64,000 nt of DNA from Symbiodinium sp. CCMP2592 (Eukaryota; Sar; Dinophyceae; Suessiales; Symbiodiniaceae), in NCBI GenBank assembly GCA_905221615.1, contig CAJNDT010005834.1, positions 67,501 to 131,500 of the forward strand. Direction: 5' to 3'. Below the pieces are notes generated by a model. The model saw only the letters and a program-made list of their open reading frames with translations, was not told where the DNA came from and did not search any database. Shown piece by piece: positions 1 to 64,000 of the stretch. Position numbers and translations under genes: made by a program. How positions within the stretch are numbered: the first letter of the stretch is position 1; every line of letters starts with the position of its first letter.

Positions 1-17
1 AAACACATGATTGATAG

Positions 18-8021
<8,004 letters not shown>

Positions 8022-9218
8022 AGTCGAAGCTGCAAAATCCGCGCCGCTGGCAAGAAGAATCGTCGCCGTCAGTGCTTGCTCGTCGATGATTGAATGCGAG
8101 GACCAAAAAAGTGCGGTGTCGATATTATTAGATGAGGTGCTGGGCAGATACAGACTTTCAAAGAAGCAGCAATCAATGTCCGCAGGCCCAGAGCAGTGGT
8201 GTTAGCGAGCCGCATTAAAATAGAACCGCCCGTTTTTGCTAGGACTTTGCTGCGGCCGTTTTCTTTGGCACGCCTGGAGCTCAGTGGGGCTAGACTGCCA
8301 AAGCTGGGGAAGTCATTTTGGGTCTTTGTCTTCAGAACAGAACTTTACTGCCACGGGGTCATGAATTTGATGCTTTGTGAAGTGCCTTCTTTCGGAGGGT
8401 GACAGGCAAGTGAAAAGAGGATGTAAGAACAAACAAGCCACTTGCCGTTGTGGCGGCAAGCACTTGGCCGCAGCAGTGCCGACATTGATTGCTCATATCC
8501 ACCGTTGCCGACGCTCGCTCAGGTCCAGTCCGTGCCAGACGCCGTTTGCCAGAGGGAGCCGATGCCGATAGAGGCATGTCACCAAACGGCGTTGTGCAGT
8601 CTGCAACAAATGAAGCTTTAGATCTGCATTTACGTTATATGCCGCGTTTTAAAATCAGAAGCTCCAATCGCAGGCCACCCTTCTGCGCTGCCCGGCTGCT
8701 GCCGCTGGCGCCGTTCGCTCAGCTCCGTCCCGCTCTTGGCGTGTACGGTAGGTGGTTGAGTTTAATTAGTTCGGAGGCTGTAGTCTAAGCCCCCCGCCCT
8801 AAGGCCCAACCCGTTGCCGAATGGTATGTCAGGAGCCGTTTCAGGGTGGACCTCGACTGCGTAAGATTCCCTTGCCGAAGCATTATGGGGCCCTGTCAGA
8901 AAGCCTTGATTTAATGTTTCAGTTTCTTCACTTCAGGAGGCCGAACTCACATTCGGAGGGTATCATTTCGACCCTGGGGATGCTTCAGTTTTCGCCTTCC
9001 GGCTCCTGAAATAGAATCCCCGGTGTAGGACTCCACCGTGCCTCCTCCGAACTAATTAAATGGCTAAGGCATTGGGTGAATTGGGTGTAGTGTAGGGGGT
9101 GTTGTTTTAAGAAACCTTTAAAATAGGGGTGGTCCCTTTGGCGGAGGAAGGTTTCTTAGGCGGGCCTTTCTTCTCTAGACATACTAGGGTTGTCCGCCCA
9201 GGGGAACACCGTAGTTAG
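8022..9218. other. Downstream of the large gene, no supported gene
   Basis: Several frames of 60-100 codons occur (for example 8489-8788 and 8821-9009), but none has clear exon signals. The recurring word TTGCCGA(A) is noticeable. Unannotated UTR or spacer. Confidence 0.4.
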
Positions 9219-9545
9219 CCCCACTCCGAAAGCACTGGAGGGTACAATGCCAATTCCATCGTGGAGAACGGTTTTGACCACCGGACCTGGTGCAACCGCA
9301 TGGTCGGGAAGTTTGACTTCCGCTACCAGAAGACGCCCAGGCAAAAAGGCTTTCTCCTCACATTGGACCTGGTTCGCGTCTCGCTGGAGGATGCCCTTGG
9401 CAGAAGGCCTCCATGGATCCGTTCGTGGATCCTTGTAATCTGCTGGCTGCCGGGCTGCGAGACTTCGTCTACTTAGCAGCTGCCGACACCAATTCCGAGT
9501 GTTCGGCTGGGACTGGCGGACTCCACATCGACATCGACCCGGCGG
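9219..9545 (+). pseudogene. Coding-like segment with a frame break
   Basis: After CGTAGTTAG the frame reads PHSESTGGYNANSIVENGFD, then DFRYQKTPRQKGFLLTLDLV to RRPPW. Codon quality then switches to another frame from ATG 9413 (MDPFVDPCNLLAAGLRDFVY, TGGLHIDIDPAE). The block ends at a (CT)n run. Either one gene with a frameshift, two abutting exons, or an assembly error. Confidence 0.4.
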
Positions 9546-9547
<2 letters not shown>

Positions 9548-9592
<45 letters not shown>

Positions 9593-9605
9593 ACTCTCAC
9601 TCTCA

Positions 9606-9638
<33 letters not shown>

Positions 9639-9646
9639 TCTCTCTT
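9548..9646. repeat. (CT)n microsatellite
   Basis: Long TC/CT dinucleotide run with a few CACT interruptions. Confidence 0.95.
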
Positions 9647-10296
9647 ATCCTACACCCCTGAACCCTAAACCCTATTAATATTAGCATAAGTAAGAAGCAA
9701 GAGCGCAAACATCATTAATACAATGCACTTACAATAGTTCGTTCAGGGGCTGGGCTTCTTTCCCGGGCTTTCAAGTTTGGTTTCGGGGTCTTTGGGACTG
9801 ATCTTGAAGCTCTGTTTCAGTAATTTAATAATAATTCCGGTTTAGGGTTTAGGGTTTAGGGTATGGGCACTCCCCCCTAAGTCGCCCACTCGCAAGACCC
9901 ATAAGATCCGCAAGATGCATCCAAGCAATAATTGCAGGCATAATGTAATAAATGTAATTTACTCGAAAGTTGCAACCGAAACAAGGCCAGTAAGACTCAG
10001 TTAAGATTCTCCTTCTTTGCTCAAATCTGCAAATCTGAGTCTTTGGAAGTAAAGGAGTGGCACCCTCGTAGCCAGACCTTCCGTAAGTTCCTCTGCCCAG
10101 ATTCAGCACAAAAGCAAACCCTAAACTAGCTAGTAAACGACGATTATTATTACTACTAGTACTTAATAACTAGTGCTACTACTACGACGACGACTACTAC
10201 TCCTGACTGTCTTGAAGTAACGAATGAATGCATATTTCATAATAACAATTTTTAATACAGTAAGCTTCCGGGTCTTGCATATCACCACGCTTGCAG

Positions 10297-10385
10297 GCGG
10301 AGACTCCTGCGAGAGTTTCCTGCCCTGCTGATTACACTGGTCTGGCCAGAGTCCTCCTGCCGCGAACCCAGAGTGCGACCGGTCA
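10297..10385 (+). CDS. Possible exon upstream of the six-exon gene
   Basis: After CTTGCAG: AETPARVSCPADYTGLARVL, open; donor unclear. Could belong to a 5' extension of the gene at 10917. Confidence 0.35.
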
Positions 10386-10683
10386 CAACCGCATGCACGC
10401 ACAATTTATTAATAAACTATTAAGTTGTATAGTAGCGCCCACCCACATACGCAAACGTAAACATACATGCACGCTTGCGCCTGTACGCATCTGCGAGCAT
10501 AGAGACGGTGTGCGGATGCTTATTCAAGTCAATAGTTGAAATGATTAACTCACCTGCGCTGGATCGATGCTCGCAGCTTTTGCGATTGTCCTTGGTTTCC
10601 ACATTCTGATGTATAGTAAGCCAAACCAATCCAATCAGACACAGTCAGACACTAACAGGTGCCGGTTCCACCGGTCTATCCTG

Positions 10684-10833
10684 CAAGAGACCTACGTCGC
10701 TTGCAAGGTCTGCCCGCCTCCTGTTGGATTGTTTCGGCCAGATTCAGAAACGACACTGCAGGGAAGCCTGTTTGTTTGCGATGAGGTTGTGAGAGATGAG
10801 AAATTGCACCGGCCCAGCCGTCATCACTGCCGG
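10684..10833 (+). CDS. Possible exon with Cys pairs
   Basis: Open frame with ETYVACKVCPPPVGLFRPDS and GSLFVCDEVVRDEKLHRPSR. One CxxC pair. Lies 84 nt before the ATG of the next gene and may be its upstream exon. Confidence 0.4.
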
Positions 10834-10916
10834 TGACATGTCCGGCTCGATAGCAAGTAAGAGAAGCATCTCAGTCTTGGATAATTTTGTTTGCTGCTGG
10901 CCGAGCTTGCGCAGCC

Positions 10917-12738
10917 ATGGCCCCGAAGAAGAGCTGCATCCAGTCAAAAACCAAGGCAGTGCAAGAGAAGGCGCTTTCGAAGGAGAAGAAGCTGAAAGTG
11001 TTTTGTCTGCAAGCAAGGCGTCTACACTTCAACCTTCCGACCCCCCTTAACTTTAAACATATGATCCCATCAATCAAGCTAATCACATGTCCGAATATTC
11101 GTGAACTGAGGACAAGGCGGAGGAAGCCTTGCGCAAAGAGCAGAAAGCGAATCTTGAAGCGCAAGAGAACAGACTGATCACGATGAGGCAGGAGCTCGAT
11201 GCGTGGTTTGCCCTACGGCCGAAAGCACTGGAACACATCCATCGGGGCTTCAGTCGCTGAGAATTTTAGTTTTTCGTTTTTTTGGGTATGTTTGGGAAAG
11301 AAAAATAGTACTGTGAAGCTTTAGCGAGCTAGGTTCTTTAAATTCAGTTGAACTTGAGTGAAATGACTGACTGTGATTCATTGTCTTTAGAGCGCACGTG
11401 GCATAAAGGTATGGGAAGCTTTGATTCGCTGGACTCCGGCAAGATCGTGGGCGACGACGACTCGTCGGAGCAGAAGCTGAAGCCCTACATGAACAAGTTC
11501 CGATTGCTTGGGCAAGAGCAAACGCGACCGCTGCTTTGCAAGATGATTCCCAAAGTGATGTCGTTCTTGGACAAACAGCAGAAGAACTTCAGGTGCAAGA
11601 TAGAGCGTGCTTTCCTGGCGACCCTGCTCGCGTAGCTTGGCTGTGAATCAGTAGTACATGTAAAACAATCTTTCATTCAAATCTTCTTTGCCTCTGCCGA
11701 AGCAAGACAAGTGCAAAACACCTCACTCGCCGTAGGTTCATCACTCACTGCGACGTCAACAGCGCGTTGCCGAGCAAGAGCATGGTCGCGCTTGAGGACT
11801 TCATGATGAAGCGCTTCACAGACTACGGCAGCCGGCTAGAAACCTGGGAGCCACGGGGGCCAGAGACGACCTTCCAGGACCTACTCGTTTAACCCGCCTA
11901 AGTAAGGCATCCTGCGGCAACATCGTGATTTTCCGCCGCCTGTTCATTGCTCAGCCTCTTAGGCCCATCATGCGGCTGGGGTCGTGAGTCCAAGTCAGTG
12001 AAAATTCAAGTTGAATGAATTCGGTTTAACCGTTGCCTTGTTTGTCGGATCGGTTGGCCTTAAATTCACCCAAGCCCAAGAGTCCGCGTTCTCAAGGAGT
12101 TCTGTGACGATCCCTCCTGCAGCTACTGGAGGCTGGAGAAGCAGGACGACGGCAAGAGTCAGTTGCGGTACATGCAGACCGACTTGATGTTTAAGCTTCC
12201 GCCGGAGATGCAGAACATCGACAACATCAAGGTCATGTGCGCAAGAAACTTCAACACATCCTTGAGTTTCTCAGCTGCAATGTGCGAATCTTTCAGATCA
12301 AGTTATCTAAGCACGCGCTTCTCTAGTTCTCTCGTCTATTCAGAACATGTTGAAACCACTTCTTCCAACTCAATTGTTCGTTGCATAGCAATTCCGTCAG
12401 GTGCTGGGTTGGTGGACATCTCGGTGTGCAAGATCCTGAATTCCGACATCAACGAGGGCAAGACCTTGCCCGAGAGCCCGTTCTTTCTGAAGGAGTGCCC
12501 GACGGGTTCCTCCCCCGAAGCCGGTTCTGGTGATGGCAAGAAGACGAAATCGTGGCAGGCGAAATCGGAGACTGCGCTTCAACCGGCAGCTGGGAACGGC
12601 AAGAACACTCCCCCGCGGACGCCGAAGCGCAAGATCAATTCCAAGTCGTCGCCTAGCAAGAGTCCGAAGACCCTCGCCGGATCGCCCGTCAGCTCGATCA
12701 AGTCGCCAGCATCAGGAGGGCGAGGATCGCCAAAGTAA
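10917..12738 (+). CDS. Six-exon gene, 343-aa coiled-coil protein with SP/TP-rich tail
   Basis: Exons 10917-10997, 11111-11246, 11409-11592, 11736-11886, 12097-12238, 12401-12738 sum to 1,032 nt with no internal stop. Introns 1, 3 and 4 are GT-AG; introns 2 (11247) and 5 (12239) are GC-AG. Sizes are 113, 162, 143, 210 and 162 nt. Residues 1-27 are basic (MAPKKSCIQSKTKAVQEKAL); 28-75 form a charged helix likely to be a coiled coil. The middle contains QKNFRFITHCDVNSALPSKS across a splice junction. The last ~80 residues are Ser/Pro/Lys-rich with TPPRTPKRK and repeated SPxK, so a phosphorylated, possibly nuclear, tail is inferred. No family recognised. ATG 10917 is preceded by GCAG, so an upstream exon joining at 10915 is possible. 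Confidence 0.7.
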
Positions 12739-12904
12739 ACTTGACTGAGATTGTTTCAGGGGCAAGAACACAGAAGAAGCATTATTATTTTTAACATAAA
12801 AAATGCATCGCTGAAAGTTGGTGTCACATGCTTTTGTGTTCTCGGGTTACCCCTGCTTCTGAGTCTTCCGAGACTGTAGGTCAGAGAGCAGGGAAGTATT
12901 TCAA

Positions 12905-12951
12905 GAGCGCCCCGGCCTGACTCTGCCGATTTCCGCTGCCGCTGTTGCTGA
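12905..12951 (+). CDS. Possible short exon
   Basis: TTTCAAG acceptor, RPGLTLPISAAAVAE, then GCAAGAAA as a GC donor. Confidence 0.35.
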
Positions 12952-13144
12952 AGGCAAGAAATTTTAATCGAGTCCTCGGCCGCTGAACCTGGCAAGTTTT
13001 GGCGATCAACCGCCTTGCCGGGCCGTTTGCGATAAAACGCTGCCTTAGTCACTGGCCGCAGAAGTCGCAAGAGAGAAAACGGGTTGCCAGAGCAACAAGC
13101 CTTTTGACGCACCTCATTTGTGATTTTACACTCCCGCCCGCCAG

Positions 13145-13189
13145 GATTCTGCACTTCCTGGACCTGCACTGAACGACTGTCGGGCCCTG
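13145..13189 (+). CDS. Short exon
   Basis: CGCCAG acceptor, 15 codons DSALPGPALNDCRAL, then GCAAGAAT as a GC donor. The 145-codon minus-strand frame over 12756-13193 is treated as a shadow. Confidence 0.45.
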
Positions 13190-13625
13190 GCAAGAATTTT
13201 TGCTAATGAGCCAGAGTAACGCAAGAAACTCCGTATTTTTGGAAAGACATTCGCAGGAAATCCCTGCAAGATGCAGAGAAAAAGGCGTGGCAAATCATCA
13301 TCATTTCATCTCGCTGACATATAAACTTCACAGACTATCCGGGGTGTAGTGTCGTAAATTCTTATTGAAGCTTTTAATATACTTGGGAATTTTAACAACA
13401 TATCAGAACTTTATCTTGTAACCGAACAACCCACGAACCCCTCACGAACCCCCAAAACGTTCGCAGAAGTTCGCCGAAGGGTTTTTGAAAAAACGAACTT
13501 CGTCGAAGGGTCAACCTTTGCCTGACAGACCGTTGCCCCCTTCTGCGTTCCCCTCAACTATAGTATAATGGCCCCAAAACCCTATTCTTGCTAAAGCCTC
13601 TAGTTCAGACCTGTGCATCTGGCAG

Positions 13626-13683
13626 GATTTGTCCGACATCTTCCAAGGCGATAAAAACTCGGCGCCCAGCTCAGACGGCTCCG
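13626..13683 (+). CDS. Short exon
   Basis: CTGGCAG acceptor; DLSDIFQGDKNSAPSSDGS; donor G|GTTACTA. Confidence 0.5.
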
Positions 13684-14111
13684 GTTACTATAGGGGCCTC
13701 AACAGTTACCTATACTATGTTGGGGTTCCTCCTTATAAATACAGTATACCATCCTCCAGAAGCCTATACTCTAAGTGTAAAGGCCCCGATATTAATCTTG
13801 TCCTCGGCCTGCTGTACATTCGCAGTCCTCCATAAATCGTAGTTGCAGTCGTAGTCGTCGTAGTCATGGCGGTGGTGAGGTGCGCTGGCGGTGGTGATGG
13901 TGTCGTGGTGGTCCGCTGCTGTTTCTGCCGCTGTTGTTGTTGTTGTTGTTGTCGTTTCGCGACATAAACCCTATATACCCTCGAACCCAGGATGCACAAA
14001 ACTTGTGCGTTCTGACGTCTTACTGCTTCGCCGCTAAAGCCTGACGGGCAAATTATGAAAGCACAAGCAAAAAAGTTTTTGTAAGCCCTAAGCCTAAACC
14101 CAATTCCCCAG

Positions 14112-14169
14112 GATCTGATCCAGAGCTTCATCCCTCAACAGGGCGAAGTCAAGCCAGAGAAGAAGGCAG
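14112..14169 (+). CDS. Short exon
   Basis: TTCCCCAG acceptor; DLIQSFIPQQGEVKPEKKA; donor G|GTTGGAG in phase 1. Confidence 0.55.
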
Positions 14170-14609
14170 GTTGGAGGGTTTAGGGTTTTAGGGTTTAGGT
14201 TTGTAGGGTTTAGAGTTTAGGGTTTAGGGTGCGAAAATACACTTGTTGGTGCAGGGTTAGGGTTTAGCGGCTTATTCTGGCTTTCCGGGTTTGTTGGTTT
14301 AAGCTTCAATGTTTGGTTCAGATGAGTCTTTCGTTTACCTAGAGTCCCTAGAGACTTTGAGGCTTATGGCCTACCGTTTTGGGCACCTGTTCCTGTCTGC
14401 ACAGCACTTAACCTGCTAAACAGTTGGGTTTCTCTGAAATTGGTCATGTATGGGTCGAGGTTTCCAAAGATACTACCGTTCTGGTTCCCCAGGACCATTC
14501 TTATCATAGGTTTGGCCACCTAATTGCATGATAGTATAATCTACATATCTGGACTCTTTCGGGATACAATCAGAAAGCCCCGTCATCCATTTCTTGCTGA
14601 TGCGATCAG

Positions 14610-14682
14610 GACAGCCCCACTGCGGCGACCGTCTTTGGAAACCGGCTTCGAAGAATGAGCCGCCGGGAGCTCAGGGATCAGG
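14610..14682 (+). CDS. Short exon
   Basis: GCGATCAG acceptor. Read in phase with the 14112 exon it gives GQPHCGDRLWKPASKNEPPG; read in phase 0 it gives an Arg-rich peptide. Donor GTTTAGC. Confidence 0.5.
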
Positions 14683-14890
14683 GTTTAGCGTGTAGTTGGG
14701 ATTTAGGGTGTAGGGAGGTTCAGGGTGTAGTTGGGATTTACGCTTTGGGTTTAGGATTCAGGAGTGCTGCATCTTTGCATGTAGGTTGACCTCAGCTGTC
14801 CAATGCATAACTTTTGGAGTTTTGAGCTCTTATAACCTAGCTACTTCCTTTGGTATTATTTGGCATGCAAGCTAAGGGTTTGAGGTTTAG

Positions 14891-14945
14891 GTTGGGGTGC
14901 GCCGCGAGAAACTGCTAGTCCCAGATTCTACGCAGCTGCTTACCG
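14891..14945 (+). CDS. Short exon abutting a TIR element
   Basis: TTTAG acceptor; VGVRREKLLVPDSTQLLT; donor G|GTTTGG. A family-B TIR element begins within five bases of the donor. Confidence 0.5.
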
Positions 14946-14948
14946 GTT

Positions 14949-15050
14949 TGGAGTTTCCGAAAATGAGGGGTACCTTATGTTGGGGTCCTTATAATAAGGA
15001 TCCTACTATTTAGGGTACTATATTAGGGTCCCCTGTTTTCGGAAACCCCC
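14949..15050. mobile_element. TIR element, family B
   Basis: Inverted arms of the type GGAGTTTCCGAAAA...TTTTCGGAAACCCCC around a conserved core (GGATCCTACTATTTAGGGTA). Other copies: 19313-19409, 25249-25319 (one arm), 32693-32798, 39250-39349, 46615-46721; remnants at 19217 and 45231. About 100 bp and non-coding, so MITE-like or introner-like. Confidence 0.85.
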
Positions 15051-15165
15051 CATAATATAGTGGGCACTGTGTGTACGATCCTAGACCTCTGCCTGCTGCG
15101 GCATCCGCCTACTTAGGGCCTACTTTTACCCCTAAACCCTAGACCCTAGACCGGCGCACGAGTAG

Positions 15166-15232
15166 GCGTTGCGAGTCCGAGAGCGACGTTGTGTCGCGCT
15201 TCGGGGCTGAGGGGGCTGATGAGCACATTTCG
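15166..15232 (+). CDS. Short exon
   Basis: GAGTAG acceptor; CESESDVVSRFGAEGADEHI; donor GTAGTTG. Confidence 0.45.
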
Positions 15233-15234
15233 GT

Positions 15235-15316
15235 AGTTGTCAATATTATGGTCCTGTTTGGGTACCCTAAATGGTAGGTGCCCTACTTAAATAAGGACCC
15301 AAAAAGGGACCAGATC
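15235..15316. mobile_element. TIR element, family J (degenerate)
   Basis: Related to the clean copy at 32914-33026: TTGTCAA arm, GGTGCC core and a reverse arm ending near GATCAAA. Confidence 0.5.
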
Positions 15317-15537
15317 AAAACCCTATTCTGATCATTAAGGCCCTTACAGAACACTGACCCCTAAAATGCTGATTTGGCCATACAGCCTGAGCCAGACCCC
15401 AAAAAGCCCCAAACCCTCAACTTGAAGCCTTCTCGCGGGCGAAGTCCTCAACCCCAACAGCCCGAAACAAACAAAGCACCGTAAATTCTAAACCTGGCCC
15501 CAGACATCTTCACCGCTCGTGAAGACGACTGACACAG

Positions 15538-15569
15538 GCCCGGGACCCGAAGTGGAAGTCTTTGGAAAG
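15538..15569 (+). CDS. Short exon
   Basis: CTGACACAG acceptor; ARDPKWKSLE; donor unclear (GATGAT). Confidence 0.35.
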
Positions 15570-15769
15570 GATGATTAATGAACCAGAGGGTCAAAAGAGA
15601 CGAACATGATGGAATTAGTCTCTGAAAGGGCATGATACTCATTGTTTTTTGAATGGCCCAAGTCCATCAGAGTACCATATTGGGCACGCTTGTTTATGTT
15701 CAAGAAGGGCTTAGATTTCAAGCAGGTGTCCAAGCTGGGCTCAGTTGGGATTCAAAGGGTTGATCGTCC

Positions 15770-15833
15770 CTAAGGGTCCAAGTAGTCCAAGGACCCTAAA
15801 GTCCTGTAATAGGGAGTACTTGGACCCTCTGGA
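15770..15833. mobile_element. TIR element, family D
   Basis: Arms AAGGGTCCAAGTA / TACTTGGACCCTCTGG. Other members: 31845-31953, 33040-33154, 38367-38433, 48960-49068. Confidence 0.75.
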
Positions 15834-16055
15834 CGTGGGGTTTACTGTATGGGCTCATCGTTGCTTTGCCTAGGGTTCAGGGTGTTGAATCTGAATGGTG
15901 AGACCGAAGACAGGGATAGGTTGCGTGGACTGTCAAGGGTAGCAGTAGCAGGAGCAGCAGGCATAGCAAGAGTATGATGAACATGAGAATATTGTGTGTT
16001 GCGATGACTGCCATTATCATTAGTAGTAATTCGTAGCAGGACTTGGTGTGTGTGA

Positions 16056-16057
<2 letters not shown>

Positions 16058-16094
<37 letters not shown>
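16058..16094. repeat. (GT)n microsatellite
   Basis: TG dinucleotide run. Confidence 0.9.
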
Positions 16095-16613
16095 TAGGAT
16101 GCAGGGTTTTGGGGGTTTTAGGGTTTAGGGCTTAGGATGCAGGGTTTACGGGTTCATGGTTTAGCATTTGGGGGTTTGGGTTTTGGGTTCAGGGTTTAGG
16201 GGGCTTATTAGGGTTGCCAGCCCAAGCGCAAGGCGTCGAAGAAGTGATTCATGCACAGTTGCATATGCGCCAGACATGCTCTGCCTGGAGTGATAAGCAT
16301 GTCTCTGAGGCAGCCCATCTGTTTTTTTGTAAGTTCTAAACCACTGAATCAAGGACCTCACAATGAACTACTTAAGATTTCTCATCCGAAACATTCCGAC
16401 ACCAAAAACCTAAGCAAGACCTAAGGGTCCAAAGGACCAAGAGTTAGGCACAATGGTTCAGGCCGCACTAGCAAGACAGGGGAGGCGATTAGACCCTTTA
16501 AAACCTTTTACGACTACGCAGTAAAACACTATCAAGCCTTAGAGCAATCCTTGTCAACATTACAAAGCCCAAAATCTTTAAGCCCGAAACCCAAAGCAAG
16601 CAATTCTCTCCAG

Positions 16614-16700
16614 CTTCGCAGAGAACGCACGGACGGAGTCAGGGAGCGTTTCAAGGAAACCCCTCCTGACACCCGGCAAGAGAAGACGGAGCAGCACCTG
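16614..16700 (+). CDS. Short exon
   Basis: CTCTCCAG acceptor; 29 codons LRRERTDGVRERFKETPPDT onward, charged; donor GCACCC (GC). Confidence 0.5.
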
Positions 16701-17329
16701 GCACCCTAAACCGCCAGGGATTTACTTTCACAACAGACATGCGCCTGTTTCTGTGCCGAGGGTGTACCTAGACTTCTCTAGTATACTTCGAATACTCTCT
16801 GTTAGGGACCATAAGATCTCTGCCAATGGGTCATTACTTGTAGAATGTCGAGATCAGGGTTTAGGCCCCAGCCGGCTGGAGGTGTTTTTGTTCGCAAGTT
16901 TGCATCGGCATTAGAGTCGGGTTTGGAGGCTACTATACTCTCATCGCAACCAGGACCATAATTACAAGGGGATGCGATTCATGACGACTTATTCTGATCC
17001 CTGTGTTACGTGATCTGTAAAACCCTAAACCCTAGCACATGCAAGTATCTTTGGAGGCTCGTTAGGATAAGGCAAGCAAGACAGCGTAAAGTTCTATTGA
17101 AGACGTATATAGTCTAGTGACGCTTCAAGCAATAATTCAGTGTCTCTCTTCCTGCGGGCTCCTTATTGTAAGTACAAGTCAAGTATGATAGGCCCGCCAG
17201 CTGTATTGAAATAGTGATTAACGCTCTAAAGCCCTACACTCCAAACTAGATACTCCTTAGAGTAACCCTCATAATAAAGGACCCTGTTATGGCACCCAAA
17301 CCCCTGAACCCTAAACTAGGGGTGTGCAG

Positions 17330-17396
17330 CTGCATCCGTCTTCCGAGGATAGGTTCGGCGAAGCGGGTTCGAAAGCTAGGCTGGTCAACAGCAAGG
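17330..17396 (+). CDS. Short exon
   Basis: GTGTGCAG acceptor; LHPSSEDRFGEAGSKARLVN; donor GTATAGG. Confidence 0.5.
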
Positions 17397-17835
17397 GTAT
17401 AGGTATAGGTCCTGTCGAGGATGTAGGGTCTGTCGGGGTGAGGGCTCAGGATTTCGGCCTTACAGGGTTGGCCTGTTTAACATTTAAGATTTAGGGTCTA
17501 TCGGGGTCAGGGTCTAGGATTTAGGGCTTTGTAGCGTTTCGGGTCTTGGGTCCGGGTTTTAGGGGTTTTGTGTTGAAGGATTGGGGTTGCCTCATGTTTT
17601 GGATCTGGGGGGTTTGTCCAAAAGTGAGAATGTGATCAGCGAAGCCAATGTTCACAACCCCTCTGCAATTGTCTAGGGTATATAGTATACAGTATACAGA
17701 TCCTGATTCGGCCTCTGCTGAAAATGGTGTATCATCACGTCCTACCGGTCGAGGAAGCAAGAGGCAAGCCTAATTTGTAAGCTTTGTGGATCGATGTAAG
17801 TACCCATGTGGTATATACTTGGACCCTCTGGTTCT

Positions 17836-17864
17836 TATTTATGTATATATATATATATGTATAT

Positions 17865-17906
<42 letters not shown>

Positions 17907-17935
17907 GCATATATATATATATATATATATATATA
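17836..17935. repeat. (AT)n microsatellite
   Basis: TATA-type dinucleotide tract with GTATAT interruptions. Its Tyr/Ile frames are artefacts. Confidence 0.95.
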
Positions 17936-18072
17936 AGAGCCCGTTTTAAGCCCAAAGCAGACCTGGAGCTTGCATTGTATGACCCACCTCCTTTAGGGCA
18001 TGTTTCATGAAATCGAGCCCGAAACCTTACATCCTAAACCCTTAACCGTAAAGGTCGGCCCTTCAGGGCCCA

Positions 18073-18204
18073 GGTATACTTGGGGGATCATGGGACTTAG
18101 TAAGTACGGTTATAGGTGCCTTAAGTGGGGTTATAAGTAATTGTAAGTATAGTTGCCTTATTTATAACTCTAGTTACTAAGTCCCATAACCCTTTAAGTA
18201 TACC
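18073..18204. mobile_element. TIR element, family A
   Basis: Arms of the type TACTTGGAGGATCATGGGAC...GTCCCATGATCCTCCAAGTA, with internal GGTTATAAGTA words in both orientations. Other copies: 21121-21254, 29862-29957 (partial), 31194-31316, 33314-33440, 40244-40369, 44113-44239, 44967-45067, 47110-47335 (interrupted), 47536-47665 (interrupted). The most frequent family in the window. Confidence 0.85.
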
Positions 18205-18366
18205 AATTTGTGACATGGACCCTTAAAGATGGAAGGTCTTTCAAGGTCCAACGAACATATCCAGAGTATTTTGGCACTGGGACACTCAGGGTGCTCTCCT
18301 ACCGTTTAATGTTTACTTTGGGTTCAAGGTTTAGGGTCGGGGCTGAAAGTGTTTTTGTCGTGGTAG

Positions 18367-18471
18367 GTGCGGAAGAAATTCCATCCATGCCAAAGCCTTG
18401 GGCTCGCAGAGTGTTTCACTGAGCTGAAAAAGGGCTCTGTTCTTTTTGAACGTCACTCCTCTTGGGAGATT
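18367..18471 (+). CDS. Exon, 35 codons
   Basis: GGTAG acceptor; FHPCQSLGLAECFTELKKGS, then VLFERHSSWEI; donor GCGAAGAG (GC). Confidence 0.55.
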
Positions 18472-18627
18472 GCGAAGAGACATCTATCTAAACCTCAAAC
18501 ACACTAAACCCTAAGCCCTCTGCGAGCACTCCAAGCTTCCAGCTGTACCATTAAGCGCGTAGGAGCCACGATCACGCACACACAGTACCCACCATAACAA
18601 GCCCCAAACATTAAACCTCGATGCATG

Positions 18628-18700
18628 ATGCGCGATACCGCAACTTTTTCGGAAGAAGGCTTCAGCACTCGCGATCTCGTGGATGGCCTAGTTCCAGCAA
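18628..18700 (+). CDS. Possible exon
   Basis: Frame MRDTATFSEEGFSTRDLVDG; boundaries not resolved. Followed by a (CT)n run at 18764-18794. Confidence 0.3.
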
Positions 18701-18762
18701 CATGAGCCTTCACCGACAAAGCTGTTCAGGCCGTAGCAGATTGTTCCATGCGAAAAACTTCA

Positions 18763-18797
<35 letters not shown>

Positions 18798-19114
18798 ATG
18801 CTAAGCTGCCAAACAGGTCCTTTGATATCGTTCCTTCTGGGCCGCTTAAGGTGTAGGCTTTAGGGGTGCAGAGGGCAGCATATTATGACATTATTTACAT
18901 CTTAATTGTAATGGAACCCCTGACTGGGAACGTCCGGTTTCCTGAATCCCCCCCTCGTACATTCAGGAAGCTCAAACCTCCAAACCCTGAACCCGAAACC
19001 TGCAATCTCAACCTTAAACTCCTAAACCCTAATCCCTCAATCTTAAACAGAAAGCAGTCCCGAAACCCTAAACCCTAAACTCGAAACCCTCAACACAAAG
19101 CAATCCGGAACCAG

Positions 19115-19215
19115 GCGGCCCTCATAAAACTTGACGGCTGCGCTGGGCTTGCGAGGAATTCGGCAGTTCTGGCCGCTGGCACTGGTGAAGACAGCACGTG
19201 TTCGCACCATCTCAA
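19115..19215 (+). CDS. Exon abutting a TIR element
   Basis: AACCAG acceptor; ALIKLDGCAGLARNSAVLAA, then GEDSTCSHHLK. A truncated family-B arm begins two bases after the GC donor. Confidence 0.5.
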
Positions 19216-19838
19216 GCTGGGAGTTTCTGAAAATTCGGGGTACCTAAGGGTTCCATTACAGGGTTGCTGTAAGGGTATAAGGGTTCCTTTACAGGCTCTA
19301 CTAGAGGTTTAGAGTCTCCGAAAATTAGGGGAACCTTATTCTGGTGTCCTTATAACCAGGATCCTACTATTTAGGGTCCTATATTGGGGTCCCCTGTTTT
19401 CGGAAACCCGCAGCTCTACTCTTACATCCAGCCTGAGGGTGCAGGGTTTATGTAGGAATCTTGTGGATTCGGGTTCAGGGTAAACAGTTAAGTAGAGGAA
19501 CCAGTGTTCTTCAAAAACATCAAATTCCCACATTATTTTTCTTGTCTGTTGAATGCACCTCGATTGATCCAGGCGAGGTTCACATTCGAATCATTGTTGT
19601 TGAGCTGCACGGCTCAGCCGACTGTTATTGTTGCATTCTTTTGATTTTCAAGTAGTAGTAGGCCAGCCAGAATACCCCCAGTCGTATTTACTCAAGCCCT
19701 TGATTATGGTCCTTACTTATGGACCTCCAGAGCGGGTGTTGGGGTATAATAGAGGATAGTTTGGGGGCGTCTGGCAGGTGCCCCAGAACTACTATTCTAG
19801 TAATTTGCAAAGTGTGGCCTCTCGACAGCTGCAAGGTC

Positions 19839-19839
<1 letters not shown>

Positions 19840-19911
<72 letters not shown>

Positions 19912-19988
19912 TCATTTTTGAATGCATTTTTATATGTTTATATATATATATACATATACATATACATATATATATATATACAAAAGGA

Positions 19989-20035
<47 letters not shown>
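19840..20035. repeat. (CT)n then (AT)n microsatellite
   Basis: CT run of about 60 nt passing into TATA-type tracts. Confidence 0.95.
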
Positions 20036-20036
<1 letters not shown>

Positions 20037-20065
20037 GGTCTAGTATTTGGGGGTTTGGGGTGTAG

Positions 20066-20142
20066 GGTTCCCTGGAGCCGTGAAGATGGCTCTAACCCAA
20101 CCTCTTGGCCTTGCCACGAAGGCTGAACCCAACTTGGCCACA
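20066..20142 (+). CDS. Short exon
   Basis: GTGTAG acceptor; VKMALTQPLGLATKAEPNLA; donor GTCTTAG. Confidence 0.45.
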
Positions 20143-20338
20143 GTCTTAGGGTTTAGGGTTTAGGGGTTTAGGGTTTCGGGCTTAGGTTCCCCAGTAGTAC
20201 CCTTTTGCACCTTTTCTTTTGGGAGTCCCTTGTTGAGACCAAATAGTAAGAAAAAGATTATGCTCATTATTAAGGGGGCCCCTAAATCCTAAAGCCCAAA
20301 ACCCTGAAGCCCCACCCTAGTCAGGAACCCTAGATTAG

Positions 20339-20405
20339 GAAGGAGAGCGGAGCCTTGTTTCGGAGGGACATCATATTCAAGCCAGTGTGCGGCTTCTGCT
20401 GACAG
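20339..20405 (+). CDS. Short exon
   Basis: AGATTAG acceptor; EGERSLVSEGHHIQASVRLL; donor GTGGTTTC. Confidence 0.55.
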
Positions 20406-20587
20406 GTGGTTTCCCTAAGGATGCTAAGTACCTACATATTCCAAAGTAGGGCTTCTACAGTAGGATTTGCTTTTATGGTTTGGGTAATTGATGAGTTTAA
20501 CATTTCCCAGATTGGTGCTTAGGTTCGCTACACCCAAACCCTCAACGACCCATTTGGGTATAGATGTCTAGCCTCAAGGCTTTGTAG

Positions 20588-20661
20588 CTGCCTTCACCGG
20601 CGCGATGCGTCGCGAGCGCTGAATGGGGTATTGTCCTTCTTCGGGGACCGGCAGATCGCCA
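20588..20661 (+). CDS. Short exon
   Basis: TTTGTAG acceptor; LPSPARCVASAEWGIVLLRG; donor GCAAGACA (GC). Confidence 0.5.
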
Positions 20662-20669
20662 GCAAGACA

Positions 20670-21075
20670 CTCTAGAAACCGGAGCCTGAACCTTACACCC
20701 TGACACCCTAAATCCCCAAACCCTACATCCCGAAACACTAAATCCTACACCCTAAAACCGGAAACCCTGAACCCCTATAAGCCCTAAGGCCCTAAACTGC
20801 CTATAAACCCTAAACCTTATATAAACCCAGCACAAGTCTGATATCCTGAACCCCAAAGCCCTAAACCCCTAAGCCCTAAAATACCTATAAACCCTAAACC
20901 TTAAACCCTAAACCCCTAAACCCTAAACCTTAAGCCCGAAGAACCATCATTTTTAAGGACTTATACAAAGAATTCCTCATAAGGAACCGTAAAAGGGTAG
21001 GTTATTCAGGGTTAAGGTAGACCTTAAACCCTAGCACAAGTAACCCTAATCCCTAAACCCTAAACCCTAGCCCGA
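20670..21075. repeat. Degenerate CCCTAAA block
   Basis: Dense imperfect CCCTAAAC units with many substitutions; typical of the filler that recurs between exons throughout about 13.5-53.2 kb. Confidence 0.85.
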
Positions 21076-21077
21076 AG

Positions 21078-21112
21078 GTCCGGACCCTCATCTGCGATGA
21101 TGATGGCAGACC
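21078..21112 (+). CDS. Micro-exon, 35 nt
   Basis: CGAAG acceptor; VRTLICDDDGR; donor GTAAGGGC. A family-A element begins eight bases into the intron. Confidence 0.45.
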
Positions 21113-21332
21113 GTAAGGGCTACTTGGAGGGTCGGGACTTAGTAAGTATGTGGTAAGTAGACTTATAAGTCCCCCAATAGGGGCGCTAAGTAGGGGCTTT
21201 GATGCTTCTAAGTCTCTAAAATAACTACTTACTAAGTCCTCTGATCCTTCAAGTAAGGGTTACTGAATCCATGTACGGGCCGGGTCCTTTCAGGGCTCCT
21301 TGAAAGGCACTGAACGTGAATAATGACCCAAA

Positions 21333-21442
21333 CCCCCGGGAGGATCTAGAAAGTAGGTCCCCTAGTTCGGGGCCCTATACTACTAAGGGTACTTTACAGG
21401 GAACCCCCATTAAGGGATCTACTTTTTGGATCCTCCCGGGGG
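21333..21442. mobile_element. TIR element, family G
   Basis: Arms CCCCCGGGAGGATCTAGAAA / ...GGATCCTCCCGGGGG. Related: 22115-22410, 25741-25848, 28518-28600, 34590-34900 (scattered arms), 41078-41238. Confidence 0.75.
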
Positions 21443-21970
21443 TCTAAGCCCAGGGGGTCCCAAATAGCAGGGCGTTAGGTCCCAAAATCCTTACTCTAAA
21501 TGGTCCATGGACCTTGAAACCCTACTGTCAGGGGGTGCCATATGAGGGTAAAGGCTCTAGGGTATAAGGGTCCATGAAGCCCGATAGTATGTATACTTTG
21601 CCCCTGAAGTACTTATTATACAGTGGCTACTATATAGGGTCAACGTATGTATATATATATATATATGTATGTTATTTGGGTACTGGATCCTTAGGGAAAG
21701 AGGTAGGACTATTTTCGCACATCTTTGAAATCCCTTGATTGAGGAACATGCATTAAATCAGTATAAGGATTTTACTATCGCTTTAGGCATACTCCTCAAT
21801 TGAAGGATACTGGAAAATCTGGGTAGTCATCAGCAGTAATTCAGTTCCGCAGTAACTACATTATTGGGAACCTTCATAATCATGGTTTGTATAAGTAGTT
21901 GCCCATACTGCATGTACCCAAGCGCCTACTCTCTTTATTCTTCCTTATTATACACTGCCCCGTGTGTAAG

Positions 21971-21986
21971 AAAGCGTTTGGAGCCT

Positions 21987-22022
<36 letters not shown>

Positions 22023-22108
22023 ACGCCCCATGAAACTCTCCTGTTGGCTCGGTGCGATCACGCTTCGTCCCGTTTGAAGGCCTCGCCCAACGATCCATAC
22101 CTCTGGGA
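21971..22108 (+). CDS. Exon with C homopolymer (poly-Pro) and strong coding tail
   Basis: Frame reads KRLEPS, then Pro encoded by a C run (about 21989-22022), then ETLLLARCDHASSRLKASPN and DPYLW. The exon may instead begin after the C run. Ends at GA|GTCAAT, just before a family-G arm. Confidence 0.5.
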
Positions 22109-22437
22109 GTCAATCTGGGAGGATCTAGAGTCAGGGCTTTGCTAAACAGAACAGGCTGGGTGTTGGTTACCAAACCCGAAAGACTAAGCACTAAACCGTA
22201 AACCCAAGCCCTTGATCGTATACAGAATTTGTTGAGACCCCCCGACCAAAAGTAGGTCTTGGTAGTCTAGCCATTGATATTATGGGAGCTAAGGAGCCAG
22301 GGATGATGATAATCCACGTTAAGTAAGGAGCTAAAGAGCAAAGGGAAACCCCAAAACCACTGGTTAGTAGTTGAAGGTACAGACTGGTTTCACTTTCTAG
22401 ATCCTCCCATGGATCTGAGAGGTTCTGCCATTGGCAG

Positions 22438-22472
22438 ATGCGAAAAACCGCGGACGTGTGTCACAGCTGCGA
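22438..22472 (+). CDS. Micro-exon
   Basis: TTGGCAG acceptor; MRKTADVCHSCE with a CxxC pair; donor GTTGCG. Confidence 0.4.
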
Positions 22473-23165
22473 GTTGCGAACCCTAAGCCCTAAGCCCGAA
22501 ACCCTGAACCTTACACCCCGTACCTTGCCACACAAACCCGAAATCCTCAACCCTTCAATATCTCAGCCCGAAGCCCTGAACCTTAAAATCCTTAAGCCCG
22601 AAACTCTGAATCACAAACCCAAACTTAAGCCGTAACCTTAAGCCATCAGATTATATTTCCATGGTCGTACCTGCGATGTTTGATTTTTCTTGATGAACCA
22701 GACATGTGTATTAGGCTTCCTGGAGATATTCTGTGATCCAGGCCATCAGGATCATGTTTTGTAAGTCGGTGTTAGTTTCGGGGTGGCTCTGAAAACTTGA
22801 CCTGTCTGCAAAGTAATAGCAACTTTATGGATATCGTCTCAGTCGTTTTGCTGGAAATCGCATGCTGCGCACCCCGCCCGCCCCCTCCACCGAAAGTCCC
22901 ATATCCTCGGCCTGAAACGTTAAAACACAAACTAATTCGCGAACCCAAGCTAAGCGTCAAAGTATAATCTTTAGCCCTCAGCCGCGACATCCCAAACCAC
23001 ACCCTCTCAGCTCCCACGCCGAAACCTCGAAGCAAATTATAAAACAACTGAGCCCCACACGCTAGCTCTCTACTTTCTGTTCGTATCCTTTCCGTTTTCA
23101 ACTTCTCAACCAAGCTGAGCCCAGCCGTTTGAACCCAAAACTCTTTTGCCATGGCATGGCCGCAG

Positions 23166-23238
23166 ATGCAGGGAAGAAGGACCGGCCAAGGTATTTCTGC
23201 GGATCTCTTGGACATGGGTTGTTCGCGGGGTGTACTTT
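23166..23238 (+). CDS. Short exon
   Basis: GGCCGCAG acceptor; two open frames (MQGRRTGQGISADLLDMGCS or EEGPAKVFLRISWTWVVRGV); donor GTAAGA. Confidence 0.45.
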
Positions 23239-23526
23239 GTAAGAACTGCTTAACAGGGGTTACATGAGGTTTAGGGTTCAAGGTCCGGGGCTTAGGATGT
23301 AGGATGTGGGATTTAAGGCTGAGGGCTTGTGAATTTTGTGGCGCTGTCTGTGAATGGTGTCTTCGTGAATATGGTTCAATCCATACGTATAGATATATAT
23401 ATATATATATATATATAGATATGTATATATATATATACATATTCCATACAGCTGCCTATATGACATATTTGTCGTCTTCCTGGCCCTTGACTCACTCTAA
23501 GCCCCTAGGCATGCGTGCCTCCTTAC

Positions 23527-23607
23527 GGTTGATGATATAAATCCTGCATTACCCATAATAAGGAACATACAGGTCATTAGGGTAATGCAGGATTTATATC
23601 ATCAACC
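23527..23607. mobile_element. TIR element, family C, perfect 28-bp arms
   Basis: GGTTGATGATATAAATCCTG... at 23527-23554 is exactly inverted at 23580-23607, leaving a 25-nt loop. Other copies: 34646-34735, 38977-39061, 43452-43648. Confidence 0.9.
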
Positions 23608-24007
23608 CCGACACTGTAAACCCTAAAACCCTATAGATCCCCTTAGTGAACCCCCTTAAAGGCACCCTTATAGATCCCTTTGAAGACCCCTGGCACCCTT
23701 ATAGATCCCTTGAAGGGAACCCCTTAAAGATACCCTTGTAGCCTTATAGATTCCTTTAGAGGAACCCGGGAACCCTAAACCCCTTAAAGGTGCCCCATCA
23801 TCAACCCCTCAACCCTAATATAGTAGCCTAAATAGCAGGATCCTGATTATGAGACCCCAAAATTAGGTACCCTTATAGATCGCAACCCCTTCAAAGGAAC
23901 CCCAAAACCTGAGCCCTCTCATCAACCGTATCTCTAAACCCCAAAACCCTAAACCCCTAATTCCTAAACCCCTAAACCCTAAAAACCTTAAACCCTAAAC
24001 CTTCCAG

Positions 24008-24064
24008 GAGGTTTCTTTGCTCCTCGAGGTCCTCTCGGCCCGCGGTCTGCGCGATGCGGACAGG
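24008..24064 (+). CDS. Short exon
   Basis: CTTCCAG acceptor; EVSLLLEVLSARGLRDADR; donor GGTTTAG or GTTTAG. Confidence 0.5.
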
Positions 24065-24412
24065 GTTTAGGGTTGTGGGTTTAGGGTTTTGGGTTTGGGG
24101 TTGATTACGCTAGTACAGCGGCCTAAGTAGTTACCGAATAGTTAGAACAGGCTTCCTTTAAAGGGGTTTGTAAGGGCTACTATAAGGGCTATTTTAAGGG
24201 TTTAGCACAGAGGCCTAAATAATTACCAACACTATTTTGGGGGTTCCGTATTGCAACTATAGTATAATATACCCCAGAACCCTGTTCTAATTATTAAGGC
24301 CCCTATATCAGAGAACCCTACCCTTATAGAACCCTTTTTAAGAACCCTTTAAAGGAACACCATTCCAAGTATCAAGGCCCCTGCATCAGGGTTCAGGGTT
24401 TCGGCTTGCTAG

Positions 24413-24443
24413 GGCGCTGAGGCGTCCAAGCCTGAAGATGCAT
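24413..24443 (+). CDS. Micro-exon, 31 nt
   Basis: GCTAG acceptor; ALRRPSLKMH; donor GTCTGAC. Confidence 0.35.
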
Positions 24444-24469
24444 GTCTGACTACTGACTACACGCAGGTC

Positions 24470-24533
24470 TGTATCTATATCTACATATACATACATACAC
24501 ATACATATATTGCTATATAAACACAGTTCATAC

Positions 24534-24564
<31 letters not shown>

Positions 24565-24636
24565 TATATGCATGTATGTATATATGTATATATGTATGTA
24601 TGTATGTATGTATTTATGTATGTATGTATGTGTGTA

Positions 24637-24689
<53 letters not shown>

Positions 24690-24800
24690 ACTTGCATATT
24701 TGTATACACATATGGCTGTACATACATACATACATACATACTTTCATACATACATACCAAAATACGGACATACATACATATATACATACATATAGCTTGA
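24470..24800. repeat. GTAT/CATA tetranucleotide block, self-complementary halves
   Basis: (TGTA)n at 24535-24650, AT and GT runs to 24690, then (CATA)n at 24720-24790. The flanks can pair. Tyr/Val/Cys- and Ile/His/Thr-rich frames on both strands are artefacts. Confidence 0.9.
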
Positions 24801-24839
24801 GGGCTTAGTGCTACAGTGAAATATAGGTTGAGGGTATAG

Positions 24840-24898
24840 ATCTAGTCGTGTCTACTTTGGTCTTGGAAGGGATTCCTATCGCAGAACCCATTGCTCAC
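24840..24898 (+). CDS. Possible exon
   Basis: GGTATAG acceptor; LVVSTLVLEGIPIAEPIAHN; donor unresolved in a CCCTAA context. Confidence 0.35.
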
Positions 24899-24926
24899 AA
24901 CCCTAAGCCCAAAGCCTTGAGCCAAG

Positions 24927-24981
24927 CCAGTCTTGAATCGGAGATGGGCATCGGGGCTCTCTGTCTTGCAACAGTCCTCCG
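24927..24981 (+). CDS. Possible exon
   Basis: GCCAAG acceptor; ASLESEMGIGALCLATVLR; donor G|GTGTTC. Confidence 0.4.
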
Positions 24982-25342
24982 GTGTTCATTCAAAAATCCC
25001 AACATCTCAGGCGAAAAGACACTGCCAAACCCAGAATCCCAACACCTCAAACAGAAAAAAATAAACTGCCAATCCCAAAACCCTAACATCCTAAACCCTA
25101 AACCTAGAACCCTAAACCCTAACATCCTAAATCCTGAACCCTGACCTCCTAAACCCCTAAACCTACCCGGATCCCAAACCCTAAGATGCTAAACCCTCAA
25201 CCCTAACCTCCTAAACCCCTAAACCTCTAAACTCCCAAACCCTAATAGAGCACCCGAAATACTAGGATCCTGATTATAAGGACCCCACAATAAGGTACCC
25301 CTCATTTTCGGAAACTCCCGTGATCAAGCGCCTCCCAGCCAG

Positions 25343-25399
25343 GACTGGCTTCCGGGATCCAAGGGCTCAGACCCCTTCTGCGAAGCGGGGCCTCCCCAA
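25343..25399 (+). CDS. Short exon
   Basis: CAGCCAG acceptor; DWLPGSKGSDPFCEAGPPQ; donor GTCTTTA. The SDPF core is reminiscent of C2 domains. Confidence 0.5.
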
Positions 25400-26179
25400 G
25401 TCTTTAAGGGATTTAGAAGGTTTAGGGCGGTTTAGGGCGGTTTCGGGTTTTGGGTTTAGGGTTTAGGGTTTAGGGTTTAGGGTTAGGCTTAGTTCCCAAA
25501 GCGTCCAAAAGCGTCCTATTATAGGACTTTAGGCGTTTCTTTAGGTAACAAAAGCCATACATTGGACTGCTTGGACCCTTGGGGGTTGAGTCTTTCAGAG
25601 GTCTGAGTTCAGGGTTCCGAACCCCACACTACCTAAGGGTAATCTATAGGAATTTTCATCATATCAGGGGTCCTAGAAGGGCTTGTCGTTCCTATGAAGG
25701 GCGGAGGGGTCGAAGAGGTTGGGGGTTTCAGACTTACCTGGACCCCCGAAAGGGTCTGGAAAGTAGGTCCCTTAATGAGGGCTCCCGTAGAGTACCCTGT
25801 AATAGTACGGGGTCGCAAAAAAGACTTTCTAGATCTTCCCAGGGGTCTGGGTAGTTCGAATCTACAGCATCTACATTTTAGGGTCCCTACTACAATGGGT
25901 CCTTTAAGATGTTTTGTGGCTTGGGGTTTAGGGCTTGGGTCAAGGTTATCGCTTTTGGGGTTCTGGTCGTGTAGCCTGTCAGGATGTCTCGCTTAAGTTT
26001 GTGTATACGATGATCGTGTGGTAGCCAGGATCTGTCCGCGGTGTTCGTTTCTACGAGGAACTACGAGGAGTCGAGGAGTCCAGGTCATTATTGCTTGAAG
26101 ACTCAGGGGTCTAAGCAACTTGGCTTATGAAAGATCCTGGCCGAGCTTTCCCTACCAAGTCTCCTGATCCTTCAAGTAG

Positions 26180-26224
26180 ATCGACATCGAGTATGGTCTC
26201 TTGGCTGAGAGGTTACGGTCGCTG
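26180..26224 (+). CDS. Short exon
   Basis: CAAGTAG acceptor; IDIEYGLLAERLRSL; donor GCAAGAGC (GC). Lies under an 87-codon minus-strand frame that is judged a shadow. Confidence 0.4.
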
Positions 26225-26294
26225 GCAAGAGCTTCTTCTTCAAGACTGAGGTTATCGAGGACCGCTGTATCTTGCACAGTGGCTGAGTAGGCAG

Positions 26295-26330
26295 CCCTGC
26301 GCTTTCTGGGCTTGTGGAGCCGTAGCAGAA
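26295..26330 (+). CDS. Micro-exon
   Basis: TAGGCAG acceptor; PCAFWACGAVAE; donor GTAAAGC. Confidence 0.35.
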
Positions 26331-26479
26331 GTAAAGCGTTCTTGATTTTGACCATAGCCAAATTGGCCAAATTGGATGTGTCTTCCAATGTGTCCCATTT
26401 TGCTACTGCTCGCATTTGTGCCGTCCTTCAAAGAACTTTCGACTGAGCCAAACGTCCTCTTGTGTAGAGTCGTAGTCAG

Positions 26480-26677
26480 TTCGGGGCGATCATCTTGAGT
26501 TGCGGCAAATGGGCAACCAGATCCGGAAAGACAGCAATGAGTTCAGCCTTTCTGGTTTGGCTTTGCAGGACACCCGAGATCCCGTTTGGAACGCGTCGAC
26601 GGAACTTGGCGTCTCACCGACGGATGTCTTGCACTTCGCTGTCTTTGACATGGACAAGAAGAAGAGACTTGCCTTCA
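26480..26677 (+). CDS. C2-domain-like exon
   Basis: TAGTCAG acceptor. The peptide contains GLALQDTRDPVWNASTELGV and VLHFAVFDMDKKKRLAFS. A D-x2-DPVWN strand, then L-x-F-x-V-x-D-x-D, is the signature of the second half of a C2 domain (Ca2+/lipid-binding beta-sandwich), although the calcium-ligand pattern is incomplete. Donor GTGGATAG. Confidence 0.6.
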
Positions 26678-26864
26678 GTGGATAGGTTAAATGCATGCAC
26701 GCCATAGATTCATAGATGCACACAGGTTTGAGCATGTTCGACTGTGAGTCAAGCCAAGTAAGAACAATACAGTATATCCTGTACAACAGCCCTTTGAGCT
26801 GTACATGCACCGAAGATTGCTTGGTAAGGCTGCGTGCGACTGCGTATGTATTCGTCCTGTGCAG

Positions 26865-26955
26865 ACTAAAGGACAAGCGATATCGCGTTGCAACGATAGC
26901 TTGGTGATGACAGTCAGTCTAGACCCTGAGACCTGGGGTCCTTGTACTCGGGAAG
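26865..26955 (+). CDS. Exon
   Basis: CTGTGCAG acceptor; AISRCNDSLVMTVSLDPETW; donor GCTATGG (GC). Its phase does not match the upstream C2 exon directly, so an exon between them may be missed. Confidence 0.4.
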
Positions 26956-27559
26956 GCTATGGTTTGTGGGATGTAGGAGCCTGATTAAGAAAGTGATTGA
27001 ATCTTTAGAATAAAGAACCGTAGTATAGACCGCACGGTTTCTGAACCAGGCTCCTCATTTTCGCCTCCTCGCTTTGTCACAAGGCTGGTTTGGAAAATCC
27101 CACCTCCCAAGCCTCAGGGGCGCCCCCCCCCACGCTGTGCCCGCCACACTTCTACTTGTAAATTCAGCGCGGGTTCTTCATCACCCCACACTGCTATCGC
27201 TTCTCATCAATGTATGCACCTTCGCCAAATGCTGTGAGAAACCACCCTATAGATCTCGAGCACTGCGAGCTGTCGTGGCGTACCCTCCGCCCTACATTCT
27301 GATCCCTAAGCCCCGAACGCAACAATCCACTGGACTCCAGTTGCTAGAAATTGTGACAGAGCCGTGTTTTGAAGTTGTACACCTTAACCCTAACCCCGAA
27401 TCCTAAGCTCCTTATAAACCTTAAACCCCAAACTTCTAAATTCTAAACCCAAGCACCCGAAACCTCTGTGCCCGAAGCTTTTTGAAACGGCGGGGCTCTG
27501 ATTCCTAAGGATTTACGTAGCCATGCCTATATCGGGTTTACAGGTTTGAGATAGATGGT

Positions 27560-27626
27560 ACATATATATATATATATATATATATGTACATATCCACAGT
27601 CTTTATAGTATAGATGCAAACACATC

Positions 27627-27667
<41 letters not shown>

Positions 27668-27810
27668 ACATGTATATGTATGCATACATATAGTTATATA
27701 TACAACTATATATACATACATATATGTATATGTACTCATACACATACATGCATACATACAAACATACATACATACATACATACATACATACATACACGCG
27801 CACACTTTAT
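27560..27810. repeat. (AT)n and CATA/TACA microsatellites
   Basis: AT runs at 27558-27590 and 27632-27662, then ACAT tetranucleotides to 27793. Confidence 0.9.
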
Positions 27811-27821
27811 GCATATCGGAG

Positions 27822-27925
27822 TTGCACGAGTCTGAAGAGCTGGTTAGGAAGTCGGATCGCCTTGGGCACGTCACCTTGGAGGTGGCCAAGGTGCCGTCAG
27901 TGGTGCCGGAGTGTCGGGATATGAG
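27822..27925 (+). CDS. C2-domain-like exon
   Basis: ATCGGAG acceptor; ELVRKSDRLGHVTLEVAKVP matches the D-x-LG-x-hydrophobic final strands of C2 domains; then SVVPECRDM; donor AG|GTGACTCC. Confidence 0.55.
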
Positions 27926-27959
27926 GTGACTCCAGAACCTACAATTTCATAGTTACCCA

Positions 27960-28041
27960 TAGGCCCCATAGTAGTTCCGTTTTGGGATTACCTTACAGAA
28001 TTCTAAATATGAACCACAAAAAGGAACTACTATGGGGCCTC
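27960..28041. mobile_element. TIR element, family F
   Basis: AGGCCCCATAGTAGTTCC is perfectly inverted at 28023-28040. Other copies: 48065-48153 and a left half at 49129-49197. Confidence 0.85.
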
Positions 28042-28146
28042 AGGTAAATACCTGTTCAATGTTTGTGTTACCTATCTTGCCAGTGTACTGTATGCTTAGG
28101 GTCCGCTAATCAATCAGAAGCTGAGGGTTCAGGGTCAAGGGCTCAG

Positions 28147-28212
28147 CTTCCATGTGCTGCGGCACCTTGAATGTCGCGACGGCTGGCAGCAGGATACCCG
28201 ACTGCCTGGCGG
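28147..28212 (+). CDS. Exon
   Basis: GGGCTCAG acceptor; FHVLRHLECRDGWQQDTRLP; donor GCTATTCG (GC). Confidence 0.5.
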
Positions 28213-28844
28213 GCTATTCGGTATCGGGAGCCCTGCCACGAGGCTTCCTTTAAAGGGGGCCCAGAAAGGGTACAAGGGTTCTATAATAGGGTCCCCTTTA
28301 AAGGGTACCATAGGCTTCTATACTAGGTTCCCCTTTAAGAGTTCTGCTAAGGGTCCGCGTGCCCATGTGGCGTATACTCTGTCCTCAACGTAGTCCCTAA
28401 AAAGGTACTTCAGGGATACATGAGCCCTTTTGGGAAGGGTCATAAAGAAAGCAACAGCTTGATATAGGGTTTGTCCACCAGTTGCATGTATGCCTGCGCA
28501 GTGGGTTCCCACGCCCTCCATAGGATCTAGAAAGTAGAACCGCTAACTTACTACTCAAGGGTACTTCTCAGGAACCACCTAAACACCTTACCTGAACCCA
28601 ACATGATCTACAGTAGAAGCCCAAAAGTTGGAAACCCCATAGCCTCAATCCTTAAAAGTAATGTATAGGGAATCCCAGCACTATTTGGCCTTAACCTGGT
28701 CTCCAACTTTATGGGGTCTACTGTACTGCACCTTCGTGGGATGCCTTGTTAGGGTTCTTCATACGGTTTTGAGTGGGTAAACTGTCGCTCTTGAAGAAGC
28801 TTTTTCGGGTGAGTCCCAGTGGGGTCGTCGCGAGTATCGAGTAG

Positions 28845-29049
28845 GAAGATTATAGGGGCATGGGGCAAACTTCAGAGCGAGGTGCACAGAGTTAGCTTCA
28901 CTAGGGAAGCTGACTTCGACTTTGTCGATGCCGTCGACAAATTCGTTCGGGTGCAGTGTCACTTCCACAACCTGGACCTGGACTCCATCTCATACAATCG
29001 CTTTTTTCGGAAATGCTCAGATACGGAGAAGGCGGCGGTGGAATCAACT
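28845..29049 (+). CDS. Exon, 68 codons
   Basis: CGAGTAG acceptor; KIIGAWGKLQSEVHRVSFTR, DFDFVDAVDKFVRVQCHFHN, SYNRFFRKCSDTEKAAVEST; donor GCTTAAC (GC). Family not recognised. Confidence 0.55.
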
Positions 29050-29076
29050 GCTTAACTTGTCTGACACGACCGGCAG

Positions 29077-29103
29077 AAGTGAAGGAAGAAGAGGAAGTCA
29101 AAG
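29077..29103 (+). CDS. Micro-exon, acidic
   Basis: CGGCAG acceptor; VKEEEEVK; donor G|GTAGGC. Confidence 0.4.
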
Positions 29104-29806
29104 GTAGGCAACCTCTGCCTTCCTTCTTAGAGATTCCTTCCGTAAGTTCTTAAGACACGGTATGCGTTTGGAGGCAAGGCAAGGTCGAAGATGTTGGGTT
29201 TTTTATGGTTATGCGTTGGAACATGGACAAAACTCAAAACGGAATAACTTGCTGCACTTGCACAATGCTCCTGGCTGTAGGCTTGGAAGATACCGAAACC
29301 CTAGCGAACCCGACAATTCCGCCCAATAAAGCTCTTTATAAAAGCCCAAACATAGCCCTGAAGCAGAACCCGAATCGCTAAAAGCGCATAGAACCCTACT
29401 TGCAAAGCCAATGCAAACCACTTAAGTAGATAAAGCCCAAAACCGACAAGGCCAAAGCCATTTGTATAGAATCCGATACTGTTAACCTCTTGCCCGAAGT
29501 AAAACAAGCGAAAGCCGCAAAAGAGCTCTTACGGTCTAAACCTTAAACCCTATGTTTCATCAGAAACCAAAAAGAGTTGAACACTCTTAAACTATAAGCC
29601 CACAGCCCATTTTTTTGAGAGAAATAAACCCTATACCCTAAACTTCAGGGTTTGGGGTTTAGGGGTTTAGGGTTAAATGCACCCTTAGACCCTAACCGGC
29701 CCTAAACCCTGCTTGTGTCAACAGAAACAAGACGAATTGAACACTCACAACTACCAAACCCTAAACCCTAAACCCAAACCAAACCCTAAACCCCAACGCC
29801 TTCGAG

Positions 29807-29862
29807 GTGCTGTCGGAGGGATTCGATGGTGAGCTGCAGCTGCTTGAGGCCCCGTTTGCCAA
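29807..29862 (+). CDS. Exon merging into a TIR-element arm
   Basis: CTTCGAG acceptor; VLSEGFDGELQLLEAPFA. Then either GTCCCATG serves as donor, or the frame continues to AAG|GTAAGT at 29890. The sequence from 29862 matches the family-A arm (AAGTCCCATGATCCT), so the element supplies or overlaps the donor. Confidence 0.5.
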
Positions 29863-29979
29863 GTCCCATGATCCTGTACGTATAATCAAGGTAAGTATAC
29901 TTATACTTAATTAAGGTACTTGTAACCCCACTTACTAGGTCCCATGATCCTCCAAGTAGGGATTATGGGTTGGGGATTT

Positions 29980-30091
29980 AGGGTCCCCAAGGGTCCTAAG
30001 TATATCTATAGGGTTTCTTTCTATATGAGGAATTACCATTATAATGAGTTGGGGAAGTATCCCCCATAACAGTACCTGGGAACCTTTGGGG
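29980..30091. mobile_element. TIR element, family E
   Basis: Arms CCAAGGGTCCTAAGTA / TACCTGGGAACCTTTGG with an internal GGGGAAGTATCCCCCATA word. Other copies: 30455-30541, 41301-41407, 41637-41741; the 45384-45398 segment looks like an end fragment. Confidence 0.75.
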
Positions 30092-30597
30092 GGTTTAGGG
30101 TGCGTGGTTTTGGGGTTTCGGATTGGGGGGGTAAGGGTTTGGGGATCTGGTGGTGTCAGACTTAGGGTCATTTTCGCGGATTTGTTGCAAGGGTATTGTA
30201 GGCTTTTCTGCCGGGTTTTGGACAGACATCTTTGTATAGGGTTGTGTCAGTGTGTTTTGGAGGTTTAGACTGGTTGTGCGGGGCGTGCAGTGTCTCCTTA
30301 CGGCTCAGACTAGTTTTGGACGGGGTTTCTGAGAAGTAAGTAAGGATCCGATTATTCTGGGGCTATGCTCAGGTCATTTGTTTTGGGGCTTAGAGGTTTC
30401 ATTGCTTTGGGAACTTCTATTTCCCGCACCTTTCTGGAGGAGGTCATTACTCCCAAAGCGTCCTAAATACCGATATGGTAGAATGTAGGATTTCTATTTG
30501 GGCAAGCATCCACCATAGCAGTACCTGGGACCCTTTGGGCATGTGCTTTCGACAGACTCTTGGCGTCGGCATGCCAACGGACAGATGCTGAACCCTA

Positions 30598-30716
30598 TAT
30601 CAAATACCAACCCTAGTAGGTCCATATATACTACCATTATGGACTTGTGTCCCAAAAGACCATTCCCACGATGGTTTTGGGGACCGAATTCCATAATGGT
30701 AGTATAAATGGACCGT
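30598..30716. mobile_element. TIR element, family K
   Basis: GGTCCATATATACTACCATT... is inverted as ...AATGGTAGTATAAATGGACC. A second copy at 38926-39115 is split by a family-C element. Confidence 0.75.
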
Positions 30717-30932
30717 CTTGTCACCATTTATAGAATCATAGTTCGAGTCCAGCGAACGTGTCATTTAAAGGACTTGGAAGGAGGTAGCGTTCGAAACCCC
30801 TAGACCCTAAGCCCTTCTTTTGCAATGGAGCGGATTCTGACAGGGTGTCCGATAGCAGGAGTACAGCAATTACGATTCGAATTCGGTAAGACAATGAGTC
30901 ATAATGAGTCTGGCCATGGAGCCCGATACAAG

Positions 30933-31075
30933 ATCAAGCCCTCGCAGGCCAGCAGCACGAAGTGGGGTGGCGAGAAGAATGTGCAGGCCGGATTCTGCTG
31001 GGCTCATTCTGAAGATGACCTGACTGTCCGACTACGGATTTTTCCCTTCCAATGTACAACTGTCAAGACGCATCA
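30933..31075 (+). CDS. Exon
   Basis: GATACAAG acceptor; IKPSQASSTKWGGEKNVQAG, then FCWAHSEDDLTVRLRIFPFQ. The W-x3-6-F...L-x-V-x-L pattern is compatible with a C2 or similar beta-sandwich. Donor not fixed. Confidence 0.45.
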
Positions 31076-31346
31076 AGGCTTCGTTAAGGGTAACTTGGGG
31101 GGCCCACACAGGCATAGATGAGCTTTTGGGCTCTTGCCGTCTGTTAAACCGGGAGCGTCGAGATCCTGAAATGAACGTTATAGGATCCTCTTATACTTGG
31201 AGGATCATGGGACTTATTAAGTAGGGTTATAAGTACCTTAATTTGGGATGTAAGTATTTATAAGTATGGTTACCTTAGTTATAAGCCTAGTTACTAAGTC
31301 CCATGACCCACTAAGCAGGAGTCCCCTTGACAGGAACCCTTTACAG

Positions 31347-31440
31347 GTTTTTGAGTCCTGCCAGGCCTTCCTGAAGCTTCGCGTGGCAGTCCAGAAACCC
31401 ACGGAAGTCCCCGAACCGAGCAAGGAGGAGGCCATCGACT
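31347..31440 (+). CDS. Exon
   Basis: TTTACAG acceptor; VFESCQAFLKLRVAVQKPTE, then VPEPSKEEAIDC; donor GTATTTT. Confidence 0.55.
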
Positions 31441-31844
31441 GTATTTTTTTCTCGTTTCTCATGTGTTGGAGTATGGTCTGGGGTTTAGGGGTTTGACGGC
31501 TTGATGGTGCTCTTGTTTCTTATATAGCCTTACAATTACATGTGCTCTTTGCTTCTGAATTCCGCGCACCTCTCATTGGGTTCATGTGCTTGTTGTCATA
31601 GTGCGGGAAACGTCCGTGGAGACGAAAGCATTATGCAATAGAAGTGCTGGGCTGTCGCACATCCGGTTGCCCTGTGCACAGCGTTTGCGACATTCTTATC
31701 CGGTCCATTGCATATCACCCTACGCTTGAAAGCCGCACCTGCACTAGGACTCTCCAAACCGGAAAACCGTATACCGAATGACCAGGCATTAAAGGTAATT
31801 AAGACCTTAAGCCCTAAACCCACAACCCAAAACAGTTTTGCTGA

Positions 31845-31953
31845 CCCCAAGGGTCCAAGTACCTAATAATCACATACTCTCCGAAATCCTAACGTACATA
31901 ACTACTATCCTAAAACCGAGTACTTATTTATTGGGTCTTTTGGACCCTTGGGG
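31845..31953. mobile_element. TIR element, family D, flanked by ~37-bp direct repeats
   Basis: 109 bp, arms CCCCAAGGGTCC/GGACCCTTGGGG. The same ~37 nt (TAAGCCCTAAACCCACAACC...TTTTGCTGA) lies on both sides, 31809-31844 and 31955-31992. Its twin at 48960-49068 has the same length and about a dozen differences. Confidence 0.8.
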
Positions 31954-31993
31954 TTAAGCCCTAAACCCACAACCCAAAAACAGTTTTGCTGAG

Positions 31994-32057
31994 TTCTTGG
32001 AGATCCGCGAACCCAAAATCCAGCCCCCCAAGCTCAGGCAAAAAGACTGGCGAAACT
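31994..32057 (+). CDS. Exon
   Basis: TTGCTGAG acceptor, which is the end of the repeat flanking the family-D element; FLEIREPKIQPPKLRQKDWR; donor GCGAGCCC (GC). Confidence 0.5.
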
Positions 32058-32441
32058 GCGAGCCCTCATAGTTCCTCATAGCCCCAAGGATTTCGGGTAG
32101 AAGAGAGTAGTTGGGGGGGGGGCTATGTAGAGTCAGATTTATCTTCAACTCTCACTTCAAACTCTCACTTCCTCCTTCTTCTTCCCTCCTCCCCTAAACC
32201 CTTCACACCTAAATCCCAACGCGCAAAACCCGAAAGCCCGAAGCCTCCCAGAAGCACATCGATATGCCTGCAGACTCTGATCTAGGGCCCTTAATTAATG
32301 ACTACCTACACGATTTGGGGGTTCCTTATTGTAATTATGGTGTTGTATACACCCTTTAATGGTATTGTATAAACCCCTTAAAGGAACCCTATTCTAGTTG
32401 TTAAGGCACTTCTATTGACTTCGTCACCCCCTCCGTTGCAG

Positions 32442-32499
32442 AGGCACCTAGAGAGGAACCGAAGCCAGCGAAGCAGACAGACCCAGGCCTCCGCTCCTT
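32442..32499 (+). CDS. Short exon
   Basis: CGTTGCAG acceptor; APREEPKPAKQTDPGLRS; donor unclear. Confidence 0.45.
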
Positions 32500-32913
32500 A
32501 GGCATCTAGGGTTTAGGGTTTAGGGTTTAGGTTTCAGGGTTTTCGTTTAGGTTTCAGAGTTTAGGGTTCAGGCTTCAGCGTTTATAGGGTTTAGGGTGTT
32601 GGCTAGTCTAAGATTCCAAGTACGGGCCCCTAATCTGTACCCTTAGGCTTATTAATTGCGGGCAGGGATTCTAGGGACCCTTACGTGCGCATATGGGAGA
32701 TTCCGAAAACAGGGGACCCTAATGTGGTAACCTAAATAGTAGGGTCCTTATTATATGGACCCCAACCTAAGGTACCCGTATTTTCGGAAACTCCCATATA
32801 CTGTATAGTTAGAAGCTGCCCCCACCCTGTAAAAGTGACTATAAGGATTATATTAGGGCCCTATTGTATTCCTATTATACCACTATTACAGGGTGGGGGG
32901 GCCCCTTCTAACG

Positions 32914-33026
32914 TATATGGGTGGTTGTCAAAATTAGGGTCCCTTTCTGGATCCCCAGCATAATTACGGCACCTAATATTTAGGGTACCCAAAAAAGGGA
33001 GCCTAGGTTTGACAACCACCCATATA
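32914..33026. mobile_element. TIR element, family J, perfect 19-bp arms
   Basis: TATATGGGTGGTTGTCAAA at 32914 is exactly inverted at 33008-33026. Another copy is at 45070-45167. Confidence 0.85.
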
Positions 33027-33172
33027 GTAGGTATTATAGGCCTAAGGGTCCAAGTACCCAAATAGTAAAGTTTCAAGGTCCAAAAACCACTCAGAGTATG
33101 GATTTTGGGATCTAAATCCCTACAATTTGGGTACTTGGACCCTCTGGTCCTTACCCCGGCAGGGTGAAGGGC

Positions 33173-33225
33173 CTACATGCTAGAGGCCCGTGGTGTCAAC
33201 CTAGGAGTTGGGATATGGGTTTACT
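33173..33225 (+). CDS. Possible exon
   Basis: CCCGGCAG acceptor; VKGLHARGPWCQPRSW; donor not fixed. Confidence 0.3.
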
Positions 33226-33852
33226 GAGACCCAAAGGTGCCATGTACAGTTATAATGGATACTGAAGCCTTAAAGGGGTCCCCATGTAAGTACTTATAAT
33301 GGTACATGGAGCCTTAGGGAAAGGGTCATGGGACCTAGTAACTAGGGTTATAATTAAGGTAACTATACCTATAACTACTTATAACTCCGATTAAGGTACT
33401 TATACCCGTATTACTTACTAAGTCCCATGATCCTCCAAGTAGCGGTCCGCAGGCTGTCAGGTTTGACACTTTAGAGTGTTGTTGGGTCTCCTTGTCCTCA
33501 TAGAATGCTTGAAGATTTGGTATGAAAACGTTTGCCATGGGGTTCACAGGCTCTTTACGGGCTCTTCTGGCACTTGAACTTGTTTGGTGTGTGCCTTTTG
33601 CGGTTGCTCTTATTGGGATCTTGAACAGATGTCTTGCTGTTTACCTAGTAAGGGAAGTAGAGTAGCCTTCAATGGATTCGGATTACGGTTCTTTTTCTTG
33701 GAGGGTTTTGGTTCAGGGTTCACGGGCTTGGAGCTTCGGGTGCAACGATTCAGGGGCTTTGGGTTCAGGGTTTTGAACCAAACCCGGCAGGGTTGCGCTG
33801 CTGCAGGTTAGGGGCTTGATTATTTGTGTGACCTGGTTTGGGGTTGCCGCAG

Positions 33853-33933
33853 GGGTTTATGACGTTTCCTTCGCGTTCGTTTGCGTCGAGGATTGTTGAA
33901 CTGTTGGGGAAGCTTTCGGGAAACTCGCATGGC
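33853..33933 (+). CDS. Exon
   Basis: TTGCCGCAG acceptor; FMTFPSRSFASRIVELLGKL, then SGNSH; donor GCTTGAAA (GC). Confidence 0.5.
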
Positions 33934-34262
33934 TTGAAAATTACAGGGGCCTGAATAATTAGAATGTGGTTTTGGGGATTCTTTATAGTAGAATAGACCC
34001 CAAAACCTATTCTGACTATTAAGGCCCCTATGGTTGCCATTAAGCCTCTTGGTTGCAGCCTTTGGGGCCGCAGGGTTTGGTGGTGGAAACGTCTGAGGTT
34101 TATGGGTTTAGGGGTTTAGGGTTCACAGGTTTAGGAGTCAAGGCTTGGCAGTTTGCTGTTTAGGATTGACATATTAGCATAATTAAAAGCCTCGATCTAG
34201 GCACTGGGCTAGGTGTCGGTGGGTTTAGGGTTGAGGATGTTGAGACGTAGAGCATTTTACAG

Positions 34263-34314
34263 TGCGGAAGCCGCAAGTGCTATCTCCGAAGGACCGCAAG
34301 GCACTGGACAAGAG
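34263..34314 (+). CDS. Short exon
   Basis: TTTTACAG acceptor; RKPQVLSPKDRKALDK; basic; donor unclear (GACTGATG). Confidence 0.5.
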
Positions 34315-34550
34315 GACTGATGGGGGGTTTTATGTTGCGGGGTTGAGGGTTTGGACATGTAATTGGTCAAGTTCTTGCTGGATGTTGATCGGGTCAGGGT
34401 ATGTGTGCCTTCTTTTGATCCAAGGGTAAAAGGAGGGACCCTTAACAAGGACCCCTAGGTATATACCCTTAATATAGCTACTATATATCCATTATATAGC
34501 CCATTATAGGGTAGGGGTCCCCATTTAGGGTCCCTCCTTCTCCCCTTTAG

Positions 34551-34595
34551 AGAGACTGACGCAGGCCCGCGAGGTCGGGCTTCAATCCGGCCATG
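34551..34595 (+). CDS. Short exon
   Basis: CCCTTTAG acceptor; RLTQAREVGLQSGH; donor G|GTTTCTGG. A family-G-like arm follows. Confidence 0.4.
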
Positions 34596-34892
34596 GTTTC
34601 TGGCTTGAGGGAAGATCTGGAAAGTACAACCCCTCGGTTGATCATAGAAATCCAGCATTACCTTAAGGACACTAAACTATGGGAATTGGGGCATATTCCT
34701 TAATATGGGTAATGCAGGATTTATATCATCAACCCTACTTTATACCATCCCAAACGAGGGTCCAGGATTAATACGGGCTTACAAGGGTTTAGGGCTTATA
34801 AGGTCTAGAAATTAGAAAGTAGAACCCCTAATTCAGGGCCCCATTCCTTATTGGGGGATCTGGTGTCTAGATGATCGGCGAGATTCTCCCAG

Positions 34893-34955
34893 GAGTCCGG
34901 CTTTTGGCTCGGTTCTGCTTTGCGGCTCGGTTGCGCCAGACTGTTGACCTTCCTG
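34893..34955 (+). CDS. Possible exon
   Basis: CTCCCAG acceptor; ESGFWLGSALRLGCARLLTF; hydrophobic. The overlapping minus-strand frame is not preferred. Confidence 0.35.
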
Positions 34956-35271
34956 CCTAGCTAGCTTTCAGTTGCGACAGATCTGTCTGGATTAAACAAA
35001 ATAAGCAACCCATATCTTTTGGGGGTTGTGTCACCGAATATTGATTTTAGGGCTGGGTCCTTACCAAAAATTAATTTTTGACAAATCAAGGTAGTGTTGT
35101 TCTCGGCATCAGCAACGTATTCTCCCCCACCCCGCTCTCTTCTGGAAAAACTAGCAAAAGACAATTGCAAATGGACGAATCCGGCCAGATCCACTCTTTT
35201 TCAGCTGAGCCTAAACCACTATTCAAGACAGCTGCAGTTATGCAATCCCAGCTCGCTGCTGACTGAAGCGG

Positions 35272-35380
35272 ATACCCGCGTACAGGCCGCCTTCACAAAA
35301 AAAACAAGATCTTGCTTGCCTGTTTTGGTGATCCAAAACATGTTCGCCGTATTGAAAGCCATATGGCAGAGCCTTTTGCG
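35272..35380 (+). CDS. Exon
   Basis: GACTGAAG acceptor; YPRTGRLHKKNKILLACFGD, then PKHVRRIESHMAEPFA; donor GCG|GTACGT, a strong match. Confidence 0.55.
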
Positions 35381-35812
35381 GTACGTATTTGGGCAACTGA
35401 GGACAACAACTTAGTTGCGGTAGCTTCAGGACGATGGGTTGTACCATTCGTCGTTCGTCTCCATGGGTGCATTTTGAAACCCTAGAGAGACCCAAGCTAT
35501 CGAGCCATGAGGGGTCCGCTAAGCCCGCAACCCTGTGCCATAGTATAAAACGTTTGGTGGCCTAAAGCCCGTTCGCCAAACAAGGCACAGATCCTTTAAA
35601 ATCTCAAACTCGCCACTGCGACCTGCTCTCATCAGGAGCTGGAGAAGCTTCAGCGCACCTTGCTCGCACGGAAGTAAAAGCTAAACAATGGTGATTCGAC
35701 AGACGGATTTGCTCGAATTGGTGTGAAACTCATGCTTATGAACACAACACAAGTCTTACCGATTATAGCCCCGTATATACACGATGTACAAGAAATCATA
35801 CATAGATATAGT

Positions 35813-35819
<7 letters not shown>

Positions 35820-35850
<31 letters not shown>
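35820..35850. repeat. (AT)n microsatellite
   Basis: TA run, followed by CATG/TATG-rich sequence to 36065. Confidence 0.9.
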
Positions 35851-35852
<2 letters not shown>

Positions 35853-36419
35853 CGTTCATACGTATTATATAGATACATTCATATAGACATGCTTGCATGC
35901 ATGTAGTTTGTAAGTATTTTTCGCATGTATGTATGCAAGTGTGCATGCACATGGTCATGCATCTGTATACGTAGATGTATATGCACATGTATATGCATGT
36001 GTGAGCGTTTGTTTGTCGATGTACGTGTAATATTATGTATGCGTATCTGTATATGAAAAGGTATATGTACGTCCAGCAGCCCAAGAGGTTGAACAGCGGC
36101 CCAGTTCAAGCAAGGAATATCTACACTTCACTATATTACACCCCAAAGCACACCAAACCCCTAAACCGTGAAGCACCCTAAACCTAAACCCATAAACCCT
36201 AAACCCCCAAACGCTAAAGCACCCTAAAACCTCAAGCTTATGTGCAGTTTACAATCATGGTCTAAGCTCTTGGATTGGGGCCCTTAATAAGACACTTTTA
36301 CATACCAGAGGGGCTTAAACACCGGTACTAGAACTTTGGTTGGGGACACTACGGAATCATAGTACTAACTGTTTGGGTCCGATCCAGAACCGCAAACATG
36401 AAACCAATCCAGACCCCAG

Positions 36420-36479
36420 GTAAGCCCGAAACCGGAAATCGACGTCAACCGCAAGGACTGCGCCGAGCCTCTGTGGAAA
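36420..36479 (+). CDS. Exon, 20 codons
   Basis: GACCCCAG acceptor; VSPKPEIDVNRKDCAEPLWK; donor GTGGCC. Followed by an open FLHGGAYQ segment before GTGTTG that may be a further micro-exon. Confidence 0.5.
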
Positions 36480-37077
36480 GTGGCCTGACAATTCGGGAGG
36501 CAAGGAGTTCTTGCATGGCGGCGCATATCAGGTGTTGTGTTGGCTTCAGGAAGTCGGATGGAGGGTTGAGGGCTAAGCATTCCGGTATGGCTTGGGATCT
36601 GAATCTGTACTGTCTTAGGCTTAGGGCTTATAGGGCGCCATGGCTTCAGAGTTTACGGCTTGCAGTTGTGGCTTTCGGATAGCTCTGTGGTCCACGGTGG
36701 CAGGACAAGCAATCCTATCATTGGCCTCAAAGGGGTCCCTATTTAGGTACTTCAAGGCTTAAGTATATACCATATGAGCGCATGGAGTTTTAGGACGTAG
36801 GTTCTGGTAGTTGAAGGTAAGGCCTAGACCCCACCAGCAGAGCCCCCCCGACTACCCCCTTGTTGGAGCCGAAGTACCCATAATTAGGACCGTAATGCCT
36901 GTTTCAAAGGGTACTTTGGCGGTGCTGGTAATAAACCCCCCTAAACCCCAAACCCAAAACTTACCCCAAACCCCAAACCCTAAACCCTAAATTCCCCAAA
37001 CCCCAATTCCTAAACCTCAAATCCAGAACTTCAAACGCCAAACCGTAAACTGTGGACTCTAAGCTCCAAGCCCTGAG

Positions 37078-37160
37078 CTTCCGAAGGTCCGCCAGCTGTC
37101 GGTAGCTGAACTGGAGAGGTGGCTCGAGGAGCAGTCGTGCAGGGTTTTGAAGCTCTTCGA
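37078..37160 (+). CDS. Exon, helical
   Basis: CCCTGAG acceptor; LPKVRQLSVAELERWLEEQS, then CRVLKLFE; donor GTTGTTTT. Confidence 0.6.
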
Positions 37161-37981
37161 AGTTGTTTTAAGGGCCCCTTGAAGCGTTTGTGTGTGTACA
37201 GGGGTTACCAGAACAAGGGTACTATAGGATCTGGGGGCTTAGGGTTTAGTTTGGCGTGTTGGGTAACATGAAGGGGGTTCAGGGTTTCCCTCAAGGCTCC
37301 TTTAGGGGTTCTAGACTCTAAACTGGTTCTACTGCAGGGTTTAGTGGTTTCGGGCTTTAGGGGTTTAGGGGCCAGGGGGTTCTAGTGCTCAACTGTTGGG
37401 GATTACTGTAGGTTTTGCGGTTTGGGGTTTGGGGAGGTTTACGTGGCAGTTCAGACAGAGTTTGAGGTTTGGGAGTTTAGCGGGTTGCAGAGTTTCATGG
37501 TTTCGGGTTTATGGGTTTGGGGTCTTGTAGTATGGGGGCCGTAATAATTACCTATACTATTTCGGGGGTTCCTCAGTCCTTAGTATAAGTACAGCATAGT
37601 ATACCCCAAAACCCTACTATTCTAATTATTGAGGCGTCTATATTAGGGCTTCGGGCGTTGAGGGTTCCAGGGTTGACGGTCCTCGGTTGTCAGGCTTCAA
37701 GGCCTTCGGGTTTAGGGTTTAGGGGTTCAGGGTTGTTTAGGGTTTAGCGCCTTCGGGTTGAGACCCTCAAGTTGACCCTGCACCATGTTTTTGGGGAAGC
37801 AGCTACCCTAATGCCCTGAGGCTCCATGTACCCATAAAGTATCCGGTTGAGGGCGTGGGTTTAGGGTTTAAGGCTTAGTTTTTTTTCGGTTGAAGGTATA
37901 TACTTTGGGCTAGCTTAAGGCCACAGTGTATTAGGGCTTGGCAGTTGCGTTTTTCGAGCGGAAGCCGGGCAGTTGTGAAAG

Positions 37982-38068
37982 GAACCACCTGCAGAGGGGA
38001 ACCATGCAAGGAGCAGCGAAGACAACGTGCAACAAGAACCTGCTCGAGGACTCTGTTGCAGCCCCCAC
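37982..38068 (+). CDS. Exon
   Basis: GTGAAAG acceptor; PPAEGNHARSSEDNVQQEPA or, one frame over, MQGAAKTTCNKNLLEDSVAA; donor GTGAGTGG is a good match. Confidence 0.45.
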
Positions 38069-38260
38069 GTGAGTGGCGCTGATGTTGGATGTTTACGTAA
38101 GGCGTGTGGCGGTGGCAGTGGGCCCTCCTGGGCTTGCTAGAGGTGTCTATTGCAAGTCGTTCGCAGCCAAGCCCACATACAGGTGCTATGCATTTATGGC
38201 ACCTGACATCCTCTGCCCTACACTGACGATATTTACAAGCGAACTTGGGTTCTCGTCCAG

Positions 38261-38321
38261 CGCGGAGAGGCTCGAAGGCAGCCAAGGCAAGTTCCCAACC
38301 GCCGACCGTCCAAGCATCGAA
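38261..38321 (+). CDS. Exon
   Basis: TCGTCCAG acceptor; AERLEGSQGKFPTADRPSIE; donor GCCCTCAG (GC). Upstream 38102-38260 is also open in this frame (VAVAVGPPGLARGVYCKSFA). Confidence 0.45.
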
Positions 38322-38462
38322 GCCCTCAGACCCTAAAGCCTAAAACCTGTCTAAAGCCCTAATCCCAGAGGGTCCAAGTAGCAAAATAGTGGGATATTAG
38401 GTCCTACTATTTGGGTACTTGCACCCTCTAGGAATGCTGCTTGAACCCTCAAGCCCCAAAAG

Positions 38463-38561
38463 TCACATCCCCGAAAGCGTGAGGAGGAGCAGCTGCGGAA
38501 GCAGCGCCGGCGTAGCCGCCGCGATGACGAACGCGGGCAGAAGCGGCTGGAAGAGGAGGAG
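38463..38561 (+). CDS. Exon, highly charged helix
   Basis: CAAAAG acceptor; 33 codons, KREEEQLRKQRRRSRRDDER then QKRLEEEE; donor GCCTTACA (GC). Likely coiled coil or single alpha-helix. Confidence 0.6.
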
Positions 38562-38925
38562 GCCTTACACTCAATTATTACCTGGGCCCCCAAAGTATGC
38601 ACAATAATGGCCTTTTATAGGTATTGGGCCATTATTTTACCTACTTTTGAGGGGGTTAGGTACGGGTTCCTTGAAAGGGTTTTTTTCGGGCTTTGGTGGG
38701 TTCTACAAGGGGTGTTTACAGCCTTTGAAGGCTCCCAAAGATCCAACAGTCAGGTGCTTGGGCTTAGGATAGTTACTGTAGTCGATTTGTAGCTTAACCC
38801 TAAACCCTTAAACCCGCAACCCTAAGAGTACATGACAATGATCAGGTACTTGGAGACTTAAGGTTTGTTTCAGGGTGAGATGTGTAGACTCTACAGAACC
38901 AAAGGACCCTAAAATTTCTCAGAGG

Positions 38926-39115
38926 GTCCATATATACTACCATTACGGAATTGGGTCCCAAAAGACAGTTCCTACTGTTGATGATATAAGTCCTGCATGA
39001 CCTTAACTATGGGAATTATGGTATATTCCTTATTGTCGGTAATGCAGGATTCATATCATCAAGGGTACTATGGTATATACTTCCACAATGGTCGTCTACA
39101 TGGACCCTCTTGGTA
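38926..39115. mobile_element. Nested TIR elements: family C inside family K
   Basis: Family-K arms at 38926-38976 and 39062-39115 enclose a family-C hairpin (38977-39061). Confidence 0.75.
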
Positions 39116-39164
39116 CTTAGACCCCTTGAGACGCTGAACCCGAAGACCCTCGACTCGAAGCCAG

Positions 39165-39240
39165 GATGGTCAGTGGTGGAGCCCAGACCAGGAGGAGAGA
39201 ACCGAGCACCTTTGCCGCCGCTGCTCCGCTCAGCCGCACG
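39165..39240 (+). CDS. Exon with CxxC
   Basis: AAGCCAG acceptor; DGQWWSPDQEERTEHLCRRC, then SAQPH. A family-B element begins about 10 nt downstream. Confidence 0.5.
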
Positions 39241-39646
39241 GAAAAAATTCTGAGTTTTAGGTGTACCTTATTTTGGGGTCCTTATGATAGGGTTCCTACC
39301 ATTTATATAGGGTACTATATAAGAGTCCCCTATTGTCGGAAACTCCCATTTATGCAGTGGCCCTACGCTGAGAATCCATGTGTCCATACAAGGATCCTTT
39401 AAGTTTTCACGTAAGGGTTCCATAAGGGTGCAGGCTTAAGGGTTTAGGGCTTCGGGACAAGATGTCTACTTACTGCTAGGTAGATACATCAGCCTCTGGT
39501 TTGAGCTTGATCGAAACAGGTACTCTAAATATCAGAGGTACGAGCAAGGCAATACCAGTAGGCACTCTACACAGGCCTATTTGGAACCACATGAGACATT
39601 GAGCCGCCGATCAACCCTGTAGGAGCCACAAGCTCTCTGACAACGC

Positions 39647-39805
39647 ATGCTAGCCCTGATGAACTCTGATGTATTGGACGTGATCAAGAAGCCCAAATGC
39701 CTCTTACTTGTCATCGACTGTAATTTCAACAGGGTCGTTCAACTGAGGTTGACACCCGGTGCCAAGTTCTGTGCAAGCTGCGGTGCGAGGCTCAGATGTT
39801 TGTGA
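39647..39805 (+). CDS. Zinc-ribbon-like coding segment, 52 codons if unspliced
   Basis: ATG preceded in frame by TGA; MLALMNSDVLDVIKKPKCLL, then LTPGAKFCASCGARL before TGA. The KFCxxCGAxL motif is a common single zinc-ribbon knuckle. The distal part could instead be an exon starting after CAACTGAG (39750). Confidence 0.5.
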   Translation: MLALMNSDVLDVIKKPKCLLLVIDCNFNRVVQLRLTPGAKFCASCGARLRCL

Positions 39806-39985
39806 AAAGCTGGCCGGCTTGTTTGGGGTTGAGGGTTTTTAGGGTTTGGGGTTTAGCCAGACAGACGGAGCCCTTGAACAAGACCCTACATATCTCATCC
39901 TAAATGTGAGGACTGGCAAGGGCGAGCCTTCTAGCAATTTAAGCATCTACCCTCGCTTTAAAGAGGATGTAGGTCTATCGGCCAG

Positions 39986-40017
39986 AAGCCGTGACCATTA
40001 ACAAGGAAGCCAAGACT
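39986..40017 (+). CDS. Micro-exon
   Basis: CGGCCAG acceptor; AVTINKEAKT; donor GTTGGG. Confidence 0.4.
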
Positions 40018-40370
40018 GTTGGGTTTGCAGGTTCAGGCCAAGCCATCTAGGTTCAGGTTCGTTGTTTGGTGCTCGTTTTGTTGGAGTTCATTCGTTTTAC
40101 GGTATTAATGCTTTAGGACGTGGGAATCTGGGTAATCCTAGAGCACAGATCCTCAGCCTCAGAGAGATTTTGAACCGAACCTCCAAAATCCTAAAGTCTA
40201 AACTCGAACCCCACCCGGCTTCAAACCCCACCCTGCACTTCCCTACTTAAAGGATCATGGGACCTAGGAACTAGGGTTATAGCCAAGGTAATAAAACTTA
40301 TAACTACTTATATCCCCAATTAAGGTACTCTTATAACCCCACTTACTAAGTCCCATGATCCTCCAAGTAG

Positions 40371-40477
40371 CTCGCAAGCCGTGCAGTAAACCGCGCACCC
40401 CGTTTGCTACGACCACTTCAGGCGCACCCGTTGACGGGCAGCCAGAGGAGACAGAGGCGACCATCGACACCATCCAG
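40371..40477 (+). CDS. Exon sandwiched between family-A elements
   Basis: The acceptor is CCAAGTAG, the last bases of the family-A element at 40244-40369. RKPCSKPRTPFATTTSGAPV, then GQPEETEATIDTIQ; donor GCTTGCTTGGAGGG runs directly into another family-A arm. Thr/Pro-rich linker. Confidence 0.55.
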
Positions 40478-40480
40478 GCT

Positions 40481-40745
40481 TGCTTGGAGGGTCGTCGGAC
40501 TTAGCAAGTAGTTCTATTTTTTGTAGAGTTACAGGTGTCATAACCCCAATTAGGGTCCTTCTTAAGGACTTAGTAAGTAGTTCTATTGTAGTAGAGTTGT
40601 AAGTGTCATAAACCCAAGTTAGGGTCCTTCTTAAGGTACTTCGACATGATAAGTGTCATAACCCCAACTAGGGTCCTTCTTAAGGTACTTGTAAATGATA
40701 AGTGTCACAACTCCAATTAGGGTCCTTTTTAAGGTACTTATAAGT
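40481..40745. repeat. Family-A arm followed by four tandem internal units
   Basis: Around GTGTCATAACCCCAATTAGG / GGTCCTTCTTAAGGTACTT the same ~45-75-nt unit occurs four times with small changes. Confidence 0.7.
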
Positions 40746-40860
40746 CTACTTATTACCTACATCCTTTCCTGGGCCTCAGTCCCAAGAGTCGCAGATGAGT
40801 CTTTTCTTCTAGGGCTTGCCTTTTTTCCTAAACCCGGAAGAGAAGGCAAACTGTGGATCA

Positions 40861-40960
40861 CCTTAACCCTGAAGAACCTACCGTTTTAGGATTCCTTCAT
40901 CTGATTTCCTTATATAAGTCCTTAACAGGGTAGGTTATTCCGGGTTGAGGCAACACCCAC
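40861..40960. mobile_element. TIR element, family H
   Basis: CTTAACCCTGAAGAACCTAC... inverted as ...GTAGGTTATTCCGGGTTGAGG. Other copies: 50222-50310 and a half copy at 20936-21020. Confidence 0.7.
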
Positions 40961-41020
40961 ACAAGGCCCATCATTCTGAATGCTTTTAACCCGGCAGGCC
41001 GAAGGGTTTTAGGATCACAG

Positions 41021-41078
41021 GCCCCCGCAACCACCGAGACCATTGTTGTGTTTAGGGCCTGTGCCCTCTGCTCAGACC
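41021..41078 (+). CDS. Exon with CxxC
   Basis: GATCACAG acceptor; APATTETIVVFRACALCSDP; runs straight into a family-G arm (CCTGGGAGGATCC). Confidence 0.5.
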
Positions 41079-41916
41079 CCTGGGAGGATCCAGGAAGCTT
41101 TTAAGGGATCACGGGACACAATAGGAGTGGTTCTAAGTACCTCGCGGGCCGTTTAGCACCACTAATTGAGGGCCCTATACTGAGAAAAAGGGTACTTTGT
41201 AGGAACCCTTGTAGGGATCTACTCTGTAGATCCTCTTGCTGAGCAGCCCCAGCAGAGGATCGCATTTTGAGGACCTGAAACCATAAACTCTAAACTGATA
41301 CCAAAGGGTCCTAAGTAACTGTATGGTAGAATGTAGGGTTTCTATAATAGAAATTGCTTGTATGATTTTGGGAAGTATCCCCCATAGCAGTACCAAGGAC
41401 CCTTTGGCTGTCCGTGGTTTGTGTTTGGGTTGAGGGTTTCGTGGTGCCAGGCTCATCAGCGTCTGGCGTTCTGAGTGAATTCACTTCGTTTTCGGTGCTT
41501 AACCTCAGGGCCCATGTACCCAAACAGTATATGCTTTGCCCTTAAAGTGTGCTTATGCAGGTATTTTGGGTATATACTGTTTGGGTGCATTAGCCTTAGG
41601 ATTCTGGTTTTGGGTATGTTGTTTCGCGAGTTTAGCCCAAAAGGTCCTAAGTATCTATATGGTAAAATGCAGGGTTTCTAGGTTGGGAAATACTATTATT
41701 GTTTGGGGAAGTCCCATAGCAGTACCTGGGACCGTTTGGGTAGTGCTAAGGCTGTGGGGAGCTAGTCGCTAAAGTGAGCAGGTCCTCAGCTTTTGAAACG
41801 ATTGGCATCTACCTGCCCCCCTCTCAAAGAACGACCCTTGTCGGATTCCAGTTATGACCACGGTGTATATGTATGTGTATATATATATATACATATACAT
41901 ACATACGTCCTCCAAG

Positions 41917-42063
41917 ATTTGATATGTTCGCGACCGTCCCGACTGCTCGTGACAGCACGTCTTGCTCCAGACGCCTCCGACATCCTGCTGAAGTATGTTG
42001 TTCAAAGACGCAAGAATGCTGCACATGCTTTTTTTGGCATGTTCACAAAAGACATGAATTCTT
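41917..42063 (+). CDS. Exon
   Basis: CTCCAAG acceptor; SRPSRLLVTARLAPDASDIL, then KNAAHAFFGMFTKDMNS; donor T|GTGAGGGC. Spliced to the 42123 exon it gives NS-FFASHRPKPA in frame. Confidence 0.6.
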
Positions 42064-42122
42064 GTGAGGGCGTGTCTTGTTCGAGAAACATCAAACATCC
42101 TGTCTGCATGTAGTCACTGTAG

Positions 42123-42215
42123 TCTTCGCCAGCCATCGACCGAAACCAGCATCGGGATTCGACCAGGTAGAAGTCCCTCCGCTTGCGGTGATCGTACATG
42201 AGCAGGATCTGTGCC
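42123..42215 (+). CDS. Exon
   Basis: CACTGTAG acceptor; PKPASGFDQVEVPPLAVIVH, then EQDLC; donor C|GTGAGTTT, near-consensus. The preceding intron is only 59 nt. Confidence 0.55.
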
Positions 42216-42348
42216 GTGAGTTTGCTTTCTGGTTTTGGGTTACCAGGCCTAGAGTAATGGCAGTTCACTGCAATCTAGATTAGCTTCCATGGGTTAGTCT
42301 ATGTTAGGTCTAGTAACACTCGTGGCAGTTCAAAATATGCGGAAGCAG

Positions 42349-42419
42349 GAGAAGGAACTACCCTGGAGGATTCAGGAATCCCCCATTCCGTTTCAACGGA
42401 TGCTTAGCAGCCAACCGAC
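42349..42419 (+). CDS. Exon
   Basis: GAAGCAG acceptor; EKELPWRIQESPIPFQRMLS; donor GCGAAATT (GC). Confidence 0.5.
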
Positions 42420-42928
42420 GCGAAATTTAGGGTATTTTAGTACACCCCTAGCATACTCGACAGGGCAGGTTTTTGGTGTAGGGTACTCCAGAACAGTCCA
42501 AACAGAATCGCTCACAATCACAGAGTGCCTGCCGTGTACTTTCAACACGCATTGAGATCCTCCTGGCTCTAGAAAGCTCGAGACGTACAAAGACCCTTAG
42601 CCCTAAACCATAAAAGCATAGACCACGAATCGTCGTTTCGGGTCAATGCCTTGGCTAGCAGTTTCCAAAGCTACAAGTGGGATTGTCCCAGCCTGAAGGG
42701 TTATGTGGGCTTTCGAGTTAAGGTTGAAGGTTAAGGCTTCGACTATAGACACCCTACTTGCTAGGTATGAAAGTTTTAGACCCTGATCCCTTCAACCTTC
42801 CACCTTCCGGACTGGAAGCAGTTGATTTCAGTAGTTAGCGCGAAACTCCTTGAAGTGAGCTTCCTGAACCCACTAAATGATTGAATCCTGAATCGCCTGA
42901 AACCTTCAAGAATGCTTAAAGTCGACAG

Positions 42929-42990
42929 GAAAGCCGAAATGAGCCGATTTCCCGAATTTCGCAAACTCTACAAACTCCTCTACATCCTTT
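42929..42990 (+). CDS. Exon
   Basis: GTCGACAG acceptor; KAEMSRFPEFRKLYKLLYIL; donor T|GTAAATGC. Confidence 0.5.
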
Positions 42991-43261
42991 GTAAATGCTC
43001 ATGCTTTGAAGACCATACTGCACCTTGTAGACCCAAGCGCCACCCTAAACCCCAAACCTTCTGCATTCCTGCTAGAAGCCAGTACAAAGCCATATGACAC
43101 CCTAAACGTCAGCCCCAGGACCTTTTCCCCAAACCCTATAAACCCGAAGCCTCAAACCCTAAACGCGAAATCCCAAACCCCGAAACCCGAATCCCTACAC
43201 CCCAAACCCTAAACGAGAAACCTCAAACCCTAAACCCGAAGCCCCAAATCCTAAGTCCAAG

Positions 43262-43311
43262 AGCCAGGAGACGACCGCAAAGCCTCCAACGTCAACTCGA
43301 GCAGATGAGTT
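43262..43311 (+). CDS. Exon before the 92-nt introner-like intron
   Basis: GTCCAAG acceptor; SQETTAKPPTSTRADE and two bases (TT) of the next codon; donor GCTTACC. Confidence 0.6.
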
Positions 43312-43403
43312 GCTTACCGTTGGTTAGTAGGGAATAGAAGAATGGTAGTAATAGTAGTTATATTTATACCTCATTCCTCCATTCCCTACTAACCAACGCT
43401 AAG
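43312..43403. mobile_element. Intron that is a TIR element (family M)
   Basis: GC-AG intron of 92 nt. CGTTGGTTAGTAGGGAAT at 43318-43335 is exactly inverted at 43381-43398, leaving six bases before and five after. Removing it joins DEL-LIVVHASDELP in frame. Confidence 0.75.
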
Positions 43404-43451
43404 GTTGATCGTCGTCCACGCCAGCGACGAGCTGCCGGACTGCCAGCTACG
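43404..43451 (+). CDS. C2-domain-like exon
   Basis: GCTAAG acceptor; LIVVHASDELPDCQLR resembles the first strand and loop of C2 domains (hydrophobic-x-V-x2-A-x2-LP-x-D/C). The donor GCTGATGATATAAATCC is the first base pairs of a family-C element. Confidence 0.6.
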
Positions 43452-43648
43452 GCTGATGATATAAATCCTGGGGTTCCTTTAAAGGGATCTATGAGGATAC
43501 CCTTTAAGGGGGTTCCTTTAAGGGATCTATAGGGTTTTAGGGTTTAGGGATATAAATCTTGCATTACCCATCATAAATAAGGAATATACCATAATTATTT
43601 CCCATAGTTCAGGGTCCTTAAAGTAATGCAGGATTTATATCATCAACC
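43452..43648. mobile_element. TIR element, family C, with internal insertion
   Basis: The left arm is interrupted after ATATAAATCCTG by about 95 nt of CCTTTAAAGGGATCTAT-type and TTTAGGG-type sequence, after which ATATAAATCTTG repeats and the arm resumes. Right arm 43624-43648. Confidence 0.7.
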
Positions 43649-43956
43649 GTACTGTCAAGGGTTCCTTCAAGGGATTTTTGTTTCTGGTTGAGTTCGGGTT
43701 TCGGGATCTTAGGGTTTCTTTGATTTAATGCAGGGTCTTAGGGCTAGGTTCCTTTGAGGACTCCTGCAAATGCTCTTCAAGGGGTTTCGGTAAGGGTTGC
43801 CACAGTGATTATAAGGGGTTTATGATAAAAGGGCGCAGGCTAAACAATAATTTTCTCATGCTTGAGGAATAAGATTATCGACTGTTCCGTCTTCTAGATT
43901 ATGCAGCATTATGCATTCCGGCTTCAAGCTTTCAGGTTTCATGTCTTCCTTTGCAG

Positions 43957-44055
43957 ACTGTAGTAAGGGTGGTCGTGGATGCATTGCCCTTTGGAGTATC
44001 ACCTCAAAACTTCGGGTTCGGGGCCTGGGATTTGGAGATTTGGCGCTTGTAGTTT
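43957..44055 (+). CDS. Possible exon
   Basis: CCTTTGCAG acceptor; TVVRVVVDALPFGVSPQNFG; a second frame is also open. Donor unresolved. Confidence 0.4.
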
Positions 44056-44242
44056 GGGGCGGGTGGAAGCCCGAACTCTTAAACTCGAAGGAAGTGTGGT
44101 CAATCTGAAATTCCCTTACTTGGAGGATCATGGGACGTAGTAAGTAGGGTTAGAAGCATCTTAACTGGGGTTTCAGGAAATTATAAGTATAGTTACCTTA
44201 ATTATAATCCTAGTTACTAAGTCCCATGACCCTTTAAGTAAG

Positions 44243-44330
44243 GAACGCCAAGAGCCCCCAGCCTCGAAAGGAGTACGGTACATCTTCCTGGGCGGACACG
44301 TTGGACAGCCCTGCACCGGCCAGCTACGAG
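44243..44330 (+). CDS. Exon directly after a family-A element
   Basis: The acceptor TTTAAGTAAG is the element's terminal sequence. NAKSPQPRKEYGTSSWADTL, then DSPAPASYE; donor GTCAACTT. Confidence 0.6.
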
Positions 44331-44888
44331 GTCAACTTCTTATCACTTCCCCTGGGTTTGGGGCTTGGGGGTTTAGGCCTTAGGGTTTTAAGTGTTTGGG
44401 CTGAACGGCTTAGGGTTTGTTTTGGGGTTATATAGGTCGCAGGACTTCGGGACTTAGGGGTTATTTACAGGTTTTTGGGGTTAGGGATTGAAGTTTTAGG
44501 GTCCAGAGTTTCAGAGGTCAGTGTTGATAGGGTTCAGGATCTAGGGCCAGGGTATTTACAGTGTTTAGGGTTTAGGGTGCACTATAGGGTCTGAGTAATT
44601 ACTATATTATACTTATTCCCAGGCCATATTCGATTCTAAGTATTCAGGGTCACCTGCATAGTGGTTGAGGATTTTGGGTTTAGGGTGTTACGCTTCACTC
44701 GATGTAGGAGAGTCGAAGATTCCAGGCGTTTGGGGCTCTGCTGCTGTTGTTCAGCCGGTCCTCTGGTTTTTCAAATTTAGGGTTGTTGGATTCAGAGTCT
44801 GGGGTGATGTTGTTCGGTTTAACTTAAACCTTAGGGTTTGGGGCTTAGGGTTAAAAGCTTGCCGCCTCAAGAGCAGGATTGGTTGAAG

Positions 44889-44940
44889 GAAAGTGACTTC
44901 TCTGTCCACAACCCACCTTTCGACCTTTTCGCTCCCTCAA
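44889..44940 (+). CDS. Exon
   Basis: GGTTGAAG acceptor; ESDFSVHNPPFDLFAPS; donor uncertain. Confidence 0.5.
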
Positions 44941-45189
44941 GGATTCCTTGCATGGAGCCCTCATACTTAAACGGTCATGGTACTTAGTAACTAGGGGTAT
45001 TACTGATAATTACTTACAACCCCAACTAAGGTACCTATAACCTTACTAAGTCCCATGATCCTCCAAGCGGGTAGTTATCAAAATTGAGGTCCTTTTTGAA
45101 CCTAAATAATAGGTGCCGTACTATAACAGGGACCCAAAAAAGCACCATAATTTTGACAGCCACCCAAAAATGCACAAGCATACTCGCAG

Positions 45190-45227
45190 AACCGGGCGGT
45201 TCTGGGACCCCTGAAGGAACCCTTGCA
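45190..45227 (+). CDS. Micro-exon
   Basis: ACTCGCAG acceptor; NRAVLGPLKEPL; donor GTTACTTT, then a family-B arm remnant. Confidence 0.4.
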
Positions 45228-45265
45228 GTTACTTTCGGAAACTCCCCTATCGTAGTAGCCTTATA

Positions 45266-45384
45266 AGGTACCCAGAGACTCCAATATCCCTTAATTAAGG
45301 AATATACCTTAAATTATGATAAGATCCCTAATATGATTTAAGGTATATTCCTTAGTTAAGGGATATTGGAGTCTCTGGGTACCT
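45266..45384. mobile_element. 119-bp near-perfect palindrome (family L)
   Basis: 49-bp arms with one mismatch (45266-45314 against 45336-45384) and a 21-nt loop. The ends read AGGTACCCAGAGACTCC. Confidence 0.9.
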
Positions 45385-45400
45385 AGGACCCTTTGGGAAG

Positions 45401-45475
45401 CGAGGCGCCTGCTGCCGCCTCCCCGAGCGAGCTCTGGCCGGAAAGGGGTGCAGAGGAGGCGCCTTTGGGGATTCC
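45401..45475 (+). CDS. Exon, Ala/Pro/Glu-rich
   Basis: TTGGGAAG acceptor 16 nt after the family-L element; EAPAAASPSELWPERGAEEA. Confidence 0.5.
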
Positions 45476-46001
45476 CTTTTCGGGTTTAGGGTTTTAGGGT
45501 TTAGGCTTTAGGGGTTTAGGGTTTATATAGGGGTTTAGGGCGTAGGACCATTATGCTTCCAAAACTCCAAAGCCTGTAATTACATCCGATTCAGCTTTAT
45601 CGTAGCCCCTTTTAGGGACCCTTGTACCATGCACATCCGTTTCGCAACCCGTAACCCTGTACGATCCTAGAAAAGCTCACAAATTCTAAGCCTTCTCGGC
45701 CGCACACCCTGCACAAACCCACTCCTCACATGCAACCTTACTTATTAAAACGGTTTGACGTTTAGGGTTGCTTAGGGAAGCTACGTTTCTGAAAGGCTGA
45801 TAACTATTGTGCCCAATGATTTTGGATCACATCCTGTGCTTGCCTTTGCAAGGTAGAAAGTATCTATGTGAATGTGTATGCTCGAAACCCTCACAAACCT
45901 TAAAGTTGAAAGCTAAGGTTAACTTTGCAATTTAAGGTTTAGAAGGGTTTATGGGTTTAGGGTTAACTCGAAAAAACAACACATCGAAAAACGACTGCCA
46001 G

Positions 46002-46070
46002 GGCCTCCGCCCGCTAGACAGCGATGAGCGGAATCAGCGCCTCCTACGGCTTCTGGAAGGATCGAAAGAA
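46002..46070 (+). CDS. Exon, 23 codons
   Basis: CTGCCAG acceptor; GLRPLDSDERNQRLLRLLEG; donor GTTCCC. Confidence 0.6.
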
Positions 46071-46230
46071 GTTCCCTAAATCCTAAACATAATATAAGAG
46101 CCTTGATAATTAGACTACGGTTTTGGCGACATTATGCTATAATTACAACGTAACAAGGACCCCCCAAAAATAGTGCAGGTATATATTTAGGCCCCTAAAG
46201 TAGCCAACGAATTCCATGTCTCTTCTGTAG

Positions 46231-46345
46231 GCTTCTTTGATCGGGTGCTTGATGGCGGATGTTGAGATGCTGCCGGCTAGTGGTTTGCCGAAGAAAACTT
46301 CGTTGCAGGGCCCTTTATCGCAAAAGGGATTGCAATGGGATGCTG
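46231..46345 (+). CDS. C2-like exon
   Basis: TTCTGTAG acceptor; ASLIGCLMADVEMLPASGLP, then KKTSLQGPLSQKGLQWDA. The A-x2-LPASG turn is C2-like. The 100-codon minus-strand frame over it is treated as a shadow. Confidence 0.5.
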
Positions 46346-46518
46346 GTTGTTGTGGGCTTTGCCGTTGTTTGCTGGATAGATGAGGGTGGCCTCCAGGCTT
46401 TTGAACTGGACTGACTTTTCTCAGGACAGTTCTTACGTTGCTCACTGATTTTGTGTTTGGGGTTCGAAGTTCAAAGTTTAGCCTTCAAGGTTTATAGGGG
46501 GGCTTTTTTGTTTGAAAG

Positions 46519-46558
46519 GCCACCGCGAATCGGAAGGAGCACCTGCGACCGGTGGAAG
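46519..46558 (+). CDS. Micro-exon
   Basis: TTGAAAG acceptor; ATANRKEHLRPVE; donor G|GTAGGC. Confidence 0.5.
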
Positions 46559-46935
46559 GTAGGCTAAAGCCCTAAACCCGTTCCGGTCGTAGGTCCCTCA
46601 CGGTGCTGCTTGATGGGAGTTTCCGAAAATTAGGGGGTATATACCTTATTTGGGGGTCCGAAAAATAAGGATCCTACTATTTAGGGTACTATATTAGGGT
46701 CCCCAATTTTCGGAAACTCCCTGATTTTGTAAGTTCAGGAGTAGTCGTGAGTTACCAGATCACGTAGGAAGCAAGACGGCAATTGCAGCAGTTGCTGACT
46801 TGTGACGTACAAAAAGCAACCACAGGCGAACCCCAAGTGTATTATACAGAAGCCTGAATAGTAACGAATATTATTCCTCATATACTGGGGTTTAGAGTTT
46901 AGGGTTTTGGGTTTAGGACCCTAAACCCTTAAGCC

Positions 46936-47037
46936 CAAACCCTAAAATACACCCCCAAACGTTAAAGCCCCTGCATTACATCGGACCCTAAACCCTAAAA
47001 TACACCCCAAAACAGTAAAGCCCCTGTATTACATCGT
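46936..47037. repeat. Two-copy tandem repeat of ~50 nt
   Basis: CCCTAAAATACACCCC...AAAGCCCCTG...TTACATCG occurs twice in direct succession with few changes. Confidence 0.8.
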
Positions 47038-47052
47038 GTCGATGCTCGCGAG

Positions 47053-47108
47053 GACCCTATGCATCTCTCCCAAAGTCGGCGGCGCCGCGGCTGGATCCCT
47101 GGCAAAAG
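47053..47108 (+). CDS. Exon before a family-A element
   Basis: CTCGCGAG acceptor; DPMHLSQSRRRRGWIPGK or, in another frame, SPKVGGAAAGSLAKG; donor GCTCAC; the element starts within 10 nt. Confidence 0.45.
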
Positions 47109-47535
47109 GCTCACTACTTAAAGGGTCATGGGGCTAAGTAGGGATCTATAGGGGTTCTATATTTAAAGGGATCTATAGGGGTTCTAGAAGGGGGTTTAGG
47201 GTTACTTAAAGGGTCATGGGACTAAGTAACTCGCGCTATAACTACTGTAAGGTAACTATGCTTTATGATTACTTATAGCCCCAATTAGTGTACCTATAAC
47301 CTTACTTGCTTAGTCCCATAATCCTCCAAGTATGACTCTGAAACGATCTGGAGCCCCAAATAGGTCTGTCATCGGGCGGTTGAAGAATGCATCCATAAAC
47401 AAACCCTAAACCCCTAAACCCTAAACCCTAAACCCTAAACCCCTAAACCCCTAAACCCTTAAACCCTAAAAAAAGTGTTGGTCGTGGCCTCAACAACTGA
47501 AGCCTCGGTTCTGGCGACAGTCTTGTGCTGCATGT

Positions 47536-47665
47536 ACTCAAAGGGTCAGTAACTAGGGTTATAATTAACGGTTTAGGGTTTAGGGTTTAGGGTTAATAAT
47601 TAGGGTAACTATACTTACAATCACTTATAACCCCGATTCGGGTACTTGCAACCTTACTTAGAAGT
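47536..47665. mobile_element. Family-A element carrying a telomere-repeat insertion
   Basis: Between GGTTATAATTAA and TAGGGTAACTATACTT, where other copies are continuous, lie three to four TTTAGGG units followed by TTAATAATTA. Confidence 0.75.
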
Positions 47666-47693
47666 CGTGATTAAGTTTTCAAGTTCGGTTCAG

Positions 47694-47779
47694 GGATGCC
47701 CATGAAGCTTCCAGCAGGCCCAAGTCTTCCAAGCTTCGCGGATTGAATGTCGCCGGTGCGGACTGGTGCCTCCGGCACT
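47694..47779 (+). CDS. Exon
   Basis: CGGTTCAG acceptor; DAHEASSRPKSSKLRGLNVA, then GADWCLRH; donor GTGAACCC. A second frame with IECRRCGLVPPAL is also open. Confidence 0.45.
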
Positions 47780-48171
47780 GTGAACCCCTCTTCTAACCCA
47801 CTTCCTGAATCGTCTGATCCTTCATATGTCCTTAAACCCTATGCACACCTGTAAACACCTTCTGGAATCTTTGTAAGGTCATGAAAACACACTGTCAAAT
47901 CACCACAGCCCAGCCCATAATATTACATAGTCCCAGAACAACTATATATACTGTATAGTAAACGCCTCACAAATCCGCTGTAAATCATCCGGCCCTTGAG
48001 CCTAAACCCTACACACTAAAACACACTCACACGAGTACAGCCAGCATGCACCCCAAAAGTCTACCCATAGGCCCCAGAGTAGTTCCTTTTTGGTGTTACC
48101 TTATAGGATTCTACATATGAACCCCAAAAAGGAACCACTGTGGGGCCTATGGCTAAACCCTAAACCGTAAG

Positions 48172-48229
48172 CGTCCGCTGCAGCTCTCAAGCTTCGGCGC
48201 GCGACCTCCTGTGGACATCGGCTTGCCAG
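48172..48229 (+). CDS. Exon
   Basis: ACCGTAAG acceptor; RPLQLSSFGARPPVDIGLP; donor GCAGGATG (GC). Confidence 0.5.
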
Positions 48230-48545
48230 GCAGGATGAGGGTTGAGGGTTTAGGGCTCCTTTAAAGGGATCTATAAGGGTTCCTTAAAGGGGTCTATAAG
48301 GGTAGCATTAGGGTGGTTGAGGGTTCCTTTCGGGTCCTCAGTACCTGCCTGGTAGAAATTAGGGATGGTCTGTGTAAGTATCCCCTGTACCACCTAGAAC
48401 CTAAACCCTAAACCTAAACCGCTATACCGTCTAAACCCTAAACTTTTCAGTCCCTCAACCCGCTTATAGATGCCTTTTAAAGGAACCCTTATAGATCCCT
48501 TTAACGTTGCCCATATAGGTACTTAGGATCCTTTGGGATGACCAG

Positions 48546-48595
48546 GTCCAAGACCTATCGTCGAGAAGGGCGGCAAGGCTCCCCGTCTCGTCGAC
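48546..48595 (+). CDS. Short exon
   Basis: ATGACCAG acceptor; VQDLSSRRAARLPVSS or KTYRREGRQGSPSRR; donor C|GTGAGGG. Confidence 0.45.
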
Positions 48596-48668
48596 GTGAG
48601 GGTTGTAGGCTTCGGGGTGTAGGGCTAGGGTTTAGGGGATTAGGGTTCCTTTAAGGGCCCCTTTCAAG

Positions 48669-48671
<3 letters not shown>

Positions 48672-48710
<39 letters not shown>

Positions 48711-48745
48711 ATATTGTATGTGTGTGTGTATATATATATATATAT
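48672..48745. repeat. (CT)n, (GT)n and (AT)n runs
   Basis: CT run to about 48708, then TGTG and TATA. Confidence 0.9.
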
Positions 48746-48874
48746 TAGGGGAACTATGGGGCTTAAGCGCTCTAGGGTTTACGGTTTGGGGTGTAGGGTT
48801 GAGGGTTTATTGCTCAGAAGGGTTCAGGGTTTATGGAGCTTGAGGCTTAGAGTTGAGGGTTCTGCGTGTTTCAG

Positions 48875-48950
48875 AACCAACACGCCTGGTCATCCATGCA
48901 TAACCGAGGTGCCCCCCACAAAGTTCTACTCATCGTGCCGGTTGCAAGAG
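48875..48950 (+). CDS. Exon
   Basis: TGTTTCAG acceptor; NQHAWSSMHNRGAPHKVLLI, then VPVAR; donor G|GTTCCCAC. A family-D element begins 10 bases into the intron. Confidence 0.6.
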
Positions 48951-49387
48951 GTTCCCACACCCCAAGGGTCCAAGTACCTAATAATCATATACTCTCCAAC
49001 GTCCTAACCTACATAACCACTATCCTAGAACCGAGTACCTGATTATTGGGTCCTTTGGACTCTTGGGGATCCTGGTACGGCCAGTTGTCCTAATCCCGAG
49101 GCCTCGGGGTCAATAGATTAATGTGTGGTACCCATGGGCCCCATAGTAGTTCCTTTTTGGGATTACCTTATAGGGTTCTACATATGAACCCAGTAGCCTG
49201 AAAGGAACCTGTACATACGGGGCAATATTGATGTTCTTATTGTGAACACGTTTTTCGCATACTTATTATCGTTACAATATTCTTACATTTTTAGATTGAT
49301 GCTCTTAGGTTTGCTCTTAGCTTCTATTAGTATAATGAGATGATGATGGTGACTATTGTGATTCCGCTGCGACCATGCGCATTGGAG

Positions 49388-49441
49388 GCCGAAGGCGGAG
49401 ATGGATCTCAACCCGCTCCCGGTCGTTGGGCGGTCTCGCAG
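49388..49441 (+). CDS. Exon
   Basis: ATTGGAG acceptor; AEGGDGSQPAPGRWAVSQ, or from 49394 AEMDLNPLPVVGRSR; donor GTGGTGAT. Confidence 0.45.
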
Positions 49442-49641
49442 GTGGTGATAGTATCAGCACTGGCTTGGGGCTTTCAGTTTCTAGGGCTTGGAGTGTAATC
49501 AGGGTCCTTGTCGCATTGAAAGATATGGGTTTCATCAAGGATTGATGTTGAGTCTTGAGGGCACGGGGCGTCCGGTCCTGAGGGTGCGGGGTGTCCGGGA
49601 TTGATCAAGTCACGCTGACCTGAGATATAATTTGCCTCCAG

Positions 49642-49682
49642 TTGACTTGTCTTTGTTTCCGGATGCCGACGTACCGCCCCCG
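49642..49682 (+). CDS. Micro-exon
   Basis: GCCTCCAG acceptor; DLSLFPDADVPPP; donor GTACAGCC. Confidence 0.4.
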
Positions 49683-49751
49683 GTACAGCCCTGAAACTCA
49701 ACATTCATCATCCCGCAAAACCCTAGCGCCTGTGCTGATGAATGCCGTAAG

Positions 49752-49792
49752 GCTGCAGTACGGTTCTTGGCGAACGCGGGAGCACATGATCT
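49752..49792 (+). CDS. Micro-exon
   Basis: GCCGTAAG acceptor; AAVRFLANAGAHDL; donor GTAACCC. Confidence 0.4.
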
Positions 49793-49868
49793 GTAACCCT
49801 AAATCTGAAACCCCGATGTTTTCAGATCAATTATCTGTCAGATCCTATATAAACCTAGACCCCTCCAG

Positions 49869-49905
49869 TCCGCTGGGCTCCATTCGGCAACATATCTTAT
49901 CGAAG
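49869..49905 (+). CDS. Micro-exon
   Basis: CCTCCAG acceptor; SAGLHSATYLIE; donor G|GTCAAG. Confidence 0.4.
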
Positions 49906-50101
49906 GTCAAGTCTATCCCAGCACAATCCAAAAGTGGAATGTTTAAGCTTTATAGGGTGTTTAAGGGTTCTATAGGTAGAGCCACGGTTTAGCGTTTAGG
50001 GTTCTATAGGGTTCTACACGGTGTCTTAGGTCAGGTATTATGTTTCTATACGATTTCATATGTCAGTTGTTATGGTTTCTAGCTCTGTCATTGGTTTGCA
50101 G

Positions 50102-50195
50102 GCGGCCGCGCGGGAAGTTGTGCACACCTCCTCACATTTCGGCGTGGAGGCCGCAGAACCTCAGATCATTGGACCACAATCGCAGGCCCCAAATC
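50102..50195 (+). CDS. Exon, 31 codons
   Basis: GTTTGCAG acceptor; AAAREVVHTSSHFGVEAAEP, then QIIGPQSQAPN; donor C|GTAAGC. Confidence 0.6.
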
Positions 50196-50316
50196 GTAAG
50201 CCCTATAGACCCTAAGCCCAACCTTAACCCTGAAAACCTACCGTTTTAGAGTTCCTTATTATGATATCCTTATATAAGTGCGAAAAAAAGGTAGGTTGTT
50301 CAGGGTTAGGGAACAG

Positions 50317-50373
50317 AATATCAAGCCACGGAAGGTCCCGAGGATCAAAGGAAGCTGAACAACTGGAGTCTTC
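50317..50373 (+). CDS. Exon
   Basis: GGGAACAG acceptor; YQATEGPEDQRKLNNWSL; donor GTGTATAG. Lies right after the family-H element at 50222-50310, whose terminal region includes the acceptor neighbourhood. Confidence 0.5.
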
Positions 50374-50486
50374 GTGTATAGGCATAATTTCGTGCAGCCC
50401 CTGATCGAGACATTTGCATTTCAAAAATTCTCATTCCCCTGTCTTATAATTTCCCTAAGCCCTAAACCTTAAACTCTTGCATTCAG

Positions 50487-50530
50487 GACCGGGGACCCTG
50501 AAGTACGACTCCTCGGCGCTGAACCCTGGA
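50487..50530 (+). CDS. Micro-exon
   Basis: GCATTCAG acceptor; TGDPEVRLLGAEPW; donor not fixed. Confidence 0.4.
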
Positions 50531-50540
50531 CTCTAAACCT

Positions 50541-50669
50541 AAAGCAGGCAGTAATGATACCGTCTTGGCAAGACATGGCAAGACTAATTTCAAGCAGGCA
50601 GTAAGGATACCCTCTTGGCAAGATTAATTTCAAGCAGGCAGTAATGATACCCTCTTGGCAAGACTAATT
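50541..50669. repeat. Three-copy tandem repeat
   Basis: AAGCAGGCAGTAATGATACC...CTTGGCAAGACTAATT occurs three times in a row, the first with a 10-nt internal duplication (GGCAAGACAT). Confidence 0.85.
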
Positions 50670-50782
50670 GAACCCTAAGCCCGTAAACCCTAAACCGCTC
50701 CTAAACGCCGAAACCCTAAGCCCAAAAACCTTAAAGCCCTACACACCCTTAATCCCTAAGCCTCTATGCCCGCTTGCCGCAG

Positions 50783-50823
50783 GTCTTCCGCCGCTTCTTA
50801 CGCGTGCAGAAGGAGCAGACGAG
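50783..50823 (+). CDS. Micro-exon
   Basis: TTGCCGCAG acceptor; VFRRFLRVQKEQT; donor GTTGTTAG. A TIR element (family N, 50841-50907, 15-bp perfect arms AAAGACCTACCTCTT) follows. Confidence 0.5.
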
Positions 50824-51165
50824 GTTGTTAGTTCTGCCGAAAAGACCTACCTCTTGAGGGGTCCTTATTATGGTTTCAAATTACGTTCCATAAAGAGGTA
50901 GGTCTTTCTGGCTACAGGTAAGCATTGTATTTTCCTTGGAGATTTGAGTTTAGAGTTTAAGACTTCAGGGTTTAGGGGTTCAGAGTTTAGGGGTTGCCAT
51001 TTTCCTCATACACGGCGTCGGTTTTGCTAGCAATTAGGATAGCCTTACTCCGGCTACTCCCTAGAAGGCTCTAATTTTTAAGTTTAAGCCGCCCCCTAAA
51101 CCCTAAACCCTGAACGCCCAAAACCATACTATAGAAGGCTTTTGGGCTATTTGGAGCCTTAGAGG

Positions 51166-51271
51166 GACTTGAAGCCTTGTTCGCGGAGATCGCACAAAGC
51201 CACGCCCAGGCATTTTCCGTGTGCCCGCTGCAGAATGGGACCCTGTTCCACGGTTCATGCGGAGTTTGATG
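51166..51271 (+). CDS. Exon
   Basis: LEALFAEIAQSHAQAFSVCP, then LQNGTLFHGSCGV; open to TGA. A second frame (IFRVPAAEWDPVPRFMRSLM) is also good, so the frame is unresolved. Confidence 0.45.
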
Positions 51272-51353
51272 GTCAGGTGGATTTCCTACGCTGTGAGTTG
51301 CAGCAACATGGCGCATGCTTTCAAAGAAGCGGGCTGATCTGAGCCTGCCAAAG

Positions 51354-51534
51354 GAACCTGGCCCAAGGAATGCCGATGCCGTTTGGACGGCGCAGATGGC
51401 AGATATGGATATAATGGATCAGGCCGCTGGTAGCCAGACCGCAAGCTATGAAAGACGCATTCCTCGGGTTGGTCCGAACATGCTTCCGCTCCGGGGGAGG
51501 GGGTGGAAGAGTTTCGGGAGCTACCAGATCCACT
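51354..51534 (+). CDS. Exon, 60 codons
   Basis: TGCCAAAG acceptor; RNADAVWTAQMADMDIMDQA, ASYERRIPRVGPNMLPLRGR, then WKSFGSYQIH; donor GCCCGAGG (GC). Family not recognised. Confidence 0.6.
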
Positions 51535-51718
51535 GCCCGAGGAGTAGTAATAGCAGCCACTTTGTAGTGCTTATAGATCTGTACGATTATACTACAGTAT
51601 ACCCCAAGGCCCTACTCTGTGAAGAGTGCCTCGTGCAGTATACTAGGACCCAGAGTACGTCCCTATTCCCTTTTTTAGGGTTCAGGTTCCCTTCGAAGCC
51701 CCCTTGACCCGAAAAGGG

Positions 51719-51833
51719 CACCCTTTTTATTCCTAGGGTTACTCTTGGGTCCCTAAACCCTAAACCCCTATCGATCCCTTAAAGGAGCCCTCATAGCACC
51801 CTTTTTATTCCTAGGTTACTCTTGGGTCTAGTA
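51719..51833. repeat. Direct repeat of ~34 nt flanking CCCTAAA filler
   Basis: CACCCTTTTTATTCCTAGG...TTACTCTTGGGTC occurs at about 51719 and again at about 51798. Confidence 0.75.
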
Positions 51834-52189
51834 TAACTGTTCATAGAACCCTTGTAGAGCCCTTTGGAGGACCCCCGGCCCCTGAAAAAGGAACAAAGCC
51901 CTATTCCAAATACTCAGGGCCTTAAACAATTATCAACACTATTTTGGTGTTCCTTGTTCGAAAAATAGAATCACATATCCCCCCCAGCCCTATTCTTGTC
52001 ATTACCGATCCTATTTCAGGGCTCCTTCTTATAGAACTACAGGGTTTTATCCCTCAAAACCTTACTAGCCTTCTCAAATCAGAGAGTTTTGGGGGGGCGG
52101 GGCGTTCTGGACGCCGGGGCTTTGAGAAGCAAAATTGGGTTTGCAGGGGCCCCGTGTATTTATGTACTGTTCTTATTTAAAGTATACTA

Positions 52190-52365
52190 TGAAATACTAT
52201 TATTGCTAGTATTATTTATTAGTATTATTTATTAGTATTATTATTATTACTATTATTATTATTATTACTATTATTACTATTATTATTATTATTACTATTA
52301 CTATTATTATTATTATTACTACTATTATTATTATTATTATATTATTATTATTATTACTATTACTA

Positions 52366-52396
<31 letters not shown>

Positions 52397-52490
52397 TATT
52401 ATTATTACTATTACTACTATTATTATTATTACTACTATTATTATTACTATTATTAGTATTATTAATTATTATTGTTATTATTACTGTTAT
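52190..52490. repeat. (ATT)n trinucleotide block
   Basis: TTA/ATT repeats with ACT interruptions; no coding evidence. Confidence 0.95.
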
Positions 52491-52499
52491 TACTATGTT

Positions 52500-53800
52500 T
52501 TACACAATGTAATTATTATATTCTGTTACTGCTGCTATTACAACTATTACTACTTTTCTTGTTGCAAACTTCTGCCTATTGTTTGAAAATGTGATTTCGA
52601 TTACTACATTCCTCCTTCTGTTATATTATTTCTGATACTACTCACACAAATTCGTGAATCATGCAGATCAACTTACTAAGTTGATGTGCATTAGGAGCCA
52701 ACCACACACACACATACAGTCACTGACACAAAGCATGATGACACTGACACTTTGCCAAAGGACCTCAGGACTATGGATGCACGAAATGTAAGACTGACAA
52801 TTGCTTTGGACTTAATTTGCACAGGGTATGTTTTGATTTCATTGTTATTATTATGTTTCATTGATTTTGAAACCTCTATGCCACTTTGTGATTTCAATTG
52901 CTGAAACAATTTGAGATGTTCCTTCAGTCATTGACATTGACATCAGAAGTAAAAACGTGACAATTTGCTGCTGTTTCGCTTGATGCTGCCCTTGTCTCAC
53001 TCACTCTCCTGGTCCTGTGTCAGTCTACATCTGCCCAGCCTGAAGGCCTGAACTTAGGGCTTTAGTAGGGTGAAAGGTTTAGGATGTTAAGCTTGAGGGA
53101 TAAAGGGTTTTAGGGTTGCGGGTTCAGGTCGGGATGTTGACATAAGGTCTAGGGATAGTAGGTTCAGGGCTTGAGGGATGACGGTTGCGGTCGGTGCAGG
53201 GGGATTTTGTGATGTACAAGTAAGTAATGTTCAGTTTGGGGACCATAAATAATTATGTTGAACATTCCTAAACGTGGGGGGTTTTAAGTTAGGGTCTTGG
53301 GCCAAGGGTTTTCGAGGATTAGTGTTTGAATTGCTAGGGTCTGGGTCGGTCACAGTCTCTGATATAAATAAGCCCCCCCATTGGCAGACATCTTTGTGAT
53401 TGTGGTATTAGTAGTATTGCAAGACCTGCCCTGACCTGTAGTTCCTCTAGAGCACAGAAGTGGATAACTTTTGGTGTTGAGGATTCAGGGCATTGGTGTT
53501 GGGAAGTCCTTAATCAAATTTAGTAAAACAGTGATTCATCAGCAGTGCATCATTATTTCTCTCATCCCGTGAGACAAATGCCACACCCATGTGTTTCAGT
53601 CAGTGATTAACTATAACCACATACTAGTTATGCAGTACAGTACAACAGAAGTCCATCTAAGAAAATACTAAAATCTTCTTACCTTGCCTAGTGGCCAATA
53701 CGTTAATCTATTCATCCAGTTCCATCTCTAATCCGATCTAAAGTGTACTTGTTGTCCAGACTTAGCCCCTGTGATCCTTGAATAATAATCATAATCAAGC
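52500..53800. other. Non-coding, end of telomere-like island
   Basis: AT-rich; the last dense GGGTTTAGGG-type words are at about 53050-53350, after which they become rare. No exon supported. Confidence 0.5.
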
Positions 53801-53804
53801 CTCA

Positions 53805-53880
53805 CCTGAATCCGCCAAGCGCTTCAGCCGGCAGCGGTGGCAGTGGTGCAGCGCGACTGTCCGGAGCCCTTAACTTAAGT
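53805..53880 (+). CDS. Possible exon
   Basis: PESAKRFSRQRWQWCSATVR, GC-rich within AT-rich sequence; splice sites not resolved. Confidence 0.35.
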
Positions 53881-54450
53881 AACTAACTAACTATAATAAT
53901 GTAATTATGATTAACGTAATACTACGTCCCAACCCTGAACCGCAGCGAACCTGAACTTAATCTTTTATGCCGAGACTGGATTGACAATCAATAATAGTAA
54001 TGCAATACTGCTACTACGGTAAATTATAATAATAGTAGACACAAGACCATCTGAGAAATCCGTAAGTAAGTATCAGTAGAGAAGTGTCAGTTTGGCTTAA
54101 TTAAGTTAAGACTAGACCAGACCCTACAGCCTGATCCGAGCCGACCCGAGCCCCACTGCTTGACATTTACTCAGACCTAAGTTTAAGTGGGTTATTAATA
54201 TAATAATAGCATGAATATATTAATATTTGAAAATGACTAACCCGAGAGAGACTGAGTTACTTAGTACAGTGAACTTAAACTGAAATAACTTGTAGGCTTT
54301 ATTATTTATACTCTTAGTAACCCTGACCACCTTAAACCCAGGCGCAGCATGAGGGGGTTCAGATTTCAGACATTCAGGTTCAGGTTCTGACTTCGGAGTT
54401 TGATCTGGCCACTCGTACCGGGTGTGTAAACCCCGGTGGGTGTGCCAGGT

Positions 54451-55595
54451 GGCATACCGGGCGAGAAATCCCCGGTGCCACAGTGGCGGTACGGGCGAGA
54501 AATCCCCGGTGCCACAGACGACGACGCACGGTGGCATACCGGGTGAGAAATCCCCGGTGCCACAGTGGCATACTGGGTGAGAAATCCCCGGTGCCACAGT
54601 GGCATACTGGGTGAGAAATCCCCGGTGCCACAGTGGCATACCGGGTGAGAAATCCCTGGTGCCACAGTGGCGGTACGGGTGAGAAATCCCCGGTGCCACA
54701 GACGACGACAAGCTCGGTGGCGGTACGGGCGAGAAATCCCCGGTGCGACCGAAGACAGCACCTCGAGCTCGGTGAGTGGTGTGTACCGGGCGAGAAATCC
54801 CCGGTGCCACAGCGCTCACCTGATGGGGTTGCTGGGTGGCTCAGCTCAGTCAATCGAGTACCGGGCGAGAAATCCCCGGTGCCACTGACTGACTGACCAC
54901 GAAGTTCAGCGACGACGACAAGTGCCTCGGTGGTTCAGTGGCATACCGGGCGAGAAATCCCTGGTGCCACAGTGGCATACCGGGTGAGAAATCCCCGGTG
55001 CAGTGCCACAGCCACTGACGACACGTCGCTCGGTGGTTCAGTGGCATACCGGGTGAGAAATCCCCGGTGCCATCGTGGTTCAGTGTCGTACCGGGCGAGA
55101 AATCCCCGGTGCCACGGTGCCACAGCCACTGACTGACAGACGACACGTCAGTCAGTGTAGTAGGGCGAGAAATCCCCGGTGCTACGGCCACTGACGACAC
55201 ACCGTGGTTCAGTGGCGTTCAGTGGCGTACCAGGCGAGAAATCCCCGGTGCCACGGCCACTGACTGACAGACGACATATCGTGGTTCAGTGCAGTAGTAC
55301 CGGGCGAGAAATCCCCGGTGCCACACACGGCCACTGACGACACGTCGTGGTTCAGTGGCGTACCAGGTGAGAAATCCCTGGTGCCACAGCCACTCACCTG
55401 ACGACACGTCGTGGTTCAGTGGCGTACCAGGTGAGAAATCCCTGGTGCCACAGCCACTCACGTGTCACAGACTCAGTCTGACGTCGACAATGATGACGAC
55501 TAGATAATTTATGCACTGAAGGGTTGAAATTGAAGTGACTTCAGTGGTTCAGTGGCGTACAGTACAGGGTCCGAGAATTCCCCCGGTGCCACAAC
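54451..55595. repeat. Hairpin minisatellite, 19 copies plus one diverged
   Basis: Core ACCGGGCGAGAAATCCCCGG+T (21 nt), from 54456-54476 to 55426-55446, with a degraded copy near 55550-55585. Each core is a 6-bp stem with a 9-nt loop, extended by GTGGC/GCCAC outside a 2-nt bulge. GAGAAATC is invariant. Spacing is 33 nt in the first part and irregular (36-84 nt) later. Open frames on both strands are by-products. Confidence 0.9.
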
Positions 55596-55619
55596 CACTG
55601 AGTCACACTATATGTTCTA

Positions 55620-57585
55620 TCATAAATATCCGGAGTTTAAGTTTGCACACCTGCCACTGGCAGTGCCAGGTGTGCAAAAAACGGGCCCGTTGGCAAGAAC
55701 GGACTCGGGTGATGATGACAATAATGTATAAATTAATTAATTAAATTTAAAAAATTAGGTTTCAGTAGTAAAGATGACTGATGGGTTGACAGAGTCATTC
55801 AAACATTGACACAATCTGTAACCCATCTAATCTAATAATCGATTTCAATCATCAATCAATCGTCATTAATCAACAAATCAATCAACATAATCAATCAATT
55901 AATCAGTCAGTCAGTCATGTTTTTTGACCATAATTAATTGAGGTTTATTGATCTGATTGTTCAACACTCAACTTATTCATCGTTCAGCTCAGATTATCAC
56001 ACGTCGTCAATGGCATTGTCATTGTTGTTGCTGGTGTTGTCGTACTATTTATTTATTAATTAATTAAGACTAAAGTATTTTCAAATTTTCTGCTATTAAT
56101 TAATAAGTTAAGTTAATTATTAACTTAATATTATCAATTAAATAACAGTCGCTGTCGTAGTTGTTGCCGTCGTTGCGACTCATTTGACATGAAACAGAAA
56201 TGGAGTAGTTGTCGTAGTATTACTTGCTGTTGTTTGTTGTTGTTGCTCCTGCTGTTGTTGTTGCTGCAGTTTGTCAGTCACGGTCATTTGAGTCATGTTG
56301 GTGTCGGTGTGTCCTTGTTGTTGCGCCCGATGCTGTTGCAGTTGCTGAAGTTGTCGATTGCTCATTATTGATGGTGTTTAGCAGTAGTTGTTGTGGCTGT
56401 TCATGTTGCATTGCTGTCCTGGGTCAGCTGGGTTGTGGTTGTCGCCGCTCAGTTGTTGTTTTCGGTGGTGGTGTTGTCGTTGTGGTGAGCTGGTGCTGGT
56501 GTTGTTGCTTGTTACTTGTTGTTGTTGGTAGCTTGTTGACTGTTGTTGTTGTTGCTACAACTTGCTGTCTTTATTTTTTTAATTTTAATCAAACGTGCTG
56601 TTGTAATTACTTGCTGTTGAAGTTACGTACTTGTTGTTATTGTTCTTCCTCATTTCTTGTTGTTAGTGGTGATGTTGTTGTTTGCGGTGGTTGTTTGTCG
56701 TTGTCGTCATCATTGTTGTTGTAGTCGTGGTTGTTGTGGATTCATTGTTGTTGTTGTCGTCGTCGTGTGATTTGGCAACATCACTCAGTGATGCTGTTGC
56801 TGATGTCTGATGTTGAGACAATGTAGTAGTATATGTGTGACTTAGTTAGTCTTGGATTGTTATGGCCTGGGTTGTTGCTGTTGTGTGTTGCAGTCGTTGT
56901 TGTTGATTCCTGCTGTGGCTGTGGGGTTGTTGTTGTTGTTGCAGTTGTTGCAGTTGTTGTGCTGTTGTTTTGCACTCTTCCTCCAGAGATGTTTGTCGTC
57001 GGGCATGGGTAAGCCCGCAGCGACTTGAAACTAAATGCTGCTAATTCGAATCGAAACAAACACCGCTAACATGATCATGTTCTTAAGCCAGCTGCTGATA
57101 ATAAGTCGATGTAGTATAATTAAATATACATTTAACTAACCTCTTCTAACTGTTCTAATTACTAAAGACAAGACGACATAAATTTTAGCTACAGGACATT
57201 ATTTACGTTGCCATAGCACGAGTATGTTATAAACTTGTAAAATAATTATATATCATATAACTAACATGTTGAATTATGTATGATACACCCACACCAACCA
57301 AGTAAAGTAAGATGATCTCGTTTGTAAATAATTTAATAATAAGTAAATAGCCAGCAGACAGTTCAAACACAGAAACAAAATCAATTAACAGTTTAACAGT
57401 TGTTTAACATTGAACTTCAGAACTAGAAGTATTACCAGTTAGGTTGCAAACTTCAGTTTCTGAACAAACTCTAATCGACAACTCAGCTTTTTTAATGTGC
57501 AGGATGTTTATTTAATTTGTACCTGCGTGTTCGTAATATGTATTGAACTACAAGTCAAGTTAGCATTCCGATGTCAGTCAATAAT
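55620..57585. other. Intron or spacer: ATCA words and GTT-rich block
   Basis: ATCAATCA-type tetranucleotides (55840-55910), TTAATTAA-rich sequence, then GTT/GTC repeats (56160-56980). Leu/Val/Cys- and Gln/Thr-rich frames here are artefacts. No exon supported. Confidence 0.6.
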
Positions 57586-57589
57586 GAAT

Positions 57590-57735
57590 GATTGCCCTGT
57601 CCGTTGTCCACCCACCGGGACACCTCTGGACGACCACGACTCGGCCCGGGGCGTGAAAACCCTCGTGGCCCTCCCCGCCGCTGCCGACGTGCTGCCTGGC
57701 TGCTGGCATCGACGGAGGACCGAGGAGCCTGGTTT
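57590..57735 (+). CDS. Possible GC-rich exon
   Basis: RCPPTGTPLDDHDSARGVKT, then LVALPAAADVLPGCWHRRRT in a GC-rich island with AT-rich flanks. Splice sites uncertain; a second frame is also open. Confidence 0.4.
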
Positions 57736-57779
57736 ATTAATAAACTTCAAAATTTCAGGGATGAATCTGGGATATAATA

Positions 57780-58890
57780 TTATATGTAATTAATTATATA
57801 TCAGATATGATTGGTTAATCAATTGAGTATCTGGTCTACCAAATCAGAGAATCATATTCATTCAAGTGCTAGCATTAGTCACGACTAAAGTCTAGTAATA
57901 TCAGGGGTCTGCGGGGCCTGCAACTGTCGAGTACTAAGTTAGTTAAGTGTTAGCAGAGAGATTGATTATTAAAATAATACAAGTGAGTTATAGTTATAGT
58001 TCAACTTGTTGACTTAAAGTAAATTTGTAATTGAATATATGGTGTGTCAATGATTCAGCATTCAGGAGAAACGAATAGAATAGTTTATTTATTAATTAAT
58101 TAGTTCAGAAGCCAACGAAATCTTAGATCAAACACTTGCCATCATTATTAATTGCTGATGAAAATGATCTGAAATTCTGCAAGTAATAAGTATAACTAAG
58201 GCGAAGATGTTACATTGTGTTACTAGAATAATATCCTGGTCATTCAAACAGAACAATTGTGGAGTCATTGTTCTCAGGATTCTCGTTCACCCGATTCATA
58301 GAATATATAACTTTCAACTAATGTATTAAACAAAGAATCATAACTAGTTATCTACTACAGTTGACGATATCCATGTAATTAAATAATTAAATATTCAGTT
58401 TTATAAGGAAAAGTAAGAACAATTCAACAAAGAGACAGTACTACATGAATATAATATATAATAACTGTAACTGATGCACCGATATGTTTAAATAAATGTC
58501 GTTTATTATTTGGCAAGTAGCTTCAGTGACTACTGCTGCTAAGCAGCTCGACACTCACAGCCGTTGAAATTTGCTTTGGAGTCCTGGAGTCTTGTCAAGG
58601 ATAGTCGTTCAGCAGGTACAGAAGTGATAATAAAATACCAAGGAACATTCAATACCGATATTCAAGGATGAATCACATGAGATTCGAGCCAAATCAAAGT
58701 TTTAGCTTCAACAATTCGTTGATACTGTACTGTGTGGTTACTTTAACTCAGCGGTTACCAGTGTGAAATATATTAGAATAAAATATTATATGCATAACTT
58801 TTTTATAATATGGCCGACTGCCATTTGCTGAGACTCAGGCCAGGAAACAGCAACGATCAGTCAGGCAGCTCATGAACCTCTGCCAGTAGT
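57780..58890. other. AT-rich non-coding
   Basis: No exon-like island, element or array seen. Confidence 0.5.
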
Positions 58891-58920
58891 CATGATAGTC
58901 ACAGCCAGTAACTTAAAATT

Positions 58921-58996
58921 AGCTAGTAGTAGAAGTATTATTATAATTATTATTATTATATTTAGTAGTAGTACTAGTCAGTCAGAGTCAGTCAGC

Positions 58997-59054
<58 letters not shown>

Positions 59055-59192
59055 ATAGTAGTAGTAGTAGTAGTTTAGTAGTAGTAGTAGTAGGAGTAGT
59101 GGTTAGCGTTAGTAGCAAGCAGTCGATTCACAGTTTAACAGTACTGGCAGTAAGTTAAGTAGTATTTTAAATACAGCAGTAGTAGTCGTAGT

Positions 59193-59244
<52 letters not shown>

Positions 59245-59326
59245 TAGTAGTAGTAGTAGTACTAGTACTATTTTTAATCAAAAGTAGTAGTAACAGTAGT
59301 TAGTAGTAGTCTTAGTAGTAGTAGTA

Positions 59327-59366
<40 letters not shown>

Positions 59367-59455
59367 CGTAGTAGTAGTAATAGTAGTAGTAAAACAAAGT
59401 AGTAGTAGTAGTAGTAGTAGAGAAAGTAGTCGTAGTAGTAGTAGTAGTGGTTAGT

Positions 59456-59510
<55 letters not shown>

Positions 59511-60300
59511 TAGTAGTAGTCGTAGTAGTAGTAGTAGTAGTGGTTAGTAGTAGTAGTAGTCGTAGTAGTAGCAGTAGTAGTAGTAGTAGTTACTAGTAGT
59601 GGTTGAAGCAGTAGTCGTAGTCGTAGTAGTTAGTAGTAGTGGTAGAAGCAGTAGCAGTAGTACTTAGTAGTAGTAGTAGTACTACTACTAGCAGTACTAG
59701 CAGTAGTAGTAGTAGTAATTACTAGTATACTAGTAATAGTAAGTAGTAGTAGTAGCAGTAGTAGTAGTAGTAGTAGAAATAATAATACGTGGTAGTAACT
59801 GAGCAGGAGTAGTAGTAGTAGTACTACTACTACTAGTAGTGGTAGTAGTAGTAGTAGTAGTAGTAGTACTTAGTAGTAGTAGTAGTAGTATTTCTAGTAG
59901 TAGTAGTAGTAGTAGTAGTCGTAGAAGTAATAGTAGCAAGTAGTACAGTACTAGCAACCGGCAATCAATGGGTAGAAGTCGTAGTAGGAGTTAGTCTTAG
60001 TAAGTAGCAGTATTAGTAGTACTAGTTAGTAGTAGTAGCAGTAGTAGTAGTAGTAGAGTAGTAGTAGTAGTTGTAGTAGTAGTAGCAGTGGTACTTAGTA
60101 GCAGTATTATTAGTAGCAGTAGTGGTAGTAGTAGTAGTAGTAGTACTAGTAGTATGTAGCAGTAGTGGTAGTAGTAGTAGTACTAGTAGTATGTAGCAGT
60201 AGTAGCAGTAGTAGTAGTAGCAGCAGTAGAGGTAGAAGTACTAGTTAGTAGTCCGACTACTAGTACTTCTACCTCTACTGCTCAGTCGTAGACGTAGTTA
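58921..60300. repeat. (AGT)n block with a terminal perfect hairpin
   Basis: About 1.3 kb of AGT triplets with many interruptions. Near its end GCAGTAGAGGTAGAAGTACT... (60223-60245) is exactly inverted at 60259-60281. Poly-Ser and poly-Thr/Leu frames are artefacts. Confidence 0.9.
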
Positions 60301-60309
60301 GTAGTACCG

Positions 60310-61770
60310 GTGGTGATGGTGTTGTTGTGATTGGGCTTTCAGGGTTACTGGGGTGTTGGGTTGATGTTTGGGATCGAGGGTTTTGCGTGGTTTATGCAAT
60401 AATTCGGTGAGGTTGTTGCATTCAGTTGGCGGGTATGAATCATTGGGTTTTCAATTTCATGCTGTTCTGCACTAAATCCTGAACCACTCGATAAAACCCG
60501 GAAACCCTAGCAACATGTCTTAATTTTAAACTGGACCTCGACCTCAACACGTAATCGGTGCTCCTGTGCCCAGCCCTTCCGAGAGTTTGACACCCTCATA
60601 ATATAATAATAATAATATAACAATAAAAATAAAACCCCAAACCCTGACTTAGAACTTTAGTCAAGTAGTAATTTAGATGCCAAATCAAAGGAAACTACAC
60701 TGAAAGATTGAAAGAAGCATCCTTCACTGCAGTGTCAACCCCAACTAACTCTCGCAGCCCCCGCCACCGATGAATCATATCTAACACACTCAAACCGTCA
60801 CCTTTAATTTATTGAGAATCGAGTCGAGTCCTGAGACCAGTATCGACAGAACTGAACTGAACAGGCCGTTCTTTATTGATTAGTTGAGTCTGAATTGAAT
60901 TAGAGTTGTCAGGACCCTCGGTCAGGTGCTGTTAACTCGTCATCATTAATGTCATTTCAATGTCACACTTCTAAGTTACAAGTGTAATAACAATGACTCA
61001 TGCAGACAATCTGCGGATTGAAGCCTTAGTCTTAGTCAGTCATTGAAACTTGTCATTGTCATGCTTGGAGTCTCGGTAAGAATCATCAATTGAATAGATC
61101 TGGGATTTCTGTCTCATTGTCTAAGTAAAATGAATTACACCTGCAGCGGATGGAAACACATATCTTCTCGAGATTGAGACGTCTGAGAGACGCAGTACTG
61201 TACAGTCTACATTTGCCTTCTTCATTCATGGAATTGAGTTCTGTCAGTCCCGAATCGAATTAGTAAGTAACGTATTCTACTACCTTGCTGGCGTTGCACC
61301 CGCCCATCATGCCGATTAAATATGCTACAATTATTGACGGGACTCCTTGTTCATTGTTCATGATAGACTAAGACTCTAAGACAGAAGTCCGAAATTACAA
61401 CATTCGCCGACTAATTTCAATCGGAATCAATCTAGTCTAAGCTGTGACGGATCAATTCAATAATCTGAGAGTCACTCACAGTCTAAGTCCACCTCCGATC
61501 CGAGTCAGCTGTTGCACAGCTCAAACTTCGGCAGTGAGGTGCACTCACTGAGGCCAGAAGTCCGAAGAGTTTCACTACGACGATAAACTGATTTAACTAA
61601 CATTACAAAAGGTCCGTAACAGTATTAGTAAATTTAAATTAAATAGTATTATTATAAAAAGTAATTCAGACTGATTCAGACTTCATGCATACAGTGACAC
61701 TGCGATACCCAGCAAATTGCATTATTGAAAGTCACAGCAATAATAATCTAACGTAACGGAATTAAGATCG
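60310..61770. other. Non-coding, CAGT-word-rich
   Basis: Rich in GACT/AGTC words with a few telomere-like words (60485, 60640). No exon supported. Confidence 0.5.
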
Positions 61771-61777
61771 GAGTCAG

Positions 61778-61907
61778 GGCTTTTGCATGATGCATGGGCG
61801 CCCGAGCTGGCTGCTGACTCCATGGGTGGTAAAGCGCACGACCTGAAGCGGAAGCAGAAGCGGGCCCACAAGCAGTGGAAGGCGGGACCCAGATTCCAGT
61901 TAAGGCG
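61778..61907 (+). CDS. Exon, basic
   Basis: GGAGTCAG acceptor; DAWAPELAADSMGGKAHDLK, then RKQKRAHKQWKAGPRFQLR; donor CG|GTAAAT. Confidence 0.55.
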
Positions 61908-62311
61908 GTAAATAATTTAGATGTCTGCATCCTGTATTCACTCTCAGATTCCATGAGTCATATTGACAAGTTATTAAACAATGTCATTAGTTCAGTAACT
62001 AACAAACACTATGTGTGAGAAATGACAAGAGTTCTGAACTTTAATCACTTGTCAACTTACTACTAAATGTTACGTTATGCGTAGGTAAATTAAAATTTAA
62101 TTTAACTGTTCCTATTAAAGATAAATATCAAGTCAAACTTTGTGATCGAATATAATAATTAACGATTTTTTTGATATGACTGTAGTAATTAATACATCTC
62201 CTAAGTCAAGTTAATTGAATTGATCGTAGACTCAGGTAGCTGGTTACTTCGTAGTTAAACATGAAATAACATGGATCTTACCTTGTTTGACAGTGACCCC
62301 TGAGCACTGAG

Positions 62312-62540
62312 GATGGTTTGCCCCCGGTGGCAGTGGCCCCGGCTGGCGATGGGGCAGTGGCCTCTGCGGCCCCGGCGGCAGTGGCCCCGGCTGGCAATGC
62401 GGCCCCGGCGGCAGTGGCCCCGGCTGGCAATGCGGCCCCGGCGGCAGTGGCCCCGGCTGGCGATGGGGCGGTTCTGAGTCCAACATCTCCGGCGGACGAC
62501 ACTGACGGCGAGGGCGGGGAGAATCTTCCCGGGAAGGACA
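62312..62540 (+). CDS. Exon with 33-bp Ala/Pro repeats
   Basis: GCACTGAG acceptor; DGLPPVAVAPAGDGAVASAA, repeats of the 11-aa unit GNAAPAAVAPA (33-bp DNA unit, about 62391-62460), then SPTSPADDTDGEGGENLPG. Low-complexity linker; donor unresolved before TGA 62543. Confidence 0.5.
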
Positions 62541-62627
62541 CTTGATTCAAATTCAGTCAGTACAATTATTATTTATTATTGTATATATAAGCCAATCGAC
62601 ATTTTTATTACCGTCTGAGTCAGGCAG

Positions 62628-62697
62628 GTTAGGGGCTTTCTGGGCGAGGGCCGGGTTTGGGCTTAAAGCATTTACTACTAATGTCCAGAAGCATTGG
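62628..62697 (+). CDS. Exon
   Basis: CAGGCAG acceptor; LGAFWARAGFGLKAFTTNVQ, then KHW; donor GTAATGAT. Confidence 0.5.
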
Positions 62698-62699
62698 GT

Positions 62700-63650
62700 A
62701 ATGATGATTCATGTGATTTGTCAGCCAGAGACTGAAACAGACAGACAGACAGTCAGACAGACAGACATTCGTTCAGTCGAAGGCTAGGATTTAAACCTTA
62801 GTTATAATACAATATATTAACTGAAGTGACTTACTTTCGCTGTCGAGTTAGCTGGTAGCTGACTGGTTACTATGAATAATACAATAGTATTACTGGTTTA
62901 AAAACAATCACTACAACAAAAATAAGAGTCTGGCAGTTATCATTACATGTCGCTGGTTTTAAATGGTAACTACAGATTACAAGATATGCAACAAGTGGGT
63001 AATGATATCAATTTCCTTTTTTTGGTGGTCGTTGATGGTTATCTGTGACTGTAGCATTCAGTAGCTGACAAATAAAATAAGTTACACTAAACTTTCATCG
63101 AACACTGAACCTGAATAGTCCCTGTCGTTAGTTTTATAATTGTTAGACTTGTAATCCAGATCAAAGGTTTGCTTGTTTTTTATTGACTGACTACTGAGCA
63201 GTCACGACCTCATATCATGAATGACTTTGTCAGATTTTTTAATTTAACCACAGACAGCGGCATGGATATGTCGTCGTTTTCCATCGCTGGAGGCTTGAGA
63301 ATCAACTGAGTGGGAATTTGAAATGACATCCTGAGACAGGTTGTACGACGTCACTTAAATTAATAATTAATCCAGTCAGTTTAACTTTTCAGTGGCTTGA
63401 ACTGAATGTCTGGCCACTGTCGAGTCAAAGTCAAGGCTACTTTTCATTGTGTAACTACTATTAATTAATTAACTAACTAATTAGTTAATAATTAAGCACA
63501 AGTTGACAGTTGAGTCGAATACGTCGAACAGGTTATCATCTTAGTCAGTCTGACTGGTCATCATCCTGCTAAGATTTTGACGATGAAGTTTCGGATTTCG
63601 ATTCAGAATTCAACCTAATAATAAAAGTAAGTTAGCACTTCTAGTATTAT
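62700..63650. other. Non-coding
   Basis: AT-rich with CAGA and GTCAGT words; no exon supported. Confidence 0.5.
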
Positions 63651-63660
63651 TCTATAGTAC

Positions 63661-64000
63661 TACTATTAAAGCCTTGCAATGGTCTTTCACTCCAACTCGA
63701 AAACTTTTCCGCAACATGGCAATCATTGTTTCACCATCCCAGGAGATAACTGCACGGAGCAGTCGTGGGGGCAGTGCCCCCGGGGGGTCCCCGAGCAGCT
63801 CGTCGTCAGTGGAGTCACTGGATTCACTGGAGTGGGGCCAGTTCTGGGAGGATGACTCCACGGATGGTGATGAGGAGCGTCTCTTTGTCATGGAGAAAGC
63901 GAAAATTGAGATCAAAGACGAGCAGGGGAATGAGGGGCTCCTGCGGTTTGCTGTCCCGATGCCAAACGGGACGTGGGAGGAGGTTGAGGTCAACCTGGGA
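63661..64000 (+). CDS. Coding segment open to the right edge
   Basis: Frame IKALQWSFTPTRKLFRNMAI (in-frame ATG at 63715), then SAPGGSPSSSSSVESLDSLE, DDSTDGDEERLFVMEKAKIE and FAVPMPNGTWEEVEVNLG at the edge. Acidic/Ser-rich, GC-rich codons. May begin after ATTAAAG or at that ATG. The minus-strand frame over 63652-63993 is its shadow. Family not recognised. Confidence 0.6.

Follow-up and report, generated by a model that had tools for sequence, protein, structure and literature searches.

Introners in Symbiodinium have been described as elements with 4-bp target site duplications (TSDs) and with terminal inverted repeats (TIRs) in which the 3′ splice site lies, the 5′ splice site being derived from the TSD (Gozashti et al. 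2022, PMC9860276). TIR introners with a donor from a 4-bp TSD are thus already known in this genus from that account, and the family described here is either a further member of the group or one already catalogued. The nearest likeness is to Symbiodinium microadriaticum introner family 1, for which the same source gives a 4-bp TSD, TIRs, a 3′ splice site in the element, and a 5′ splice site in the TSD; the likeness is one of description, not of sequence, and the example of family 1 spans 115 nt by its coordinates, against a 91-bp element and a 95-nt intron here. That study also reports introners enriched in genes in 161 of 175 genomes. Roy et al. 2023 (Curr Biol), cited in PMC11453091 for introner-driven intron gain, is said where it is cited to have found many recent introns derived from transposable elements in dinoflagellates, with several families per genome, a picture that our family resembles. 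Noncanonical donors are common in this lineage: GC/GA-AG introns make up 25 to 74% in Symbiodiniaceae according to PMC11453091, and G(C/A)-AG introns are described in the Symbiodinium rubisco gene in PMC5029490.

Two further systems are relevant to the comparison. The introner elements of Amoebophrya (Farhat et al. 2021, PMC7789003) resemble our family in being multicopy hairpin introns bounded by inverted repeats and short direct repeats, but most of the repeated introns described there lack conserved terminal dinucleotides, whereas the genic cases here read GT or GA...AG. Miniature inverted-repeat transposable elements (MITEs), as generally understood and as mentioned in PMC7789003, share with our family a short length, TIRs, a TSD of fixed length, and many copies. 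Unlike MITEs, the present family has TIRs that also hold a branch-site-like motif and an acceptor AG, in both orientations.

In this study, we analyzed one copy of the family in a 64,000-nt stretch of Symbiodinium sp. CCMP2592 DNA (the window) and compared it with copies elsewhere in the genome (1.098 Gb searched, in 5383 contigs). A first-pass annotation of the window had claimed an 18-bp perfect inverted repeat, and we found it at 43318-43335 and 43381-43398. The repeat is not a chance occurrence, because its 18-nt arm has 522 exact matches in the genome (253 + 269) and the reversed control has none. It forms the core of longer arms within a 91-bp unit flanked by the TSD GTTG (Table 1), and in a BLAST search with the window copy many genome matches cover query positions 7-97, which correspond to this unit, or a few bases more. 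As RNA, the element is predicted to fold into a hairpin of -43 kcal/mol (z = -9.5), a value as low as which was reached in 0 of 200 shuffles. The right arm reads CCCTACTAACCAACGCTAAG, and the left arm presents the same TACTAAC-plus-AG module on the opposite strand. TACTAAC is the textbook branch-site sequence. UACUAAC is also named as a branch-site sequence in PMC13004596.

Table 1. Features of the family copy in the window and of the sequence on either side of it
Feature	Position	Strand	Basis
Putative exon piece upstream, reading ...ETTAKPPTSTRADE; start approximate	43262..43308	+	Joined-frame codon score
Predicted 95-nt GT-AG intron (element and one TSD copy)	43309..43403	+	Sole register ending in AG
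TSD GTTG, left copy; would supply donor GT	43309..43312	+	Sequence and TSD analysis
TIR element, 91 bp, non-autonomous, MITE-like	43313..43403	.	86/91 positions equal to family consensus
Left TIR, 32 nt, 91% complementary	43313..43344	.	Inverted-repeat analysis
TACTAAC, mirror copy in left arm	43323..43329	-	Sequence and consensus
Right TIR; final AG, putative acceptor	43372..43403	.	Inverted-repeat analysis
Branch-site-like TACTAAC, with its putative branch A (43392) 11 nt from the intron end	43387..43393	+	Sequence; consensus spacing
TSD GTTG, right copy	43404..43407	+	Sequence and TSD analysis
Putative exon piece downstream, LIVVHASDELPDCQLR; end approximate	43404..43451	+	Codon score, island strand bias

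The family was sampled by exact arm match or by best BLAST score, and all counts are therefore biased toward close copies. A first copy set contained 61 full pairs, reduced to 58 when nested duplicates were removed, with 13 partial copies left out; L001-L008 were excluded from the arm-match loci because L009-L015 cover the same places. The 129 loci retrieved, together with the window, gave 136 full elements, from which one with repeated flanks and then one with short flanks were dropped (leaving 135 and then 134). A perfect 4-bp TSD lies just outside CTTAC...GTAAG in 81 of the 134 copies, the window included, compared with a mean of 1.9 and a maximum of 8 over 1000 shuffles. Among the first 58 copies, a 4-bp repeat was present at the offset of the element border in 38 and in no more than 2 at each remaining offset (0 to 8). 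The element is exactly 91 bp long in 96 of 134 copies, and median identity to the consensus is 96.7%; the window copy carries 5 changes from the consensus over its 91 positions, among them one by which the terminal GTAAG reads CTAAG. TACTAAC is intact in 86 of 96 copies in each arm, a proportion biased upward by exact-arm sampling. The family is a young, non-autonomous, MITE-like DNA transposon of 91 bp with a 4-bp TSD: its TIRs and constant-length TSD are those of a MITE, and its many similar copies are dispersed through the genome as those of introners are. Element length drifts upward through repeat-expanded copies, L041 and L064, which are lengthened by expansion of TTACTACCATA or TAG repeats; L041 has a further arm nearby.

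Most copies do not appear to lie in genes. The TSDs of the family are AT-rich, and most insertions would therefore offer no GN donor; in the flank-blind sample only 13 of 112 TSD strand readings begin with G. Of the flank-blind copies with a perfect TSD, 47 of 56 look noncoding, and the 9 with coding-like flanks were scored at a cut-off reached by 10% of random segments. On this count the family resembles an ordinary MITE, and the copies that become introns are a minority. These proportions also favor the reading that the family is sometimes intronic while the copy in the window is a plain MITE in noncoding DNA, with neither an exon nor splicing at this locus. We consider this unlikely, although it deserves more weight than the other alternatives below, and we return to it with the window flanks.

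An association of G-starting sense TSDs with coding-like flanks (12/23 versus 7/58 among other copies, p = 3e-4; antisense TSDs starting with G, 5/23 versus 4/58 in the same BLAST-including sample) was withdrawn as a product of sampling bias. The BLAST sample favors G-starting TSDs because the query carried the window's GTTG flanks, and among BLAST-sampled copies such TSDs number 12 of 24 read in the element-forward direction and 2 of 24 in reverse. The corresponding figures for the flank-blind sample are 4/9 coding-like versus 4/47 others for the sense TSD (p = 0.017) and 4/9 versus 1/47 for the antisense TSD, an association that GC content and uncertainty about the strand can explain.

The position of the element relative to its TSD bears directly on the boundaries of the intron. 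There are five equivalent registers in which one TSD copy plus the element could be excised, and in the window only one of these ends in AG; it starts with GT. The likely intron is thus a GT-AG intron of 95 nt whose donor would come from the TSD and whose acceptor would come from the element end. Removing it yields the codons ...GAT GAG TTG ATC GTC... and restores the presumed preinsertion sequence, and the same rule of removal is free of gaps against uninterrupted paralogues at other loci. The first-pass annotation had instead proposed a GC-AG intron of 92 nt at 43312-43403 that joins the flanks in frame. The frame is indeed kept, as it is with 95 nt; the GC-AG boundary and the length are probably wrong, as they ignore the TSD and would leave one codon more than the preinsertion sequence. 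GC donors do occur in dinoflagellates, and introners that alter mRNA length are described in PMC9860276. However, the uninterrupted paralogues at the sites compared fit removal of the element plus TSD with a GT or GA donor, and we regard the 92-nt intron as very improbable.

Evidence that the family can act as introners comes from copies in other genes. Flanks joined across the element were used as genome queries for the window, L038, L071, and L026; of these four loci, all but the window had uninterrupted paralogues, and the gene interruptions there fall at precise positions at which a matching relative has no copy. The first is L038, which agrees with C224:1262087-1262413 at 199 of 204 bases (97.5% identity), the difference between the two being exactly GTAT plus 91 bp. 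The alignment has 53 columns to the left of the join, and the paralogue, which shares the contig with L038 at a distance of 68 kb, has an open frame of 1054 aa. The L038 copy is best read as a GT-AG intron. It belongs to the flank-blind sample but was pursued after its minus-strand TSD had been seen to start with GT, and its choice was to that extent not blind.

At L071, a BLAST-sampled copy with the TSD GTTG as in the window, the joined protein resembles a peptide transporter of the SLC15 kind (PDB phmmer E = 5e-5; no match in Pfam). An uninterrupted paralogue about 28 kb away aligns with its DNA without a gap across the join (156 of 169 bases identical); only 11 columns of this alignment lie to the left of the TSD, and farther left the proteins agree only in part, for example at RK.P.

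L026, from the flank-blind sample, is a CobW gene (PF02492) with two copies of the element. The Pfam match reaches E = 2e-25 when the sequence is joined over one copy and E = 2e-42 when it is joined over both copies and also to the upstream P-loop exon. Both copies are enlarged by TTTAGGG-like filler, and their sense TSDs read as GAAT and GAGA, which would make them GA-AG introns 195 and 162 nt long; for the GAGA copy an AC...AG reading is also allowed. At both insertion sites the paralogue L139 stays in register, the protein gap falling between them, and L026 and L139 show no conservation of the residues immediately at the second site. Of the 34 matches found in the L026 search, four besides L139 have a single open frame that spans the two sites (C4623, C4960, C259, and C369, the last to residue 124). 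C110:190204, a near-identical copy of L026, matches the same residues as the L026 gene itself and may share its insertions. A fifth genic copy, at the BLAST-sampled locus L133, has the TSD GAAA and lies 11 residues upstream of the start of a Tcf25-like match (PF04910, E = 2.3e-7). L026 and L133 are the 2 of 22 copies with scanned joined frames that scored above the Pfam cut-off. The first-pass annotation had named arm copies confined to intergenic DNA as a result that would speak against an introner; copies lie inside the CobW gene and in other coding sequence.

The paralogues could in principle have lost an intron precisely, by retrocopying or by gene conversion with cDNA, rather than having escaped a gain by the element. 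The uninterrupted CobW paralogues that cover both sites have long open frames (511-989 aa), as processed copies would have. Against this reading, the inserted sequences are elements that have TSDs and differ very little from many other copies in the genome, identity between L038 and its paralogue is still 97.5%, and a loss of this kind would itself record precise splicing. We therefore judge intron loss improbable, and gain by insertion of the element is the reading that we carry forward.

The sense TSD starts with GT or GA in all five genic copies (L038, L071, the two in L026, and L133). Among the flank-blind genic copies the TSD starts with G in three of three, for which the probability by chance is about 0.0016, a nominal value as the TSD of L038 was in view. 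This pattern bears on a mode of excision proposed for Amoebophrya, in which the hairpin guides removal independently of terminal dinucleotides and the sequence of the TSD is irrelevant. A strong stem does place the ends of the element within a few nucleotides of each other, and the Amoebophrya elements with inverted repeats likewise have border direct repeats of 3 to 5 nt (PMC7789003). However, the 5 of 5 copies placed by homology that read GT or GA...AG, a small number in which the GAGA copy also permits AC...AG, stand against 13 of 112 readings with an initial G in the flank-blind sample, and fixed terminal dinucleotides are not a trait of the Amoebophrya type. The conserved branch-site-like motif, moreover, points to the spliceosome. 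Excision guided by the hairpin thus appears highly improbable for this family.

Four of the five genic copies share the orientation of the window element (the GAAT copy judged by eye), and the exception is the CobW GAGA copy, which has no intact TACTAAC. To judge from this copy, the motif is not a strict requirement. These few cases hint faintly at introner use in both orientations and say equally little for a requirement for TACTAAC.

The window copy itself has to be argued by analogy, because Pfam and PDB searches with its flanks gave no match and the genome contained no paralogue of them. A genome search with the joined flanks returned only the window itself, and the joined piece of 34 residues has little power in searches of Pfam and PDB. 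The same limit applies to the first-pass description of the flanks as C2-like, which found no support in Pfam or PDB, 34 residues giving little power for a C2 profile. No gene name, C2-like included, is justified for the host, because it has no Pfam, PDB, or genomic relative. In a wider Pfam scan of all six frames of 41-48 kb and of the plus-strand frames of 31.2-41.1 and 48-57.9 kb, no match was above the cut-off and one was subthreshold.

The evidence that the flanks are exon is statistical. The two pieces are short (47 and 48 nt), and in the best-scoring of the six frames they join to read SQETTAKPPTSTRADELIVVHASDELPDCQL. The codon score of this plus-strand frame is 17.2, against 10.1 for the next best, and only 0.16% of 5000 random 95-nt segments from 30-52 kb score as high; four long unidentified open reading frames of the window and one CobW exon served to train the codon model. 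GC-rich, exon-like islands extend across 36-52 kb, and 20 of 28 score better on the plus strand, the same direction in which the TSD starts with GT. These observations speak against a plain MITE in noncoding DNA. In favor of that alternative, the flanks have no match in Pfam, PDB, or elsewhere in the genome, degenerate TTTAGGG-like repeat occupies 43100-43250 upstream, and the downstream piece runs straight into a second TIR element. We nevertheless prefer the introner reading for the window copy, which is plausible because its sense TSD starts with GT and the best reading frame crosses the join, and which the analogy with the other loci makes likely; the flanks would then be exon. The first-pass description of a recent introner holds well for the family, given its TSDs, TIRs, near-identical copies, uninterrupted paralogues, and presence in conserved genes, and is plausible for the window copy.

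Collectively, the comparisons between copies and paralogues support well the reading of the family as introners. We suggest that the element is one copy of a non-autonomous, MITE-like family whose insertions behave as introners if they fall within an exon and at a suitable site. Transposition, presumably by a cut-and-paste transposase acting in trans, would duplicate 4 bp of the target, and where the duplicated tetranucleotide starts with GT or GA on the coding strand (GC presumably too), the left copy would become the 5′ splice site. The element end would provide the AG acceptor, and the right arm would provide the UACUAAC motif 11 nt upstream, which we take to serve as the branch point. Splicing would then remove the element with one TSD copy and restore the original reading frame, in the window as in the genic copies; this step we infer from sequence. 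Taken together, the family, the TSD-derived donor, and the GT-AG intron at 43309-43403 form an explanation that we hold to be probable. More tentatively, each TIR end may be a complete 3′-splice-site module (UACUAAC plus AG) on both strands, such that either orientation could make an intron if the sense TSD starts with G, and the GT/GC/GA...AG|G boundaries usual in dinoflagellate introns may be fossils of such TSDs. We offer this as a speculative extension that is more doubtful than not.

The L038 pair records the birth of an intron at base resolution, in two paralogues that are 97.5% identical and differ by exactly one TSD and one element. Because they differ in this way, the donor, acceptor, and branch site of the new intron can each be traced to the target or to the transposon. 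Donors derived from TSDs also suggest why dinoflagellate introns tolerate GA at the 5′ splice site.

Other repeats and frames lie around the copy and elsewhere in the window. The second TIR element, at 43448-43651, is unrelated to the family and has TACGGYTGATGATATAAATCCTG arms; it begins at the end of the putative downstream exon piece, and that end is unsure because the element starts at 43448. A 3-bp TAC duplication is possible by eye, relatives occur at 23527-23607 and 38978-39062, and a related element is nested in L042. The run of GC-rich, exon-like islands at 36400-51600, with no Pfam match above the cut-off in the plus-strand frames scanned, is perhaps one intron-rich gene with lineage-specific sequence. 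Short TIR elements of a further dispersed family, whose arms resemble GGGACTTAGTAA and TTACTAAGTCCCAT, are present at 18090-18187, 21135-21239, 31205-31306, 40243-40370, and 47203-47332 and around 44119-44240. In the whole window 52 inverted-repeat pairs passed the filter, some of them simple repeats. Long tracts of TAG/TAC trinucleotides occupy 740-1960 and 58960-60280, where long hairpins are possible, and several long plus-strand open frames (170-369 aa) lie close together at 2434-7163, unlike the short exons elsewhere.
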